DNA of 64,000 nt from Immundisolibacter sp. Lineage in GTDB: Bacteria > Pseudomonadota > Gammaproteobacteria > Immundisolibacterales > Immundisolibacteraceae. Positions within the stretch are counted from its first letter, which is position 1. The number at the start of each line of letters is the position of its first letter. The translations under genes and the position numbers were made by a program. The notes under the pieces were generated by a model that had not been told where the DNA came from, ran no database searches, and saw only the letters and a program-made list of their open reading frames with translations. Location of the stretch: assembly GCF_014359565.1 (NCBI RefSeq), contig NZ_JACIZD010000005.1:1-64000 (forward strand), written 5' to 3'. Below, one piece after another: positions 1 through 64,000 of the stretch.

Positions 1-95
1 TACTCGAGATCGGAAAAGCTCGTTTGCATGACGTCTGCTCACCCCCGCTGCGGACCAGGCCGCATTGTCTCAGGACCAAGGTCTCATGCCACCTA
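1..95 (-). mobile_element. IS5-type element end, inverted copy (runs off window)
   Basis: These bases are a near-perfect reverse complement of 315-408, the left end and transposase start of the IS5-type element that follows; I count only a few mismatches over about 94 bases. The boundary at 95 (GCCACC) mirrors the boundary at 315 (GGTGGC). This is therefore the end of a second copy of the same element, pointing left and leaving the window. Confidence 0.8.
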
Positions 96-344
96 GACGT
101 GGGAATAAATCAGCGTTTCCCTAGCACCGAGTAGAGCACCAAAGATTGCAATGCTTGCGATCAGCACTTTCTGCTGCCAGAGCACCGTGACCAACTGGCG
201 GAGATCGATTTCGTCGCCGGCGTAGCCTTGGGCGCTTGACGATAAAGTATGCATACTGGGAAGGTGTGAATTTTTAGGCAAATGCTTTGGAAGCGCTGAT
301 GTATTCCCACCCGTTGGTGGCGTGAGACCTTGGCCCTGAGACAA
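93..344 (-). pseudogene. Wzz-type chain-length determinant, N-terminal fragment
   Basis: Between the two inverted IS ends a minus-strand frame encodes the start of a Wzz/chain-length-determinant protein. It contains DEIDLRQLVTVLWQQK followed by a hydrophobic first membrane segment (VLIASIAIFGALLG), and stops exactly at the IS border near 95. The native start is probably the ATG at 254 (MHTLSSS...); residues upstream of that come from IS sequence. The periplasmic domain and second membrane segment are missing, so it cannot be functional. It is not a piece of the Wzz-like gene at 1013-1897: the N-terminal sequences differ clearly. Confidence 0.65.
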
Positions 345-958
345 TGCGGTCTGGTCCGCAGCGGGGGTGAGCAGACGTCATGCAAACGAGCTTTTCCGAC
401 CTCGAGTACGCCGGAAAGAAGGAGCGGACGCGCCGCGAGCGCTTTCTGGCGCCGTTCTACCCGACCGGCAAGGGCCCCGGCCGACCGCTGCTCGGGCTCT
501 CGCGCATGCTGCGCATGTACGTGGCGCAGCAATACTTCGGACCGTCGGACGAGGGCGTCGAGGAACGCTGTGTACGAAAGCCACGCCATTCGCCGCTGCG
601 TCGACCGGCGACCGGAAACCCCGCGCCAGCCGGTCACCTGGCACGTGGCGCTGCGCCCTGGCATGCGCCGGGCCCTGCCTGACGATGCCCTCGGCCGGCT
701 GCAACAGCGCATCGAGCGCGTCAAGGCGAGCTTGCGGGCGAAGGTCGAGCATCCGTTTTTCGTCATCAAAAACCTGTTCAAGCACCTCAAGGCGCGCTAT
801 CGGGGGCTGGCCAAAAACCAGGCGCAGTTGTTCACGCTGTTCGGCCTGGCCAATCGGGTGCTGGCCGGCTGGCGTTTGCGGGCGCGTGACGCCCTGCGCG
901 TGTCCTGAGGACCGGTTCAGGTGCCCAACATCGACCCAATACCCCCAAAACGGCCACC
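315..958 (+). mobile_element. IS5-family insertion sequence, internally deleted
   Basis: The element starts with GGTGGC at 315 and appears to end with the matching GCCACC at 953-958. It carries a broken transposase. The N-terminus (MQTSFSDLEYAGKK, ATG at 380) is in one frame up to about 560. The middle (AVYESHAIRR) and C-terminus (KVEHPFFVIKNLFKHLKARY, GLAKNQAQLFTLFGLAN, stop at 906-908) are in another. Most of the DDE catalytic core is missing between about 600 and 640. No target-site duplication could be recognised. The copy is dead unless complemented by a full-length relative. Confidence 0.75.
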
Positions 959-1012
959 CGCGATCGGCCTGACCCTCATATTTGTTTATTGCCGTAACCG
1001 CCTTTCCTTAGG

Positions 1013-1897
1013 TTATGCCTTCGGCGATGGGGGACCGGTCAGCGTTTCCTTAGACACGAACTCGGCGACCAGGGCGAGCATCACGCCGCCCATCATCCCT
1101 AGCACGGCAGTGAGTGCAAGAACCAGTGCCTTCCTCGGCTTGGAAGGCTTGGCCGGCGCGGCGATTTCGCCAATCAGTTCGGTGGGGCGGGTCGCTGGCG
1201 GCATCATCTGCTGCGACAGCGATAGCCGCTCGGTTGCTTGCTGATTGAGGGAATCGATGACCGAGCTGCGTTCGAGCATCAGCAGGGACGCCTGGACGTT
1301 GTCGTGCTCCTCTAGCTTTTCGGCGAGTTGGGTGAGGTCAGCGTACTGCTGCTTTAGTTCGACGCGCTGCTGGTCGAGGCTCTTGAGGCGCTCGGCGATG
1401 GGCTTGAGGTTGTTCTCGAACATCGCCGCGTGGGCTTTCTGTACCCCCCTGACCACGTCGCCCAGCAGGCGCACCGCGTCTTCGGCGGTATCGCCCTCGG
1501 CGGTGAGCTGGACGGTGGTCGTCACGCCTTTTTGCACGCTCGCTGCAGCAATAAAGGGCCGCTCGCGTTTGACGCCCGTGGCGACGTCCTCGCCATACTC
1601 GGCAAGGATGCGGGATGAGAGTTCCTCCGCGCTTTCGAGTATCACCGGTGGTGCAGCCTCCTCACCCTTGACTTGGCCGACCCTCAACTTGACGCTGGCC
1701 TCGTAGACCGGCGCTGTGAGGAACGCGAATGCCGCGCCCCCGGCCAGGCAAAGGAGAAAACTGACCATGATCAGCGCTTTTCTTTTGGCCAGAATTCGCC
1801 AGAGCTCGAGCAGGCTGATCTCGTCCTCGTAGGGCTGGGCAGGTGGCGGGGTGGTCAGCATGGTGGCGAACTTGTAGGCGGAATTGGAGATTGTCAC
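1013..1897 (-). CDS. Wzz/chain-length determinant-like inner-membrane protein
   Basis: This 294-residue protein has the layout of polysaccharide co-polymerases that set chain length of O-antigen or exopolysaccharide. A short cytoplasmic segment (DEISLLELWRILAKRK) precedes TM1 (about 42-62). A long, partly coiled-coil periplasmic region follows (about 65-245), then a proline-rich PAKPSKPRKA before TM2 (about 253-275). No C-terminal tyrosine-kinase domain is present. The first start is a GTG at 1897; an ATG at 1861 (MLTTPPPAQ) is an alternative, and neither has a strong ribosome binding site. IS debris on both sides suggests a relic of a larger surface-polysaccharide locus. Confidence 0.75.
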   Translation of the reverse strand: MTISNSAYKFATMLTTPPPAQPYEDEISLLELWRILAKRKALIMVSFLLCLAGGAAFAFLTAPVYEASVKLRVGQVKGEEAAPPVILESAEELSSRILAEYGEDVATGVKRERPFIAAASVQKGVTTTVQLTAEGDTAEDAVRLLGDVVRGVQKAHAAMFENNLKPIAERLKSLDQQRVELKQQYADLTQLAEKLEEHDNVQASLLMLERSSVIDSLNQQATERLSLSQQMMPPATRPTELIGEIAAPAKPSKPRKALVLALTAVLGMMGGVMLALVAEFVSKETLTGPPSPKA

Positions 1898-2154
1898 ACC
1901 TGCAGAAAAAAATATAAACCGCCCAAAGTAATGGTGGGCAAGATCCCAACACCGCGTCGGTTCTGCTCGCTGTTCCCAGTGCTATGGTAGGCACCGTCGC
2001 TCAAGGGCACCCGGCCCGGGCGAGCGCGCCCATGCTGGTTTTGGCCGCTTCAAGGCTCCAAGGACGCCCCTCAGGCAGCGCCGCAGGTGCACTCATTCTA
2101 CATAACCGCAAACGGCGGGCAGCCAGGCTCATCTGCTTCATGCCGGCGCAGCTT

Positions 2155-2549
2155 GGATTCAAGAATCAAGTGCAACACGCTTTGAGAAATTGGCGATTTC
2201 TTCGGCCATGGCTTCGTCCGGTGTTCTCCAGTCCAAGGTTTTTCGAGGACGGCCGTTCAGAAGCCGGGCGATGTCGTTGAGCGCGGTCTGGCTGACCTCG
2301 GACAGGTCCGTGCCCTTGGGCAGGAATTGGCGCAGCAGGCCGTTGGTGTTTTCGTTGCTGCCGCGCTGCCAGGGCGCGTACGGATCGGCAAACCAGATGT
2401 CGATCTTCAACCGCTCGGCCAGCTCGACGTGACGGGCCATCTCGCTGCCGCGATCGTAGGTCAGGCTTTGGCGCAAAAATGCCGGCAGCTTCTTCATTTG
2501 CCGCGTGAAGCCTTCCAGCGCGGCATCGGCGCCGCAGCTGCGCGTGGCC
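2155..2549 (-). pseudogene. IS30-family transposase, C-terminal remnant
   Basis: The minus strand encodes the C-terminal third of an IS30-type transposase: LTYDRGSEMARHVELAERL, WFADPYAPWQRGSNENTNGL, LLRQFLPKGTDLSEVS and NGRPRKTLDWRTPDEAM. These carry the second Asp and the Glu of the DDE core. The frame stays open back to about 2548 (GADAALEGFTRQ) and then ends abruptly against the stop codon of the aldo/keto reductase gene, so the N-terminal helix-turn-helix part is gone. The outer end near 2155-2180 (ATTCAAGAATCAAGTGCAAC) looks like an IS30-type terminal sequence. Confidence 0.8.
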
Positions 2550-3635
2550 TCAGGCCTTCATGTGATCCCGATACTGCGCCATCCTTTTCAGCATCCAGCC
2601 CGGATACTCCTCCGGCAGGCGGCTTACTTCATCCAGGGCCGCCAGTTCGTCGGCCGACAGGCGCACGCAGGCCGCCAGGATGTTGTCTTTGAGCTGCTCG
2701 GGCCGCCTGGCGCCGAGGATGATGCTGGTGACGGCTTTTTGATGCAGCAGCCAGGCCAGGGCGATGGCGGCCACCGAGACCGGCTGGCCGTCGATCTGTT
2801 TTCCGGCGGCGATCTCGCGCATCACTTGGATGACCTGGGCGCCGCGCTGGCGGTTGACCGGCGGGAAGTCGAACTTGGCGCGGCGGTTTTCTTCCGAAAC
2901 GTTCGGGCCTTCGTATTTGCCGGACAGGTAACCGCCGGCCAGCGGGCTCCACACCATCAGTCCGACTTTTTCGGACTCGAGCATGGGGATGATGTCCCGC
3001 TCCAGGTCGCGGCCGACCAGGGTGTAGTAGGCCTGCAGGGAGACGATCGGGCACAGGTGCCGCGCCTGGGTGATGCCGATGGCTTTCATCACTTGCCAGG
3101 CCGCCCAGTTGGACAGGCCGACGTAGCGCACGTGGCCGTGCTGCACCAGGATGTTCAAGGCTTCGAGCGTTTCTTCGATCGGCGTGGCCGGGTCGAAGCC
3201 GTGGATTTGGTACAGGTCGATGTAGTCGGTTTGCAGGCGCTGCAGGCTGGCCTGGCATTGGCTCATGATGTGGCCGCGCGAGGCGCCGCGGGCGTTGGGG
3301 CCCTCGCCCATCGGCCCCAGGACTTTGGTGGCCAGCACGATATCCTCGCGGCGAACGCCGAGATTCTTCAGCGACTGGCCGACGATGCGCTCGCTGTCGC
3401 CGTAACTATAGACGTTGGCGGTGTCGATGAAGTTGATGCCGGCCTCGAGGGCGATCTTGATCAGCTCGTCGGCCTGCTCTTGCTGCAGGTTGCCGATCAG
3501 GCGCCAAAGATCCTTGCCGCCGCCGAAGGTCATGGCGCCCAGGCACAGTTCGGAGACGAACAGGCCGGAGTTGCCGAGCGTGCGGTAGCGCAGGCCTTGG
3601 TCGGCGTCGAAACGCGGTAGCGGGTGCGTGCTCAT
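2550..3635 (-). CDS. aldo/keto reductase
   Basis: A 361-residue NAD(P)H-dependent oxidoreductase of the aldo/keto reductase superfamily (yajO/tas-like) with a TIM-barrel fold. Visible are FIDTANVYSYG (catalytic Asp and Tyr), the Lys in LATKVLGP, the His in YQIHGFDP, VRYVGLSNWAAWQ, and the cofactor-binding end AWLLHQKAVTSIILGARRPE. I chose the ATG at 3635 over the upstream one at 3650 because GAGG lies at proper distance before it. It starts 11 bases after the ohrR stop, so it is probably co-transcribed with ohr-ohrR and may detoxify carbonyls arising from lipid peroxides (inference). Its 3' end abuts the IS30 remnant. Confidence 0.9.
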   Translation of the reverse strand: MSTHPLPRFDADQGLRYRTLGNSGLFVSELCLGAMTFGGGKDLWRLIGNLQQEQADELIKIALEAGINFIDTANVYSYGDSERIVGQSLKNLGVRREDIVLATKVLGPMGEGPNARGASRGHIMSQCQASLQRLQTDYIDLYQIHGFDPATPIEETLEALNILVQHGHVRYVGLSNWAAWQVMKAIGITQARHLCPIVSLQAYYTLVGRDLERDIIPMLESEKVGLMVWSPLAGGYLSGKYEGPNVSEENRRAKFDFPPVNRQRGAQVIQVMREIAAGKQIDGQPVSVAAIALAWLLHQKAVTSIILGARRPEQLKDNILAACVRLSADELAALDEVSRLPEEYPGWMLKRMAQYRDHMKA

Positions 3636-3646
3636 GGGATACCTCG

Positions 3647-4150
3647 TCATTCAGTGGGTTGATGGGGAAAAACGCGTCGCGCGGCTTGCTGATCGACGAG
3701 CGCTTGCAGGCGCTCGACCAGCGAGGTGGTCTCGCCGTGCAGCAGCACCGCGGTGGCGGCATCCAAACCGATCTGCGCGGCCAGCGTTTCCGGAATCCGC
3801 TGCGCCTGCTCACGCAGGGCGCTGGCGCGCGCGGTCAGGGCGACGATCACCCGCCGCTCGTCGGCGCTGTCCCGGCTGCGGGTCACCAGGCCGCCGCGCT
3901 CCATGCGCTTGAGCAGCGGGGTGATGGTGCCGGCGTCCAGGTACAGGCAATCGCGCAATTCGCCGACGGTGCTGCTGCCGCGCTGCCACAGCACCAGCAG
4001 CACCAGGTACTGCGAGTAGGTCAGCCCGAGCGGCAACAGCAGCGGCCGATACAGGCGCTGCATCAGGTTGGTGGCCGCGTACAGGGGAAAGCAGACCTGG
4101 CGGTCCAGGCGCAGCCAGCGGGCGTCGTGCGGGCGCTCGGCGTCGCTCAT
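3647..4150 (-). CDS. ohrR: MarR-family peroxide-sensing repressor OhrR
   Basis: A 167-residue MarR-type winged-helix regulator. The N-terminal cysteine (C20 in DRQVCFPLYAATN) is placed like the sensing cysteine of OhrR. The helix-turn-helix and wing are seen in GELRDCLYLDAGTITPLLKR and DERRVIVALTARA. Known OhrR proteins repress ohr until organic hydroperoxides oxidise the cysteine. The start codon overlaps the ohr stop by 4 bases (ATGA), so the regulator is translated from the ohr message. A palindrome at 4595-4612 is a candidate operator. Confidence 0.9.
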   Translation of the reverse strand: MSDAERPHDARWLRLDRQVCFPLYAATNLMQRLYRPLLLPLGLTYSQYLVLLVLWQRGSSTVGELRDCLYLDAGTITPLLKRMERGGLVTRSRDSADERRVIVALTARASALREQAQRIPETLAAQIGLDAATAVLLHGETTSLVERLQALVDQQAARRVFPHQPTE

Positions 4151-4572
4151 CGCGTCTTGACGTTAAGCGCGACGTCGATGTTGCCGCGCGTTGCGTTCGA
4201 ATACGGGCAGACCTGGTGCGCCTGCGCCACCAGCGCCTCGGCGGTGGCCTGATCGACGCCGGCCAGCGTGACTTCCAGCGCCACGGTCAGCGCGAAGCCG
4301 CCGCCGGCGTTGGCCTGCAGGCCGACCGTGGCCGCGACCTCGACGTCCTCGTCCTTGATCTTGTGGGCCTGATTGCGGCTGACGTGGATCACCGCGTTGC
4401 CGAAACAGGCGGCGTAACCGGCCGCGAACAGCTGCTCGGGATTGGTGGCGCCGCCCTGGCCGCCCAGGCTGGGCGGCATGGCGAGCTTCAGGTCGAGCAG
4501 GCCGTCGCTGCTCCTGGCCGTGCCGTTGCGACCGCCGATGGCGTGGACTGTGGTCGAGTACAAAGCGCTCAT
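4147..4572 (-). CDS. ohr: organic hydroperoxide resistance protein
   Basis: A 141-residue OsmC/Ohr-family thiol peroxidase that reduces organic hydroperoxides, usually with lipoylated partners. The two catalytic cysteines are present: C56 in AAGYAACFGNA and C122 in HQVCPYSNATRG. Full family length, with the typical ending GNIDVALNV. First gene of ohr-ohrR-aldo/keto reductase. A TATAAT-like -10 on the minus strand (4601-4606) lies inside the candidate OhrR palindrome upstream. Confidence 0.95.
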   Translation of the reverse strand: MSALYSTTVHAIGGRNGTARSSDGLLDLKLAMPPSLGGQGGATNPEQLFAAGYAACFGNAVIHVSRNQAHKIKDEDVEVAATVGLQANAGGGFALTVALEVTLAGVDQATAEALVAQAHQVCPYSNATRGNIDVALNVKTR

Positions 4573-4594
4573 GCCGCACCTCCAAAAATCGTGG

Positions 4595-4612
4595 TAGCCG
4601 ATTATATGGCTA
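4595..4612 (-). promoter_or_regulatory. candidate OhrR operator overlapping the ohr -10
   Basis: TAGCC-N8-GGCTA is a perfect inverted repeat whose AT-rich centre contains a minus-strand TATAAT (4601-4606). It lies 22 bases upstream of the ohr start. A repressor bound here would block RNA polymerase. Assignment to OhrR rests on position only. Confidence 0.5.
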
Positions 4613-4696
4613 GCCAGGCGTCAGGTGCATGACGCGTCACGTCTGAGTCAGCCGGCCGCCGGCCCGAGCCAGACGCCCGGCCACGGCCGCCGCGGC

Positions 4697-5587
4697 TTAC
4701 TGGCCCGCCTCGGCCGGCGGCCAGGCGCCCAGCGCCTGGCCGCAGCGCAGCGCGCTGCCCTCGCGCACGGCGCCGTCCCAGGCAAACGGGCCCGGCGGCA
4801 GCAGCAGGATCACCGTCGAGCCCATGGCGAAATGGCCGAGTTCCGCGCCGCGCGCCAGCTGCACGCTGCCGGCGCCGCTGGCCGGGTAGGTCTTGCGCCA
4901 CAGGCCGCGGCGCGCACCGTGGGGGTTGATCTCGCCGGCCCACACGGTGCTGATGCTCGACACCAGCAGCGCGCCGACCAGCACCACCACCAGCGGCCCG
5001 CAGGCGGTATCGAACACGCACACCAGGCGCTCGTTGCGGGCAAACAGGCGGTCGATCCGGCGGACGGTCGCGCCCTGCACCGAAAAAAGCCGCCCCGGCA
5101 CGTGCGTCATGCTGCGCAGCGTGCCGGCCAGCGGCATGTGCACGCGGTGGTAGTCGCCGGGGGCCAGGTACACGGTGCAGAACGCGCCGCCCGTGAATTC
5201 ATCGGCCAGCGCAAAGTCGCCGCCGAGCAGCTCCGGCACCGTGTAGCTGCGGCCCTTGGCCTGCAGCAGCCGGTCGCCGGCGATGGCGCCGTGCGCGCTC
5301 AGCACGCCGTCGGCCGGGCTGACCAGGGTGCGCTCGTCGCCGGCCAGCGGCCGGGCGCCAGGGCGCAGCGCGCGGGTGAAGAAGCTCGCGAAATCCGGAT
5401 AGGCGCGCGGGTCCGGCTGCGCGGCGTCGGCCAGGTCGATGTGGTAGGCGCGGATCAGGCCGTCGATCAGCAACTGCTTGAGCCACGGCTGGCGCGCCCG
5501 CGCCAGGTGGTAGACCAGGCGCGAGACGGCGTGATGCGGCAGCAGCCACGACGGCAGGCAGGCGAGCTGATCGGAAAGCCAGGACAT
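4697..5587 (-). CDS. psd: phosphatidylserine decarboxylase proenzyme
   Basis: A 296-residue membrane-associated enzyme that converts phosphatidylserine to phosphatidylethanolamine. The self-cleavage site is seen as MGST near residues 255-258, whose Ser becomes the pyruvoyl group; the usual bacterial form is LGST. The SPADG Asp motif and PGDYHRVHMP with two His are also present. The ATG at 5587 (MSWLSDQL) is preferred over a GTG three codons upstream. It is transcribed divergently from hemC. Confidence 0.93.
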   Translation of the reverse strand: MSWLSDQLACLPSWLLPHHAVSRLVYHLARARQPWLKQLLIDGLIRAYHIDLADAAQPDPRAYPDFASFFTRALRPGARPLAGDERTLVSPADGVLSAHGAIAGDRLLQAKGRSYTVPELLGGDFALADEFTGGAFCTVYLAPGDYHRVHMPLAGTLRSMTHVPGRLFSVQGATVRRIDRLFARNERLVCVFDTACGPLVVVLVGALLVSSISTVWAGEINPHGARRGLWRKTYPASGAGSVQLARGAELGHFAMGSTVILLLPPGPFAWDGAVREGSALRCGQALGAWPPAEAGQ

Positions 5588-5715
5588 GACGGGCACCGTG
5601 GCGAAGGGTGAGGCATTGTGCGGCGCTGCCCGCGGCGGCGCCAGCCGGCCGGCGGCGACTTGCTAGACTGCCGGGCCGCCCGCCCGCTGATCGAAACCAT
5701 CCGTCGACCCACGCC

Positions 5716-6633
5716 ATGACCGTCCTGCGCATCGCCACCCGCAAGAGCCCGCTCGCCCTGTGGCAGGCCCACCACGTCGCCGAGCTGCTGCGCCGCTACC
5801 ATCCGGGCCTGCGCATCGAGCTGGTGGAGATGCTCACCGAGGGCGACCGCATCCTGGACCGGGCGCTCAGCGCCGAAGGCGGCAAAGGGCTGTTCATCAA
5901 GGAACTGGAGCAGGGCCTGGCCGACGGCCGCGCGGACCTGGCGGTGCATTCGATGAAGGACGTGCCGGCCGAGCTGCCGCCCGGCTTTGCGCTGCCGGTG
6001 TTCTGCGCCGCCGCCGATGCGCGCGATGCGCTGGTGGCGCCGCGGGCCGGCGGCCTGGATGAGCTGCCGCCGGGCGCCCGCGTCGGCACCGCCAGCCTGC
6101 GCCGCGGCTGTCAGGTGTTGGCCAGGCGGCCCGACCTGGTGCTGGTGCTGACCCGCGGCAACGTGCAGACGCGCCTTGCCAAGCTGGATCGGGGTGACTG
6201 CGACGCCCTGCTGCTGGCCGCCGCGGGTCTGGACCGGCTGGGCCTCGCCGAACGCATCACCGAACGTCTGGATACCGACGTGATGCTGCCGGCAGTGACG
6301 CAGGGCGTGCTGGGCCTTGAATGCCGCGAGGGCGACGCCGCCACGCAGGCGCTGATCGCGCCGCTACACGAGCCGGCCACGGCGCTGCGCGTGCAGGCCG
6401 AGCGGGCCTTTGCCGGGCGGCTGGGCGGCGGCTGCCACACGCCGCTGGCCGCGCACGCGGTGCTGGACGGCGAGCGGCTGCACCTGACCGGCCTGGTCGG
6501 CACGCCGGACGGGCGTCGCATCCTGCGCGAGTCGCTCAGCGGTTCGGCCGACCAGCCGCAGACGCTGGGCCTGGCCTTGGCGCAGGTTCTGCTCGAACGC
6601 GGTGCCGGTGAGATTCTGGCCGGCCATGGCTGA
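5716..6633 (+). CDS. hemC: hydroxymethylbilane synthase (porphobilinogen deaminase)
   Basis: A 305-residue cytosolic enzyme that polymerises four porphobilinogens to hydroxymethylbilane in tetrapyrrole synthesis. It has the start RIATRKSPLALWQA, the catalytic Asp in HSMKDVP, the arginine-rich GTASLRRGCQ, and the dipyrromethane-binding Cys (C240) in LGGGCHTPL. The frame is open upstream, but the ATG at 5716 matches the family N-terminus. Its end overlaps hemD by 8 bases. Confidence 0.96.
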   Translation: MTVLRIATRKSPLALWQAHHVAELLRRYHPGLRIELVEMLTEGDRILDRALSAEGGKGLFIKELEQGLADGRADLAVHSMKDVPAELPPGFALPVFCAAADARDALVAPRAGGLDELPPGARVGTASLRRGCQVLARRPDLVLVLTRGNVQTRLAKLDRGDCDALLLAAAGLDRLGLAERITERLDTDVMLPAVTQGVLGLECREGDAATQALIAPLHEPATALRVQAERAFAGRLGGGCHTPLAAHAVLDGERLHLTGLVGTPDGRRILRESLSGSADQPQTLGLALAQVLLERGAGEILAGHG

Positions 6634-7402
6634 CACGCATCGGCCGGGCGTGCTGGTCACGCGGCCAGCCGGCCAGGCCCAAGCGCTCGGCGACGGGCTG
6701 CGCGCCGCGGGCTTCACGCCGCTTTACTTGCCGACGCTGGCGATCGAGGCTGCCGATCCGGCCCTTGCCGTCGCGGCGCTGCGCGCCGCCCTGCCCTGCG
6801 ACCTGGCCATCTTCATCAGCGCCAACGCCGTGCAGCACGCCCTGCCGGTCATCGCCGCGGCCGGCGGCCTGCCGGCCGGGTGCACGGTGGCGGCGGTCGG
6901 GCCGGCCAGCGCGCGGACGCTCGCCGCTGCCGGTTTTGCCGATGCACTGACACCCAATGCACGCTTCGACAGCGAAGGCCTGCTGACGCTGCCGCAGTTG
7001 CACCAGGTGGCCGGCCAGCGGGTGGTGATCTTTCGCGGCGAGGGCGGGCGCACGCTGCTGGCCGACACGCTCGCCGCGCGCGGCGCCGACGTGCGGGCAG
7101 TGGTCTGCTACCGACGTGTCGCGGCGGGCGATGCCGCGCAGCTCAAGGACTGGCTGGCACGGGGCACCATCGCCGCGCTGACCGCCACCAGTCGGGCCAG
7201 CCTCGACGGCCTGCTGGCGCTGGCCGGACCCGCGGCAGCGCAACTCAAGACCTTGCCGCTGGCCGTGCTCAGCGCGGCGCTCGTCGATTACGCCCAGCAC
7301 GCCGGCTTTTGCGGGCCGATCATGTCGGCCCGCGAGGCCAGCGACGCCGGTCTGGTGACGGTCGTGCGCGCCCTGCTCGGCTCGCCCACACACCCCCGGT
7401 AA
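6626..7402 (+). CDS. hemD: uroporphyrinogen-III synthase
   Basis: A 258-residue two-lobed protein with the family start GVLVTRPAGQAQAL, the FISANAVQHAL region, AAVGPASARTL and ALTATSRASLDGLL. It closes hydroxymethylbilane to uroporphyrinogen III, so hemC-hemD form a two-step unit with translational overlap. The hemX and hemY genes that commonly follow in gammaproteobacteria are not here; nudJ comes next. Confidence 0.92.
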   Translation: MADTHRPGVLVTRPAGQAQALGDGLRAAGFTPLYLPTLAIEAADPALAVAALRAALPCDLAIFISANAVQHALPVIAAAGGLPAGCTVAAVGPASARTLAAAGFADALTPNARFDSEGLLTLPQLHQVAGQRVVIFRGEGGRTLLADTLAARGADVRAVVCYRRVAAGDAAQLKDWLARGTIAALTATSRASLDGLLALAGPAAAQLKTLPLAVLSAALVDYAQHAGFCGPIMSAREASDAGLVTVVRALLGSPTHPR

Positions 7403-7411
7403 AATCCGCCC

Positions 7412-7855
7412 ATGATCTGGACACCCCGCGTCACCGTCGCCGCCATTGTCGAGCGCGATGGCCGTTTCCTGCTGGTCGAGGAACTCGCCGAGGGCCGGCT
7501 GGTGCTCAACCAGCCGGCCGGCCACCTGGAACACGGCGAGAGCCTGATCGACGCCTGCCGCCGCGAGACGCTGGAGGAAACCGGCTGGAAGGTCGAGCCC
7601 GAATCGGTGGTCGGCCTGTATCGGCGCGTCGAGCCGACCAGCGGCATCACGACGCTGCGCGTCTGTTTCAGCGCCCGGCCCGTGGAGCACTACCCTGACC
7701 AGCCGCTCGACACCGGCATCGAACGCGCCGTGTGGCTGGATCGCGAGGCGCTTGCCGCCTGCGCGGACCGGCACCGCACGGAGCTGGTGCTGCGCTGCCT
7801 GGACGACTACCTGGCCGGCGCCCGCCACCCGCTGGCGCTGCTCGCGCACGCCTGA
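7412..7855 (+). CDS. nudJ: NudJ-like Nudix phosphatase
   Basis: A 147-residue Nudix hydrolase. The Nudix box G-x5-E-x7-REx2EExG is complete in the segment GHLEHGESLI...RRETLEETGW. The N-terminus WTPRVTVAAIVERDGRFLL resembles NudJ, a pyrophosphatase acting on nucleotides and thiamine pyrophosphate precursors. Its stop overlaps the mnmA start (TGATG), the same pair order as in Escherichia coli, which supports the name. A TAAAAT-like -10 lies just upstream (about 7400-7405), so it may also have its own promoter. Confidence 0.88.
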   Translation: MIWTPRVTVAAIVERDGRFLLVEELAEGRLVLNQPAGHLEHGESLIDACRRETLEETGWKVEPESVVGLYRRVEPTSGITTLRVCFSARPVEHYPDQPLDTGIERAVWLDREALAACADRHRTELVLRCLDDYLAGARHPLALLAHA

Positions 7856-9006
7856 TGGACGCCCCCTTCGGCCTGCCGCTGCCACCGCCGGCGCGGGTGG
7901 TGGTCGGCCTGTCCGGCGGCGTGGATTCGGCCGTCACGGCGCTGCTGCTCAAGCGCGCCGGCTACGAGGTGCTTGGCCTTTTCATGAAGAACTGGGAAGA
8001 CGACGACCGCTTCGGCGACTGCCCGGCCGAGGCCGACATCGCCGACGTGCAGGCCATCGGCCAGGCGCTCGACATCCCGGTGCAGGTGGTGAACTTTGCC
8101 GCCGAATACCGCGAGCAGGTGTTTGCGCATTTCCTGGCCGAGTACCGGCGCGGGCGCACGCCGAATCCGGACATCCTGTGCAACCGCCAGATCAAGTTCG
8201 GCGTGTTCCAGCAGCATGCGCTGGCGCTCGGGGCGCAGGCCATCGCCACCGGCCATTACGCCGCGCTCCGGCGCGATGGCAAGCAGGTACATCTGCTGTG
8301 CCCGGCTGACCGCGACAAGGACCAGACCTATTTTCTGCACAGCCTGACGCAGGCGCAGCTGGCGCCGGCCGGCATGCCGCTGGCCGGCTTTGCCAAGCGC
8401 GCGGTGCGCGCCCTGGCCGCGCAAGAGCGCCTGCCGGTGGCGGACAAGAAGGACTCGACCGGCATCTGCTTCATCGGCGAGCGGCCGTTTCGCGAGTTCC
8501 TGAGCCGCTACCTGGTAGCCGAGCCAGGCGACATGCTGGACCCGGAGGGCCACATCGTCGGCCGGCACATCGGCCTGCCCTACTACACGCTCGGCCAGCG
8601 CCAGGGCCTGGGCATCGGCGGCGGGCACGGCACGGGCAACGCGCCGTGGTACGTGGCCGGCAAGGACGCCGCGCGCAACACGCTGCACGTGGTGCAGGGG
8701 CACGATCATCCGCTGCTGCTCAGCGACAGCCTGCTGTCCGAGGCGGCCACCTGGATCGCCGGCCGCCCGCCGGCCAGCCGCTTTTCCTGCACGGCCAAGA
8801 CGCGCTACCGGCAAACGGCCGAGGCCTGCAAGGTGGAGGTATTGGACGACGGCCGCTGCGTGGTGCGCTTCGCCCGTCCGCAGCGGGCGGTGACGCCGGG
8901 CCAGTCGGTGGTGTTTTATGTCGGTGACGAGTGCCTGGGCGGGGCGGTGATCGACACCACCGTGCCCGTCACCGGCCGTTCAGCGCCGCAGCCGATGCTG
9001 GCCTGA
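7855..9006 (+). CDS. mnmA: tRNA-specific 2-thiouridylase
   Basis: A 383-residue enzyme that thiolates U34 of tRNA Lys, Glu and Gln. It has the PP-loop VVGLSGGVDSAV, FMKNWEDDD, the first catalytic Cys in NPDILCNRQIKF, ATGHYA, and the second Cys in DSTGICFIGERPF. The start is the ATG in the TGATG overlap with nudJ; the frame is open further upstream but lacks family similarity there. Confidence 0.96.
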   Translation: MDAPFGLPLPPPARVVVGLSGGVDSAVTALLLKRAGYEVLGLFMKNWEDDDRFGDCPAEADIADVQAIGQALDIPVQVVNFAAEYREQVFAHFLAEYRRGRTPNPDILCNRQIKFGVFQQHALALGAQAIATGHYAALRRDGKQVHLLCPADRDKDQTYFLHSLTQAQLAPAGMPLAGFAKRAVRALAAQERLPVADKKDSTGICFIGERPFREFLSRYLVAEPGDMLDPEGHIVGRHIGLPYYTLGQRQGLGIGGGHGTGNAPWYVAGKDAARNTLHVVQGHDHPLLLSDSLLSEAATWIAGRPPASRFSCTAKTRYRQTAEACKVEVLDDGRCVVRFARPQRAVTPGQSVVFYVGDECLGGAVIDTTVPVTGRSAPQPMLA

Positions 9007-9066
9007 ACACGCGGCCAGAAGGCGCGCGGCCCTTGCAGGGGCACCCTGCGGCACATCGCTGCGGTG

Positions 9067-9132
9067 TGTGGGAGGCCCGCCCCGGGCCGAAAACCGGGGC
9101 GGGGGATTCGCGGCGGGGGCGCCGCTCCCACA
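9067..9132. repeat. REP-like GC-rich inverted repeat
   Basis: The outer arms are TGTGGGAG (9067-9074) and CTCCCACA (9125-9132), with further GC-rich inverted arms inside. The 13-mer TGTGGGAGGCCCG at 9067-9079 recurs exactly, inverted, at 42871-42883. Both lie just beyond gene ends, as REP elements do. Confidence 0.55.
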
Positions 9133-9158
9133 AGGGCACCGCTCCCGCGCGCCCCTGG

Positions 9159-9506
9159 TCACCAGCCACCGCTGCGGCCCAGGTCCTCGTGGATGATGAA
9201 GCGCTCGGGCGGGAAGGTCTTGGTGACGATGGGCGAGTTGAAGCGCTCCACCGGCGCCGAGGCCTCCACGAAGGCGAACGCCAGGTTCAGCAGGTTTTCC
9301 TCGGCCGCCGGCAGGGCGCCCAGCGGGAAGCCGTTCAGGTGCTGGATGATGGCATCGAAGCGCGGCATGACGGCGTCGTAAAAGGCACGAATGCGCTGCA
9401 TGTCGGCACTGATGCGGGCGCGGTTGCGCGCCGCCTCGGTGTCGTGCAGCCAGTACTCGCACAGCGGTTCGAGGTCCGCGAAGGCGTTGGGTAGACGTGC
9501 GCTCAT
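9159..9506 (-). CDS. small partner protein of Rieske oxygenase (unrecognised family)
   Basis: A 115-residue mostly helical protein located 31 bases after the Rieske oxygenase gene and probably co-transcribed with it; a clear AGGAG precedes the ATG. It shares the core FY-x4-PR-x-DAIIQHLN and a following Leu-rich helix with the protein at 61160-61483, which sits in the same place behind the other Rieske gene. It is shorter than a normal dioxygenase beta subunit (about 160-190 residues). Function unknown; a dedicated subunit or assembly factor is an inference from the duplicated pairing. Confidence 0.8.
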   Translation of the reverse strand: MSARLPNAFADLEPLCEYWLHDTEAARNRARISADMQRIRAFYDAVMPRFDAIIQHLNGFPLGALPAAEENLLNLAFAFVEASAPVERFNSPIVTKTFPPERFIIHEDLGRSGGW

Positions 9507-9537
9507 GGGATGTGTCTCCTGGTGTTGAACCGCCCGC

Positions 9538-10761
9538 TCAGGGCCGGCGGCCGTTGACCCACTCGTCGGCCACCCAGTACTGGTGGCGCATGGCGATCTC
9601 GGTGTCGCCGATGGTCTGCTCGGTGATCACGCCCGAATCGAAGGCCTTTTGCGAGTACTCCATGGTGCTCATGTCCTCGTACACCGTGTCGCGCAGCACG
9701 ATGCGCGTGAACTCCTGCGCCAGCCGGTCGCCGGCGGTGTCGGCCTGCACTTGGTAGATGTTCATGTTCCAGATGGTGTCGTTCTCGGACACCGGCCAGA
9801 AGTTGTAGGTGAAGTACCAGCCGCGGCCCAGATCGCAGAAGAAGTTCGGGAAGAACACGTTGATGTCGAACCACCACGACTCGTCACCCGACGGATTCAG
9901 GCCGCGCGAGTCCCCTTCGTCGGCCTTCACGAAGCCGAAACTGCCGTGCTTGTAGGCGATCGCCTCGGCCGGCGTGGGCTGGATGTCGGTCTTGAGCCAG
10001 CACGACACCGAGCGGTGCGGGCCGTAGAAGCGCACCGAGGTCGGCAGCGCCAGCTCAAGATCACCGGCGCCCGGAATGGCGTGCCGGTGCAGGTAGGTGG
10101 CGTGGTAGGCCTCCTGGAAGGCATCGATGCACAGCTTCCAGTTGGCCTTCACGCGCGCCGTGTAGTGGGCGATGTGCTGGCACTGGTCGAACGGAAAGCC
10201 GTCCATGTCCTTGGCCAGTTGCCCCATGAACTCGGCCAGCGACTGCTTCGGCTGCGGATTCCAGTGCACGAAGATGAAGCCGTTCCAGGTGTCGCAGGCC
10301 AGCGCCTTCAGACCCAGCTTGTCCTTGTCCAGGCCGGGGAAGGACTCGATCGCCGGCACCGCCTGCAGGCTGCCGTCCAGACCAAAGCCCCAGCCGTGGA
10401 ACTCGCAGGTGAAGCCGCGCATGTTGCCGCAGGCTTCGGTCGCCAGCGCCATGCCGCGGTGCGTGCACATGTTGTGGAAGGCGCGCACCGCGCCGTCCTT
10501 GCCGCGCACCACCACGATGTTGCTCTTGAACACGTGCAGCTCGCGCGTGAAGTAGTCGCCCGGATTGGGGATTTCCTCCACCCGGCCGACCTGCAGCCAG
10601 GCCTGCTTGAAGATCTGCTCGCGCTCGCGCTCGAAATACGCGGCCGAGGTGACCGACTCGGCCGGGATCGGCCCGCTGCCCATGTCCGGCACCGGCGTGC
10701 CGAATTTCATCGCGTGACGCGGGCTGAACGGAAACGTGACCGGCGACTGCGGGGCGTTCAT
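9538..10761 (-). CDS. Rieske non-heme iron oxygenase, large subunit
   Basis: A 407-residue ring-hydroxylating-type oxygenase. The Rieske [2Fe-2S] ligands are C99-x-H101 (MCTHRG) and C119-x2-H122 (CEFHGW). The catalytic domain shows D213-AFQEAYH-x4-H, giving iron ligands H220 and H225, with a probable third ligand at D363 in VYEDMSTME. AGGAGGAG precedes the start. No ferredoxin or reductase gene lies nearby, so electrons must come from elsewhere. The substrate cannot be read from sequence. A second paralogue lies at 59924-61138. Confidence 0.92.
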   Translation of the reverse strand: MNAPQSPVTFPFSPRHAMKFGTPVPDMGSGPIPAESVTSAAYFEREREQIFKQAWLQVGRVEEIPNPGDYFTRELHVFKSNIVVVRGKDGAVRAFHNMCTHRGMALATEACGNMRGFTCEFHGWGFGLDGSLQAVPAIESFPGLDKDKLGLKALACDTWNGFIFVHWNPQPKQSLAEFMGQLAKDMDGFPFDQCQHIAHYTARVKANWKLCIDAFQEAYHATYLHRHAIPGAGDLELALPTSVRFYGPHRSVSCWLKTDIQPTPAEAIAYKHGSFGFVKADEGDSRGLNPSGDESWWFDINVFFPNFFCDLGRGWYFTYNFWPVSENDTIWNMNIYQVQADTAGDRLAQEFTRIVLRDTVYEDMSTMEYSQKAFDSGVITEQTIGDTEIAMRHQYWVADEWVNGRRP

Positions 10762-10807
10762 GGCGACTCCTCCTGAGTGGGGCCACGCACGCGGCCCGGA
10801 ACTTTGT

Positions 10808-10827
10808 GCAACCGAACGGTCGGTTGC
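10808..10827. promoter_or_regulatory. TetR-type operator palindrome upstream of Rieske gene
   Basis: GCAACCGA-ACGG-TCGGTTGC is a perfect 8-bp inverted repeat with a 4-base centre, of the shape commonly bound by TetR-family repressors. It lies 47 bases upstream of the Rieske start. No TetR gene is in the window, so the regulator must be encoded elsewhere. Confidence 0.6.
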
Positions 10828-10921
10828 CGGGAGTCATTAGAAAGGCTGGTCGCCGCGCCGACTTGATGGCCGTCAAGACCACAGGCGGGCCCGCGAGCCC
10901 GCCTGCGGCGCCGACCTGCGA

Positions 10922-11674
10922 CTACTTCGAGCGCATGCCCCCGTCCACGCGCAGCACCGTGCCGGTGATGTAACGCGCCTCGTCGGAAGCCAGGAACACC
11001 ACCGCGGCGGCGATTTCGTCGGGCTCGGCCCAGCGCCCCAGCGGCGTGCCCTGGGTGATGAAGCCGGCCACTGCCGGGTCGGCGATCAGGTGTTCCGTCA
11101 TGCCGGTCTTCACGCCGCCGGGCGCCACGCCGTTCACGCGCACGCCGTGGGCGGCGGCTTCGACGCCGATCTGGTTGATCAGACCAATCGTGGCGTACTT
11201 GGAGGCCGTGTATGCCGCCCCGCCGCCGCCAGCGCCCAGCCCGGCAACCGAGGCCGTCATGACGATGTTGCCGCCGGTTTTCTTCAGTTCCTTGAAGGCC
11301 GCCTGGCAGGTGAAGAAATAGCCTTTCACATTGACGCCGATGACGCGGTCGAACAGCGCCTCGTCGATGTCCGTGAAAGGCAAAAAGCCGTCGAACACGC
11401 CGGCGTTGGCGAACACCACGTCCAGCTTGCCATGCGCCGCCACGGCTGCCGCGACCAGTGCCTCGACGCTGGCTTTGTTCGTCGCATCGACTGCCGTGAA
11501 AGCCGCCTTGCGGCCGTTGGCGCGGATATCCGCCGCCACAGCCTCGCCGGCCTTGGCGTTGATGTCACCGATCATCACCGCCGCGCCCTGGGCGGCAAAG
11601 GCCCGCGCCGTCGCCGCGCCAATCCCTGAACCGCCGCCGGTGACGATCACCGACTTGCCGTCGAAGCGTGCCAT
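10922..11674 (-). CDS. short-chain dehydrogenase/reductase
   Basis: A 250-residue classical SDR. The cofactor motif TGGGSGIG lies near residues 11-18, NAG is present, the catalytic Ser is in MTASVAGLG and the catalytic pair is YTASK. The NNVK-like segment reads GVNVKGYFF, and the C-terminal ITGTVLRVDGGM is typical. I chose the ATG at 11674, which has GGAGGAG upstream; the open frame before it (from 11797) is not SDR-like. It reads toward the Rieske gene with 160 bases and the TetR-like palindrome between them, so co-regulation is possible but not shown. Substrate unknown. Confidence 0.9.
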   Translation of the reverse strand: MARFDGKSVIVTGGGSGIGAATARAFAAQGAAVMIGDINAKAGEAVAADIRANGRKAAFTAVDATNKASVEALVAAAVAAHGKLDVVFANAGVFDGFLPFTDIDEALFDRVIGVNVKGYFFTCQAAFKELKKTGGNIVMTASVAGLGAGGGGAAYTASKYATIGLINQIGVEAAAHGVRVNGVAPGGVKTGMTEHLIADPAVAGFITQGTPLGRWAEPDEIAAAVVFLASDEARYITGTVLRVDGGMRSK

Positions 11675-11821
11675 TTTTGTATCTCCTCCGAGCCGTGGCG
11701 AACCTGCCACGGGGCCAACGATAACCGGACTGCGCGGCACGCCGACAGCCGTCTTTCGGTTAGCGCCCAGGACCGCGTCGCCCCCCGGAATCTCCAAGCG
11801 GGAGCAGCGTCCCCGGTCACA

Positions 11822-12503
<682 letters not shown>

Positions 12504-12511
<8 letters not shown>

Positions 12512-13748
12512 AGCGCAGCGCCTCGGCCGGGTCGGTACGGGATGCCCGCCACGCCGGGTACAGCGTGGCCAGCAGCGACAGCAGCAGCGCCAGCGCCGTG
12601 ATGCGCGTCACGTCGCCCGCCTGCAGGCGCGATGGCAGGCTGGAGATGTAATACACATCGGTCGGCCAGAGGCTGACGTGCAGCGCCCGCTCGAGCCACG
12701 GCACCAGGGTTTCGATATTCAGCGCCAGCGCCACCCCGCCGAGCAGGCCCAGCAGCGTGCCGACCACGCCGATGACCGCGCCCTGCACGATGAACACGCC
12801 CATCACGCTGCCCGGCGTGGCGCCCATGGTGCGCAGGATGGCGATGTCGGCCCGCTTGTCAGCCACCATCATGACCAGGGTGGAGATGATGTTGAAGGCC
12901 GCCACGCCCACGATCAGCGACAGGATGATGAACATCACGGTCTTTTCGGTGCGCACGGCGCGAAAGAAATTGACGTGCTGGCGCGTCCAGTCGCCGACCG
13001 CCAGGTACGGCAGGCGCTGACTGAGCCGCTGCGCCACGGCCGGCGCCTGCATCAGGTCAGCCAGGCGCAGGCGTACGCCGCTGACGGCATCGCCCAGGCG
13101 CACCAGGCGCTGGGCGTCCTGCATGGCCACCAGCGCCAGCGCGCTGTCGTATTCGTACATGCCGGCCGAAAAGGTGCCGAGCACGGTGAAGCGCTTCATG
13201 CGCGGCAGCACGCCGGCCGGCGTGGCGCTGGCCTCCGGGATCAGCACCGTGACCTTGTCGCCCGCCTTGGCACCCATGGCCAGGGCCAGATCGCGCCCCA
13301 GGATGATGCCGAACTCGCCCGGCGTCAGCGCGGACAGGGTGGTGCCGGTGGTGTTCAGCGTCAGTTCCGCCACCGTGGGCTCCTGCGCCGGATCGATGCC
13401 GCGCAGCAGCACGCCGCTGGCGTTGCCGGCAAACGAGATCATGGCCTCGGTCTCGACGTAGGGCGCGCTGGCCAGCACCTGCGGCTCGGCCGCCACCTGC
13501 CGCTGCACCTGCGGCCAGTCGCGCAGCGCGCCGCCGTCCCCGCTGACCGTGACGTGCGCCACCATGCCCAGGATGCGCGAGCGCAGCTCCTCCTCGAAGC
13601 CGTTCATGACCGAGATGACGGTGATCAGCGCCATCACGCCCAGGCCGATGCCGGCCATCGACACCAGGCTGATGAACGAAATGAAGTGATTGCGCCGCTT
13701 GGCGCGCGTGTAGCGCAGGCCGATGAAGACTTCGTAGGGTTTGAACAT
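12504..13748 (-). CDS. lolC: lipoprotein-releasing system permease LolC/LolE
   Basis: A 414-residue inner-membrane protein. The N-terminal start [19 protein letters not shown] leads into TM1, a large periplasmic domain follows (about 50-265), and three C-terminal TMs with [20 protein letters not shown] and the ending [15 protein letters not shown] complete it. Only one LolC/E gene accompanies lolD here. Either it works as a homodimer (the LolF type) or a second copy lies elsewhere; I cannot decide between LolC, LolE and LolF. Confidence 0.9.
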
Positions 13749-13751
13749 GGT

Positions 13752-14327
13752 TCAGGGGGAGTCGGTCTGGCCGTATTGCTGGCCGGGGTCGCGCACGAAA
13801 TCGAAGCGTTCCGGCAGGGCCGCACTCGGGCAGTGCTGCAGCGGCAGGCGCCCTTCGGGCAGGTCCAGGAACAGCACCGGCGCATCCAGGCCGCCGACCA
13901 TCAGATCGGCCAGCGCCGTCTCGTCGGCGGCGCGCCCGTCGGCGTGACACACCCGGTCGGCGAAGTATTCCAGGCTCGCCTCGTCGACCCGACCGGCGCC
14001 AAGCGCAGTCCGCAGCGTGAGCACGCCGGTTTCGTCCAGACAGGCCGCCAGCACCGCGCCGGCCGGCTCGCCGGTATGGGCGACCAGCATCCCGTCTGCC
14101 GTGACATGCAGGACGTAGGGCGCATAGTCGAGGCGCACGAACACGACCTGCGCGCCGTTTTGCACGAAGTAGCGGCCCTTCGCGTCGCGTGCGTAATGCC
14201 GGTTCAGGTGCGCGCGCAGCGACGGGTGCTCCACCGCCGCATCCCGAATCAGCCATGCGCCGCGCCCGGTCAGGCGCAACCAGCCGGCCAGGGGCTGGCC
14301 CGGCGACCACGCCGGTTCATTCACCAC
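13752..14327 (-). CDS. conserved hypothetical protein
   Basis: A 191-residue soluble protein, unrecognised. It starts MVNEPAWSPGQPLAGWLRLT and is mixed alpha/beta by eye (RYFVQNGAQVVFVRLDYAPY, then a Leu/Ala-rich middle). It has no signal peptide or membrane segment. It overlaps the nuclease gene upstream by 7 bases and ends 3 bases before the lolC/E start, so it sits within a tight unit. Codon use matches its neighbours, so it is probably a real gene. Confidence 0.75.
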   Translation of the reverse strand: MVNEPAWSPGQPLAGWLRLTGRGAWLIRDAAVEHPSLRAHLNRHYARDAKGRYFVQNGAQVVFVRLDYAPYVLHVTADGMLVAHTGEPAGAVLAACLDETGVLTLRTALGAGRVDEASLEYFADRVCHADGRAADETALADLMVGGLDAPVLFLDLPEGRLPLQHCPSAALPERFDFVRDPGQQYGQTDSP

Positions 14328-15676
14328 AAACGCACCCGCTCGCCCTGGATCGGCACCTGCGCCTGCCAGCCGAAGCGCTCCTGCAGGTGCAGGCGCAGCG
14401 CATCGGCCGCCGCCGGCTCGCCGTGGGTGACGAATATCCGCTGCGGCGCTGGTATCTGACCCAGCCAGGCGAGGATGCCCTGCCAGTCGGCATGGGCGGA
14501 CAGGTTCTGGATGCTCGCCACCTCGGCCGCCACCGGCACGTAGCGGCCGTGGATCTTGATTTCGCGCGCGCCGGCCAGCAGCGCCGCGCCGCGCGTGCCG
14601 CCGGCCTGGTAGCCGGCGAACAGGAGGGTGTTGTGCGGATTGCCGGCGCGGGCCTTCAGGTGATGCAGCACGCGCCCGCCGGTGGCCATGCCGCTGGCGG
14701 AGATGATGATCATCGGATGCGTGCGACTGTTCAGCGCCATCGACTCTTCACGCTCACGCACGTAGGTCGCCGTCGCGCACACGGCGCGGGCCTGACTGGC
14801 GCTCAGCCGATGTTCGCTGGCGAAGCGCTGCAGCAGCTCGCTGGCGTCGATGGCCATCGGGCTGTCCAGGAACACCGGCAGGTCAGCAATCGCCTGCTGT
14901 TGTTTCAGTTGGTGGATGTAGAACAGCAGCTCCTGCGTGCGGCCGACGGCAAAGGCCGGAATCAGCACCATGCCGCCGCGCGCGGCGGTGCGATTGATGA
15001 CATCGGCCAGCGCCTGCGCCGGGTCGGTGTCCGGGTGCAGGCGATCGCCGTAAGTGGATTCGACCACCAGGTAATCGACCGGCGGCGCCGGCTGCGGATC
15101 GCACATGACCGGATCGCCGGCGCGCCCCAGGTCGCCGCTGAACAGCAGCCGCTGGCCCTCGGTTTCGATTTCCACACTGGCGGCGCCAAGGATGTGCCCG
15201 GCCTGCCGAAACCGCACCCGCACGCCCGCGCACGGCTCGAACCACTGGCCAAAGTCCACGCCTTCCAGCGCCGGCAAGGCATCGATGGCGTCCTGCTTGT
15301 CGTACAGCGGCAGCGCCGGGTGGTGCTTGGAGAAACCCTTGCGGTTGGCGTACTCGGCGTCCTGCTCCTGCAGGTGGCCGCTGTCGGGCAGCAGCAGGTG
15401 ACACAGCGCCGCGGTGCCCGGCGTGCACCAGACCCGTCCGCCGTAGCCGTTTTTGATCAGCAGCGGCAGGTAGCCGCTGTGGTCGATGTGGGCGTGGCTG
15501 AGCAGCACCGCGTCCAGCGTGCCCGGCTCGAACGGCAGCGGCGCCCAGTTTTGCAGGCGCAGATGCTTGTAGCCCTGGAACAGGCCGCAGTCGACCAGCA
15601 GCCGTCGGCCGGCGACTTCCAGCAGGTATTTCGAGCCGGTGACGGTGCCGGCGGCGCCAAGAAAGGTCAGATTCAA
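14321..15676 (-). CDS. metallo-beta-lactamase/beta-CASP family exonuclease
   Basis: A 451-residue protein of the CPSF/RNase-J-like beta-CASP group. The metal motif is LLSHAHIDHSGYLP, and further ligands are seen in RQAGHILGAASVEIE and FSGDLGR. The beta-CASP part has VESTYGDRLH, IPAFAVGRTQELLFY, IIISASGMATGGRVLHHL and the final FVTHGEPAAADAL. Probably an RNA-processing nuclease in the cytosol; the precise substrate is not known. It is followed directly by the uncharacterised 191-residue gene. Confidence 0.9.
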   Translation of the reverse strand: MNLTFLGAAGTVTGSKYLLEVAGRRLLVDCGLFQGYKHLRLQNWAPLPFEPGTLDAVLLSHAHIDHSGYLPLLIKNGYGGRVWCTPGTAALCHLLLPDSGHLQEQDAEYANRKGFSKHHPALPLYDKQDAIDALPALEGVDFGQWFEPCAGVRVRFRQAGHILGAASVEIETEGQRLLFSGDLGRAGDPVMCDPQPAPPVDYLVVESTYGDRLHPDTDPAQALADVINRTAARGGMVLIPAFAVGRTQELLFYIHQLKQQQAIADLPVFLDSPMAIDASELLQRFASEHRLSASQARAVCATATYVREREESMALNSRTHPMIIISASGMATGGRVLHHLKARAGNPHNTLLFAGYQAGGTRGAALLAGAREIKIHGRYVPVAAEVASIQNLSAHADWQGILAWLGQIPAPQRIFVTHGEPAAADALRLHLQERFGWQAQVPIQGERVRLW

Positions 15677-15698
15677 GGTTTCATTCCTGGTGGCAGTT

Positions 15699-16694
15699 TC
15701 AGGCGCCGGTCAGCAGCTCGTGCACGTAGGCCGCGACGCCCTGCTCCACCGGCATGAACGCGCCGTCGTAGCCGGCCCGGCGCAGGCCGGTCAGGTCGGC
15801 CTGGGTGTAGTTCTGGTAGCGCTCGGCAAGACCCGGTGGGAAGTCGATGTAGCGCACGGCGCCCGAGTCGACCAGCGCCGGCAGATCGAGCGCCGGCTCG
15901 CCGGCCGCGGCGCGGCAGGTGTTGATCACCGCCTGCGCCACGCGGTTGAAGCTGGCCGCCGCGCCGCTGCCCAGATTGAACACGCCGCTGGACTGCGGAT
16001 GGTCCAGAAAATGCAGCACCACCCGCGCCACGTCCTGCACGGCCACGAAATCGCGCTGCTGCTCGCCATCGGCATACCCACCGCTGCCGCGGAACAGCTG
16101 CACGCAGGCACGCTCCGAGTACTGCACAAAGAACTGCCGCGCCACCGAGGCCATGCGGCCTTTGTGCGCTTCGCCCGGCCCGTAGACGTTGAAGTAGCGA
16201 AAGCCGATCGCCGGCGCCTGCAGGCGCGGCAGCTGCCGGCGCACGTAGTCGTCGAACAGCAGCTTGGAGTAACCGTAGACGTTCAGCGGGCGCTCGTATT
16301 CGGGCTGCTCGACAAAGACTTGGCTGGCGCCATAGACGGCGGCCGAGGACGCGTACAGCAAGGGCACACGGGCGGTCTGGCAGTGTTCGAACACGGCCTT
16401 CGAGTAGGCGTAGTTGTTGTCCATCATGTAGCGGCCGTTCAGCTCCAGGGTGTCCGAGCAGGCCCCCTGATGCAGCACGGCCGTCAGTTTTGGCAGCCCG
16501 CGCCCGGACTCGAGCAGGCGCAGGAATTCCCGCTTGTCCAGATAGTCGGCGATCGCGCAACCGACCAGATTGCGGAACTTGGCCGAGTTGGTCTCCAGGT
16601 TGTCCACCACCAGAATGTCGGTCACGCCGCGGGCGTTGAGCGCCCGCACCAGATTGCTGCCGACAAAGCCGGCACCGCCGGTTACCACGTACAC
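15699..16694 (-). CDS. hldD: ADP-L-glycero-D-manno-heptose 6-epimerase
   Basis: A 331-residue SDR-type epimerase making the heptose precursor of the lipopolysaccharide inner core. The NADP motif is [23 protein letters not shown] and HQGACSDT are typical of HldD, and YGYSK holds the catalytic Tyr and Lys. [20 protein letters not shown] is a family hallmark. The start is a GTG two bases after the hldE stop, so the two are translationally linked. Confidence 0.95.
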
Positions 16695-16696
16695 GC

Positions 16697-17662
16697 TCAG
16701 TCCTCCTCGGCCAGTTCGGCGGCCACTTCCTGCGCCGTGGCGGTGGCGGTGCCCAGCTTGCCGACCACGATGCCGGCGGCCAGATTCGCCAGATGCACTG
16801 CCGCCGCATCACCCAGATCGGCGGCCAGCGCCAGTGCCAGCGCCGCCACCACCGTGTCGCCGGCGCCAGACACGTCGAACACCTCGCGCGCCCGGGCCGG
16901 GTCGTGCAGGGCCGGGGCGCCCTTGCGGAACAGGGTCATGCCCTGCTCGCTGCGCGTGACCAGCAGCCGTTCGATGCCCAGCCGGGCCAGCCAGTCGGCG
17001 GCCTTCTCATGCAGCTCATCCTCGCTGTGCCAGGGCCCGGCCACGGTGGCGAACTCGCCGCGATTGGGCGTCAGCAGGCTGGCGCCGGCGTAAGGCGCGT
17101 AGTCGTGGCCCTTGGGGTCGACGATCACCGGCCGGCCGCGCGCCTGCGCCAGGGCGATCAGCCGCGCCACCTCGGCCAGCGCGCCCTTGCCGTAGTCGGA
17201 GGCCACCACCACCTGCGCCCACTCCAGGGTATCCGCAAACACCGCTTGCAGGCCCGCTAGCGCCGCGGCGCCCGGACGGGCCTCGAAGTCGAGCCGGATC
17301 AGCTGCTGGCTGCGCGACAGCACGCGCAGCTTCAGCGTGGTCGGCAGCGCCGGATCGCGCAGCAGGCGGGCGTCGATGGTGCTGTCCGCCAGCAGGCTGT
17401 CGATGCGCTCTGCCGCCTCGTCCTGACCGGTAATCGCCAGCAGACGCGCCTGACCACCCAGCGCCACCACGTTGCGCGCCACGTTGGCGGCGCCGCCCAG
17501 GCGCTCCTCGCTGCCACCCACGGCCACCACGGGAACAGGCGCTTCCGGCGAGATGCGCTCCACCGCCCCGAACCAGTAGCGGTCCAGCATGGCGTCGCCG
17601 ACCACCAGCACGCGCACGCCGGCCAGACGCGCCAGATGAGCCGGCAACAGGGCGCTGAGCAC
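16697..17662 (-). CDS. hldA: D-glycero-beta-D-manno-heptose-7-phosphate kinase (kinase-only HldE)
   Basis: A 321-residue PfkB/ribokinase-fold kinase. [20 protein letters not shown] and [15 protein letters not shown] lie at the N-terminus, the second PfkB motif [14 protein letters not shown] near the C-terminus. It is about the length of the kinase domain alone, so the nucleotidyltransferase half of bifunctional HldE is missing here and must be encoded separately. The start appears to be a GTG. It lies directly upstream of hldD. Confidence 0.92.
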
Positions 17663-17665
17663 CGT

Positions 17666-18400
17666 TCAGGCTCCGTCGAGGCTGGCGGTGATGGCCTGCA
17701 AGGCTGCCAACGGATCCGCTGCGCCGGTTATCGGCCGTCCGATGACCAGATAGTCCGCGCCGGCCGCCAGCGCTGCGGCCGGCGCCAGGGTGCGCCGCTG
17801 GTCGTCGGGGGCGTCGGCGGGGCCGCGGATGCCGGGCGTGACGAGCCTGAAATCAGGCCCAAGCCCCGCCCGCAGCGGGGCAATCTCCAGCGGCGAGCAG
17901 ACCACGCCGTCCAGGCCGGCATCGGCACAGCAGCGCGCCAGGCGCAGCACCTGCTCAGCCGGACTCGCCGCCACGCCGACGACGGTCAGCTCGGCCTGAT
18001 CAAGACTGGTCAGTACCGTGACGCCCACCAGCAACGGGCGATGGCTGGCCGCGCCGACCGCCTCGGCCGCCGCTGCCAGCATGCGCGGGCCACCGCCGGC
18101 ATGGACGTTGATCATCCACACGCCGAGCGCCGCCGCGCTGCGGCAGGCGCCGGCCACGGTGTTGGGAATGTCGTGGAACTTCAGATCCAGGAACACCTGA
18201 AAGCCGCGCTTTTGCAAAGCCTCCACCGCGGCCGGTCCGGCCGCGGTGAACAGCTCCATGCCGACCTTGAGCCGGCACAGCGTGGGGTCCAGTCGGTCCG
18301 CCAGCGCCACCGCCTGGCCAAGATCGGGCCGGTCGACGGCAACCACGATGCGGGGTGTAGACGCGGGGCGGATCATCGAGGCAAGGTCGTCTCGAGACAT
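17666..18400 (-). CDS. pyrF: orotidine 5'-phosphate decarboxylase
   Basis: A 244-residue TIM-barrel enzyme that makes UMP in pyrimidine synthesis. Family signatures are [37 protein letters not shown] (catalytic Lys-Asp set), VTPGIRG and [14 protein letters not shown]. The start is the ATG at 18400, just after the lapA stop, or MIRPAS 8 codons later. Confidence 0.94.
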
Positions 18401-18404
18401 CGGA

Positions 18405-18698
18405 TCACGGCTGCGGCGGCCGCGTGGCGGAGGGTGCCAGCGCCACCAGTTCCGCCTCCAGGCGCCGCAGCTGCGCACGCAGCCGGCGCAATTCGCGGCC
18501 ATGCTGCCAGCGCCGCGGCAGCGCCGCCAGCCAGCCAATCGCCATGCCCACGCCGACCACGCCAAGCAGCAGATAGGCGAGGCGCAGTTCGCCGCTGCCG
18601 ACGAGGTAATTGACGCTCACCGGCTGGGTGTTGACGCTGGCGAAAAGTCCGGCCAATACCGACACCATGAGCAGCGCCAGCAGTCGCAATGTGCGCAT
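18405..18698 (-). CDS. lapA: LapA-domain inner-membrane protein
   Basis: A 97-residue protein with two membrane segments ([20 protein letters not shown] and [19 protein letters not shown]), then a basic, Leu-rich coiled coil. This is the LapA/DUF1049 layout linked to lipopolysaccharide regulation. The ATG at 18698 has GGAGG upstream. In many gammaproteobacteria the order is rpsA-ihfB-lapA-lapB-pyrF; here both ihfB and lapB are absent and lapA runs straight into pyrF. Confidence 0.85.
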
Positions 18699-18710
18699 CA
18701 GGCCACCTCC

Positions 18711-18746
18711 GAAAACAAAAAACGGCATGGCCGCAGCCACGCCGTT
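18711..18746 (-). terminator. Rho-independent terminator after rpsA
   Basis: Read on the minus strand, AACGGCGTGGC and GCCATGCCGTT form an 11-bp stem with one wobble pair and a 4-base loop (18721-18746), followed by TTTTGTTTTC. It lies between rpsA and lapA, where it would end or attenuate the long upstream transcript. Confidence 0.8.
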
Positions 18747-18852
18747 CGTGTGAATCCGCGCCGGCACCGCCGGGTCTGCGCATGGCCCATGCCGGCCCAA
18801 GAATTCGATCGCACCGGCGGCAGCGGGCCGCCACCGATGCGACCGTGCCTGC

Positions 18853-20529
18853 TCAGTTGCCCCGATCGCCCAGGTGCTCCTTGAGCAGATCGCCCAGGCT
18901 GGTCGTGCCGGTGACGTTGGTGGAACGGTAATCCTCCACCGCCGCGGCTTCTTCCTTGAGCTCCTGCGCCCGGACGGACAGCTGGATGCTGCGCGTCTTG
19001 CTGTCGATGGCGATGATCATGGCCTCGACCTCATCGCCGACCTTGAGCACCTCGGTGGCATCCTTGGTCTTGTCCTGCGACGCATCGGAGCCCTTCATGG
19101 TGCCCTCGACGCCGGGCGCCAGCTCCAGCAGGACCAACTTCGGCTCGACCTGGGTCACCTTGGCGGTGACACGCGTGCCGCGCGGGTGCTGTTCCACGTA
19201 GTCGGTCCAGGCATCGCCCTCGACCTGCTTCATGCCCAGCGAAATACGCTCGCGCTCGGGGTCCACCAGCATGACCACGGCGTTGACCAGATCGCCCTTC
19301 TTGAGGTCGCGGATGGCTTCCTCGCCGGGCTTGTCCCAGGAGATGTCGGTCAGATGGACCAGGCCGTCGATGCCGCCGTCCAGTTCCACGAACACGCCAA
19401 AATCGGTGATCGACTTGATGCGCCCGCTGACCTTGTCACCCTTGCGGTGCAGGGCGGCGAATTCTTCCCAGGGGTTCATGCGGCACTGCTTCATGCCCAG
19501 CGAAATGCGCCGGCGCTCGCCGTCGACGTCCAGGATCATCACCTCGACCTGATCGCCCGGCTGCACCACCTTGGCCGGCTGCACGTTGCGGTTGGTCCAG
19601 TCCATCTCGGACATGTGCACCAGGCCCTCGACGCCGTCCTCGATCTCCACGAAGCAGCCGTAATCGGTGACGTTGGTGACCGTGCCGACCAGACGCGTGC
19701 CGACCGGATAACGGCGCGCGATATTGACCCACGGGTCTTCCTGCAGCTGCTTCAGACCCAGCGACACGCGCACGCGCTCGCGGTCGAATTTCAGGATCTT
19801 GACTTCCAGCTCGTCGCCTACCTTGACCACTTCGCTCGGGTGACGCACGCGCTTCCAGGCCATGTCGGTCACGTGCAGCAGGCCGTCGATGCCGCCCAGA
19901 TCCACGAACGCACCGTAGTCGGTGAGGTTCTTGACGATGCCGTGCTTGATCTGGCCCTCTTCCAGGCTCTCGATCAGCGCACGGCGCTCCTCGACGTAGC
20001 TGTCTTCCAGCACCGCGCGGCGCGACACCACGACGTTGTTGCGCTTGCGGTCGAGCTTGATGCACTTGAACTCGATTTCGCGCCCTTCCAGGTGCGTCAC
20101 ATCGCGCACCGGGCGGATGTCGACCAGGGAGCCGGGCAGGAAGGCCCGCACGTCGCCGATCATGACCGTGAAGCCGCCCTTGACCTTGTCGGTGATGATG
20201 CCGGTGATCGGCTCGGACTTCTCGAACGCTTCCTCGAGCACGATCCACTGCTTGTTGAGGCGCGCTTCCTCACGCGACAGCACGGTCTCGCCGTAGCCGT
20301 CCTCGATGGCCTTCAGGGCCACCTCGACCACGTCGCCGATGGCGACCTCCAGCTCACCGCGCTCGTTGCGGAATTCCTGGACCGGGATCAGCGCCTCGGA
20401 CTTCAGGCCGGCGTTGACGGTGACGAAGTTGTTGTCCATGTCGACAACAGTGGCGCGGACGATGGAGCCCGGCTGCAATTTCCTGTTCGACAGGCTTTCT
20501 TCCAGCAGGGCGGCGAACGATTCGGTCAT
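18853..20529 (-). CDS. rpsA: 30S ribosomal protein S1
   Basis: A 558-residue protein made of six S1 RNA-binding repeats, with clear repeats such as [40 protein letters not shown] and [20 protein letters not shown]. Typical length and N-terminus ([13 protein letters not shown]) for Proteobacteria. It follows cmk, the usual neighbour, and is closed by a strong terminator. Confidence 0.97.
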
Positions 20530-20636
20530 GGGTAGTGGCTAACGGTGAGCGGCTTCCGCGATCCGCATTGATTGAAAAACTGCGCTGCCCGCGGGGCTTT
20601 CGCCGCGAAACGGAAACGCCGGCCGCGCCCGAACCC

Positions 20637-21335
20637 TTACGGGACCGGGTCGGTGCCGACCGTCAGACCGCGCTCCTGGCAGTGCCCGGCAATCCGGGCA
20701 CACACTTCATCCGCCGTCAGGTCGCTGCTGTCGATGAGGACCGCATCGTCCGCCGGGCGCAGCGGGGCAGTGGTACGCGAAGCATCCCGCGCGTCACGCC
20801 GCCGCAAATCATCCAAAATGGCGGCAAGACTAGCATCGACGCCGGCCGCGCTCAACTGCAGCCAGCGCCGCCGGGCACGCTGCTCGGCGCTGGCGGTCAG
20901 AAAAATCTTCAGCGGCGCCTGCGGAAACACCACCGTGCCCATGTCGCGGCCTTCTGCCACCAGACCCGGCGGACGGGCAAAGGCGCGCTGCAAGGGCAGC
21001 AATGCGGTGCGCAGCCCGGCGTGCACCGCCAGGCGCGACGCCGCCCGGGCGCAGGCCTCTTCCCGAATGGCGGCGGTCACGTCGACATCATCCAGCAGCA
21101 CCTGCAGCGTGTCGGCGTGCAAGCGAAATTCGATTCGCAGGCCAGGCACGCGCCGCGCCAGCGCGTCGCCATCGTCGAGGTCGATTCCGTCCCGCGCGGC
21201 GGCCACGGCCACCAGCCGATACAGGGCACCGCTGTCCAGGTAATGCCACCCCAGCCGGCGCGCCAGCAGCAGGCTGACCGTGCCCTTGCCGGCGCCGCCC
21301 GGTCCATCGATGGTGACGACTGGCGCCTCGCTCAT
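20637..21335 (-). CDS. cmk: cytidylate kinase
   Basis: A 232-residue enzyme phosphorylating CMP and dCMP. The P-loop is IDGPGGAGKGTVS, LDSGALYRL is the nucleotide monophosphate-binding region, VAEGRDMGTVVFP and KIFLTASAEQRARRR are typical. It overlaps the aroA stop by 4 bases. Confidence 0.95.
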   Translation of the reverse strand: MSEAPVVTIDGPGGAGKGTVSLLLARRLGWHYLDSGALYRLVAVAAARDGIDLDDGDALARRVPGLRIEFRLHADTLQVLLDDVDVTAAIREEACARAASRLAVHAGLRTALLPLQRAFARPPGLVAEGRDMGTVVFPQAPLKIFLTASAEQRARRRWLQLSAAGVDASLAAILDDLRRRDARDASRTTAPLRPADDAVLIDSSDLTADEVCARIAGHCQERGLTVGTDPVP

Positions 21336-22633
21336 GCGGCCTCGATGGCCAGGCCGAGGCCGCGCATGATTTCGGCGTAGCCGGGAAACGAGGTGCCGAC
21401 GTTCACGCAGTCACGAATCCGCACCGGCGCATCGGCGCGCAGCGCGGCCAGGCTGAAGGCCATCGCGATGCGGTGATCGCCATGGCTTTCCACCACCCCA
21501 CCGCGAAACCGCCCGCCCTGGATGCGCAGGCCGTCCGGCAGCGTTTCGACCGCAATGCCAAGCGCCGTGAGTCCGTTCGCGATGGCGGCGATGCGGTCGC
21601 TTTCCTTGACCCGCAGTTCCTGCGCGCCCGTGATCAGCGTTTCGCCCTGTGCGCAGGCGGCGGCCACGGCAATGGCGGGGAATTCGTCGATGGCCAGCGG
21701 CACCAGCTCCGGTGACACGGCAATGCCGCGCAGACGGCTGGGCCGCACGCGGATGTCGGCCACCGGCTCGCTGCCGGCCTCGCGCAAATTCAGCAACTCG
21801 ATGTCACCGCCCATGGCACGCAGGATGTCCAGAATGCCGGTGCGGGTCGGGTTGATGCCGACGTTTTCGATCAGCAGCTCGCCCTGCCCGGCGATCAGCG
21901 CCGCCACCAGCGGAAACGCGGCCGAGGAGATGTCGCCCGGTATGGCGAACGAGGTGGCCCGCAGCGGCGTGTCGCCGCCATCGATGCACACCCGCGCGCC
22001 GTCCCGCTGCAGCGGCCGGCCGAAGGCGGCCAGCATGCGCTCGGTGTGGTCCCTGGTCGGCGCCGGCTCGGTCACGCAGGTGCGTCCCTGGGCATACAGG
22101 CCGGCCAGCAGCAGGCAGGATTTGACCTGTGCGCTGGCCATCGGCAGTACATAGTCGATGCCCCGCAATTGGGCGGTCGGCCGCAACACCAGCGGCGGCG
22201 TGTCGCCCTCGGCGGCGCCTATATCGGCACCCATCTGACGCAGCGGCGCGATGACGCGGCGCATCGGCCGGCGCGACAGGGATTCGTCACCGATCAGCGT
22301 CACGCCGAAACGCTGCCCGGCCAGGAGACCGGCCAGCAGGCGCATGCCGGTGCCGGCGTTGCCCATGTCGAGCGGTCCTGATGGTGCCCGCAGGCCATGC
22401 AGGCCAACGCCCTGCACCGTGACTTCACCGTCATACGGACCGTCGATGCGTACGCCCATGGCGCGAAACGCCGCCGCCGTGGCCAGCGTGTCCGCACCGG
22501 CCAGAAAGCCCGTAAAGCGGCTCTCGCCCTCGGCCAGCGCTGCCAGCATGACGGCCCGGTGCGAGATCGACTTGTCGCCCGGAACGCGGCAACGACCACT
22601 GATCTGCCCGCCCGACCTAACACGAAAGTCCAT
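21332..22633 (-). CDS. aroA: 3-phosphoshikimate 1-carboxyvinyltransferase (EPSP synthase)
   Basis: A 433-residue shikimate-pathway enzyme. PGDKSISHRAVMLAALAEG lies at the N-terminus, MGNAGTGMRLLAGLLAGQ in the first lobe, and SRRPMRRVIAPLRQMGA and KESDRIAAIANGL further on. It joins shikimate-3-phosphate and PEP on the way to chorismate. It follows tyrA with a 9-base gap. Confidence 0.97.
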   Translation of the reverse strand: MDFRVRSGGQISGRCRVPGDKSISHRAVMLAALAEGESRFTGFLAGADTLATAAAFRAMGVRIDGPYDGEVTVQGVGLHGLRAPSGPLDMGNAGTGMRLLAGLLAGQRFGVTLIGDESLSRRPMRRVIAPLRQMGADIGAAEGDTPPLVLRPTAQLRGIDYVLPMASAQVKSCLLLAGLYAQGRTCVTEPAPTRDHTERMLAAFGRPLQRDGARVCIDGGDTPLRATSFAIPGDISSAAFPLVAALIAGQGELLIENVGINPTRTGILDILRAMGGDIELLNLREAGSEPVADIRVRPSRLRGIAVSPELVPLAIDEFPAIAVAAACAQGETLITGAQELRVKESDRIAAIANGLTALGIAVETLPDGLRIQGGRFRGGVVESHGDHRIAMAFSLAALRADAPVRIRDCVNVGTSFPGYAEIMRGLGLAIEAA

Positions 22634-22642
22634 GCTGGAACC

Positions 22643-23488
22643 TCAGGCCGGCGGCAGACGGTGATAGGCGGCCTGGGACGCCGCGAACAGCTTTTCGAGC
22701 CGCGCCGCGTCGCCGGCATCCACCGCCGCCGCCAGCTCGCCCAGGCGCTCCATGTAGCGGCGCAGGGTCAGACTCAGCTGCGCCTGATTGGCCAGGGACA
22801 CGTCCCGCCACATCACAGGATCGCTGCCGGCCAGGCGCGTCATGCTGCGAAAGCCGCTGCCGACCAGCGGGGCGAGCGCGCCGGGCGTTTCGGCAAACTG
22901 CCCCATCAGCGTGTAGGCCAGCATCTGCGGCAGATGGCTGGTCAGCGCCAGCGCGGCGTCGTGCTGCTCGGGCGTCATGCTCAGCACCCGGGCGCCGACT
23001 TCCTGCCACAGGGCGGTCACGCGCGCGGTGGCGGCTGGATCGGTGTCCGCGGTTGGCGTCAGCACCACCGTGCGCCCGGCAAACATCCCCTCCAGGCTGG
23101 CGGCAAAGCCACTGTGCTCGGTGCCGGCAATCGGATGAGCGGGCACGAAATGGGCCGGCAATTGGCCGCACAGGGCCTTCAGATCACGCACCACCGAGCA
23201 TTTGGTGCTGCCGACGTCCGTGACCACGGCGTCGGCCGCCAGGTGCGGGTGGATAAGGGCATAGACCTCGCGTGTACCTCCGACCGGCACGCCGAGCACG
23301 ACGATGTCGGCGCTCGCCACGGCAGCCTGCCAATCAGCTTCCACGGCATCGACGATGCCAAGCCCGACGGCCGGCGCGAGGCGCGCGGCATCCCGGCCAC
23401 AGGCCGTCACCCGATGCCCGCAACGGCGCAGATCCCGCGCCAGCGAGCCGCCGATCAGGCCAAGTCCGATGACGACGACGTGCGCCAT
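22643..23488 (-). CDS. tyrA: prephenate/arogenate dehydrogenase
   Basis: A 281-residue NAD-dependent enzyme of tyrosine synthesis without a chorismate mutase domain. The Rossmann start is VVIGLGLIGGSLARDL, followed by DVGSTKCSVV and the active-site PAHPIAGTEHSGF. It overlaps the hisC stop by one base. It could use prephenate or arogenate; the sequence does not settle this. Confidence 0.93.
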   Translation of the reverse strand: MAHVVVIGLGLIGGSLARDLRRCGHRVTACGRDAARLAPAVGLGIVDAVEADWQAAVASADIVVLGVPVGGTREVYALIHPHLAADAVVTDVGSTKCSVVRDLKALCGQLPAHFVPAHPIAGTEHSGFAASLEGMFAGRTVVLTPTADTDPAATARVTALWQEVGARVLSMTPEQHDAALALTSHLPQMLAYTLMGQFAETPGALAPLVGSGFRSMTRLAGSDPVMWRDVSLANQAQLSLTLRRYMERLGELAAAVDAGDAARLEKLFAASQAAYHRLPPA

Positions 23489-24591
23489 CAGCCGGCCAGC
23501 GCCTGCGGCAGGGCGGCGAGCAGGCGCTGCATCTGCGCCGGCGTGCCGATGGTGATGCGCAGATGATTCGGCATGCCGTAGGGCGCCAAGGGACGCACGA
23601 TGACGCCGCGCCGCAGCAGGGCCTCGTACACCGGACCGGCCGGGCGGCCGACATCGACGGCGATGAAGTTGCCGACCGACGGAATGTAGGCCAGCCCCAG
23701 CCGCTGGCAGGCTGCGGCCAGCAGGGCCAGGCCCTGCGCGTTCAGCTCCCGGGCGCGGCGCACGTGCTCCTCATCGGCCAGTGCCGCCTCGCCGGCCGCC
23801 AGGGCCAGGTTGTTGACGGTGAACGGCTCGCGCAGGCGATTGAGCAGGTCTGCCATCGGGGCGCTGGCCACGCCATAGCCCAGGCGCAGCCCGGCCAGGC
23901 CGTAAATCTTCGAGAAGGTGCGCGACACCAGCAGGTTCGGGAACTGTGCCAGCCAGGCCAGACCATTCGGGTAATCCGGCTCGCTGACGTACTCGCAATA
24001 GGCCTCGTCCAGCACCACCACGACGTGCGGCGGCAAGGATTCCAGAAACGCCCGCAGCTCGGCGGCCCGGTGCCAGGTGCCGGTAGGGTTGTTCGGGTTG
24101 GCCAGGAAAATCACCCGCGTGCGCGGCGTGACCGCCGCGCGCATGGCCGGCAGATCGGCGCCCCAGTCGCGCGCCGGCACCGTGACCACGCGGCCGCCGG
24201 CACTGACCGACACGGTGGTGAAGATGGCGAACGCGTACTGCGCCAGCACCACCTCGTCGCCTGGATTCAGGAAAGCCCGCGCCACCAGCTGCAGGATTTC
24301 ATTGGAACCGTTGCCCAGCACCAACTGGCCGGGCTCGACCGCCAGCGCCGCCGCCAGGGCCTGCTTCAGGGCAAAGCCGTGGCTGTCCGGGTACAGCGCG
24401 ACCTCGTCCAGAGCCTGGCGCGCCGCGGCCAGACCCAGCGGGCTCGGGCCGAGCGGGTTCTCGTTCGAGGCCAGCTTGATGGCGTCGCGGATACCGTACT
24501 CGCGCTCCAGCTCGCTCAACGGCTTGCCCGGCTGGTAGGGCTGGAAGGCGCGCACGCCGGGCGTGGCCAGATCACGGATGGAAAGGCTCAT
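23488..24591 (-). CDS. hisC: histidinol-phosphate/aromatic aminotransferase
   Basis: A 367-residue PLP-dependent class I/II aminotransferase. KLASNENPLGPSPL, the NPNNPTGTW strand, DEAYCEY and the PLP Lys in SRTFSKIYGLAGLRLGY are present. Placement between pheA and tyrA suggests it serves phenylalanine and tyrosine synthesis as well as, or instead of, histidine synthesis. The ATG at 24591 overlaps the pheA stop by 4 bases; the frame stays open upstream but not as HisC sequence. Confidence 0.92.
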   Translation of the reverse strand: MSLSIRDLATPGVRAFQPYQPGKPLSELEREYGIRDAIKLASNENPLGPSPLGLAAARQALDEVALYPDSHGFALKQALAAALAVEPGQLVLGNGSNEILQLVARAFLNPGDEVVLAQYAFAIFTTVSVSAGGRVVTVPARDWGADLPAMRAAVTPRTRVIFLANPNNPTGTWHRAAELRAFLESLPPHVVVVLDEAYCEYVSEPDYPNGLAWLAQFPNLLVSRTFSKIYGLAGLRLGYGVASAPMADLLNRLREPFTVNNLALAAGEAALADEEHVRRARELNAQGLALLAAACQRLGLAYIPSVGNFIAVDVGRPAGPVYEALLRRGVIVRPLAPYGMPNHLRITIGTPAQMQRLLAALPQALAG

Positions 24592-25679
24592 GGCGTATCT
24601 CCGGTCGCCCGCGGGTAGGCGCCCAACACCTTGCACAGGGCGGTCACCTCGCGCAGTTCGGTCAATGCCTGCTGCACCGGCGCGTCCTGCACATGGCCCT
24701 CGATGTCGATGAAGAACACGTACTGCCAGCGGCCGGTGCGGGCCGGACGCGATTCGATGCGGGTCATGGAGATGCCGTGCCGGCGCAGCGGTTCGAGCAG
24801 GCTGGCGAGCGCGCCCGGCCGGTTGCCGGTGGACAGCAGCAGCGAGGTCTTGTCGCGTCCCGATGGCTGCGTGTCGTGCCGGCCGATGACCAGAAAACGC
24901 GTGGTGTTGCCCGGCTCGTCCTCGATATTGGCGGCCAGGCGCGTGAGCTCGTACAGGCGCCCGGCCGACTCGCCGGCAATGGCGGCGGCGCCGGCTTCGC
25001 TGGCCGCGCGCCGGGCCGCTTCGGCGTTGCTGCTGACCGCCGCGCAGGCCACGCCCGGCAGGTGCCCGGCCAGCCAGCGCCGGCACTGCGCCAGCGACTG
25101 GGCGTGCGAATAGATTTGTTTCACGCCGGCCAGGTCGGGCGCCTTGCTCAGCAGCTGCTGATGCACGGCCAGCTCCACCTCGCCGCAGATGGTCAGCGGC
25201 GTGCTCAGGAACATGTCCAGCGTGTGCGTGACCGCGCCCTCGGTGGAGTTCTCGATCGGCACCACGCCATAGTCGGCAGCGCCGGCGTCGACCTCGCGAA
25301 ACACCTGTTCGATGGTGGTCTGCGGCAGGCTGCTGATGGCCTGCCCGAAGTGCTTGTGCGTGGCGTCCTGCGAGAAGGTCCCCGGCGGACCCAGATACGC
25401 CACCGTGAGCGGCCGCTCCAGGGCCAGGCAGGCCGACATGATTTCCCGAAAGATGTGCGCGACTGCCTCGTCCGGCAACGGCCCGGGATTGGCAGCGGCC
25501 ACCTGGCGCAGCACCTGCGCCTCGCGCTCCGGACGGTAGAAGACCGTCTCGCCGGCAGCCTGCTTGACCTCGGCCACCTGCTGCGCGCAGGCCGCCCGCT
25601 CGGACAGCAGGCGCAGCAGCTCACCGTCGATCGTGTCGATACGGTGCCGAATCTGGGCCAGCTTGCCGTCCTGCGTCAT
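24588..25679 (-). CDS. pheA: bifunctional chorismate mutase/prephenate dehydratase
   Basis: A 363-residue P-protein of phenylalanine synthesis with three domains. The chorismate mutase domain (about 1-85) has RHRIDTIDGELLRLLSERA. The prephenate dehydratase domain (about 93-270) has YLGPPGTFSQDA and VVPIENSTEGAV. The ACT domain (about 280-355) has the phenylalanine-sensing region NRPGALASLLEPL and IESRPARTGRWQYVFF. Feedback inhibition by phenylalanine is expected from the ACT motifs. Confidence 0.96.
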   Translation of the reverse strand: MTQDGKLAQIRHRIDTIDGELLRLLSERAACAQQVAEVKQAAGETVFYRPEREAQVLRQVAAANPGPLPDEAVAHIFREIMSACLALERPLTVAYLGPPGTFSQDATHKHFGQAISSLPQTTIEQVFREVDAGAADYGVVPIENSTEGAVTHTLDMFLSTPLTICGEVELAVHQQLLSKAPDLAGVKQIYSHAQSLAQCRRWLAGHLPGVACAAVSSNAEAARRAASEAGAAAIAGESAGRLYELTRLAANIEDEPGNTTRFLVIGRHDTQPSGRDKTSLLLSTGNRPGALASLLEPLRRHGISMTRIESRPARTGRWQYVFFIDIEGHVQDAPVQQALTELREVTALCKVLGAYPRATGDTP

Positions 25680-25704
25680 GCCTCCTCCGTCCGCCTGGCG
25701 CCGG

Positions 25705-26871
25705 TCAGGGACAGCGCACCGCCAGCACGCCCGCGATGGCGCGGATCTTCGCCAGCAGTTCGGCCGGCAGCGGGCGATCCACGTCCACCAGCGTGTAGGC
25801 GAGCTCGCCCTTGGACTTGTTGATCATGTCGACGATGTTCAGCTTGGCCTCGGCCAGCGCAGTGGTGATCTGGCCGACCATGTTGGGCACGTTGGCGTTG
25901 ACCACCGACAGGCGCACCGCACCCTCGGCGCGCGGCATGACCACCCACGGGAAATTGACCGCGTTGGTGATGTTGCCGTTCTCGATGTAGTCGCGCACCT
26001 GATCGGCCACCATCACGGCGCAGTTCTCCTCCGCCTCGGCAGTGGAGGCGCCCAGGTGCGGCAGGGCAATGACGCGCGGGTGGCCGATCAGCCCCGGCTT
26101 GGGGAAATCGCTCACGTAGTAATGCACCTGCCCGGTCTCCAGCGCGGCGGCCACGGCGTCGGTGTCGACGATGCCGGCGCGGGCGAAGTTCAGCACCGTC
26201 AGGCCGGGACGGGCCAGGCGCAGCGTGTCGGCGTTGGCCAGGCCGCGGGTGTGATCGTTCAGCGGCACATGGAAGGTGATGAAATCGGCCTGCGCGAACA
26301 CCGCCTCGACGCTCGGCGCCCGCTGCACCTGCGACGACAGCTGCCAGGCGCCCTCGACCGTGATGCCCGGGTCGTAGCCGACCACTTTCATGCCCAGCCC
26401 CAGGGCGGCGTTGGCCACCAGCCGGCCGATGGCGCCCAGGCCCACCACGCCCAGCGTGCGGCCCGGCAGCTCGAAGCCGGCGAACTGTTTCTTGCCGGCC
26501 TCGACCGCGTGCTCCACGGTCTGCGCGTCGCCTTCCAGCGCCTGCGTGTAGGCCCAGGCCTGGCAGATGTTGCGCGCCGCCAGCAGCAGGCCGGCAATCA
26601 CCAGCTCCTTGACCGCATTGGCGTTGGCGCCCGGCGTGTTGAACACCGGAATGCCGCGCGCCGACAGCGCTGCCACCGGGATGTTGTTCACGCCGGCGCC
26701 GGCCCGACCCACGGCCAGCAGCGAGGCCGGCAGGTCCATGCTGTGCAGGTCAGCCGAGCGCAGCAGGATGATGTCCGGATCGGCCAGGTCCTTGCCGATC
26801 TGGAAGCGGTCGGCCGGCAGACGCGACAGGCCGACCTTGGAGATGTTGTTCAGCGCGAGTACGCGGTACAT
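25705..26871 (-). CDS. serA: D-3-phosphoglycerate dehydrogenase
   Basis: A 388-residue NAD-dependent enzyme, first step of serine synthesis. GRAGAGVNNIPV, the Rossmann motif VGLGAIGRLVANAALGLGM, the active-site Arg in LNFARAGIVD and the His in IALPHLGASTAEAEEN are all visible. A C-terminal ACT domain starts at about 310 (VNANVPNMVGQITTAL). It sits directly after serC. Confidence 0.95.
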   Translation of the reverse strand: MYRVLALNNISKVGLSRLPADRFQIGKDLADPDIILLRSADLHSMDLPASLLAVGRAGAGVNNIPVAALSARGIPVFNTPGANANAVKELVIAGLLLAARNICQAWAYTQALEGDAQTVEHAVEAGKKQFAGFELPGRTLGVVGLGAIGRLVANAALGLGMKVVGYDPGITVEGAWQLSSQVQRAPSVEAVFAQADFITFHVPLNDHTRGLANADTLRLARPGLTVLNFARAGIVDTDAVAAALETGQVHYYVSDFPKPGLIGHPRVIALPHLGASTAEAEENCAVMVADQVRDYIENGNITNAVNFPWVVMPRAEGAVRLSVVNANVPNMVGQITTALAEAKLNIVDMINKSKGELAYTLVDVDRPLPAELLAKIRAIAGVLAVRCP

Positions 26872-26900
26872 GGCGGTATTCCTGCGAAGTGATGTGGCCG

Positions 26901-27983
26901 TCAGCCGTGGCGGCGCTCGAAGTCGATCATGAAATCGACCAGCGCCTGCACGCCGGCCAGCGGCATGGCGTTGTAGATGCTCGCACGCATGCCGCCGACG
27001 CTGCGGTGGCCTTTCAGCTGCACCAGGCCGGCTTTCTTCGCCTCGGCCAGGAACGGCGCATCGAGCTCGGCATTGGCCAGCGTGAACGGCACGTTCATGC
27101 GCGAGCGGCTGGCCGGCTCGGTGGGGCAGTTGTAGAAGCCGCTGCGATCGAGCAGGTCGTAGAGCAGGCTGGCCTTCTCTACGTTGGCCCGCTCCACCGC
27201 CGCCAGCCCGCCCTGTGCCAGCAGGTGCTTGAACACCAGGCCGGACACGTAGATGGCAAACGTCGGCGGCGTGTTGTAGGCGGAGTCGTTTTCGGCATGG
27301 ATGGCGTAGTCGAGCATGGTCGGCGCACCCTCGCGGCAGCGGCCGATCAGGTCATCGCGCACGATCACCAGCGTCAGACCGGCCGGGCCGACGTTCTTCT
27401 GCGCCCCGGCATAGATCAGCCCGTAGCGACTGACGTCCACCGGCCGCGACAGGATGTGGCTGGAGGCATCCGACACCAGCGGCACTGAACCTGTGTCCGG
27501 CGTGTAGTGGTACTCGGTGCCAAAGATGGTGTTGTTGCCGGTGATGTGCACGTAGGCGGCGGCCGGGTCGAGCTTGAGCTCGCTTTGGCCCGGGATGCGG
27601 TTGAAGTTGGTCTCGGCACTGCTCGCCGCGATGTTGACCGTGCCGTAGCGCTTGGCCTCGGCGGCGGCTTTCTTGGCCCAGGAGCCGGTCAGCACGTAGT
27701 CGGCCTTGCCGCCCGCCGGCAGCAGGTTCAGCGGCAGCATCGAGAACTGCAAGCTAGCGCCGCCCTGCAGGAACAGCACCTTGTAGTTGGCCGGGATGCC
27801 CATGAGCGCGCGCAGGTCGGCCTCGGCCTCGGCCTGGATGGCCATGAATTCCTTGCCGCGGTGGCTCATTTCCATCACCGACATGCCGCAGCCGTGCCAG
27901 TCGAGCAGCTCATCCCGCACCTGCGCCAGCACCGGCTCGGGCAATACCGCCGGGCCGGCGCTGAAGTTGTATACGCGTGCCAT
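26901..27983 (-). CDS. serC: phosphoserine aminotransferase
   Basis: A 360-residue PLP enzyme of serine (and pyridoxal) synthesis. The start YNFSAGPAVLPEPVL is typical. MSVMEMSHRGKEF, FLQGGASLQFSMLPLNLL, SDASSHILSRPVDVSRYGLI and the PLP Lys in YAGAQKNVGPAGLT are present. The ATG at 27983 fits the family; upstream codons in the same frame overlap the gyrA end and are not conserved. It begins 47 bases after gyrA. Confidence 0.96.
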   Translation of the reverse strand: MARVYNFSAGPAVLPEPVLAQVRDELLDWHGCGMSVMEMSHRGKEFMAIQAEAEADLRALMGIPANYKVLFLQGGASLQFSMLPLNLLPAGGKADYVLTGSWAKKAAAEAKRYGTVNIAASSAETNFNRIPGQSELKLDPAAAYVHITGNNTIFGTEYHYTPDTGSVPLVSDASSHILSRPVDVSRYGLIYAGAQKNVGPAGLTLVIVRDDLIGRCREGAPTMLDYAIHAENDSAYNTPPTFAIYVSGLVFKHLLAQGGLAAVERANVEKASLLYDLLDRSGFYNCPTEPASRSRMNVPFTLANAELDAPFLAEAKKAGLVQLKGHRSVGGMRASIYNAMPLAGVQALVDFMIDFERRHG

Positions 27984-28030
27984 CGTTGTCTCCGTGTCTG
28001 GGCCGCCGCGCGGGGCGGCGGCCGTCTGCG

Positions 28031-30673
<2,643 letters not shown>

Positions 30674-30986
30674 GCTGTCGCCAAATTAAGGAATGTGGGT
30701 ATGGATTCGGGGGCGCCTGGGCCGCCACAAACGACGCTCGCGCGGACCCCGCCAGCAGGCTCGGACGCGCGGCATAAATCGCTCCGGTGCGGCGCGAAGT
30801 CTAGCACAGGGGGCCTGCCGTCCCGACTCGCCACGGCCGGGACAAACCCGCTGCGTTGTCGCAGGCGCTTGCCCGAACTTGTGCCCGGTTACCGCACCGG
30901 GGCGGTCGATACCACCCGGCCGGGGCCGCCGCGCCCGGTAGAATTCCGGCCTCGCGAAGTCACCCATTTCAATACGGAGTCAGGCA
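30674..30986. other. gyrA/fumC divergent intergenic region
   Basis: 313 bases with no gene. It must hold the promoters of gyrA (minus) and fumC (plus). A TAGAAT at 30939-30944 is a possible fumC -10, but I see no convincing -35 and no clear operator or hairpin. Confidence 0.5.
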
Positions 30987-32381
<1,395 letters not shown>

Positions 32382-32520
32382 GCCCGACGCCGTTCGCGGC
32401 GGCGCCGTACCCGTGCGCAAAGTGATGTAACGCGGCAGGCGGATCACGCTCAGCGCCAGGGAACCCCAATAAACGAATCGGCGTCGAGGTACGATTCAGC
32501 TACTGAAACTGGGGGCGATG

Positions 32521-33389
32521 CGGATGACGCAAGCAACGCTTGAGGTGCTGGCGTTTGCGACCAAGAAAAAGGCGGATTTGGCGCGAAGCCTTCCTCGCCG
32601 AGATGGAGTGCGTGGTGTACTGAGCTGCGTTGGAGGCGGTCATCGAGCCGCATTACCCGAAGGCTGGCCGCCGTGGCACCCAGCCCGAAGCGCTGGGTGC
32701 GATGCTGCGCATCTACCTCATGCAGCAGGGGCACGCGCGCTCTCCGGCGCGGGCATGGAGGACGCGCTATACAAGATCGAGTCCATGCGCCGCCTCGCCG
32801 GTCTGGAGTTGATCTACAGCGTGCTCGAAGACTGCGGACTGCTGCTCAAGGGCGGCACGATGGTCGATGCGACCATCATCCATGCCCCGACGTCGACGAA
32901 GAACAGGCCAAAGCGCGAAACCTCAAGATACTCCAGACCGAGAAGGGCAACCAGTGGTACTTCGGCATGAATATCCACATCGGGGCCGACGTCGACAGCG
33001 GTCTGACGCACGCCGTGTCGGTAACCCCGGCCCATGCGCCGGGCATCAGCCAACTGCCGGACCTGCTGCGGGAGGGCGACCGGACCGAGTTCGGTGACAA
33101 GAAGGGCTACGTGAACTACCGGATCAAGCGGGCGGCCCACCGGCCCGGCGCCTGCTGGGCGGTGGCCCTGAAGGCGAGTACGCGGCGCCCGCTGACGGCG
33201 GCCAACAAGCGCACCCACCGGCGCCGGTCGCGTATGCGCAATCAGGCGGAGCACCTCCTTCGGGCACTCAAATGCCCGCTTGGCTACGTCCGGGTGCGCT
33301 ACAAGGGTTCTGTCAAGAGCGTCGTCCAGGTCTGCACGCTGATCAATCCGGCGAACCTGCACCTGATGCGCAAGCGGATGCTGGCATGA
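32521..33389 (+). pseudogene. IS5-family transposase, frameshifted
   Basis: Transposase sequence is spread over three frames. The front (about 32595-32740) reads VIEPHYPKAG and MLRIYLMQQ but has an in-frame stop just before it. The middle (32752-32910) reads GMEDALYKIESMRRLAG and LLKGGTMVDATIIHAPTSTK. The rear (32895-33389) reads NQWYFGMNIHIGADVDSG, FGDKKGYVN, and an RMRNQAEHLLRALKCPLGY ending with RYKG. At least two frameshifts and one stop make it inactive. Terminal repeats were not identified. Confidence 0.8.
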
Positions 33390-33553
33390 CCGGTATAGAT
33401 CCACCCCAGTGCCCCCCGCAAACAAGGCGCCCAGCCCCCAAAGGGCCATCCGGGGCACCTCGATTCGCGCCAATCCGCAAAAACCCCAGCTCGCGGGAGC
33501 GGGGGGAATTACACGATTTGTCAGAGGGTCCGTACCTACAGGAGTGAAATGGC

Positions 33554-34303
33554 ATGAACTACAAAAAGCTCAGCCTGATTCTGATATCGGGAGGCGCGGC
33601 AATCGTCGTGCTGTCGGTGGTGTGGTTTCTGGCGGCGTACGCGGAGGCGATGGACAGCATCGGCCGGTTTGGCGGAAAAGACATGGCCGCCAAAATGATG
33701 GCCTGCCTGTATTCTTCCCCCGCCATCTGCCAGGGGGCTGGCATTTTCAGCGATACTCCGTTGTATAGCCCCGTCGGGTTCTGGATCGGCGTCATCGCCC
33801 TGCTCGCCGGCATCGCGGTCCGGTTTGCGACCACGAGTAGTGCTGCGCCGGGCAAATCCGTGTCAGCCGGCACCGCAGAGAACCTCGTGTCCGGCGGAAT
33901 CCTGACATTCATCCCCCCGGACCAGTACGCCCGGTACAGTTACATCCTGACGCTGAGCGGCGCCGTGGGCGGCTTGATCCTGATGCCCCTGGGAATCGTT
34001 GCACTGGCCGGCTGCGTGCTGGCCCTGCTTGGGCTCACCGCGTACCGACCTCGCCTGAACGCCCTAACCATTCCCCACCTCGGCCTGATCTGCCTGATTG
34101 TCGCAGCGGCTGCGCTGCTCCTGTTTGTCACCCGGGGCACGTTCCTGTTTCTGCTCGCGGCGCTGGCGCAGATCGCCTGCCTGTACGTGGGCTTCAACAG
34201 CTATCGGCATGGCCGAGTGATCACTGCGCAGAATCTTAAAGAGGAGGTTCTGATGGCCCTGAAACCGGGAACGTCTCCGCCCTCCGATCATGAACAGCCC
34301 TGA
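33554..34303 (+). CDS. hypothetical polytopic membrane protein
   Basis: A 249-residue protein, unrecognised. Hydrophobic segments lie at about 6-27, 73-90, 125-165 (probably two), 174-192 and 194-212, so five or six TMs. Two cysteines lie in the first outer loop (MACLYSSPAICQ). The C-terminus is short and charged. A GGAGTG precedes the ATG. It is the first of four same-strand genes of unknown function between IS remnants, with the next gene 26 bases downstream. Confidence 0.75.
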   Translation: MNYKKLSLILISGGAAIVVLSVVWFLAAYAEAMDSIGRFGGKDMAAKMMACLYSSPAICQGAGIFSDTPLYSPVGFWIGVIALLAGIAVRFATTSSAAPGKSVSAGTAENLVSGGILTFIPPDQYARYSYILTLSGAVGGLILMPLGIVALAGCVLALLGLTAYRPRLNALTIPHLGLICLIVAAAALLLFVTRGTFLFLLAALAQIACLYVGFNSYRHGRVITAQNLKEEVLMALKPGTSPPSDHEQP

Positions 34304-34329
34304 CTACCTGAACCGGATGGAGTGAACCC

Positions 34330-34644
34330 ATGCGCAGAAACCTGTTCAACCTCAAGCGCGGGCTGTCCCTGCTGCCGGTGCTGTTGCTCACCGCGTGTGG
34401 CCGCGACTTCCAACCGGGCGCATACGTGGACCCGCAGTACGGCACTACCTACGAATTCGGCGAGGACGGTCGGGGCAAGCTGATCGGCGGTGTGCCCGGC
34501 ACCCCCAGCTTCACCTACCAGGTCAGTGCCGACGCGGTGACCACCTCCGGTGCGGTCAACCTGACCCTGAAACGTATCAATGACAAGACCCTGGAGCGTC
34601 CCGATGGCACGCGGTTGGTACTGCGCGACGATGGACGGCAATAG
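34330..34644 (+). CDS. small predicted lipoprotein
   Basis: A 104-residue protein with a lipoprotein signal peptide: basic start, hydrophobic LSLLPVLLLTAC with the lipobox Cys at residue 23. The mature part is a short beta-rich domain (YGTTYEFGEDGRGKLIGGV, FTYQVSADAVTTSGAVNLTL), like small proteins tested for excess length or 'SH3-like' lipoprotein folds, but I do not recognise the family. GGATGGAG lies before the start. Confidence 0.75.
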   Translation: MRRNLFNLKRGLSLLPVLLLTACGRDFQPGAYVDPQYGTTYEFGEDGRGKLIGGVPGTPSFTYQVSADAVTTSGAVNLTLKRINDKTLERPDGTRLVLRDDGRQ

Positions 34645-34657
34645 AGAGGTGCACGCC

Positions 34658-35407
34658 ATGATGACGGTCGTTTCCCGTTTCATTCGAGGGCTTGCGCTGG
34701 CGCTGCTCGCCCTGAGCGGCCCGGCCGCCGCCGAGGAAAGCGAAAGCCCATTCGACATCCTGGGGTTTCGCCTGGGCATGACCCCCGAACAAGTGGCCTC
34801 CGTGTTTCGTCAGCTCAATCCCGACATGGACCTGAAAACCGATCATCGCCATTTCCGGTACTCCGACGGCCTGGCCGATCACCAGACCGAGTCCTTCGTG
34901 GGCAGGCTCAGTGGCAACATCCGCCTGGACGGCAAGACGAAATCCACGCTTTATGTTGCAGTCGAGTTTTCTCCGCCGCCCGAAGGCGGCAGGGCGGTGC
35001 AGATCGTGCGCAGCGACAGCAACATCGTCAACCCGGTCACATTGGCCGAATACCGCGACGCGCTGATCGCCAAATACGGCCCTCCCAGTGCCGAGCGATA
35101 CGGCTTGCAGTGGCACTTCCCGGCTGACCGGACGCTTTGCTCAAACAGTGCGAACGGTCCGGTCGCGGGTCAACTGGGCACCCTCGCGCAGGGTCGCGAC
35201 CGCGCGCAGAAACTCGCCGATCCTTCCCAGTGCGCGTCGTACCTGAGCTTCCGGATGACGGGCGACCCGGTAACCGATGTCTACGCCAGGCTGATAGACG
35301 TCGAGCATGCCATCCGTAGCCAGCTCGCGGCCAATGCCTGGGTGGCCCGCCAGCAGGCCGAAGCGGTCGAGGCACGAAAGGCCAAGGGCAAGGGCCCGGA
35401 GCTGTAA
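34658..35407 (+). CDS. hypothetical exported protein
   Basis: A 249-residue protein with a signal peptide (GLALALLALSGPAAA, cleavage near residue 25). The mature start FDILGFRLGMTPEQVASVFR resembles a motif seen in several unrelated periplasmic proteins. It has one Cys pair (about C165 and C194) and a charged, Ala/Lys-rich C-terminal tail. The ATG at 34658, with AGAGAGG upstream, is preferred over earlier codons because it begins the signal peptide. Function unknown. Confidence 0.75.
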   Translation: MMTVVSRFIRGLALALLALSGPAAAEESESPFDILGFRLGMTPEQVASVFRQLNPDMDLKTDHRHFRYSDGLADHQTESFVGRLSGNIRLDGKTKSTLYVAVEFSPPPEGGRAVQIVRSDSNIVNPVTLAEYRDALIAKYGPPSAERYGLQWHFPADRTLCSNSANGPVAGQLGTLAQGRDRAQKLADPSQCASYLSFRMTGDPVTDVYARLIDVEHAIRSQLAANAWVARQQAEAVEARKAKGKGPEL

Positions 35408-35411
35408 CGCC

Positions 35412-35882
35412 ATGAGAAGCGCGCTTCTGTTGGCCAGCCTGCTCGCAACCAGTGCGGCTCATGCCGGGGAACCTATTCCGCCCGCCATCGAAGCACTGCT
35501 CGAACAGACGGCCGAGCGACGCAGTGCACTGGTCGCTCACGAGGGGAAGGGCTTTTCCTACCGCAGCTACGGCAGCAATGAACTGCTGTACGCCGTCGGC
35601 GATCTCGATGGTGACGGACGCCCGGAAATCGCCGCCCGTCTAGTGTATTTCATGGGTGTCGGCTCCTACGACCTCGTCGACATCTTTGCCGATCGCGGCA
35701 ACGGCTACGAGCAGGTGGACTTCATCAATCTGTACAACGTGGGCCTTGAAGATAAGGTGGAATCCCTGGCGATCCGCAACGGCCTGCTGCATATCGAAAC
35801 GGTTGGCAGGGAAAGAGGCACCAAGGTCAGCAAATCCGGCGCGTTTCCCTGGCCCGCACCGGAATCGATCAACAGAAAGTGA
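35412..35882 (+). CDS. hypothetical exported protein with DxDGDG loop
   Basis: A 156-residue protein with a signal peptide (SALLLASLLATSAAHA). The mature part contains GDLDGDGRPEIAARLVYF, a calcium-binding-like loop of the FG-GAP/VCBS type. It starts 5 bases after the previous stop and closes the four-gene set. The frame is open upstream, but the ATG at 35412 fits the signal peptide. Function unknown. Confidence 0.75.
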   Translation: MRSALLLASLLATSAAHAGEPIPPAIEALLEQTAERRSALVAHEGKGFSYRSYGSNELLYAVGDLDGDGRPEIAARLVYFMGVGSYDLVDIFADRGNGYEQVDFINLYNVGLEDKVESLAIRNGLLHIETVGRERGTKVSKSGAFPWPAPESINRK

Positions 35883-35949
35883 CGCGGCAGCGTATAGGCC
35901 GAACAAAGGATCTCTTTGCGGTGGGCAGCCGTATCTCAGCTCAGGTCGT

Positions 35950-36029
35950 CAGCCCGCGGGCGTAAGCGCAGCGCATTGCACCGTATGACGGCTCTATTCG
36001 ATGCAATGCGGCTTCGCCTTGTTGCACCC
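35950..36029. repeat. REP-like palindromic repeat, copy 1
   Basis: GCAGCGCATTGCA and TGCAATGCGGCTTCGCC form an imperfect inverted repeat. The segment GCAATGCGGCTTCGCCTTG plus TTGCACCC is identical in copy 2 at 37764-37861. The left outer arm CAGCCCGC is present but the right one is lost. Confidence 0.7.
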
Positions 36030-36097
36030 TTGTATTAACCCTTCGTTTGAAGGTGGTTGGGATGAGCCTGCGAAACCAACAGCTCACGACATATCGT

Positions 36098-36184
36098 TAC
36101 AAGCGAAACAATGGAAAAGAAAAGCGATATCGGCGTGCTGATGCAAAAGGCGGCACTTGCTTCTTCACCGTGAATATTGCGTAA
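36098..36184 (+). pseudogene. REP-associated tyrosine transposase (RAYT) vestige
   Basis: One frame reads YKRNNGKEKRYRRADAKGG then TCFFTVNIA and stops at 36182-36184. The YRRA-x3-GGTxFFTVN pattern is the conserved N-terminus of RAYT (Y1 HUH) transposases. Nothing of the catalytic HUH and Tyr parts is seen. It lies 70 bases from a REP-like palindrome, the element class RAYTs are thought to mobilise. Confidence 0.6.
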
Positions 36185-36196
36185 CTTCGACTTCGC

Positions 36197-36400
36197 TTGC
36201 TGGCGGACTATGTGGCGATTGTGTTGGCGAAGGTCAAGCATGTGTTTCGCCATCTGAAGATTCGTTTCGGCTACGCCAGGGTGCGCTACCGGGAGGCTGG
36301 CGAACAATTTGAGTCGCTTCGTGTGCCTGGCGGCGCTGTCGAAGGTGCTCGCGGGCGACGCGTACGTGCACCGTCAGGGCAAGGGGCGCCCTGAACAGGA
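36197..36400 (+). pseudogene. IS5-type transposase, C-terminal remnant
   Basis: KVKHVFRHLKIRFGYARVRY is the C-terminal signature of IS5-type transposases. The continuation LANNLSRFVCLAALSKVLAG is in the next frame, after a one-base shift near 36288. The rest of the gene is missing. Confidence 0.75.
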
Positions 36401-36609
36401 AAAAGCCCGGAAAACAGAGCCGAATCAAGGACGAATGAGTGGAATCGTGCGAAAAATCACTTTCCAGGAAGCGAAATATGCGACGGGCTGCGCTTCGTGC
36501 AGAGGTGCCTTAAGGATTTGTTAAGCATATTGTGGCGTACTTTCCGTTGAGCGCAGAGGGCTGGCCCCTGATTGATTTGAGCGTTGGAAATTAGCGAGAG
36601 TATCTTGAT

Positions 36610-37650
36610 ATGAAAGAGCGCAGGATCGTATCCGGAATCCGCCGACTTGGCTTTTTGCTATTGGGCATCACCGCGGGGGCGCAGGCTTTCGAGCCGTTGC
36701 CGGAAAAACCCATTGCACCGGCCACGAACCCAACCACACCGGCCAAGGTGGCCCTGGGCAAGGCGCTGTATTTCGATCCGCGCCTGAGTGTGGACGGCTC
36801 GGTGTCCTGCAACTCCTGCCACAACGTGATGGGGGGCGGCGAAGATGGCCGACCATTCTCCATGGGGGTGCGTGGGCAATTGGGCGGCCGCTCATCGCCC
36901 ACGGTTTGGAATGCCGCTTTCCTGTCGGTGCAGTTCTGGGATGGACGCGCGCCCAGCCTGGAGGAACAGGCCAAGGGACCGATGATCAACCCCGTTGAGA
37001 TGGGTAACCCCGATCATGCCGCGGTGGTCAAGCGCCTGCAAGGAATCGAGGGATACAAGCCCTTGTTCAAGCAAGCCTTCAACGCGCCGGAGATCACCAT
37101 CGACCGGGTCGCGCAGGCCATTGCTGCCTACGAGCGGACCTTGATCACCCCCGACAGCTCCCTGGATCGTTATCTGAAGGGGGACAAGAAAGCGCTGAAC
37201 GAGAGCCAGCTGCGTGGCATGCAGGCGTTCCAGGATGTCGGTTGCGTGGCCTGCCACAGCGGGGCGGCTTTCGCCGGTCCGACCTTGCCCGAAGGACAGG
37301 GGTTTTACCAGAAGTTCCCGACCTTTCCCGGCAGTGCCTATGACGCGAAATATCGTCTGACGGAAGATACGGGCCGCTTTCAGGTGACCCATCAGGAAGC
37401 CGATCGCCACATGTTTCGGGTGCCAACGCTGCGCAATGTCGCCTTGACCGCGCCCTATCTCCACAATGGCTCCGTATCGACGCTGGAGGAGGCGGTGCGC
37501 GTCATGGCGAAGGTCCAGCTGAACAAGGATCTGGACGATGGGCAAGTGCGCGATCTGACCGCCTTCCTCAGCGCCCTGACCGGAACCTTTCCCCACCAGG
37601 AAATGCCCCAGCTGCCGCCGACTCCGGGCCGAACCGCGTTTGCGCCGTGA
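36610..37650 (+). CDS. ccpA: diheme cytochrome c peroxidase
   Basis: A 346-residue periplasmic peroxidase that reduces hydrogen peroxide with electrons from c-type cytochromes. A signal peptide (GFLLLGITAGAQA) is followed by two heme c sites: C67-NSC-H71 and C212-VAC-H216. LGKALYFDPRLS and FRVPTLRNVALTAPYLHNGS are family signatures. It stands alone, flanked by REP-like repeats. Confidence 0.93.
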   Translation: MKERRIVSGIRRLGFLLLGITAGAQAFEPLPEKPIAPATNPTTPAKVALGKALYFDPRLSVDGSVSCNSCHNVMGGGEDGRPFSMGVRGQLGGRSSPTVWNAAFLSVQFWDGRAPSLEEQAKGPMINPVEMGNPDHAAVVKRLQGIEGYKPLFKQAFNAPEITIDRVAQAIAAYERTLITPDSSLDRYLKGDKKALNESQLRGMQAFQDVGCVACHSGAAFAGPTLPEGQGFYQKFPTFPGSAYDAKYRLTEDTGRFQVTHQEADRHMFRVPTLRNVALTAPYLHNGSVSTLEEAVRVMAKVQLNKDLDDGQVRDLTAFLSALTGTFPHQEMPQLPPTPGRTAFAP

Positions 37651-37689
37651 AGTGCACTGAATTCCGCTTGGGCGCCATCAGGCCAGCCC

Positions 37690-37716
37690 GGTTGGGCTGA
37701 CGCGGGAAGCCCAACC
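37690..37716. terminator. hairpin after cytochrome c peroxidase gene
   Basis: GGTTGGGCT and AGCCCAACC form a perfect 9-bp stem with a 9-base loop, 40 bases past the stop codon. There is no T-run, so it may be a transcript-stabilising or REP-type hairpin rather than an intrinsic terminator. Confidence 0.5.
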
Positions 37717-37763
37717 TAACGCCACAAGCCATGCACTACCGACGGCCTGATGCACTGCGCGCG

Positions 37764-37861
37764 CAGCCCGCCGTAGGGCACAGTAACGCAGCGCATTGCG
37801 CCGTCTGAAGGTTCTATCCGCTGCAATGCGGCTTCGCCTTGTTGCACCCGACGGCGGGCTG
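37764..37861. repeat. REP-like palindromic repeat, copy 2
   Basis: A 98-base element with perfect outer arms CAGCCCGCCGT (37764-37774) and ACGGCGGGCTG (37851-37861). Inner imperfect arms are GCAGCGCATTGCG and GCAATGCGGCTTCGCC. It is the fuller copy of the element at 35950-36029. Confidence 0.75.
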
Positions 37862-37932
37862 GCGGTGCACCTTCATCGTGTGCACAGCGAAGGAAATGCG
37901 CCCCGGCGCGATTCTCCGGGGCGCTAAAGGCA

Positions 37933-38325
37933 TCAGTCGCTGCGCTGCGGCGAGAGCAGTTCGATCTTGTAGCCGTCGGGGTCCTCGACGAAGGCGAGGA
38001 TGCTGGAGCCGTGCTTCATCGGCCCCGGCTCGCGGGTGATCTTGCCGCCACGAGCGCGGATGTCCTCGCAGGCCTTGTAGACGTCCTCGACCTCCAGGGC
38101 GATGTGGCCGTAGCCGGTGCCCGGCTCGTACTTGTCGACGCCCCAGTTGTAGGTCAGCTCGATCACGCTGTTGTGCGACTCGTCGCCGTAGCCGACGAAC
38201 GCCAGGGTGAACTGGCCGTCCGGGTAATCCTTGCGGCGCAGCAGGGTCATGCCCAGCACTTCGGTGTAGAAGGCGATGGATTTGTCCAGGTCGCCGACAC
38301 GCAGCATGGTATGCAGCAGTCTCAT
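37933..38325 (-). CDS. gloA: lactoylglutathione lyase (glyoxalase I)
   Basis: A 130-residue metal enzyme that converts the hemithioacetal of methylglyoxal and glutathione to lactoylglutathione. [20 protein letters not shown] supplies the first His and the Arg region. Other ligands are seen in [15 protein letters not shown] and [13 protein letters not shown], giving the His-Glu-His-Glu set. A typical bacterial (nickel-type) length. Confidence 0.95.
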
Positions 38326-38723
38326 GGGGTGCGTACTCCTCGATCAGGCCCCGCCGCGGGCTTCCAGAACACGACCCCGGCTCATGGCCGAGGCCCGTCT
38401 GGCTCGGGTTTGCAAGCTTACCAGAACAGCTTTCGGTCCTTGCCCAGGCGTTGCTGGGTAAAGATTCAGTCAGATTCGTTCGCTTTCCACGCAGCGCATC
38501 GGCACGAAAATCGGTGCAATCGAGCCCGTAGAGCTTGCTCAGGTCGTTGAAGACTTCAATGAACTTGTCGGCGGCCCAGCCTTCGCAGCAGCCCGCGCAA
38601 CAATCGCGGCGCATTGCGCCCGTATTGTCTTGAGATGATCGCCCGGCGAAGCCGGGCTCTACAGTTCTCCGATGTCGGGTCGGCCGTCAGTCTCGGTTCG
38701 AACCCCGGCGCGGCCGGAAATTC
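38326..38723. other. 398-base region with a possible gene remnant
   Basis: No intact gene. On the minus strand, 38460-38585 reads AADKFIEVFNDLSKLYGLDC and TDFRADALRGKRTNLTES, which looks like protein-coding debris but has no recognised relative. A perfect 7-bp hairpin GCCCGGC-GAA-GCCGGGC sits at 38641-38657, after the thrC stop in the thrC transcript direction. Confidence 0.4.
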
Positions 38724-39797
38724 CTACCGGCCGCGCTCCAGCCGGCGCAGGATGGCCGCCTCCAGGGTGGCGCGGTCGGCCTTGACGGGTTTCAGGTCCG
38801 GCGCGCTGCGCAGGGCGATGTCCGGATCCTTCAGGCCGTTGCCGGTCAGGGTGCAGACCAGTGTCTTGCCGGCCGGGATGCGGCCGGATTGCAGGTCGCG
38901 CAGCGCGCCGCCGATGGACGCCGCCGAAGCCGGTTCGCAGAACACGCCCTCTTCCATCGCCAGCAGTTTCTGGGCGGCGAGGATTTCGTCGTCGGTCAGC
39001 GCCGCGAACCAGCCGCCGGACTCGCGCTGGGCGGCGATGGCCTTGTCCCAGGACTGCGGGTGGCCGATGCGGATGGCGGTGGCGATGGTCTCCGGCTGGT
39101 CGATCGGGTGGCCGGCCACGAACGGCGCCGCGCCGGCGGCCTGGTAGCCGGCCATAACCGGCAGGTGGCAGCGCCCGGCGGTGTGGTACTGCGTGTAGCC
39201 CATCCAGTAGGCGCTGATGTTGCCGGCGTTGCCGACCGGCAGGCAGTGGTAGTCCGGCGCCCGGCCGAGCGTGTCGACGATCTCGAAGGCGGCGGTTTTC
39301 TGCCCCTGCAGGCGGTGTGGGTTGACCGAGTTGACCAGCGTGACCGGCGCGGTCTGCGCCAGTTCCTTGACCAGCGCCATGCCGTCGTCGAAGTTGCCGG
39401 CGATCTGCAGCACTTCGGCGCCGTGCACGATGGCCTGCGCCAGCTTCCCCAGCGCGATCTTGCCTTCCGGAATCAGCACGAACGACACGATGCCGGCGCG
39501 CGCCGCGTAGGCCGCCGCCGAGGCCGAGGTGTTGCCGGTGGAGGCGCAGATGATGGCGCGGCTGCCCTCGTGTACCGCCATCGACACGGCGGCGGTCATG
39601 CCGCGGTCCTTGAACGAGCCGGTCGGGTTCAGGCCCTCGAACTTGACGTAGATGTCGGCGTCGACGCCCAGCCGGCGCGGGATGTTGCGCAGGCGGATCA
39701 GCGGCGTGTTGCCTTCCAGCAGGCTCACCGGCGCGACGCCGGCCGGCAGGTCCAGCCAGTCCCAGTAACGGGCGATCAGGCCCTCGTAGGCGCTCAT
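38724..39797 (-). CDS. thrC: threonine synthase
   Basis: A 357-residue PLP enzyme, last step of threonine synthesis. SLLEGNTPLIRL, the PLP Lys in NPTGSFKDRGMTAAV, CASTGNTSASAAAYAARAG and LPVGNAGNISAYWMGY are typical. This is the shorter, class I plant/actinobacterial-like form rather than the longer E. coli type. It follows hom with one base between. Confidence 0.96.
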   Translation of the reverse strand: MSAYEGLIARYWDWLDLPAGVAPVSLLEGNTPLIRLRNIPRRLGVDADIYVKFEGLNPTGSFKDRGMTAAVSMAVHEGSRAIICASTGNTSASAAAYAARAGIVSFVLIPEGKIALGKLAQAIVHGAEVLQIAGNFDDGMALVKELAQTAPVTLVNSVNPHRLQGQKTAAFEIVDTLGRAPDYHCLPVGNAGNISAYWMGYTQYHTAGRCHLPVMAGYQAAGAAPFVAGHPIDQPETIATAIRIGHPQSWDKAIAAQRESGGWFAALTDDEILAAQKLLAMEEGVFCEPASAASIGGALRDLQSGRIPAGKTLVCTLTGNGLKDPDIALRSAPDLKPVKADRATLEAAILRRLERGR

Positions 39798-39798
39798 A

Positions 39799-41112
39799 TC
39801 AGTGCTCCAGGTGGTCCAGGCGCAGGCTCACCACGCGGCCTTCGATGCTGGGCAGCGCCTCGATGCGGGCGATGGCCTCGCGCAGGGCGCGCTCACGGAC
39901 GGTGTGGGTGAGCAGGATGACTGCCACGTGGCTCTCGCCGGGCGGCGGTTCCTTTTGCAGGATGGCCTCGATGCTGATGTGCTGGTCGGCCAGGATGCGC
40001 GTGACATCGGCCAGCACGCCCGGCCGGTCGAGCGCGGTCAGGCGCAGGTAGAAGGCAGTCTCCACGGCGTCGATCGGCAGGATCGGCAGCGCCTGCAGGC
40101 GGTCGTGGTGGAAGGCCAGGTACGGCACGCGGTGTTCGGGGTCGATGGTCAGGGCGCGGGCGATGTCGATCAGGTCCGCCACCACCGCCGAGGCGGTCGG
40201 CCCGGCGCCGGCGCCGGCGCCGTAGTACAGGCTCTGGCCGAGCGCGTCGCTGTCGACCAGCACGGCGTTGATCACGCCGTCCACCTGCGCCAGCAGATGC
40301 CGCTGCGGCAGCAGCGTCGGGTGCACGCGCAGCTGCACGCCGCGCTCGCTGCGCCGGGCGATGCCCAGCAACTTCAGGCGATAGCCGAGCTGGCCGGCGT
40401 AGTCCACATCCACCGCCGACAGGTCGCGGATGCCTTCCACGTGCACCTCGTCGAAGCACAGCGGCATGCCAAAGGCGATGGCAGCCAGGATCGCCAGCTT
40501 GTGGGCGGCGTCCACGCCGTCGATGTCGAAGCTCGGGTCGGCCTCGGCGTAGCCCAGGCGCTGGGCCTCGGCCAGCGCGGTGGCAAAGTCCAGGCCCGCA
40601 TCGCGCATCTGCGTGAGGATGTAGTTCGAGGTGCCGTTGATGATGCCGGCCAGGCCGTGGATGCGGTTGCCGGCCAGGCCCTCGCGCAGGGTCTTGATGA
40701 TGGGGATACCGCCGGCCACCGCGGCCTCGAAGCCGACTGCCACGCCGGCGCGCCGGGCGGCTTCGAAAATCTCGTTGCCGTGGTGGGCGATCAGCGCTTT
40801 GTTGGCGGTGACCACGTGCTTGCCGGCGTTGATGGCCGCCAGCATCAGTGCCCGCGCCGGCTCGATGCCGCCGATCAGCTCGGCAACGATGTCGATGTCC
40901 GGGTGGTGGACCAGCTCGAAGGGATCGGCCAGCAGGTGCACCTGCCCGGCCAGCGCGCTGCGCCGGCGGCGCGGGTCTTTGACCGCGGCGTGGGTGACGC
41001 GCAGCGGTCGCCCGGCGCGGCGGGCGATTTCGTCGCCGTTGCGGGCCAGCAGCTCCAGCGTGCCGCCGCCGACCGTGCCCAGGCCCAGCAGGCCGATGCG
41101 TACCGCGTTCAT
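39799..41112 (-). CDS. hom: homoserine dehydrogenase
   Basis: A 437-residue monofunctional enzyme without an aspartokinase domain. The NAD(P) motif is [44 protein letters not shown], the [20 protein letters not shown] catalytic segment and a C-terminal ACT domain ([14 protein letters not shown]) are visible. The ACT domain suggests threonine feedback. It overlaps alaC by 4 bases. Confidence 0.96.
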
Positions 41113-42314
41113 GCGCCGGCCTGCGCCGGCTGGGCTTCGTGGCCGCGCAGCATGCGGCGGATGGAACGCACCGCCTGGCGCGTGCGGTGTTCGTTCTCGA
41201 TCAGGCCAAAGCGCACGTATTCGTCCCCATATTCACCAAAACCGATGCCCGGCGACACCGCCACGTGGGCCTCGGTCAGCAGGCGCTTGCTGAATTCGAG
41301 CGAGCCCAGCGCCCGGTACGGCTCCGGAATGCGCGCCCACACGAACATGGTCGCCTTGGGTTTCTCGACCGCCCAGCCGGCGGCGTTCAGGCCCTCGCAC
41401 AGCACGTCGCGCCGGCTCTGGTACATGGCGGCGATCTCGCGCACGCAGTCTTGCGGGCCCTCGAGCGCGGCGATGGCGGCGACTTGGATCGGCGTGAAGG
41501 TGCCGTAGTCCAGGTAGGACTTGATGCGCGCCAGTGCGCCGACCAGGGTCGGGTTGCCGCACATGAAGCCGACCCGCCAGCCGGGCATGTTGTAGCTCTT
41601 CGACAGCGTGTAGGCCTCGACGGCGATGTCCTTGGCGCCCGGCACCTGCAGGATGGACGGCGCCTGGTAGCCGTCGAAGGCGATCTCGGCGTAGGCCAGA
41701 TCGTGGATGATCCAGATCTCGTTCTCGCGGGCGATGCGCACCACACGCTCGAAGAAATCCAGGTCCACGCAGGCGGTGGTCGGGTTGCTGGGGAAGTTCA
41801 GCACCAGGAACTTCGGCCGCGGCCAGCAGTTGCGGATGGCGTTCTCCAGCTCCTCGAAGAAATCCAGCCCCGGCAGCATCGGCACGTGGCGGATGTCCGC
41901 ACCGGCGATCACGAAGCCGTAGGGATGGATCGGGTAGGTGGGATTGGGCACCAGCACGGCGTCGCCCGGGCCCACGGTGGCCAGCGCCAGATGGGCCAGA
42001 CCTTCCTTGGAGCCGATGGTGACGATGGCCTCGCTGTCCGGGTTCAGGGTCACGTCGTAGCGGCGCTTGTACCAGGTGCAGATGGCCCGGCGCAGGCGCG
42101 GGATGCCCTTGGAGACCGAATAGCGGTGCGTGTCGCCGCGGCGGGCGGCCTCGATCAGCTTCTCGACGATGTGCGGCGGCGTCGGCTGGTCCGGGTTGCC
42201 CATGCCGAAGTCGACCACGTCCTCGCCGCGCTGGCGGGCCTGCGCCTTCAGCTCGTTGACGATGTTGAACACATACGGCGGCAGGCGCTCGATGCGCGGG
42301 AAACTGTCCTTCAT
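41109..42314 (-). CDS. alaC: alanine transaminase-type aminotransferase
   Basis: A 401-residue class I PLP aminotransferase. [29 protein letters not shown], the [18 protein letters not shown] segment and the PLP Lys in [17 protein letters not shown] match AlaC-type enzymes. It forms an operon with hom and thrC, an order common in proteobacteria. Confidence 0.92.
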
Positions 42315-42431
42315 GGAACGTCCGGGCCGGGAGGCTTGGGGGGCGGAGAAGTGCCGGTACGCGCACGGGACGCCGGTACGGGTCGATAATCCGGACCGTC
42401 GGGTGCGTCATCGGAAGGGCCGAAATTCTAA

Positions 42432-42833
42432 ATGAAAATCCACATCGAACGAGGCGCCACCTACCGCGTGCAGGCTTACGATGCCCTCAGCGTGGCGGTG
42501 GCGCGCGGCGAGGCCGTGCAGACGCTGACCGCCCCTGCCCTGCTGCAACCGGAGGTTGCCCCGGCCGAATGGGCCATCGGGCAGGCAACCGCGCAGGCAC
42601 CGCCGCCGCTGGCAGCCTTCGAAGCGCTGCTGGAGCACGCACCCGAACTGGTGCTGTACGGCAGCGGCGCGCGGCTGCACTTTCCGGGTGCGCAGGTAAT
42701 GCGCCTGTTCCACGCCCGCGGCATCGGCTTCGAGACCATGGACACCTTTGCCGCCTGTCGCACGTACAACGTGCTGAGCATGGAAGGCCGGCGCGTGCTG
42801 GCGGCGCTGCTGATCGGACCGCTCGACGGGTGA
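42432..42833 (+). CDS. Mth938-like domain protein
   Basis: A 133-residue protein of the Mth938/NDUFAF3-like (DUF498) family. The core LVLYGSGARLHFPGAQVM, IGFETMDTFAACRTYNVL and the ending RRVLAALLI are typical. The bacterial role is not established; the eukaryotic relatives help assemble respiratory complex I. It is divergent from alaC, with no obvious partner. Confidence 0.88.
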   Translation: MKIHIERGATYRVQAYDALSVAVARGEAVQTLTAPALLQPEVAPAEWAIGQATAQAPPPLAAFEALLEHAPELVLYGSGARLHFPGAQVMRLFHARGIGFETMDTFAACRTYNVLSMEGRRVLAALLIGPLDG

Positions 42834-42861
42834 GAGAGGTGCTGCGACGCCAGGCACATTG

Positions 42862-42883
42862 GGCCCGAGTCGGGCCTCCCACA
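42862..42883. repeat. REP-like repeat
   Basis: GGCCCGA-G-TCGGGCC (42862-42876) is a perfect palindrome. It runs into CGGGCCTCCCACA (42871-42883), an exact inverted copy of 9067-9079. Confidence 0.5.
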
Positions 42884-43017
42884 ATTAAAGACGCAAGGAT
42901 TAAGGAATAAAGAGGGCGCATCCCCCAGCGGGAGGTGCTCAGTCGTTGAAAGGCCACCAAAAACTCTCAACGGCCTGGTAAGAACTTTTGGCACACGCAG
43001 CGGAGATCCGGACCTAC

Positions 43018-44757
43018 ATGATCGCCTTGGTTGAAGCACACCGCGCCGGGCTGTTCGGCCGCAAGCACTGGCTGCCGAACCTGGTGTCCGGCGTCATCGT
43101 CGGCATCGTGGCGCTGCCGCTGGCAATGGCGTTCGCCATTGCGTCCGGCGCCAAGCCGGAGCAGGGCCTGTACACCGCCATCATCGCGGGCTTTCTGGTA
43201 TCGGCCTTCGGTGGCAGCCGGCTGCAGATCGCCGGCCCGACCGGCGCCTTCATCGTCATCCTGTCCGGCATCACGGCCAAGTACGGCATTGCCGGCCTGC
43301 AGATCGCCACCCTGATGGCCGGCGTGATCCTGCTGCTGCTGGGCCTGGCGCGCCTGGGCACCATCATCCGCTTCATCCCGGACCCGGTGATCCTGGGCTT
43401 CACGGCCGGCATCGGGGTGATCATCTGGGTCGGCCAGTGGCGGGATTTCTTTGGCCTGCCGGCGGTAAGCGGCGAGCACTTTCACGAGAAGCTGTGGCAG
43501 TTGCTGCAGGCCTTGCCACACCTGCATCCGACCACCACGGCGCTGGCGGCCCTGTCACTTGCGCTCGTGATAGTGACGCCCAGGCTGCCCGGCATGAAGC
43601 GCGTGCCCGGACCGCTGGTCGCGCTGGTGGTGGCGAGCGTGCTGCAGGCGGTGTTTCAGTTCGACGGCGTGCGCACCATCGGCAGTGCGTTCGGCGGCAT
43701 TCCGCAGAACCTGCCGACGCTGCAACTGCCGCAGCTCACGACCAGCGAGGTGATCGCCCTGATCGGCCCGGCCTTCACCATCGCCATGCTGGGTGCCATC
43801 GAGTCGCTGCTGTCGGCGGTGGTGGCGGACGGCATGGCCGGCACGCGCCACAACTCCAATCAGGAGCTCATCGGCCAGGGCATCGCCAACATCGTGACGC
43901 CGCTGTTCGGCGGCATCGCCGCCACCGGCGCCATTGCCCGCACGGCCACCAACATTCGCAATGGCGGCACCAGTCCGCTGGCCGGCATGGTGCACGCCCT
44001 GACGCTGGTGCTGATCGTGCTGTTCCTGGCGCCGCTGGCGGTAAACGTGCCGTTGGCGGCACTGGCGGCGATTCTGTTCATCGTGGCCTGGAACATGAGC
44101 GAGGTGCGGCATTTCGTGCGGATGGTCAAGCGTGCGCCCCGCGCCGACGTGGCGATTCTGCTGGTGACCTTCGCCCTGACCGTGTTCGCCGACCTGGTGG
44201 TGGCGGTCAACATCGGCGTCATCCTGGCCACGCTGCACTTCCTGCGCCGCATGGCGACCAGCGTCGAGGTGCGCCAGGCAACCGAACAGGAACTGAGCCA
44301 GGAGTTTGCGCATCTGGGTCTGGTCAGGCTGCCGCCGGGCGTGCTGGTCTACACCGTCGAAGGGCCGTTCTTTTTCGGTGCGGTGGAGAATTTCGAGCGC
44401 GCCCTGGCCGGCACCCACACCGACCCGCGCGTGCTCATCATCCGCCTGCGCTGGGTGCCGTTCATCGACATCACCGGCTTGCAGACCCTGGAAGAGGTGA
44501 TTCGCGACCTGCACCAGCGCGGCGTGCGGGTGATGCTGCTGGGCGCCAATGGGCGCGTGCAGGGCAAGCTGGAACGGGCCGGCATCATCGATCTGATCGG
44601 GGCAGACAACAGCTTTGCCGCCTTCGGCGATGCGCTGGCCGTGTGCCGGGAACTGGCCGAGCACGATCCAAAAATGGCGCACGACCGGGCGGTGCTGCTC
44701 AGCGAGACCGCCGACTCGATCGTCGTGACTTCGCCATCAGGCGAGAACGGCAAGTGA
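43018..44757 (+). CDS. SulP-family anion transporter with STAS domain
   Basis: A 579-residue inner-membrane transporter of the SulP (SLC26) family. The membrane part has SGVIVGIVALPLAMAFAIAS, IAGPTGAFIVILSGI, FIPDPVILGFTAGIGVII and NQELIGQGIANIVTPLFGG. A C-terminal STAS domain (about 440-555) contains FIDITGLQTLEEVI. It could carry sulfate, bicarbonate or dicarboxylates; the sequence does not say which. The ATG at 43018 is preferred over a TTG ten codons upstream. Confidence 0.92.
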   Translation: MIALVEAHRAGLFGRKHWLPNLVSGVIVGIVALPLAMAFAIASGAKPEQGLYTAIIAGFLVSAFGGSRLQIAGPTGAFIVILSGITAKYGIAGLQIATLMAGVILLLLGLARLGTIIRFIPDPVILGFTAGIGVIIWVGQWRDFFGLPAVSGEHFHEKLWQLLQALPHLHPTTTALAALSLALVIVTPRLPGMKRVPGPLVALVVASVLQAVFQFDGVRTIGSAFGGIPQNLPTLQLPQLTTSEVIALIGPAFTIAMLGAIESLLSAVVADGMAGTRHNSNQELIGQGIANIVTPLFGGIAATGAIARTATNIRNGGTSPLAGMVHALTLVLIVLFLAPLAVNVPLAALAAILFIVAWNMSEVRHFVRMVKRAPRADVAILLVTFALTVFADLVVAVNIGVILATLHFLRRMATSVEVRQATEQELSQEFAHLGLVRLPPGVLVYTVEGPFFFGAVENFERALAGTHTDPRVLIIRLRWVPFIDITGLQTLEEVIRDLHQRGVRVMLLGANGRVQGKLERAGIIDLIGADNSFAAFGDALAVCRELAEHDPKMAHDRAVLLSETADSIVVTSPSGENGK

Positions 44758-44832
44758 GGCTGGTCCGAGTCCCAACGACGACGGGCGCCGGTCGATCGGC
44801 GTCCTGAAAAAGCCCGCGCGAACGCCGCCCGG

Positions 44833-45573
44833 TCAACGCGCCGGCGTCACCCGGCAAACCCTTACCTCCGCCGGTGCGCCAGGGCTCAGCTGCACACTCA
44901 GAAAGCTGCCCGGCTCGCCCAGCACCGGGTGCGGGGCGCCGCTGTACCAGGCGGTGGTCGCACCGGCTGATACGTCCCGTGCGCAGTGGATGTGGCCCAG
45001 CGCCAGGTAGTCGAAATCGGCGTTCTCGATTTCGTGCGCGTGGATCGGCGAGGAATTGCGCGACTCACCCGCCACCGGCACATGCACGCCATGCGCCAGG
45101 CCGAGGTACCACAGGTCCGGATCGGGCCGGGCCGGCGGATCGGCCAGCGGCCGGTGGCCTGGATGGTGATCGACCAGCCCCCGTCCCCACACGGCCACGC
45201 TCAGCTCGGGCAGGGTCAGCGTCTGCCCGGCCGGGTCCAGCAGCAGGTGCAGGCCGGCGGCGGCGAAGTCGTGGCGGTGGTAGACGGCGTTCTCGGCCAG
45301 GCAGTCGTGGTTGCCGGGAATCATCACCACCGGGAACGGCAGGTTCGCCAGGCGCTCGCAGGCCCACTCGACGGTGTCGACGGTGGCGCGGTTGTGATCG
45401 AACAGGTCGCCCGCCAGCAGCAGCAGGTCCGGCCGGCCGGCGCAGATGGCCTCCAGCAGGCCATCGAACAGGGCGCGGTCGCGGTCGCGGCGGGCGCGGT
45501 TCCAGTCGCCGCCGTAGTAGTCACTGTCGAGGTGAATGTCCGAGCAATGAGCCAGACGCAGGGCGCGATGCAT
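44833..45573 (-). CDS. metallophosphoesterase
   Basis: A 246-residue calcineurin-like phosphoesterase related to the nuclease SbcD/Mre11 group. Motifs are HCSDIHLD, LLLLAGDLFDHN, MIPGNHDCL and LALGHIHCARD, giving the dimetal ligands. No SbcC partner is adjacent. The start is the ATG at 45573. The substrate is unknown. Confidence 0.88.
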   Translation of the reverse strand: MHRALRLAHCSDIHLDSDYYGGDWNRARRDRDRALFDGLLEAICAGRPDLLLLAGDLFDHNRATVDTVEWACERLANLPFPVVMIPGNHDCLAENAVYHRHDFAAAGLHLLLDPAGQTLTLPELSVAVWGRGLVDHHPGHRPLADPPARPDPDLWYLGLAHGVHVPVAGESRNSSPIHAHEIENADFDYLALGHIHCARDVSAGATTAWYSGAPHPVLGEPGSFLSVQLSPGAPAEVRVCRVTPAR

Positions 45574-45620
45574 GGCGATTCGTAGGCACTGTGGGGGGCT
45601 GCAAAGATACCACCCGCGCC

Positions 45621-46463
45621 CTAGGCCGGCCGCTGGGCACCCAGCGAGATGCGGTGCATGACGCGCCGATGGCCGTGGTAGTCGTTGATCGGGTTGTGTT
45701 GGGTGCAGCGGTTGTCCCACAGGGCGAGCGTGCCGACCTGCCAGCGCAGGCGGCAGGTGAACTCCGGCCGGCACAGATGGGCGAACAGGTAGTTCAGCAG
45801 CGGCGCGCTCTCGTCCTCGGTCATGTCCTCGAAACGCACCGTGTGGCCGCCGTTGACATACAGCAGCTTGCGGCCGGTTTCCGGATGCGTGCGCACCACC
45901 GGGTGCACGGCGCTGAGCGCGGCGCCGGGGGCGAGCCTGGCGCCGCTTTCGGCCAGGCGATCCTCGCGCGTCTTGGTGACATCGGCCTTGGCCGAGCTGT
46001 TGACGGCGCGCAGACCGTCCAGCACCCGGCGCAGACCGTCCGACAGCGTCTCGTAGGCCAGGTACATGTTGGCGAACAGCGTGTCGCCCCCGACCGGCGG
46101 CAGCTCGCGCGCCAGCAGCATGGCGGCGATGGGCGGCGTTTCCAGATAGGCCGTGTCAGAGTGCCAGAGGCCACCGAAATTGACCCGCTCGTGCGCCAGT
46201 TTGACCACCGGCACGATCAGCGGGTAGCCGTCCAGGCCGCGCAGCATGGGGTACTCGACCGGCTCGGCGATGCGCCGGGCAAACGCCAGGTACTGTTCGG
46301 CAGTCAGATGCTGGTCGCGAAAGAACAGCACCAGGTGCTGCAACCAGGCGTGGCGTATCTCGGCCAGGACCGGGTCAGGCAATTCATGGCTCAGGTCCAC
46401 AGCGCCGACCTGCGCACCAAGAGCGCCCGCCACCGGGGCCACGCTGATGTGCCGGTATTCCAT
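45621..46463 (-). CDS. TauD/TfdA-family Fe(II)/2-oxoglutarate dioxygenase
   Basis: A 280-residue enzyme. The iron motif is WHSD (HxD) plus the distal His in TQHNPINDYHGHRRVMHR, which also carries the 2-oxoglutarate Arg. The N-terminal GALGAQVGAVDLS and LFFRDQHLTAEQ are family-typical. GGAGGGGAAG precedes the ATG at 46463. Possible substrates include taurine, sulfonates or aryloxyacids. It lies just outside the ureide locus and reads away from it, so a link is open. Confidence 0.88.
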   Translation of the reverse strand: MEYRHISVAPVAGALGAQVGAVDLSHELPDPVLAEIRHAWLQHLVLFFRDQHLTAEQYLAFARRIAEPVEYPMLRGLDGYPLIVPVVKLAHERVNFGGLWHSDTAYLETPPIAAMLLARELPPVGGDTLFANMYLAYETLSDGLRRVLDGLRAVNSSAKADVTKTREDRLAESGARLAPGAALSAVHPVVRTHPETGRKLLYVNGGHTVRFEDMTEDESAPLLNYLFAHLCRPEFTCRLRWQVGTLALWDNRCTQHNPINDYHGHRRVMHRISLGAQRPA

Positions 46464-46524
46464 CTTCCCCTCCACACGGGCAGGGTGCCCGCGACCAGCA
46501 TAGCCCGGCGGCAGCCTGTCTGGC

Positions 46525-47208
46525 CTATTTGGCCCGGGCGCGGATGCGCTGTTGGGCCAGCTGGGTCAGGGTGATGGCCTTGGCCACGTCCGCGCTCTTG
46601 CGGATGTGGCGCAGCAGCAGGGTCTTGGCCGCATCCACGTCGCGCTCCAGCAGGCGCTGCAGGATTTCATGGTGCTCGGCATAGGTGTGGTCCACGCGCG
46701 TGGCCTCGGTGAAGTCCAGCCGGCGCACGATGTGGATGTGTTCGTTCACGTCCTTCAGATAGCCCGCCAGGACGGCATTGCCGGCGCCACCGGCCAGTGC
46801 CATGTGGAAGCCCTCGTCGCGCGCCACCATGGTTTCCACGGGCGGCGGTTGCTGGGGGGCATGTTTGGGGTCCCAGACGGCGGCCAGTTTCTTGATCTGA
46901 TTGTCCGGCATGGACACGCAGGCCAGCTCCAGGGCGCGCATTTCGAGTGCGATGCGCACGTCGTAGTAGTGGTTGATGGTCTCGATGTCGATCTCGCGCA
47001 CGAAACAGCCCTGCTTGGGGCGAATCGTCAGGTACCCCTCTGCCGACAGACGCTGCAGGGCCTCGCGTACCGGCGTGCGACTGACACCGAAACGGACCGC
47101 GAGCTCGTTCTCGGTCACCCGGGCGCCCGGATACAGGCTGAAGCTCAGGATCATGTCCTTGAGCTGGCGGTAGATGTCGCGTGGGCTGGCAGCAGGACGG
47201 GACGGCAT
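46525..47208 (-). CDS. FadR/GntR-family transcriptional regulator
   Basis: A 227-residue repressor-type regulator. The winged helix-turn-helix (about 10-75) has VTENELAVRFGVSRTPVREA and LQRLSAEGYLTIRPKQGCFV. The C-terminal all-helical FCD ligand domain (about 85-215) shows DVRIALEMRALELAC and DHTYAEHHEILQRLLERD. It is divergent from the ureide hydrolase gene. TTGTATGCAA-type sites lie between them and before the porin gene, so it probably controls the whole locus; the inducer may be a ureide (inference). Confidence 0.9.
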   Translation of the reverse strand: MPSRPAASPRDIYRQLKDMILSFSLYPGARVTENELAVRFGVSRTPVREALQRLSAEGYLTIRPKQGCFVREIDIETINHYYDVRIALEMRALELACVSMPDNQIKKLAAVWDPKHAPQQPPPVETMVARDEGFHMALAGGAGNAVLAGYLKDVNEHIHIVRRLDFTEATRVDHTYAEHHEILQRLLERDVDAAKTLLLRHIRKSADVAKAITLTQLAQQRIRARAK

Positions 47209-47241
47209 GTGCGCCTCCGACGGAGTCTTGGGTACGCACCA

Positions 47242-47251
47242 TTGTATGCAA
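47242..47251. promoter_or_regulatory. candidate GntR operator, site 1 (regulator promoter)
   Basis: TTGTATGCAA is a nearly perfect palindrome, 34 bases upstream of the regulator start. It shares TGTATGCAAG with site 2. Probably autoregulatory. Confidence 0.55.
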
Positions 47252-47378
47252 GCGAAGCGCCTCAGTGGTGCATCCAGGTGCGCCGATCGCCATTGGCGCA
47301 TGCGGCGGGGGGATCGCTGACACAGCAATTCCATTGCGTTGCCCCGCCGCGCGGCAGCTGGCACGCCTTTTGAATATC

Positions 47379-47391
47379 ACGATGTATGCAA
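47379..47391. promoter_or_regulatory. candidate GntR operator, site 2
   Basis: ACGATGTATGCAA, 45 bases upstream of the ureide hydrolase start. Its exact reverse complement is site 3 (49760-49772) in front of the porin gene. Confidence 0.65.
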
Positions 47392-47436
47392 GAAACCGGT
47401 GGCCGACACCGGACTTGCGACCAGGGAGCGACCGCC

Positions 47437-48111
47437 ATGATCGAAATCACCGCCAAACCCTACCCGCTGCGTCTGGACCCGGCCAGCAGCGCGCTGATCG
47501 TCATCGACATGCAGCGCGATTTCCTGGAACCGGGCGGCTTCGGCGCCATGCTGGGCAACGACGTGTCCCTGCTGCGCAGTGCCATCGTGCCGTGCCAGCG
47601 TCTGCTCGAGGTGGCCCGCAAGGCCGGGATGCTGGTCATCCACACCCGCGAGGGGCACCGGCCGGATTTGAGCGATGCGCCGCCGGCCAAGCTCGCCCGC
47701 GGCAAGGGCCCAACCCGCATCGGCGACCTCGGCCCGATGGGCCGCATCCTGATCCGCGGCGAGCCCGGCCACGATTTCATCCCGGAGCTGTACCCGCTGC
47801 CGGGCGAGGTCGTGCTGGACAAACCCGGCAAGGGCTCGTTCTGCCAGACCGATCTGGCGCTGATTCTGGCCAACCGCGGCATCCGCAGCCTGCTGGTGGC
47901 CGGCGTCACCACCGAGGTGTGCGTGCACACCACCGTGCGCGAGGCCAACGACCGCGGCTTCGAGTGCCTGGTGGTCAGCGACGCGGTGGCCTCGTACTTC
48001 CCGGAGTTTCACCGCGTGGCGCTGGACATGATCAGCGCCCAGGGCGGCATTTTCGGCTGGGTTGCCGACTCGACCGCCGTGTGTGCCGCCCTGACCCGTA
48101 TTGCTGCCTGA
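47437..48111 (+). CDS. trtA: isochorismatase-fold ureide hydrolase, probably triuret hydrolase
   Basis: A 224-residue cysteine hydrolase with the isochorismatase fold. The catalytic triad is D24 (VIDMQRDF), K129 (LDKPGKGSF) and C162 ([10 protein letters not shown]). It is clearly related to the BiuH-like protein at 52502-53188, sharing [13 protein letters not shown] and the full active-site region, but differs enough to be another specificity. TrtA, the known BiuH-related enzyme, turns triuret into carboxybiuret, which decays to biuret. Locus context makes that the best guess; a second biuretase or another ureide amidase is possible. The ATG at 47437 is chosen for its fit to the family. Confidence 0.7.
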
Positions 48112-48141
48112 TTCCGTTCCACCCACCCGCGAGGCCCCGCC

Positions 48142-49710
48142 ATGAACAGCACCGCTCCAAAACTCTGGTCGCCCGGCGACTGGAACGCCTTCTTCGGCTT
48201 CGGCACCAACATCCTGGTCAACCTGCTCACGCTGACGGCGCTGCTGCGCTACGTCATCAAGCTGCCGGACGACATCGTGTTCGGACGCATCCTGCCGGCC
48301 ACCGGGCTGATGCTGTTCCTGTCCACGATCTACTACGCCTGGCTGGCCTATAAATTGGCGAAGAAAGAAGGCCGCGACACGGTCTGCGCGTTGCCATCGG
48401 GCATCAGCGTGCCGCACATGTTCGTGGTGGTGTTCGTGATCATGCTGCCGATCGCGGCCGCCAGCGGTGACCCAATCAAGGGCTGGGAGGCGGGGCTGAC
48501 CTGGGTATTCGTGCAGAGCTTCGTGCTCATGGCGGGCGGCTTTGTCGCGCCCTGGATCAAGAAGATCACCCCGCGCGCGGCGCTGCTGGGGGCGCTCGCC
48601 GGCGTGTCGATCGCCTTCATCGCCATGCGCCCGGCGCTGGAGATGTACATGGACCCGGTGATCGGCCTGGCCTGCTTTGCCATCCTGCTGGCGAGCTGGT
48701 TCGGCGGCGTGCGCTACTGGAAGGGCATCCCGGCCGGTCTGGTGGCGATCGGCGTCGGTTCGCTGATTGCCTGGGGCGGACTGGCGTTTGGCTTCAACTT
48801 CGGCGGCATGAGTCTGGACAAGCTCGGCGCGTCGTTCGCGAGCTTCGGCTTCTCGGTGCCGCTGCCGGCGATCGGCCATGTGTTCGGTGGCTTCGAGTAC
48901 CTGGCGGTGATCCTGGTCACCGCCATTCCGTTCGGCATCTACGACCTGGTCGAGGCCATGGACAACGTGGAAAGCGCCGAGGCCGGCGGCGACCACTTCC
49001 CCACCACCCGCGTCATCACCGCCGACGGCGTGGTGAGCCTGATCGGCTGCCTGCTGGGCAACCCCTTCATCAACGCCGTGTACATCGGCCACCCGGGCTG
49101 GAAGGCCATCGGCGGGCGCATCGGTTATTCGGCGGCCACCGGCGTGATGGTGCTGATCCTGTCCTGGTTCGGCATTCTGGCAGTGATGATGGCGCTGATT
49201 CCGGTGGTGGCCATCTCGCCGATCCTGCTCTACATCGGCATGCTGATCGGCGCCCAGGCCTTCCAGGAAACGCCCAAGAACCACGCCCCGGCCATCATCC
49301 TGTCGCTGATCCCGCAGGTAGCCGGCTGGGGCAAGCTGATGATCGACAACGCACTCGGCGCCGCCGGCACCAACGCCGCCGCGGTCGGCCTCGACAAGCT
49401 GGCCGGCACTGGGGTGCTCTACCACGGCCTGGAACTGCTCGGCAGCGGCGCCATCCTGACCAGCCTGATCCTGGCGGCCGTCACGGCCTGCATCATCGAC
49501 CGCGCCTATGGCCGGGCGGCGGGCTTCGCGCTGGCCGGCTCCGTGCTGACCTTCTTCGGGTTCATGCACAGCGAGGCGATCGGCCTGGCGCAGAGCCCGA
49601 CCGTGGCCTTCGGCTACCTGGTGGTGGCCGGCGGGCTGTTTGGCCTGGCACGCCAGGCGGCTGCCCAACCGGCCGGCATGGGGGCCGTGGCCCTCGAAGC
49701 GGCCGACTGA
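48142..49710 (+). CDS. NCS2-type permease of the ureide locus
   Basis: A 522-residue polytopic membrane protein with about 12 segments, like xanthine/uracil/AzgA-type permeases. The N-terminus WSPGDWNAFFGFGTNILVNL, CALPSGISVPHMFVVVFVI and GIYDLVEAMDNVESAEAGGD are notable; the last replaces the usual motif of the purine permeases. It follows the hydrolase by 30 bases and ends in a strong terminator. Import of triuret or biuret is inferred from context. Confidence 0.85.
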   Translation: MNSTAPKLWSPGDWNAFFGFGTNILVNLLTLTALLRYVIKLPDDIVFGRILPATGLMLFLSTIYYAWLAYKLAKKEGRDTVCALPSGISVPHMFVVVFVIMLPIAAASGDPIKGWEAGLTWVFVQSFVLMAGGFVAPWIKKITPRAALLGALAGVSIAFIAMRPALEMYMDPVIGLACFAILLASWFGGVRYWKGIPAGLVAIGVGSLIAWGGLAFGFNFGGMSLDKLGASFASFGFSVPLPAIGHVFGGFEYLAVILVTAIPFGIYDLVEAMDNVESAEAGGDHFPTTRVITADGVVSLIGCLLGNPFINAVYIGHPGWKAIGGRIGYSAATGVMVLILSWFGILAVMMALIPVVAISPILLYIGMLIGAQAFQETPKNHAPAIILSLIPQVAGWGKLMIDNALGAAGTNAAAVGLDKLAGTGVLYHGLELLGSGAILTSLILAAVTACIIDRAYGRAAGFALAGSVLTFFGFMHSEAIGLAQSPTVAFGYLVVAGGLFGLARQAAAQPAGMGAVALEAAD

Positions 49711-49714
49711 TCCC

Positions 49715-49749
49715 GGGCGGGCTCGGTGTTGCCGATCCCGCCCTTTTTT
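49715..49749 (+). terminator. Rho-independent terminator after permease
   Basis: GGGCGGG-C-TCGG-loop-CCGA-T-CCCGCCC forms an 11-pair stem with small bulges (49715-49743) and is followed by TTTTTT (49744-49749). It separates the hydrolase-permease unit from the porin-atzF-biuH unit. Confidence 0.88.
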
Positions 49750-49759
49750 CTGATGCCCA

Positions 49760-49772
49760 TTGCATACATCGT
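49760..49772. promoter_or_regulatory. candidate GntR operator, site 3 (porin promoter)
   Basis: TTGCATACATCGT, the exact reverse complement of 47379-47391, lies right after the terminator and 30 bases before the porin start. It marks the second transcription unit as controlled by the same regulator. Confidence 0.65.
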
Positions 49773-49802
49773 CGCATTCAAAAACCTCGCAGGAGTCGTA
49801 TC

Positions 49803-50615
49803 ATGAAAAGCACCCGCACCTTCGCCCCGTTGCGTGCCCTGCCCGCCCTGGCGCTGACGGCCGGGCTGGCCACGCCAGCCGCGCAGGCCGGCTCGGCGCT
49901 GTTCGCCACCACCAACATCCAGTACCTGCATGGCACCAGCTACGCCGACTTCGACCCCGACGGCGGATTCAGCCACACCGACGAGGCCAGCATCATCACC
50001 ATCGAGCACTTCAACGCCTGGAAGTACGGCGACAATTTCATCTTCGTCGACATCACCAACCCGGACCGCGAGGGCGACGCCTTCGGCACCACCACCGAGG
50101 CCGACGGGAGCTTCTATGCGGAACTCTCGCCGCGGCTGTCGATCGGCAAGATGTTCTTCGACAAGGAGCTGTCGTGGGGCATCGTCAAGGACGTGCTGTT
50201 CACTTCCACGCTCGAAATCCCCGAGTCGCCGGTCGAGCAGACCTGGCTGTACGGCCTGGCGGTGGACCTGAACTTGCCCAAGTTCCAGTTCTTCCAGGTC
50301 AACTGGTACATCCGCGACAACCAGGCCTCGGGCATCGACACCGGCCAGCAGGTGACGCTGGCCTGGGCGCTGCCGTTCAAGGTCGGCCCGCTGCCGCTGG
50401 TGTTCGAGGGCTTCTTCGACTACGCCTGGGGCGAGGATCCGCTGCAGGACAACATCATCACCGCGCCGCGCCTGCTGGTGGATGTGGGCGACCTGGTCGG
50501 CTTCGGGGCCGGCAAGCTGCAAGCCGGCGTCGAGTATCAGATCTGGCGCAACAAGTTCGGCATCGACGACATGGACGAGGACGTGGCCCAGGCGATGGTG
50601 AAGTGGATCTGGTGA
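49803..50615 (+). CDS. Tsx-like outer-membrane channel
   Basis: A 270-residue protein with a signal peptide (ALPALALTAGLATPAAQA) and an aromatic-rich beta-barrel layout ending in Trp (MVKWIW). FNAWKYGDNFIFVDIT, YAELSPRLSIGKM, YGLAVDLNLPKFQFFQVNWY and GVEYQIWRNKFGI match Tsx-type nucleoside channels. In this locus it probably lets ureides cross the outer membrane. GCAGGAG precedes the start. Confidence 0.85.
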   Translation: MKSTRTFAPLRALPALALTAGLATPAAQAGSALFATTNIQYLHGTSYADFDPDGGFSHTDEASIITIEHFNAWKYGDNFIFVDITNPDREGDAFGTTTEADGSFYAELSPRLSIGKMFFDKELSWGIVKDVLFTSTLEIPESPVEQTWLYGLAVDLNLPKFQFFQVNWYIRDNQASGIDTGQQVTLAWALPFKVGPLPLVFEGFFDYAWGEDPLQDNIITAPRLLVDVGDLVGFGAGKLQAGVEYQIWRNKFGIDDMDEDVAQAMVKWIW

Positions 50616-50617
50616 CG

Positions 50618-52420
50618 ATGAGTCCGGCCAGCGGCGGGGGTACCCCGCCCCTGCCCGACCTGCACACGCTGCGGCGTGCGCTGGCCGACGGCCAGACGGC
50701 GCAGGCGGTCATCGAGCAGGTCATCGCCCGGCGGCGGGCGGTGGCCGCCGATGGCATATGGATAACGCCGGTGCCCGACGCGGCGCTGCGGGAGCGGGCC
50801 AGGCAACTCGATGCCGGCCCGCGCGGACCGCTGTTCGGCATTCCGTTCGCCGTCAAGGACAACATCGACGTGGCCGGCCTGCCGACCACCGCCGCCTGCC
50901 CGGCCTTCGCTTACAGTCCGGAAACGACCGCGCCGGCAGTGCAGAAGTTGCTGGACGCCGGCGCCATCCTGGTAGGCAAGACCAACCTCGACCAGTTTGC
51001 CACCGGCCTGACCGGCACCCGCACGCCATACGGCGCGCCGGCCAACGCCTTCGATGCCGACTATATCTGCGGCGGCTCCAGCTCCGGCTCCGCGCTGGCA
51101 GTGACCCACGGTCTGGTCAGCTTTGCGCTGGGCACCGACACCGCCGGCTCCGGCCGCGTGCCGGCGGCGCTGGGCAATCTGGTCGGCCTTAAACCCAGCC
51201 CGGGCCTGGTCAGCGCCCGCGGCGCACTGCCGGCCTGTCGCTCGCTGGACTGCGTGTCGGTGTTCGCGCTGACCTGCGCCGATGCGCAGGCAGTGCTGGA
51301 TGTAATTGCCGGTTTCGATGTGCAGGACCCGTTCTCGCGCGTATTTCAGGCCGCCCCGTCGATCGCGCGCCCGCTACGCTTTGGCGTGCCCCTGCCTGCC
51401 CAGCGCGAGTTTTTTGGCGATGGTGCGAGCGCCGCGGCCTTCGAGCGGGCGCTGGACGCACTCAAGACCCTGGGTGGCGAACCGGTAGACGTCGATTACA
51501 CGCCGTTTCGTGACGCCGCCCGACTGCTCTACGACGGCCCCTGGCTGGCTGAGCGTCATCTGGCAATCCGCGAGTTTCTGGCGGCCCGGCCGGAGGCGCT
51601 GTTGCCGGTGGTGCGCGACATCATCCAGGGCGGCAGCGGGTACAGCGCCGATGATGCGTTTGCCGCCCAATACCGACTGCAGGCCCTGCGTCAGGCGCTG
51701 CGACCGGTATGGGACACCATCGACCTGCTGGTCACGCCGACCATCGGCACCCCCTATACCCGTGCCGCGGTGCTCGCCGATCCGGTCGGCCTTAACACGA
51801 ATCTGGGCTACTACACCAACCATATGAACCTGCTGGACCTGTGCGCGGTGGCGGTGCCATGCGGATTCCTGCCGTCTGGCCTTCCGTTTGGCGTGACCCT
51901 GCAGGCACCGGCCGGCAACGACCGTGCGCTGCTGGTGCTGGCCGACCGGCTGCACCGGGCGCTCAACGAAACGCTCGGTGCCACCGGCCTGCCGCTGGCC
52001 GCCACGCCGCCGTTGGCCGACGACTCCCAAGGCGAAGCCCTGTTCCCGATCGCGGTCTGCGGCGGCCACATGCAGGGCCTGCCGCTGAACGGCGAACTGA
52101 CCGGCCTGGGCGGCCGGCTGCGCGAGCGCACTCGGACCGCGCCCGCCTATCGCCTGTACGCGTTGGCGGGCTTCAGCCCACCACGCCCCGGCCTGGTGCG
52201 TGACCCGCCCGGTTCGAGCATCGAGCTCGAAGTCTGGACCCTGCCGCTGGCCGCGGTCGGACCCTTTCTGGCCGGCGTGCCGGCACCACTGGCTATCGGC
52301 AGCGTCCAGCTGGCCGACGGCAGCTGTGTGAAAGGCTTTCTGTGCGAGGGCCACGCCGTGAGCGACGCGACGGACATCACGTCCCTGGGCGGTTGGCGGG
52401 CCTGGCTGGCGAGCCGCTGA
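50618..52420 (+). CDS. atzF: allophanate hydrolase
   Basis: A 600-residue amidase-signature enzyme, AtzF type, which splits allophanate into ammonia and CO2. The N-terminal amidase part has K80 (PFAVKDNIDVAG), the GGSSSGSA loop with the cis-Ser, and the nucleophile Ser near S178 (TDTAGSGRVPA). The C-terminal domain (about 460-600), typical of AtzF and the allophanate hydrolase half of urea amidolyase, has FPIAVCGGHMQGLPLNGELT and GSVQLADGSCVKGFLCEG. It starts 2 bases after the porin stop, so translation is coupled. No urea carboxylase gene is nearby, consistent with a biuret rather than a urea route. Confidence 0.92.
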   Translation: MSPASGGGTPPLPDLHTLRRALADGQTAQAVIEQVIARRRAVAADGIWITPVPDAALRERARQLDAGPRGPLFGIPFAVKDNIDVAGLPTTAACPAFAYSPETTAPAVQKLLDAGAILVGKTNLDQFATGLTGTRTPYGAPANAFDADYICGGSSSGSALAVTHGLVSFALGTDTAGSGRVPAALGNLVGLKPSPGLVSARGALPACRSLDCVSVFALTCADAQAVLDVIAGFDVQDPFSRVFQAAPSIARPLRFGVPLPAQREFFGDGASAAAFERALDALKTLGGEPVDVDYTPFRDAARLLYDGPWLAERHLAIREFLAARPEALLPVVRDIIQGGSGYSADDAFAAQYRLQALRQALRPVWDTIDLLVTPTIGTPYTRAAVLADPVGLNTNLGYYTNHMNLLDLCAVAVPCGFLPSGLPFGVTLQAPAGNDRALLVLADRLHRALNETLGATGLPLAATPPLADDSQGEALFPIAVCGGHMQGLPLNGELTGLGGRLRERTRTAPAYRLYALAGFSPPRPGLVRDPPGSSIELEVWTLPLAAVGPFLAGVPAPLAIGSVQLADGSCVKGFLCEGHAVSDATDITSLGGWRAWLASR

Positions 52421-52501
52421 ATCCATTGCACGGAAATTGCTTTGTTGTCGCACAAACGACACGGCCCCGAATCGCCTTCACTCCCATCGAGAATCGACAC
52501 C

Positions 52502-53188
52502 ATGCCAGAACGCTTCCTGGACGCCGAGCCCTACCCCTGGCCGTTCAATGGCGACCTGCGCCCGGAAAACACGGCACTGATCATCATCGACATGCAGACC
52601 GACTTTTGCGGTCCTGGCGGCTATGTCGACACGATGGGCTACGACATCTCCCTCACGCGCGCGCCGATCGAGCCGATTCGCGCCGTGCTGGCGGCGTTTC
52701 GGACCGGTGGCTTTCACGTCATCCACACCCGCGAGGGGCACCGGCCGGACCTGTCCGACCTGCCGGCCAACAAGCGCTGGCGCTCGCGGCGCATCGGCGC
52801 CGGCATCGGTGACCCTGGTCCCTGCGGCAGGATTCTGGTGCGCGGCGAGCCGGGCTGGGACATCATCCCCGAACTGGCGCCGCTGCCCGGCGAGCCCATC
52901 ATCGACAAGCCGGGCAAGGGCAGCTTCTGCGCCACCGACCTCGAATTGCTGCTGCATACGCGCGGCATACGCAATCTGGTGTTGACCGGCATCACCACCG
53001 ACGTGTGCGTGCACACCACGATGCGCGAGGCGAACGACCGTGGCTTCGAGTGCCTGCTGCTGGCAGACTGCTGCGGGGCGACCGATCACGGCAATCACCT
53101 GGCGGCACTGAACATGATCAAGATGCAAGGCGGGGTGTTCGGGGCTGTGGCCGAGTCGGCGGCGCTGCTGGCCGGCCTGCGCGCGTGA
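52502..53188 (+). CDS. biuH: biuret hydrolase (biuret amidohydrolase)
   Basis: A 228-residue isochorismatase-fold cysteine hydrolase that cleaves biuret to allophanate and ammonia. The triad is D30 (IIDMQTDF), K135 (IDKPGKGSF) and C168 ([10 protein letters not shown]). The start [20 protein letters not shown] and [34 protein letters not shown] are highly characteristic of BiuH. Its product is the substrate of the neighbouring AtzF. The start codon at 52502 is supported by the conserved N-terminus. Confidence 0.92.
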
Positions 53189-53544
53189 CGGCGCATTCAA
53201 CGGCGTTCGCCAATCTGCTGCAACGCGCCGCCGAGCCGGACCAGCTGCACTGGCAGATGTTGCGGCCGGGCGTGGAGTTTCATGCCCTGTACGGCCAGCC
53301 GGGGGTTGGGCCCGCCGCAGCGCTGCTGCGCTACCTCCCGGGGGCCACGGTGCCGGAGCACCAGCACACCGACTACGAACACATTCTTGTGTTGCAAGGC
53401 TCGCAACGCGACGGCAACGGGCACTACCCGGCCGGGACCCTGCTGGTGAGTCCGCCGGGCAGCCGGCATGCCGTGGTCAGCGATGATGGCTGCCTGGTGC
53501 TGGCAATCTGGTCGGCGCCGATCGAATTCGCCACCGACGCGTGA
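53185..53544 (+). CDS. cupin-domain protein
   Basis: A 119-residue single-domain cupin resembling the ChrR anti-sigma cupin. The metal motif is [18 protein letters not shown] and the second cupin part is [22 protein letters not shown]. The start is a GTG overlapping the biuH stop by 4 bases (GTGA), so it belongs to the ureide operon. Role unknown; sensing or a side reaction of the pathway are possibilities. Confidence 0.8.
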
Positions 53545-53596
53545 GCGCGCCGCGGCGCCGGCCAAGCGCCGCCGCGGCGTTCTTCACGAAAGCGGC

Positions 53597-53818
53597 TTAT
53601 TCGGCCGCGTCGTCTTTCATGTCCTCGACCGTCTTGTCGATCTTCTCGCCAGCCTCCTCGGCCGGACCCTGCTGGCCGGCGTCCTCGACGGCGTCCTTGG
53701 CCTGCTCGACGGCCTGATCCACTTTCTCGCCGGCCTGTTCGGCCGGACCCTTCTCGCTGCAGCCGACCAGGGTCAAGCACGCCAGCGCCGACAGGATGAT
53801 CAAAGGCTTGTTACTCAT
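53597..53818 (-). CDS. small repetitive lipoprotein
   Basis: A 73-residue lipoprotein with a signal (LIILSALACLTLVGC, lipobox Cys at residue 20). The mature part is one 15-residue unit repeated twice: GPAEQAGEKVDQAVE and GPAEEAGEKIDKTVE, both acidic and helical. It resembles short Lpp-, entericidin- or late-embryogenesis-type helical lipoproteins by composition but I do not recognise a family. The ATG at 53818 begins the signal peptide. Confidence 0.75.
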   Translation of the reverse strand: MSNKPLIILSALACLTLVGCSEKGPAEQAGEKVDQAVEQAKDAVEDAGQQGPAEEAGEKIDKTVEDMKDDAAE

Positions 53819-53918
53819 GCGCACACTCCAGGATGTGATCGAAACACGCCGCATGCCCCTCCCGGGCAACGCGGCCCCGCCGCCGTGACGGGGCCGCCAG
53901 CTTACCAGCGTGCTGGCG

Positions 53919-56513
<2,595 letters not shown>

Positions 56514-56747
56514 TGTCCGAGTCTCCGTTACGGCGCGGGCAGCGCGCCACTTGTCGTGCAAGGTGGGGCAGCCGGCCGGGGCATTCAAGCGCTGCCGGCG
56601 CGTCGCCTGAGCGCAATCAAGCGCCCACGCCTGCAATGTGGCTGAAACATGGGGCGCATAACTTCGCCACCGTCAAAATCAAGGGGGCACGATCGCGCCC
56701 CGACTTGGTATCGCCCCGTTCCGGGCCGGATACGGACCGGAAATCCC

Positions 56748-58865
56748 ATGGAGTACCCACGCGTGAGCAGCCAATTGCATCCCGATAGCGCACTTGAACC
56801 GTCCGATGAGTGCAGCAATCCGTCCACCAACCCAAGCTTCAACGATGTGCTCGAACAGCGCCAGTTGAGCCGCCGCGGCTTTCTGAAAAGCTCGGCCGCC
56901 GCCACCGCCGGCGTGACCGCCGTGACGGTGCTCGGCGGCACAATGGTCGACGCGCTGACCCGTTATGCGCAGGCGGCCCCGGCGCCGCTGGGCGGCATCG
57001 GCTTCGCGTCGGTGCCCGCCAACGTGGTGCCGATGACCGACGCGGTCACGGTGCCGGCCGGCTACAGCGCCCGCGTGCTGGTGGCGTGGGGCGATCGTCT
57101 GGGCCCGGGCGCGCAATGGAACCCGGCCGACCCGATGGACGAGGCGAACCAGCTGCAGGCCTATGGCGCCCACACCGACGGCATGCATTTCTTCCCGTTC
57201 CCGGGCGCCGCCGGCAATGTCCGTGGCCTGCTGGTCAGCAACAGCGAGTATGTCGACCCACCGCTGGTCCACGGCATCACGCCCGCGTCCGCCTACAGCT
57301 CGGCCACGATCACGCTGGACATGGTGCGCACGCAGCAGGCGGCGCACGGCGTCAACATCGTAGCCATCGGCAAGGACCTGATCGGCCGCAACCGCGGCGA
57401 GTGGAAGCTCATTCACCACTCGCCCTACAACCGCCGCATCACCGGCAACACGCCGTGCGAGGTGCGCGGCCCGGCGGCCGGCCACCCGCTGCTGCGCACG
57501 GCCGCCGACGCCAGCGGCAGGCGCGTGCTGGGCACGCTCAACAACTGCGCCAGCGGCCATACGCCCTGGGGCACCTACCTGACCTGCGAGGAGAATTTCA
57601 ACGGCTACTTCGGCAGCGCGTCCGGTTTCTCGCCAACTGCGCACGAGGCCCGCTATGGCCTGAGCGCCGGCGGCTTCAACTACCGCTGGCACGAGGCTGA
57701 CGAGCGCTTCGACCTGAACGCGCACCGCAACGAAGCGAACCGCTTCGGCTGGGTGGTGGAGATCGACCCCTGGAATCCGGCCAGCACCCCGGTCAAGCGC
57801 ACCGCCCTTGGCCGCTTCAAGCACGAGAGCGCCGGCGTGGTGGTCGGCCCCGACAACACCGTGGCCGTCTACATGGGCGACGACGAGCGCAACGAGTACG
57901 TCTACAAATTCGTCTGCGCGCGCAAGTACAACCCCAAAAACCGCGCCGCCAACCGCCACCTGCTGGATGAGGGCACGCTGTACGTGGCGCGCTTCAACGC
58001 CGACGGCAGCGGCACCTGGCTGCCACTGGTCTGGGGCCAGAACGGCCTGACGCCCGACAACGGCTTTGCCGACCAGGGCGAGGTGCTGATCAAGTGCCGG
58101 CAGGCCGCCGACCGCGTCGGCGCGACCATGATGGATCGCCCCGAGTGGGTGGCCGTGCACCCGAGCACGCGCGAGGTCTACCTGACCCTGACCAACAACA
58201 GCCGCCGCGGCAACACGCCGGCATCCAGCAACAAGCCGGACGGCACCACCGCCGCCGCCAGCGCCAACCCGCCGGTCGATGCCGCCAATCCGCGCCCGGA
58301 CAATGACTTCGGTCACATCATCCGCTGGCGCGAGAACATGGGCAGCACGGCGGCCACCGGCTTCGCCTGGGACATCTTCGTCAAATGCGGCGACAAGGAG
58401 ACCACCAAGAAGCTGGGCGGCAGCTACACGCCGGACGGTCACGACGGCTACCTGGGCAACATCAACGGCGACGACTACGGCGCACCCGACGGCCTGTGGT
58501 TCGATCCGAGCGGCCGCCTGTGGATCCAGACCGACCAGGCCGGCGACGGCAAGGGTGACTGGGTCAACATCGGCGGCAACGTGATGATGTGCGCCGACCC
58601 GTCCACCGGCGAAACGCGGCGTTTCCTGACCGCGCCCCGCCACTGCGAGGTCACCGGCGTCACCGCCACACCGGACGGTAAGACGCTGTTCGTGGGCATC
58701 CAGCATCCGGGCGAGGACTGGAGTATCACCCCGACCGACAATTCCACCTGGCCGGACAGCGGCATCAACGGCCCGACCACGGCCAGCGGCCTGGGCACGG
58801 TCTACAAGCCGCGCTCCGGGGTGGTCGCCATCACGCGCGACGACGGCGGCATCGTCGGCACCTGA
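56748..58865 (+). CDS. phoX: PhoX-type alkaline phosphatase, Tat-exported
   Basis: A 705-residue protein of the PhoX (DUF839) family. The Tat signal has SRRGFLKSSAAATAG at about residues 41-55. Calcium/iron-binding family motifs include SEYVDPPLVHG, GTYLTCEENFNGYFG, RFGWVVEIDPWNPAS and GRLWIQTDQAGDGKG. It should act as a periplasmic or extracellular phosphomonoesterase. No clear Pho box was recognised upstream. Start ATG at 56748. Confidence 0.9.
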   Translation: MEYPRVSSQLHPDSALEPSDECSNPSTNPSFNDVLEQRQLSRRGFLKSSAAATAGVTAVTVLGGTMVDALTRYAQAAPAPLGGIGFASVPANVVPMTDAVTVPAGYSARVLVAWGDRLGPGAQWNPADPMDEANQLQAYGAHTDGMHFFPFPGAAGNVRGLLVSNSEYVDPPLVHGITPASAYSSATITLDMVRTQQAAHGVNIVAIGKDLIGRNRGEWKLIHHSPYNRRITGNTPCEVRGPAAGHPLLRTAADASGRRVLGTLNNCASGHTPWGTYLTCEENFNGYFGSASGFSPTAHEARYGLSAGGFNYRWHEADERFDLNAHRNEANRFGWVVEIDPWNPASTPVKRTALGRFKHESAGVVVGPDNTVAVYMGDDERNEYVYKFVCARKYNPKNRAANRHLLDEGTLYVARFNADGSGTWLPLVWGQNGLTPDNGFADQGEVLIKCRQAADRVGATMMDRPEWVAVHPSTREVYLTLTNNSRRGNTPASSNKPDGTTAAASANPPVDAANPRPDNDFGHIIRWRENMGSTAATGFAWDIFVKCGDKETTKKLGGSYTPDGHDGYLGNINGDDYGAPDGLWFDPSGRLWIQTDQAGDGKGDWVNIGGNVMMCADPSTGETRRFLTAPRHCEVTGVTATPDGKTLFVGIQHPGEDWSITPTDNSTWPDSGINGPTTASGLGTVYKPRSGVVAITRDDGGIVGT

Positions 58866-58891
58866 CCGCCCGCGGGTCGAAGCCTCCTGCA

Positions 58892-58922
58892 CCTGCCCGG
58901 GGCCAAGGGCGCCCCGGGCAGG
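58892..58922. terminator. strong hairpin between phoX and nadC
   Basis: CCTGCCCGGGGC and GCCCCGGGCAGG form a perfect 12-bp stem with a 7-base loop, 26 bases after the phoX stop. It lacks a T-run, so whether it terminates is uncertain. Confidence 0.6.
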
Positions 58923-59037
58923 CCTTCCATCTGCGCCCGCCGCTGCGTCGACGCCATCGGCGCCCGGCGGCTAGACGCCATGAGCGCACCGGGCCAGCCA
59001 TAATGCGGCACCCATCCGACCCTGACCGGAAGCGCCC

Positions 59038-59898
59038 ATGCACCCCGATGCCAACACCCTCGCGGCCATTCCCGGCCAGGTCCGCGCCGCGCTGGACGAA
59101 GACATCGGCACGGGCGATCTGACCGCTGCCCTGGTCCCCGAAAATGTCGCGGCCAGCGCCCGTGTCGTGTGTCGGGACCAAGCCGTGCTGTGCGGTCAGG
59201 CCTGGTTCGACGCGGTGTTTAAGGCGCTCGATCCGCGGGTCGAAATCACCTGGCAGACGCGCGACGGCTACGACCTGAGCGCCGGCCAGACCCTGTGCCA
59301 GGTGCGCGGTCCGGCGCGCGCCATCCTCACCGGCGAGCGCTGCGCGCTCAATTTCCTGCAGACGCTGTCGGGCACGGCCACCACCACGCGCGCCTACGTG
59401 GCGGCCATCGCCGGCATGCACACCAAGCTGCTCGATACCCGCAAGACCCTGCCCGGCCTGCGCCTGGCGCAGAAATACGCCGTCCACGTGGGCGGCGCAC
59501 TGAATCACCGCAAGGGGCTTTACGACGCCATCCTGATCAAGGAAAACCACATCGCGCTGGCCGGTTCGATCAGCGCCGCCATCGAGGCCGCCCGTCGCCT
59601 CGCGCCGCCCAACACGCCGGTCGAAGTGGAGGTCGAGAACCTCGATCAGCTGCGTTCGGCGCTGGCCGCGGGCGTCAAGCAGATCCTGCTCGACAATTTC
59701 CCGCTCGAACTGATGCGCGAGGCGGTCAAGCTCGCCGCCGACAAGGCCACGGTCGAGGCCAGCGGCGGCGTCGGCATCGAGGGCCTGCGCGCCATTGCGG
59801 CCACGGGTGTGGATTTCATCTCGGTGGGTGCGCTCACCAAGCACGTGCACGCAGTCGACCTGTCCCTGCGCGTCGACGAGCTGGGCCCGGCGAGCTGA
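59038..59898 (+). CDS. nadC: nicotinate-nucleotide (quinolinate) pyrophosphorylase
   Basis: A 286-residue enzyme of de novo NAD synthesis. [17 protein letters not shown] is a family start, [55 protein letters not shown] and [20 protein letters not shown] are all typical, with Arg/Lys residues for quinolinate and PRPP. Single gene. Confidence 0.95.
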
Positions 59899-59923
59899 GC
59901 GCCGGCCGGGCAAACGGCATGGG

Positions 59924-61138
59924 TTAGCCGCGCCAGCGGCCGTTGACCATGTCGTCCACCACCTTGTACTGGTGGCGCACGGCCACTTCCTGATCGGACA
60001 GGATCACGTGCTCAATGGCGCCCGAGCTCAGGCCCGCCTGCGTGGTCTCCACGGTCGACAGATCCTCGCGCAGCAGGTCGCGCAGGTACAGCTTGGAGAA
60101 CTCACGGCTGATGCGTTCGCCGGCATTCCTGGGCGGCAGCATGTAGAAGTTGTACTCCCAGGCCGTGCGGTCCACCGCCAGCGGCCAGAAGTGGTAGGTG
60201 AAGAACCAGCTGCTGGACACGTCCACAAAGAAATTCGGGAAACACACGTTGATGTCGAACAGCCAGTTCGGGTGGCCCTCCGGGTTTGTGCCCGGCACGC
60301 GCTGCGCACCGGCATTGCCTTCGTGCAGCCACAGCGACTGGGCGTACTTGAACGACAGCGCCTCGGCCGGGCTCGGCTGGTAGTCCGGATTGAACGGCAC
60401 CGAGGCCGACCGGTGCGGGCCATACAGGCGCACCGAGGTCAGGTGCGCATAGGGATCATCTTGGGTGCAGCCGGCCGCGGTCGCGGTCAGCTTGTGCACG
60501 AAGCGGCCGTGGTAGGACTCCTGGAAGGCGTCCACGAACACCTTCCAGTTGCAGTTCACGTCGGCCCTGAGCGTGTGCATGCGCTGCATGGTGTGAAACG
60601 GAAAGTCCTTGATCTGCTCGCCGAAACCGCCCAGATACTGGGCCAGCGGTGCGGCGGCCGGATTGACGGTGACGAAAATGAAGCCGGCAAAGGTCTCGCA
60701 GCGCGCCGGCGGCAGACCCAACTGTGCACGGTCCAGATCGAAGAACACCTCCTCGTCCGGCACGAACACGCACTGCCCGGCCGTGTCGTAGGTCCAGCCG
60801 TGAAAGCCGCATGCAAAGCCCTTGGCATTGCCGCGGCCCTGGGCCACTTGGTTGCCGCGGTGGCGGCACACGTTGTGAAAAGCCCGCACCTCGCCGTCAT
60901 CACCGCGCACCAGGATGATCGAGGCCTTCAGGACGGCGATGTCCTTGACCACGTAATCGCCCGGCTTCTGGATGTCCTCGACGCGCCCCAAGTTCAGCCA
61001 GACCTTCCTGAAGATGGCCTCGCGCTCGCGCTCGAAATACTCGGGCGACACCACCGGCGCCACCGGCACGGGTCCGGTGCCAAGATCGGGGCACTGGCGC
61101 AGGTATGGATGCAGCGTGTCGACAGCGGGCTGGTTCAT
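59924..61138 (-). CDS. Rieske non-heme iron oxygenase, large subunit
   Basis: A 404-residue paralogue of the oxygenase at 9538-10761. Rieske ligands are C91-x-H93 (VCRHRG) and C110-x2-H113 (CGFHGW). The catalytic domain has D203-AFQESYH-x4-H (H210 and H215). The third ligand probably lies in LREDLSTVE. AGGAGG precedes the start. As in the first copy, a small helical protein gene is paired with it, though here it lies upstream. No electron-transfer genes are near. Substrate unknown. Confidence 0.92.
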   Translation of the reverse strand: MNQPAVDTLHPYLRQCPDLGTGPVPVAPVVSPEYFEREREAIFRKVWLNLGRVEDIQKPGDYVVKDIAVLKASIILVRGDDGEVRAFHNVCRHRGNQVAQGRGNAKGFACGFHGWTYDTAGQCVFVPDEEVFFDLDRAQLGLPPARCETFAGFIFVTVNPAAAPLAQYLGGFGEQIKDFPFHTMQRMHTLRADVNCNWKVFVDAFQESYHGRFVHKLTATAAGCTQDDPYAHLTSVRLYGPHRSASVPFNPDYQPSPAEALSFKYAQSLWLHEGNAGAQRVPGTNPEGHPNWLFDINVCFPNFFVDVSSSWFFTYHFWPLAVDRTAWEYNFYMLPPRNAGERISREFSKLYLRDLLREDLSTVETTQAGLSSGAIEHVILSDQEVAVRHQYKVVDDMVNGRWRG

Positions 61139-61159
61139 GGGAAACCTCCTTGGCTTGAA

Positions 61160-61483
61160 TCAGGCCGGCAGAATATGGAAACGGGCCGCGTCAAAACCCC
61201 ACGGCACGTCGGGGTCCTTGTAAATCTCGACCGCCGGCGCCACCTCCATGAACATCAGAGCCAGATCGAGCAGCGCCTGATCCCCGGGCGCAAGCGCCGG
61301 CAGGGATTGCTGGTTCAAGTGCTGGATAATGGCGTCCATGCGCGGCAGCAGCGTGTTGTAGAACGCCTGCAGGTCGGCCATGGACGAGGTCCGGCGCCTG
61401 CGGTTGCGCGCCGCCTCATCGCCGATCGCCCAGCCGGCTGTAATCAGGTGTTCGATATCCGCGAACTGGCTTGGTAATGCCAT
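61160..61483 (-). CDS. small partner protein of Rieske oxygenase (unrecognised family)
   Basis: A 107-residue helical protein, 21 bases upstream of the Rieske gene. It shares FY-x4-PR-x-DAIIQHLN and the Leu-rich helix LLDLALMFME with the protein at 9159-9506. GGAGGAG precedes the ATG at 61483. Gene order is reversed relative to the first module, where the small gene comes after the oxygenase. Function unknown. Confidence 0.8.
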   Translation of the reverse strand: MALPSQFADIEHLITAGWAIGDEAARNRRRRTSSMADLQAFYNTLLPRMDAIIQHLNQQSLPALAPGDQALLDLALMFMEVAPAVEIYKDPDVPWGFDAARFHILPA

Positions 61484-61589
61484 CGTTTTTTCTCCTCCTT
61501 GCACGGTCCCGGGCTATCCGGCCCGTCAAACCCCATGCTGGCGCAGTCCGAAGGCCGGCGCAAGCCCGACCGAATGATCGTTTAAACCC

Positions 61590-63476
<1,887 letters not shown>

Positions 63477-63589
63477 GCCCGCGCCGCTGCAAGACGCCCA
63501 GACATCGAAAACACCGCTCGACGCCGACTGGCAACGTTCGGCCTACCCCGTGCCGTCTCACAGCAAGAAGCGCTCTGATCAACAAAAAA

Positions 63590-63660
63590 ATCAGCAATCG
63601 ACGGTAACTGTAAGACCTTATTAGTAAGTTTTAATGTAAGGTGTCTCAACGCCGTTGAGC
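63590..63660. promoter_or_regulatory. AT-rich palindromic promoter region of TPP-enzyme gene
   Basis: An AT-rich island in GC-rich DNA. ACCTTA (63615-63620) and TAAGGT (63637-63642) form an inverted repeat around an AT-rich core containing TTTAAT. Just after it, CTCAACG-C-CGTTGAG (63645-63659) is a perfect 7-bp palindrome. A regulated promoter for the gene at 63684 is likely; no regulator can be named. Confidence 0.5.
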
Positions 63661-63683
63661 GGCTGCCTATTTGGGAGGCCTAG

Positions 63684-64000
63684 ATGAGTCTGAACGATCG
63701 GACAGGATTGACGACGACCGGCGATACTCTTCCGGCCGAGACCCCCTTCGAAGGGGGCGACCTGATCGTCCACTACCTGCAGCAGATCGGCGTCGAATAC
63801 ATATTCGGCGTACCGGGCGGCGCCATCGAACCGCTGGTCAACGCCATCGCGCGCGGCATGCGCCGCGGCGGCCCCAAGCTCGTCGTTGCCCGCCACGAAT
63901 CGGGTGCCGCCTTCATGGCCGACGGCTATGCCCGGGAAACCGGCAAGCTCGGTGTGTGTTTTGCCACCACCGGGCCGGGGGCGACCAATATGATTACCGG
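63684..64000 (+). CDS. thiamine-diphosphate enzyme, acetolactate synthase-like (N-terminal part)
   Basis: The gene starts at 63684 with GGGAGG upstream and runs off the window. The 105 visible residues include GGDLIVHYLQQIGVEYIFGV then PGGAIEPL, ARHESGAAFMADGYARETGK and ATTGPGATN. This is the pyrimidine-binding N-domain of TPP enzymes, with the catalytic Glu in RHESGAA. Acetolactate synthase, glyoxylate carboligase and sulfoacetaldehyde acetyltransferase are candidates; the missing C-terminal part would decide. Confidence 0.85.
   Translation, partial: MSLNDRTGLTTTGDTLPAETPFEGGDLIVHYLQQIGVEYIFGVPGGAIEPLVNAIARGMRRGGPKLVVARHESGAAFMADGYARETGKLGVCFATTGPGATNMIT

Follow-up and report, generated by a model that had tools for sequence, protein, structure and literature searches.

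A small protein of unnamed family, predicted to be all-helical, is encoded almost without exception beside one branch of Rieske oxygenases (RHOs), in pollutant degraders, mycobacteria and other bacteria. It is not the usual beta subunit, and it is most likely a dedicated accessory subunit bound to the alpha trimer, although neither binding nor an effect on activity was assayed. We started from a window of 64,000 nucleotides (positions 1 to 64,000 of contig NZ_JACIZD010000005.1) in the 3.09-Mb genome of Immundisolibacter sp. (GCF_014359565.1). A sequence-only reading of this window had noted two Rieske large subunits, each next to a protein of 107-115 residues sharing the motif FY-x4-PR-x-DAIIQHLN, with a different gene order at the two loci. 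That observation was confirmed, and it proved far more general than could be seen from the window. The coordinates, sizes, shared motif and order swap were all correct, but the motif is typical of a few copies of the family only.

Two gene pairs in the window and their paralogues

Both pairs lie on the minus strand. In the first, an RHO alpha gene (9538-10761, 407 aa) lies upstream of the small ORF (9159-9506, 115 aa), with a gap of 31 bp. An SDR-family dehydrogenase gene (10922-11674, minus strand; about 250 aa from the ATG, with a longer TTG frame reaching 11797) is found upstream of the RHO gene and is a probable member of the same operon. It matches adh_short_C2 (1.3e-59), the match starting at residue 44-57 of the long frame. 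In the second pair, the small ORF (61160-61483; 107 aa from the ATG, or 114 aa from the upstream GTG at 61504) lies 21 bp upstream of its RHO alpha gene (59924-61138, 404 aa), and no other co-directional gene is close by. BLASTP comparisons showed that the small proteins are 45% identical over 102 aa (E 2e-25) and the RHOs 46% identical (E 8e-122). Both RHOs exceed the Pfam cut-offs for PF00355 and PF00848 (100 and 123 bits for the latter), and the first harbours the C-x-H and C-x2-H Rieske ligands, the 2-His-1-Asp iron ligands and a Glu at the bridging position. The G+C content of the 115-aa ORF is 0.90 at codon position 3 against 0.45 at position 2, as for a real gene in this genome.

The genome harbours eight copies of the small protein, each with an RHO of one subfamily beside it, and thus the term 'duplicated' used in the sequence-only reading understates the situation. 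A third pair is found on the same contig at 74512-76028, about 11 kb past the end of the window. At 270 kb on another contig (C1), a gene for a flavin-dependent oxidoreductase, LLM-type as judged from its sequence, stands between the RHO and small genes, all on one strand. Relatives of the same order carry 4 to 18 copies. The 2.2-Mb genome of 'Gammaproteobacteria bacterium ljb5' (genome G459, with the same contigs as G007) has 18 copies of the small protein and more than 20 subfamily RHOs, several of them in tandem arrays. Some of these RHOs lack a neighbouring copy and may share one in trans. The substrates of the two enzymes of the window are not determined, but the lineage includes Immundisolibacter cernigliae, a PAH degrader with many RHO paralogues (PMC9535955).

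Genetic linkage between the small protein and one RHO subfamily

To determine whether the linkage is general, we first collected 80 named loci from genome contigs using an alignment of the RHO subfamily. A profile of the small family detected the small gene in 69 of them, in Mycobacterium, Mycolicibacterium, Nocardia, Rhodococcus, Streptomyces, Parafrankia, Novosphingobium, Sphingomonas, Pandoraea, Paraburkholderia, Pseudomonas, Pseudomaricurvus, Binatia and Myxococcota. The family is therefore spread over several phyla. An earlier scan of 398 Pseudomonadota genomes, with a profile built mainly from Immundisolibacterales sequences, had found almost nothing outside the order and thus underestimated the family, as the later searches showed. 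One weak hit of that scan covers half the profile and has no RHO nearby; it is probably spurious.

As those 80 loci had been chosen by their RHO, we performed the reverse analysis with the small protein as the query. In 22 genomes, 87 of 90 copies lie within 1.2 kb of a subfamily RHO gene on the same strand, with the small gene downstream in 76 cases and upstream in 11. Of the three others, one sits beside a broken RHO gene, one is at a contig end, and one, in Novosphingobium sp. MW5, is a true orphan located between TetR-like and aldo/keto reductase-like ORFs. That genome also has one orphan RHO of the subfamily 0.7 Mb away, and the two might represent a split pair. In new draws of 101 genomes of the Mycobacterium family and 142 alphaproteobacterial genomes, 16 and 8 genomes, respectively, carry the family (seed genomes included). 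All 49 newly fetched loci, one of them from a genome seen before, have a subfamily RHO gene within 150 bp on the same strand, with the small gene downstream in 38 and upstream in 11. Eleven of 22 alphaproteobacterial pairs have the reversed order, and hence the two arrangements recur. The sequence-only reading had proposed that its idea would fall if the small family were mostly found away from Rieske genes; these counts show that it almost never is.

Conversely, 81 of 93 RHOs of the subfamily (E<1e-80 to the subfamily alignment) have the small gene within 1.5 kb, against 0 of 24 weaker RHO matches in the same genomes. The small protein is thus a very good genomic marker of the subfamily. The approximately 12 unpartnered members are concentrated in two genomes with 18 and 8 copies, and the partner may therefore act in trans or be dispensable for some RHOs. 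Of 74 pairs in which the RHO gene precedes the small gene, 29 overlap by exactly 4 bp, the usual sign of translational coupling. The distance matrices of the RHOs and small proteins are correlated, with r=0.89 over 101 pairs (0 of 500 permutations as high) and r=0.79 over 26 Immundisolibacterales pairs (0 of 2000). Nevertheless, this correlation partly reflects joint inheritance, and within single genomes it was weaker (r=0.66, n=6; r=0.48, n=8) or absent (n=5). Pathway neighbours differ widely between loci (SDR, LLM-type flavin oxidoreductase, CoA transferase, cupins, EthD, pyridine genes), while the small protein stays. Although both genes often lie in catabolic operons, it is thus very unlikely that the small protein is a mere neighbour without functional tie to the oxygenase, such as a separate enzyme of the same pathway or a regulator.

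A few loci appear to be decaying or mobile. In Cupriavidus necator C39 p1 (locus L155, 5841-6312), a small gene is preceded by only the last codons of an RHO gene and followed by a cupin-like ORF, consistent with a decaying pair. In lindane-degradation plasmids (Sphingobium MI1205 pMI1, MM-1 pISP4 and S. indicum B90A pSRL1), the small gene follows linC and an EthD-domain gene and is bounded by IS6100; in pMI1 and pISP4, a truncated RHO gene of the subfamily lies across another IS6100. This suggests that the linC segment derives from an SDR-EthD-small-RHO operon broken by IS6100. In Sphingobium RSMS pRSMS1 (locus L147, 2308-9001), an RHO alpha and small pair is flanked by two IS21-type ISRsp3 copies in a composite-transposon-like arrangement. 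This pair is reminiscent of the phenylurea N-demethylase genes pdmAB of Sphingobium YBL2 (Gu et al. 2013), a sphingomonad RHO alpha gene with a 'beta' gene on a mobile element without linked electron carriers. No hit to the small family was reported in the YBL2 plasmids of the collection, and as the sequence and fold of PdmB were not examined, the relationship was left undecided. A second candidate for a characterized member, 3-hydroxypyridine dehydrogenase HpdA of Ensifer, was suggested by the pyridine cluster of Variovorax WDL1, but we rejected it because a citing paper describes a CoxG homologue in that enzyme.

Predicted fold of the small protein and features of the partnered oxygenases

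The small proteins, mostly 104-134 aa long, gave no meaningful match in Pfam or NCBIfam for the members scanned, and none in the PDB by sequence. A possible designation as 'recombinase-like helix-turn-helix' protein found no support in the open papers searched and no HMM match. The AlphaFold2 model of the 115-aa protein, built with 68 sequences, has a pLDDT of 92.1 and a pTM of 0.81, with four helices (residues 7-19, 24-33, 36-57 and 67-89) and no strands. Foldseek searches of the PDB yielded a best E value of 1.1, and the best VIA-align Z score was 4.0, below the level that is meaningful for helical bundles, so that these comparisons neither identify nor exclude a related solved fold. Among 101 sequences, the conserved residues are P6 and R27 (101 each), R31 (100), W19, L72 and E87 (97 each) and F9 (96), in the numbering of the 115-aa protein. 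No Cys or His is conserved, and hence it is not a metalloprotein of a usual kind.

That the small protein might prove to be an ordinary divergent beta subunit was the other outcome named in advance as a refutation. Its genomic position is right for a beta gene, but the predicted fold is all-alpha instead of the NTF2-like alpha+beta cone fold, and no match to PF00866 or to SnoaL/NTF2 HMMs was found in Pfam or NCBIfam. Furthermore, five operons, in Variovorax WDL1, Acinetobacter SH20PTE14, Novosphingobium EMRT-2 and plasmids of Azospirillum and Paroceanicella, have the order RHO alpha - small - (cupins) - SnoaL/NTF2 protein, often followed by a ferredoxin gene. Pfam searches confirmed SnoaL domains, not PF00866, in those proteins. 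We therefore rejected this possibility. The Azospirillum and Paroceanicella plasmids share an operon of unknown substrate, RHO alpha - small - cupin - cupin - NTF2 - ferredoxin - asparaginase-annotated gene. In the alpha3beta3 enzymes, such as naphthalene, biphenyl and cumene dioxygenases, the alpha subunit similarly has Rieske and PF00848 domains and is encoded with a small non-catalytic partner, but that partner is an NTF2-fold protein and the bridging residue is Asp, while the protein described here is shorter, predicted to be all-alpha and unrelated by HMM.

All 101 partnered RHOs examined have the four Rieske ligands and the invariant His, His and Asp iron ligands, and all 101 have Glu at the bridging position usually held by Asp. 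Profile alignment places this Glu on E205 of the carnitine monooxygenase oxygenase CntA (PDB 6y8j, 6y9c), which was shown to be essential for intersubunit electron transfer (PMC7948474). CntA is the closest solved relative of the subfamily by profile (E 6e-56) and by fold, although the similarity lies mainly in the Rieske domain and the metal ligands, with about 20% identity in the structural match. CntA is an alpha3 trimer without a partner subunit. The scores against the NCBIfam GbcA equivalog, 118.7 and 104.5 bits, are below its cut-off of 670 bits, and oxidation of quaternary amines was not assayed. Orphan RHOs of the subfamily also have the Glu, which is thus a subfamily trait and not proof of partner binding.

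No electron donor genes were seen near the first pair of the window or near the other pairs of this genome that were inspected, the genes being judged by composition and by eye rather than by HMM. Elsewhere, the linked donors are either PDR/VanB reductases, as in the Rhodococcus and Cupriavidus loci that consist of alpha, small and reductase genes, or ferredoxins. The description of the pair as a possible two-component oxygenase type was thus only partly right, as the pair is the oxygenase component and not a whole system.

A putative accessory subunit

The sequence-only reading had suggested a new subunit, an activator or an assembly factor; this interpretation is supported, in that our data favour a subunit but do not exclude the other two. 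What our analyses establish is that the small protein is encoded next to the alpha subunit in nearly every genome examined, usually with overlapping or nearly touching reading frames, that its divergence follows that of its RHO, that it is predicted to be a compact four-helix protein without conserved metal-binding residues, and that it is not the NTF2-fold beta subunit. By contrast, we infer, with reasonable but not high confidence, that it binds the alpha subunit stoichiometrically, probably on an alpha3 ring of the CntA kind, because the partnered RHOs use a bridging Glu as CntA does and CntA needs no beta. Beta subunits stabilize the hexamer and take part in redox-partner docking (PMC12445004, PMC9361823). 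In this view, the small protein would stabilize the trimer and/or shape the side where the electron donor docks, doing by another fold what beta does in alpha3beta3 enzymes, with the near-invariant W19, R27, R31 and E87 as candidate contact residues. We modelled the second pair of the window as a single read-through chain of 519 aa (small-TGA-RHO in frame, TGA read as Gly), using an alignment with 8 RHO rows because MAFFT misplaced the small rows when many RHO rows were given. The model had a pTM of 0.80 and a modest RHO part (mean pLDDT 79), the first 100 residues of the small domain having pLDDT values of 88-98; without an inter-domain error estimate, it does not prove docking.

Two other roles appear less likely. 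The small protein might be an assembly or maturation factor that binds nascent alpha, helps insertion of the [2Fe-2S] cluster or iron, or trimer formation, and then leaves. A small helical protein translated with its client would fit this possibility, as would the RHOs without their own copy in multi-copy genomes, which suit a sharable chaperone; given the absence of conserved Cys or His, a scaffolding role would fit better than a metal carrier. However, the presence of roughly one copy per RHO in most genomes and the co-divergence with the RHO suit a dedicated subunit better than a general chaperone, and RHOs of other subfamilies in the same genomes have no copy beside them. Still less likely, it could bind transiently to gate electron entry from ferredoxin or reductase, like the regulatory proteins of some other oxygenases. 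In the alpha3beta3 cumene dioxygenase, a beta-subunit Arg and an alpha-subunit Lys form the ferredoxin site (PMC9361823), and the small family has two near-invariant Arg residues. Nevertheless, its occurrence beside both reductases and ferredoxins shows that it is not tied to one donor type.

The alpha subunit belongs to a known superfamily, whereas the partner family is unnamed in the libraries searched and annotated as 'hypothetical protein'. A 2025 review of Rieske oxygenases (PMC12445004) lists no extra helical subunit, although our literature search covered only open papers. It is about as likely as not that a further architectural class of Rieske oxygenases exists, widespread in Actinomycetota and Pseudomonadota, in which a Glu-bridged alpha trimer carries a helical subunit of a protein family not yet described, required for full activity and overlooked because of its annotation. 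Oxygenases of this branch are annotated as stand-alone alpha subunits, and expression of alpha alone may yield inactive enzyme if the partner is needed. The pair also makes a general question testable, namely what the non-catalytic subunit of a Rieske oxygenase is for, since an unrelated fold seems to sit in that place here, sometimes together with an NTF2-type protein. Lastly, our analyses give a family to many 'hypothetical protein' entries in mycobacteria and pollutant degraders.
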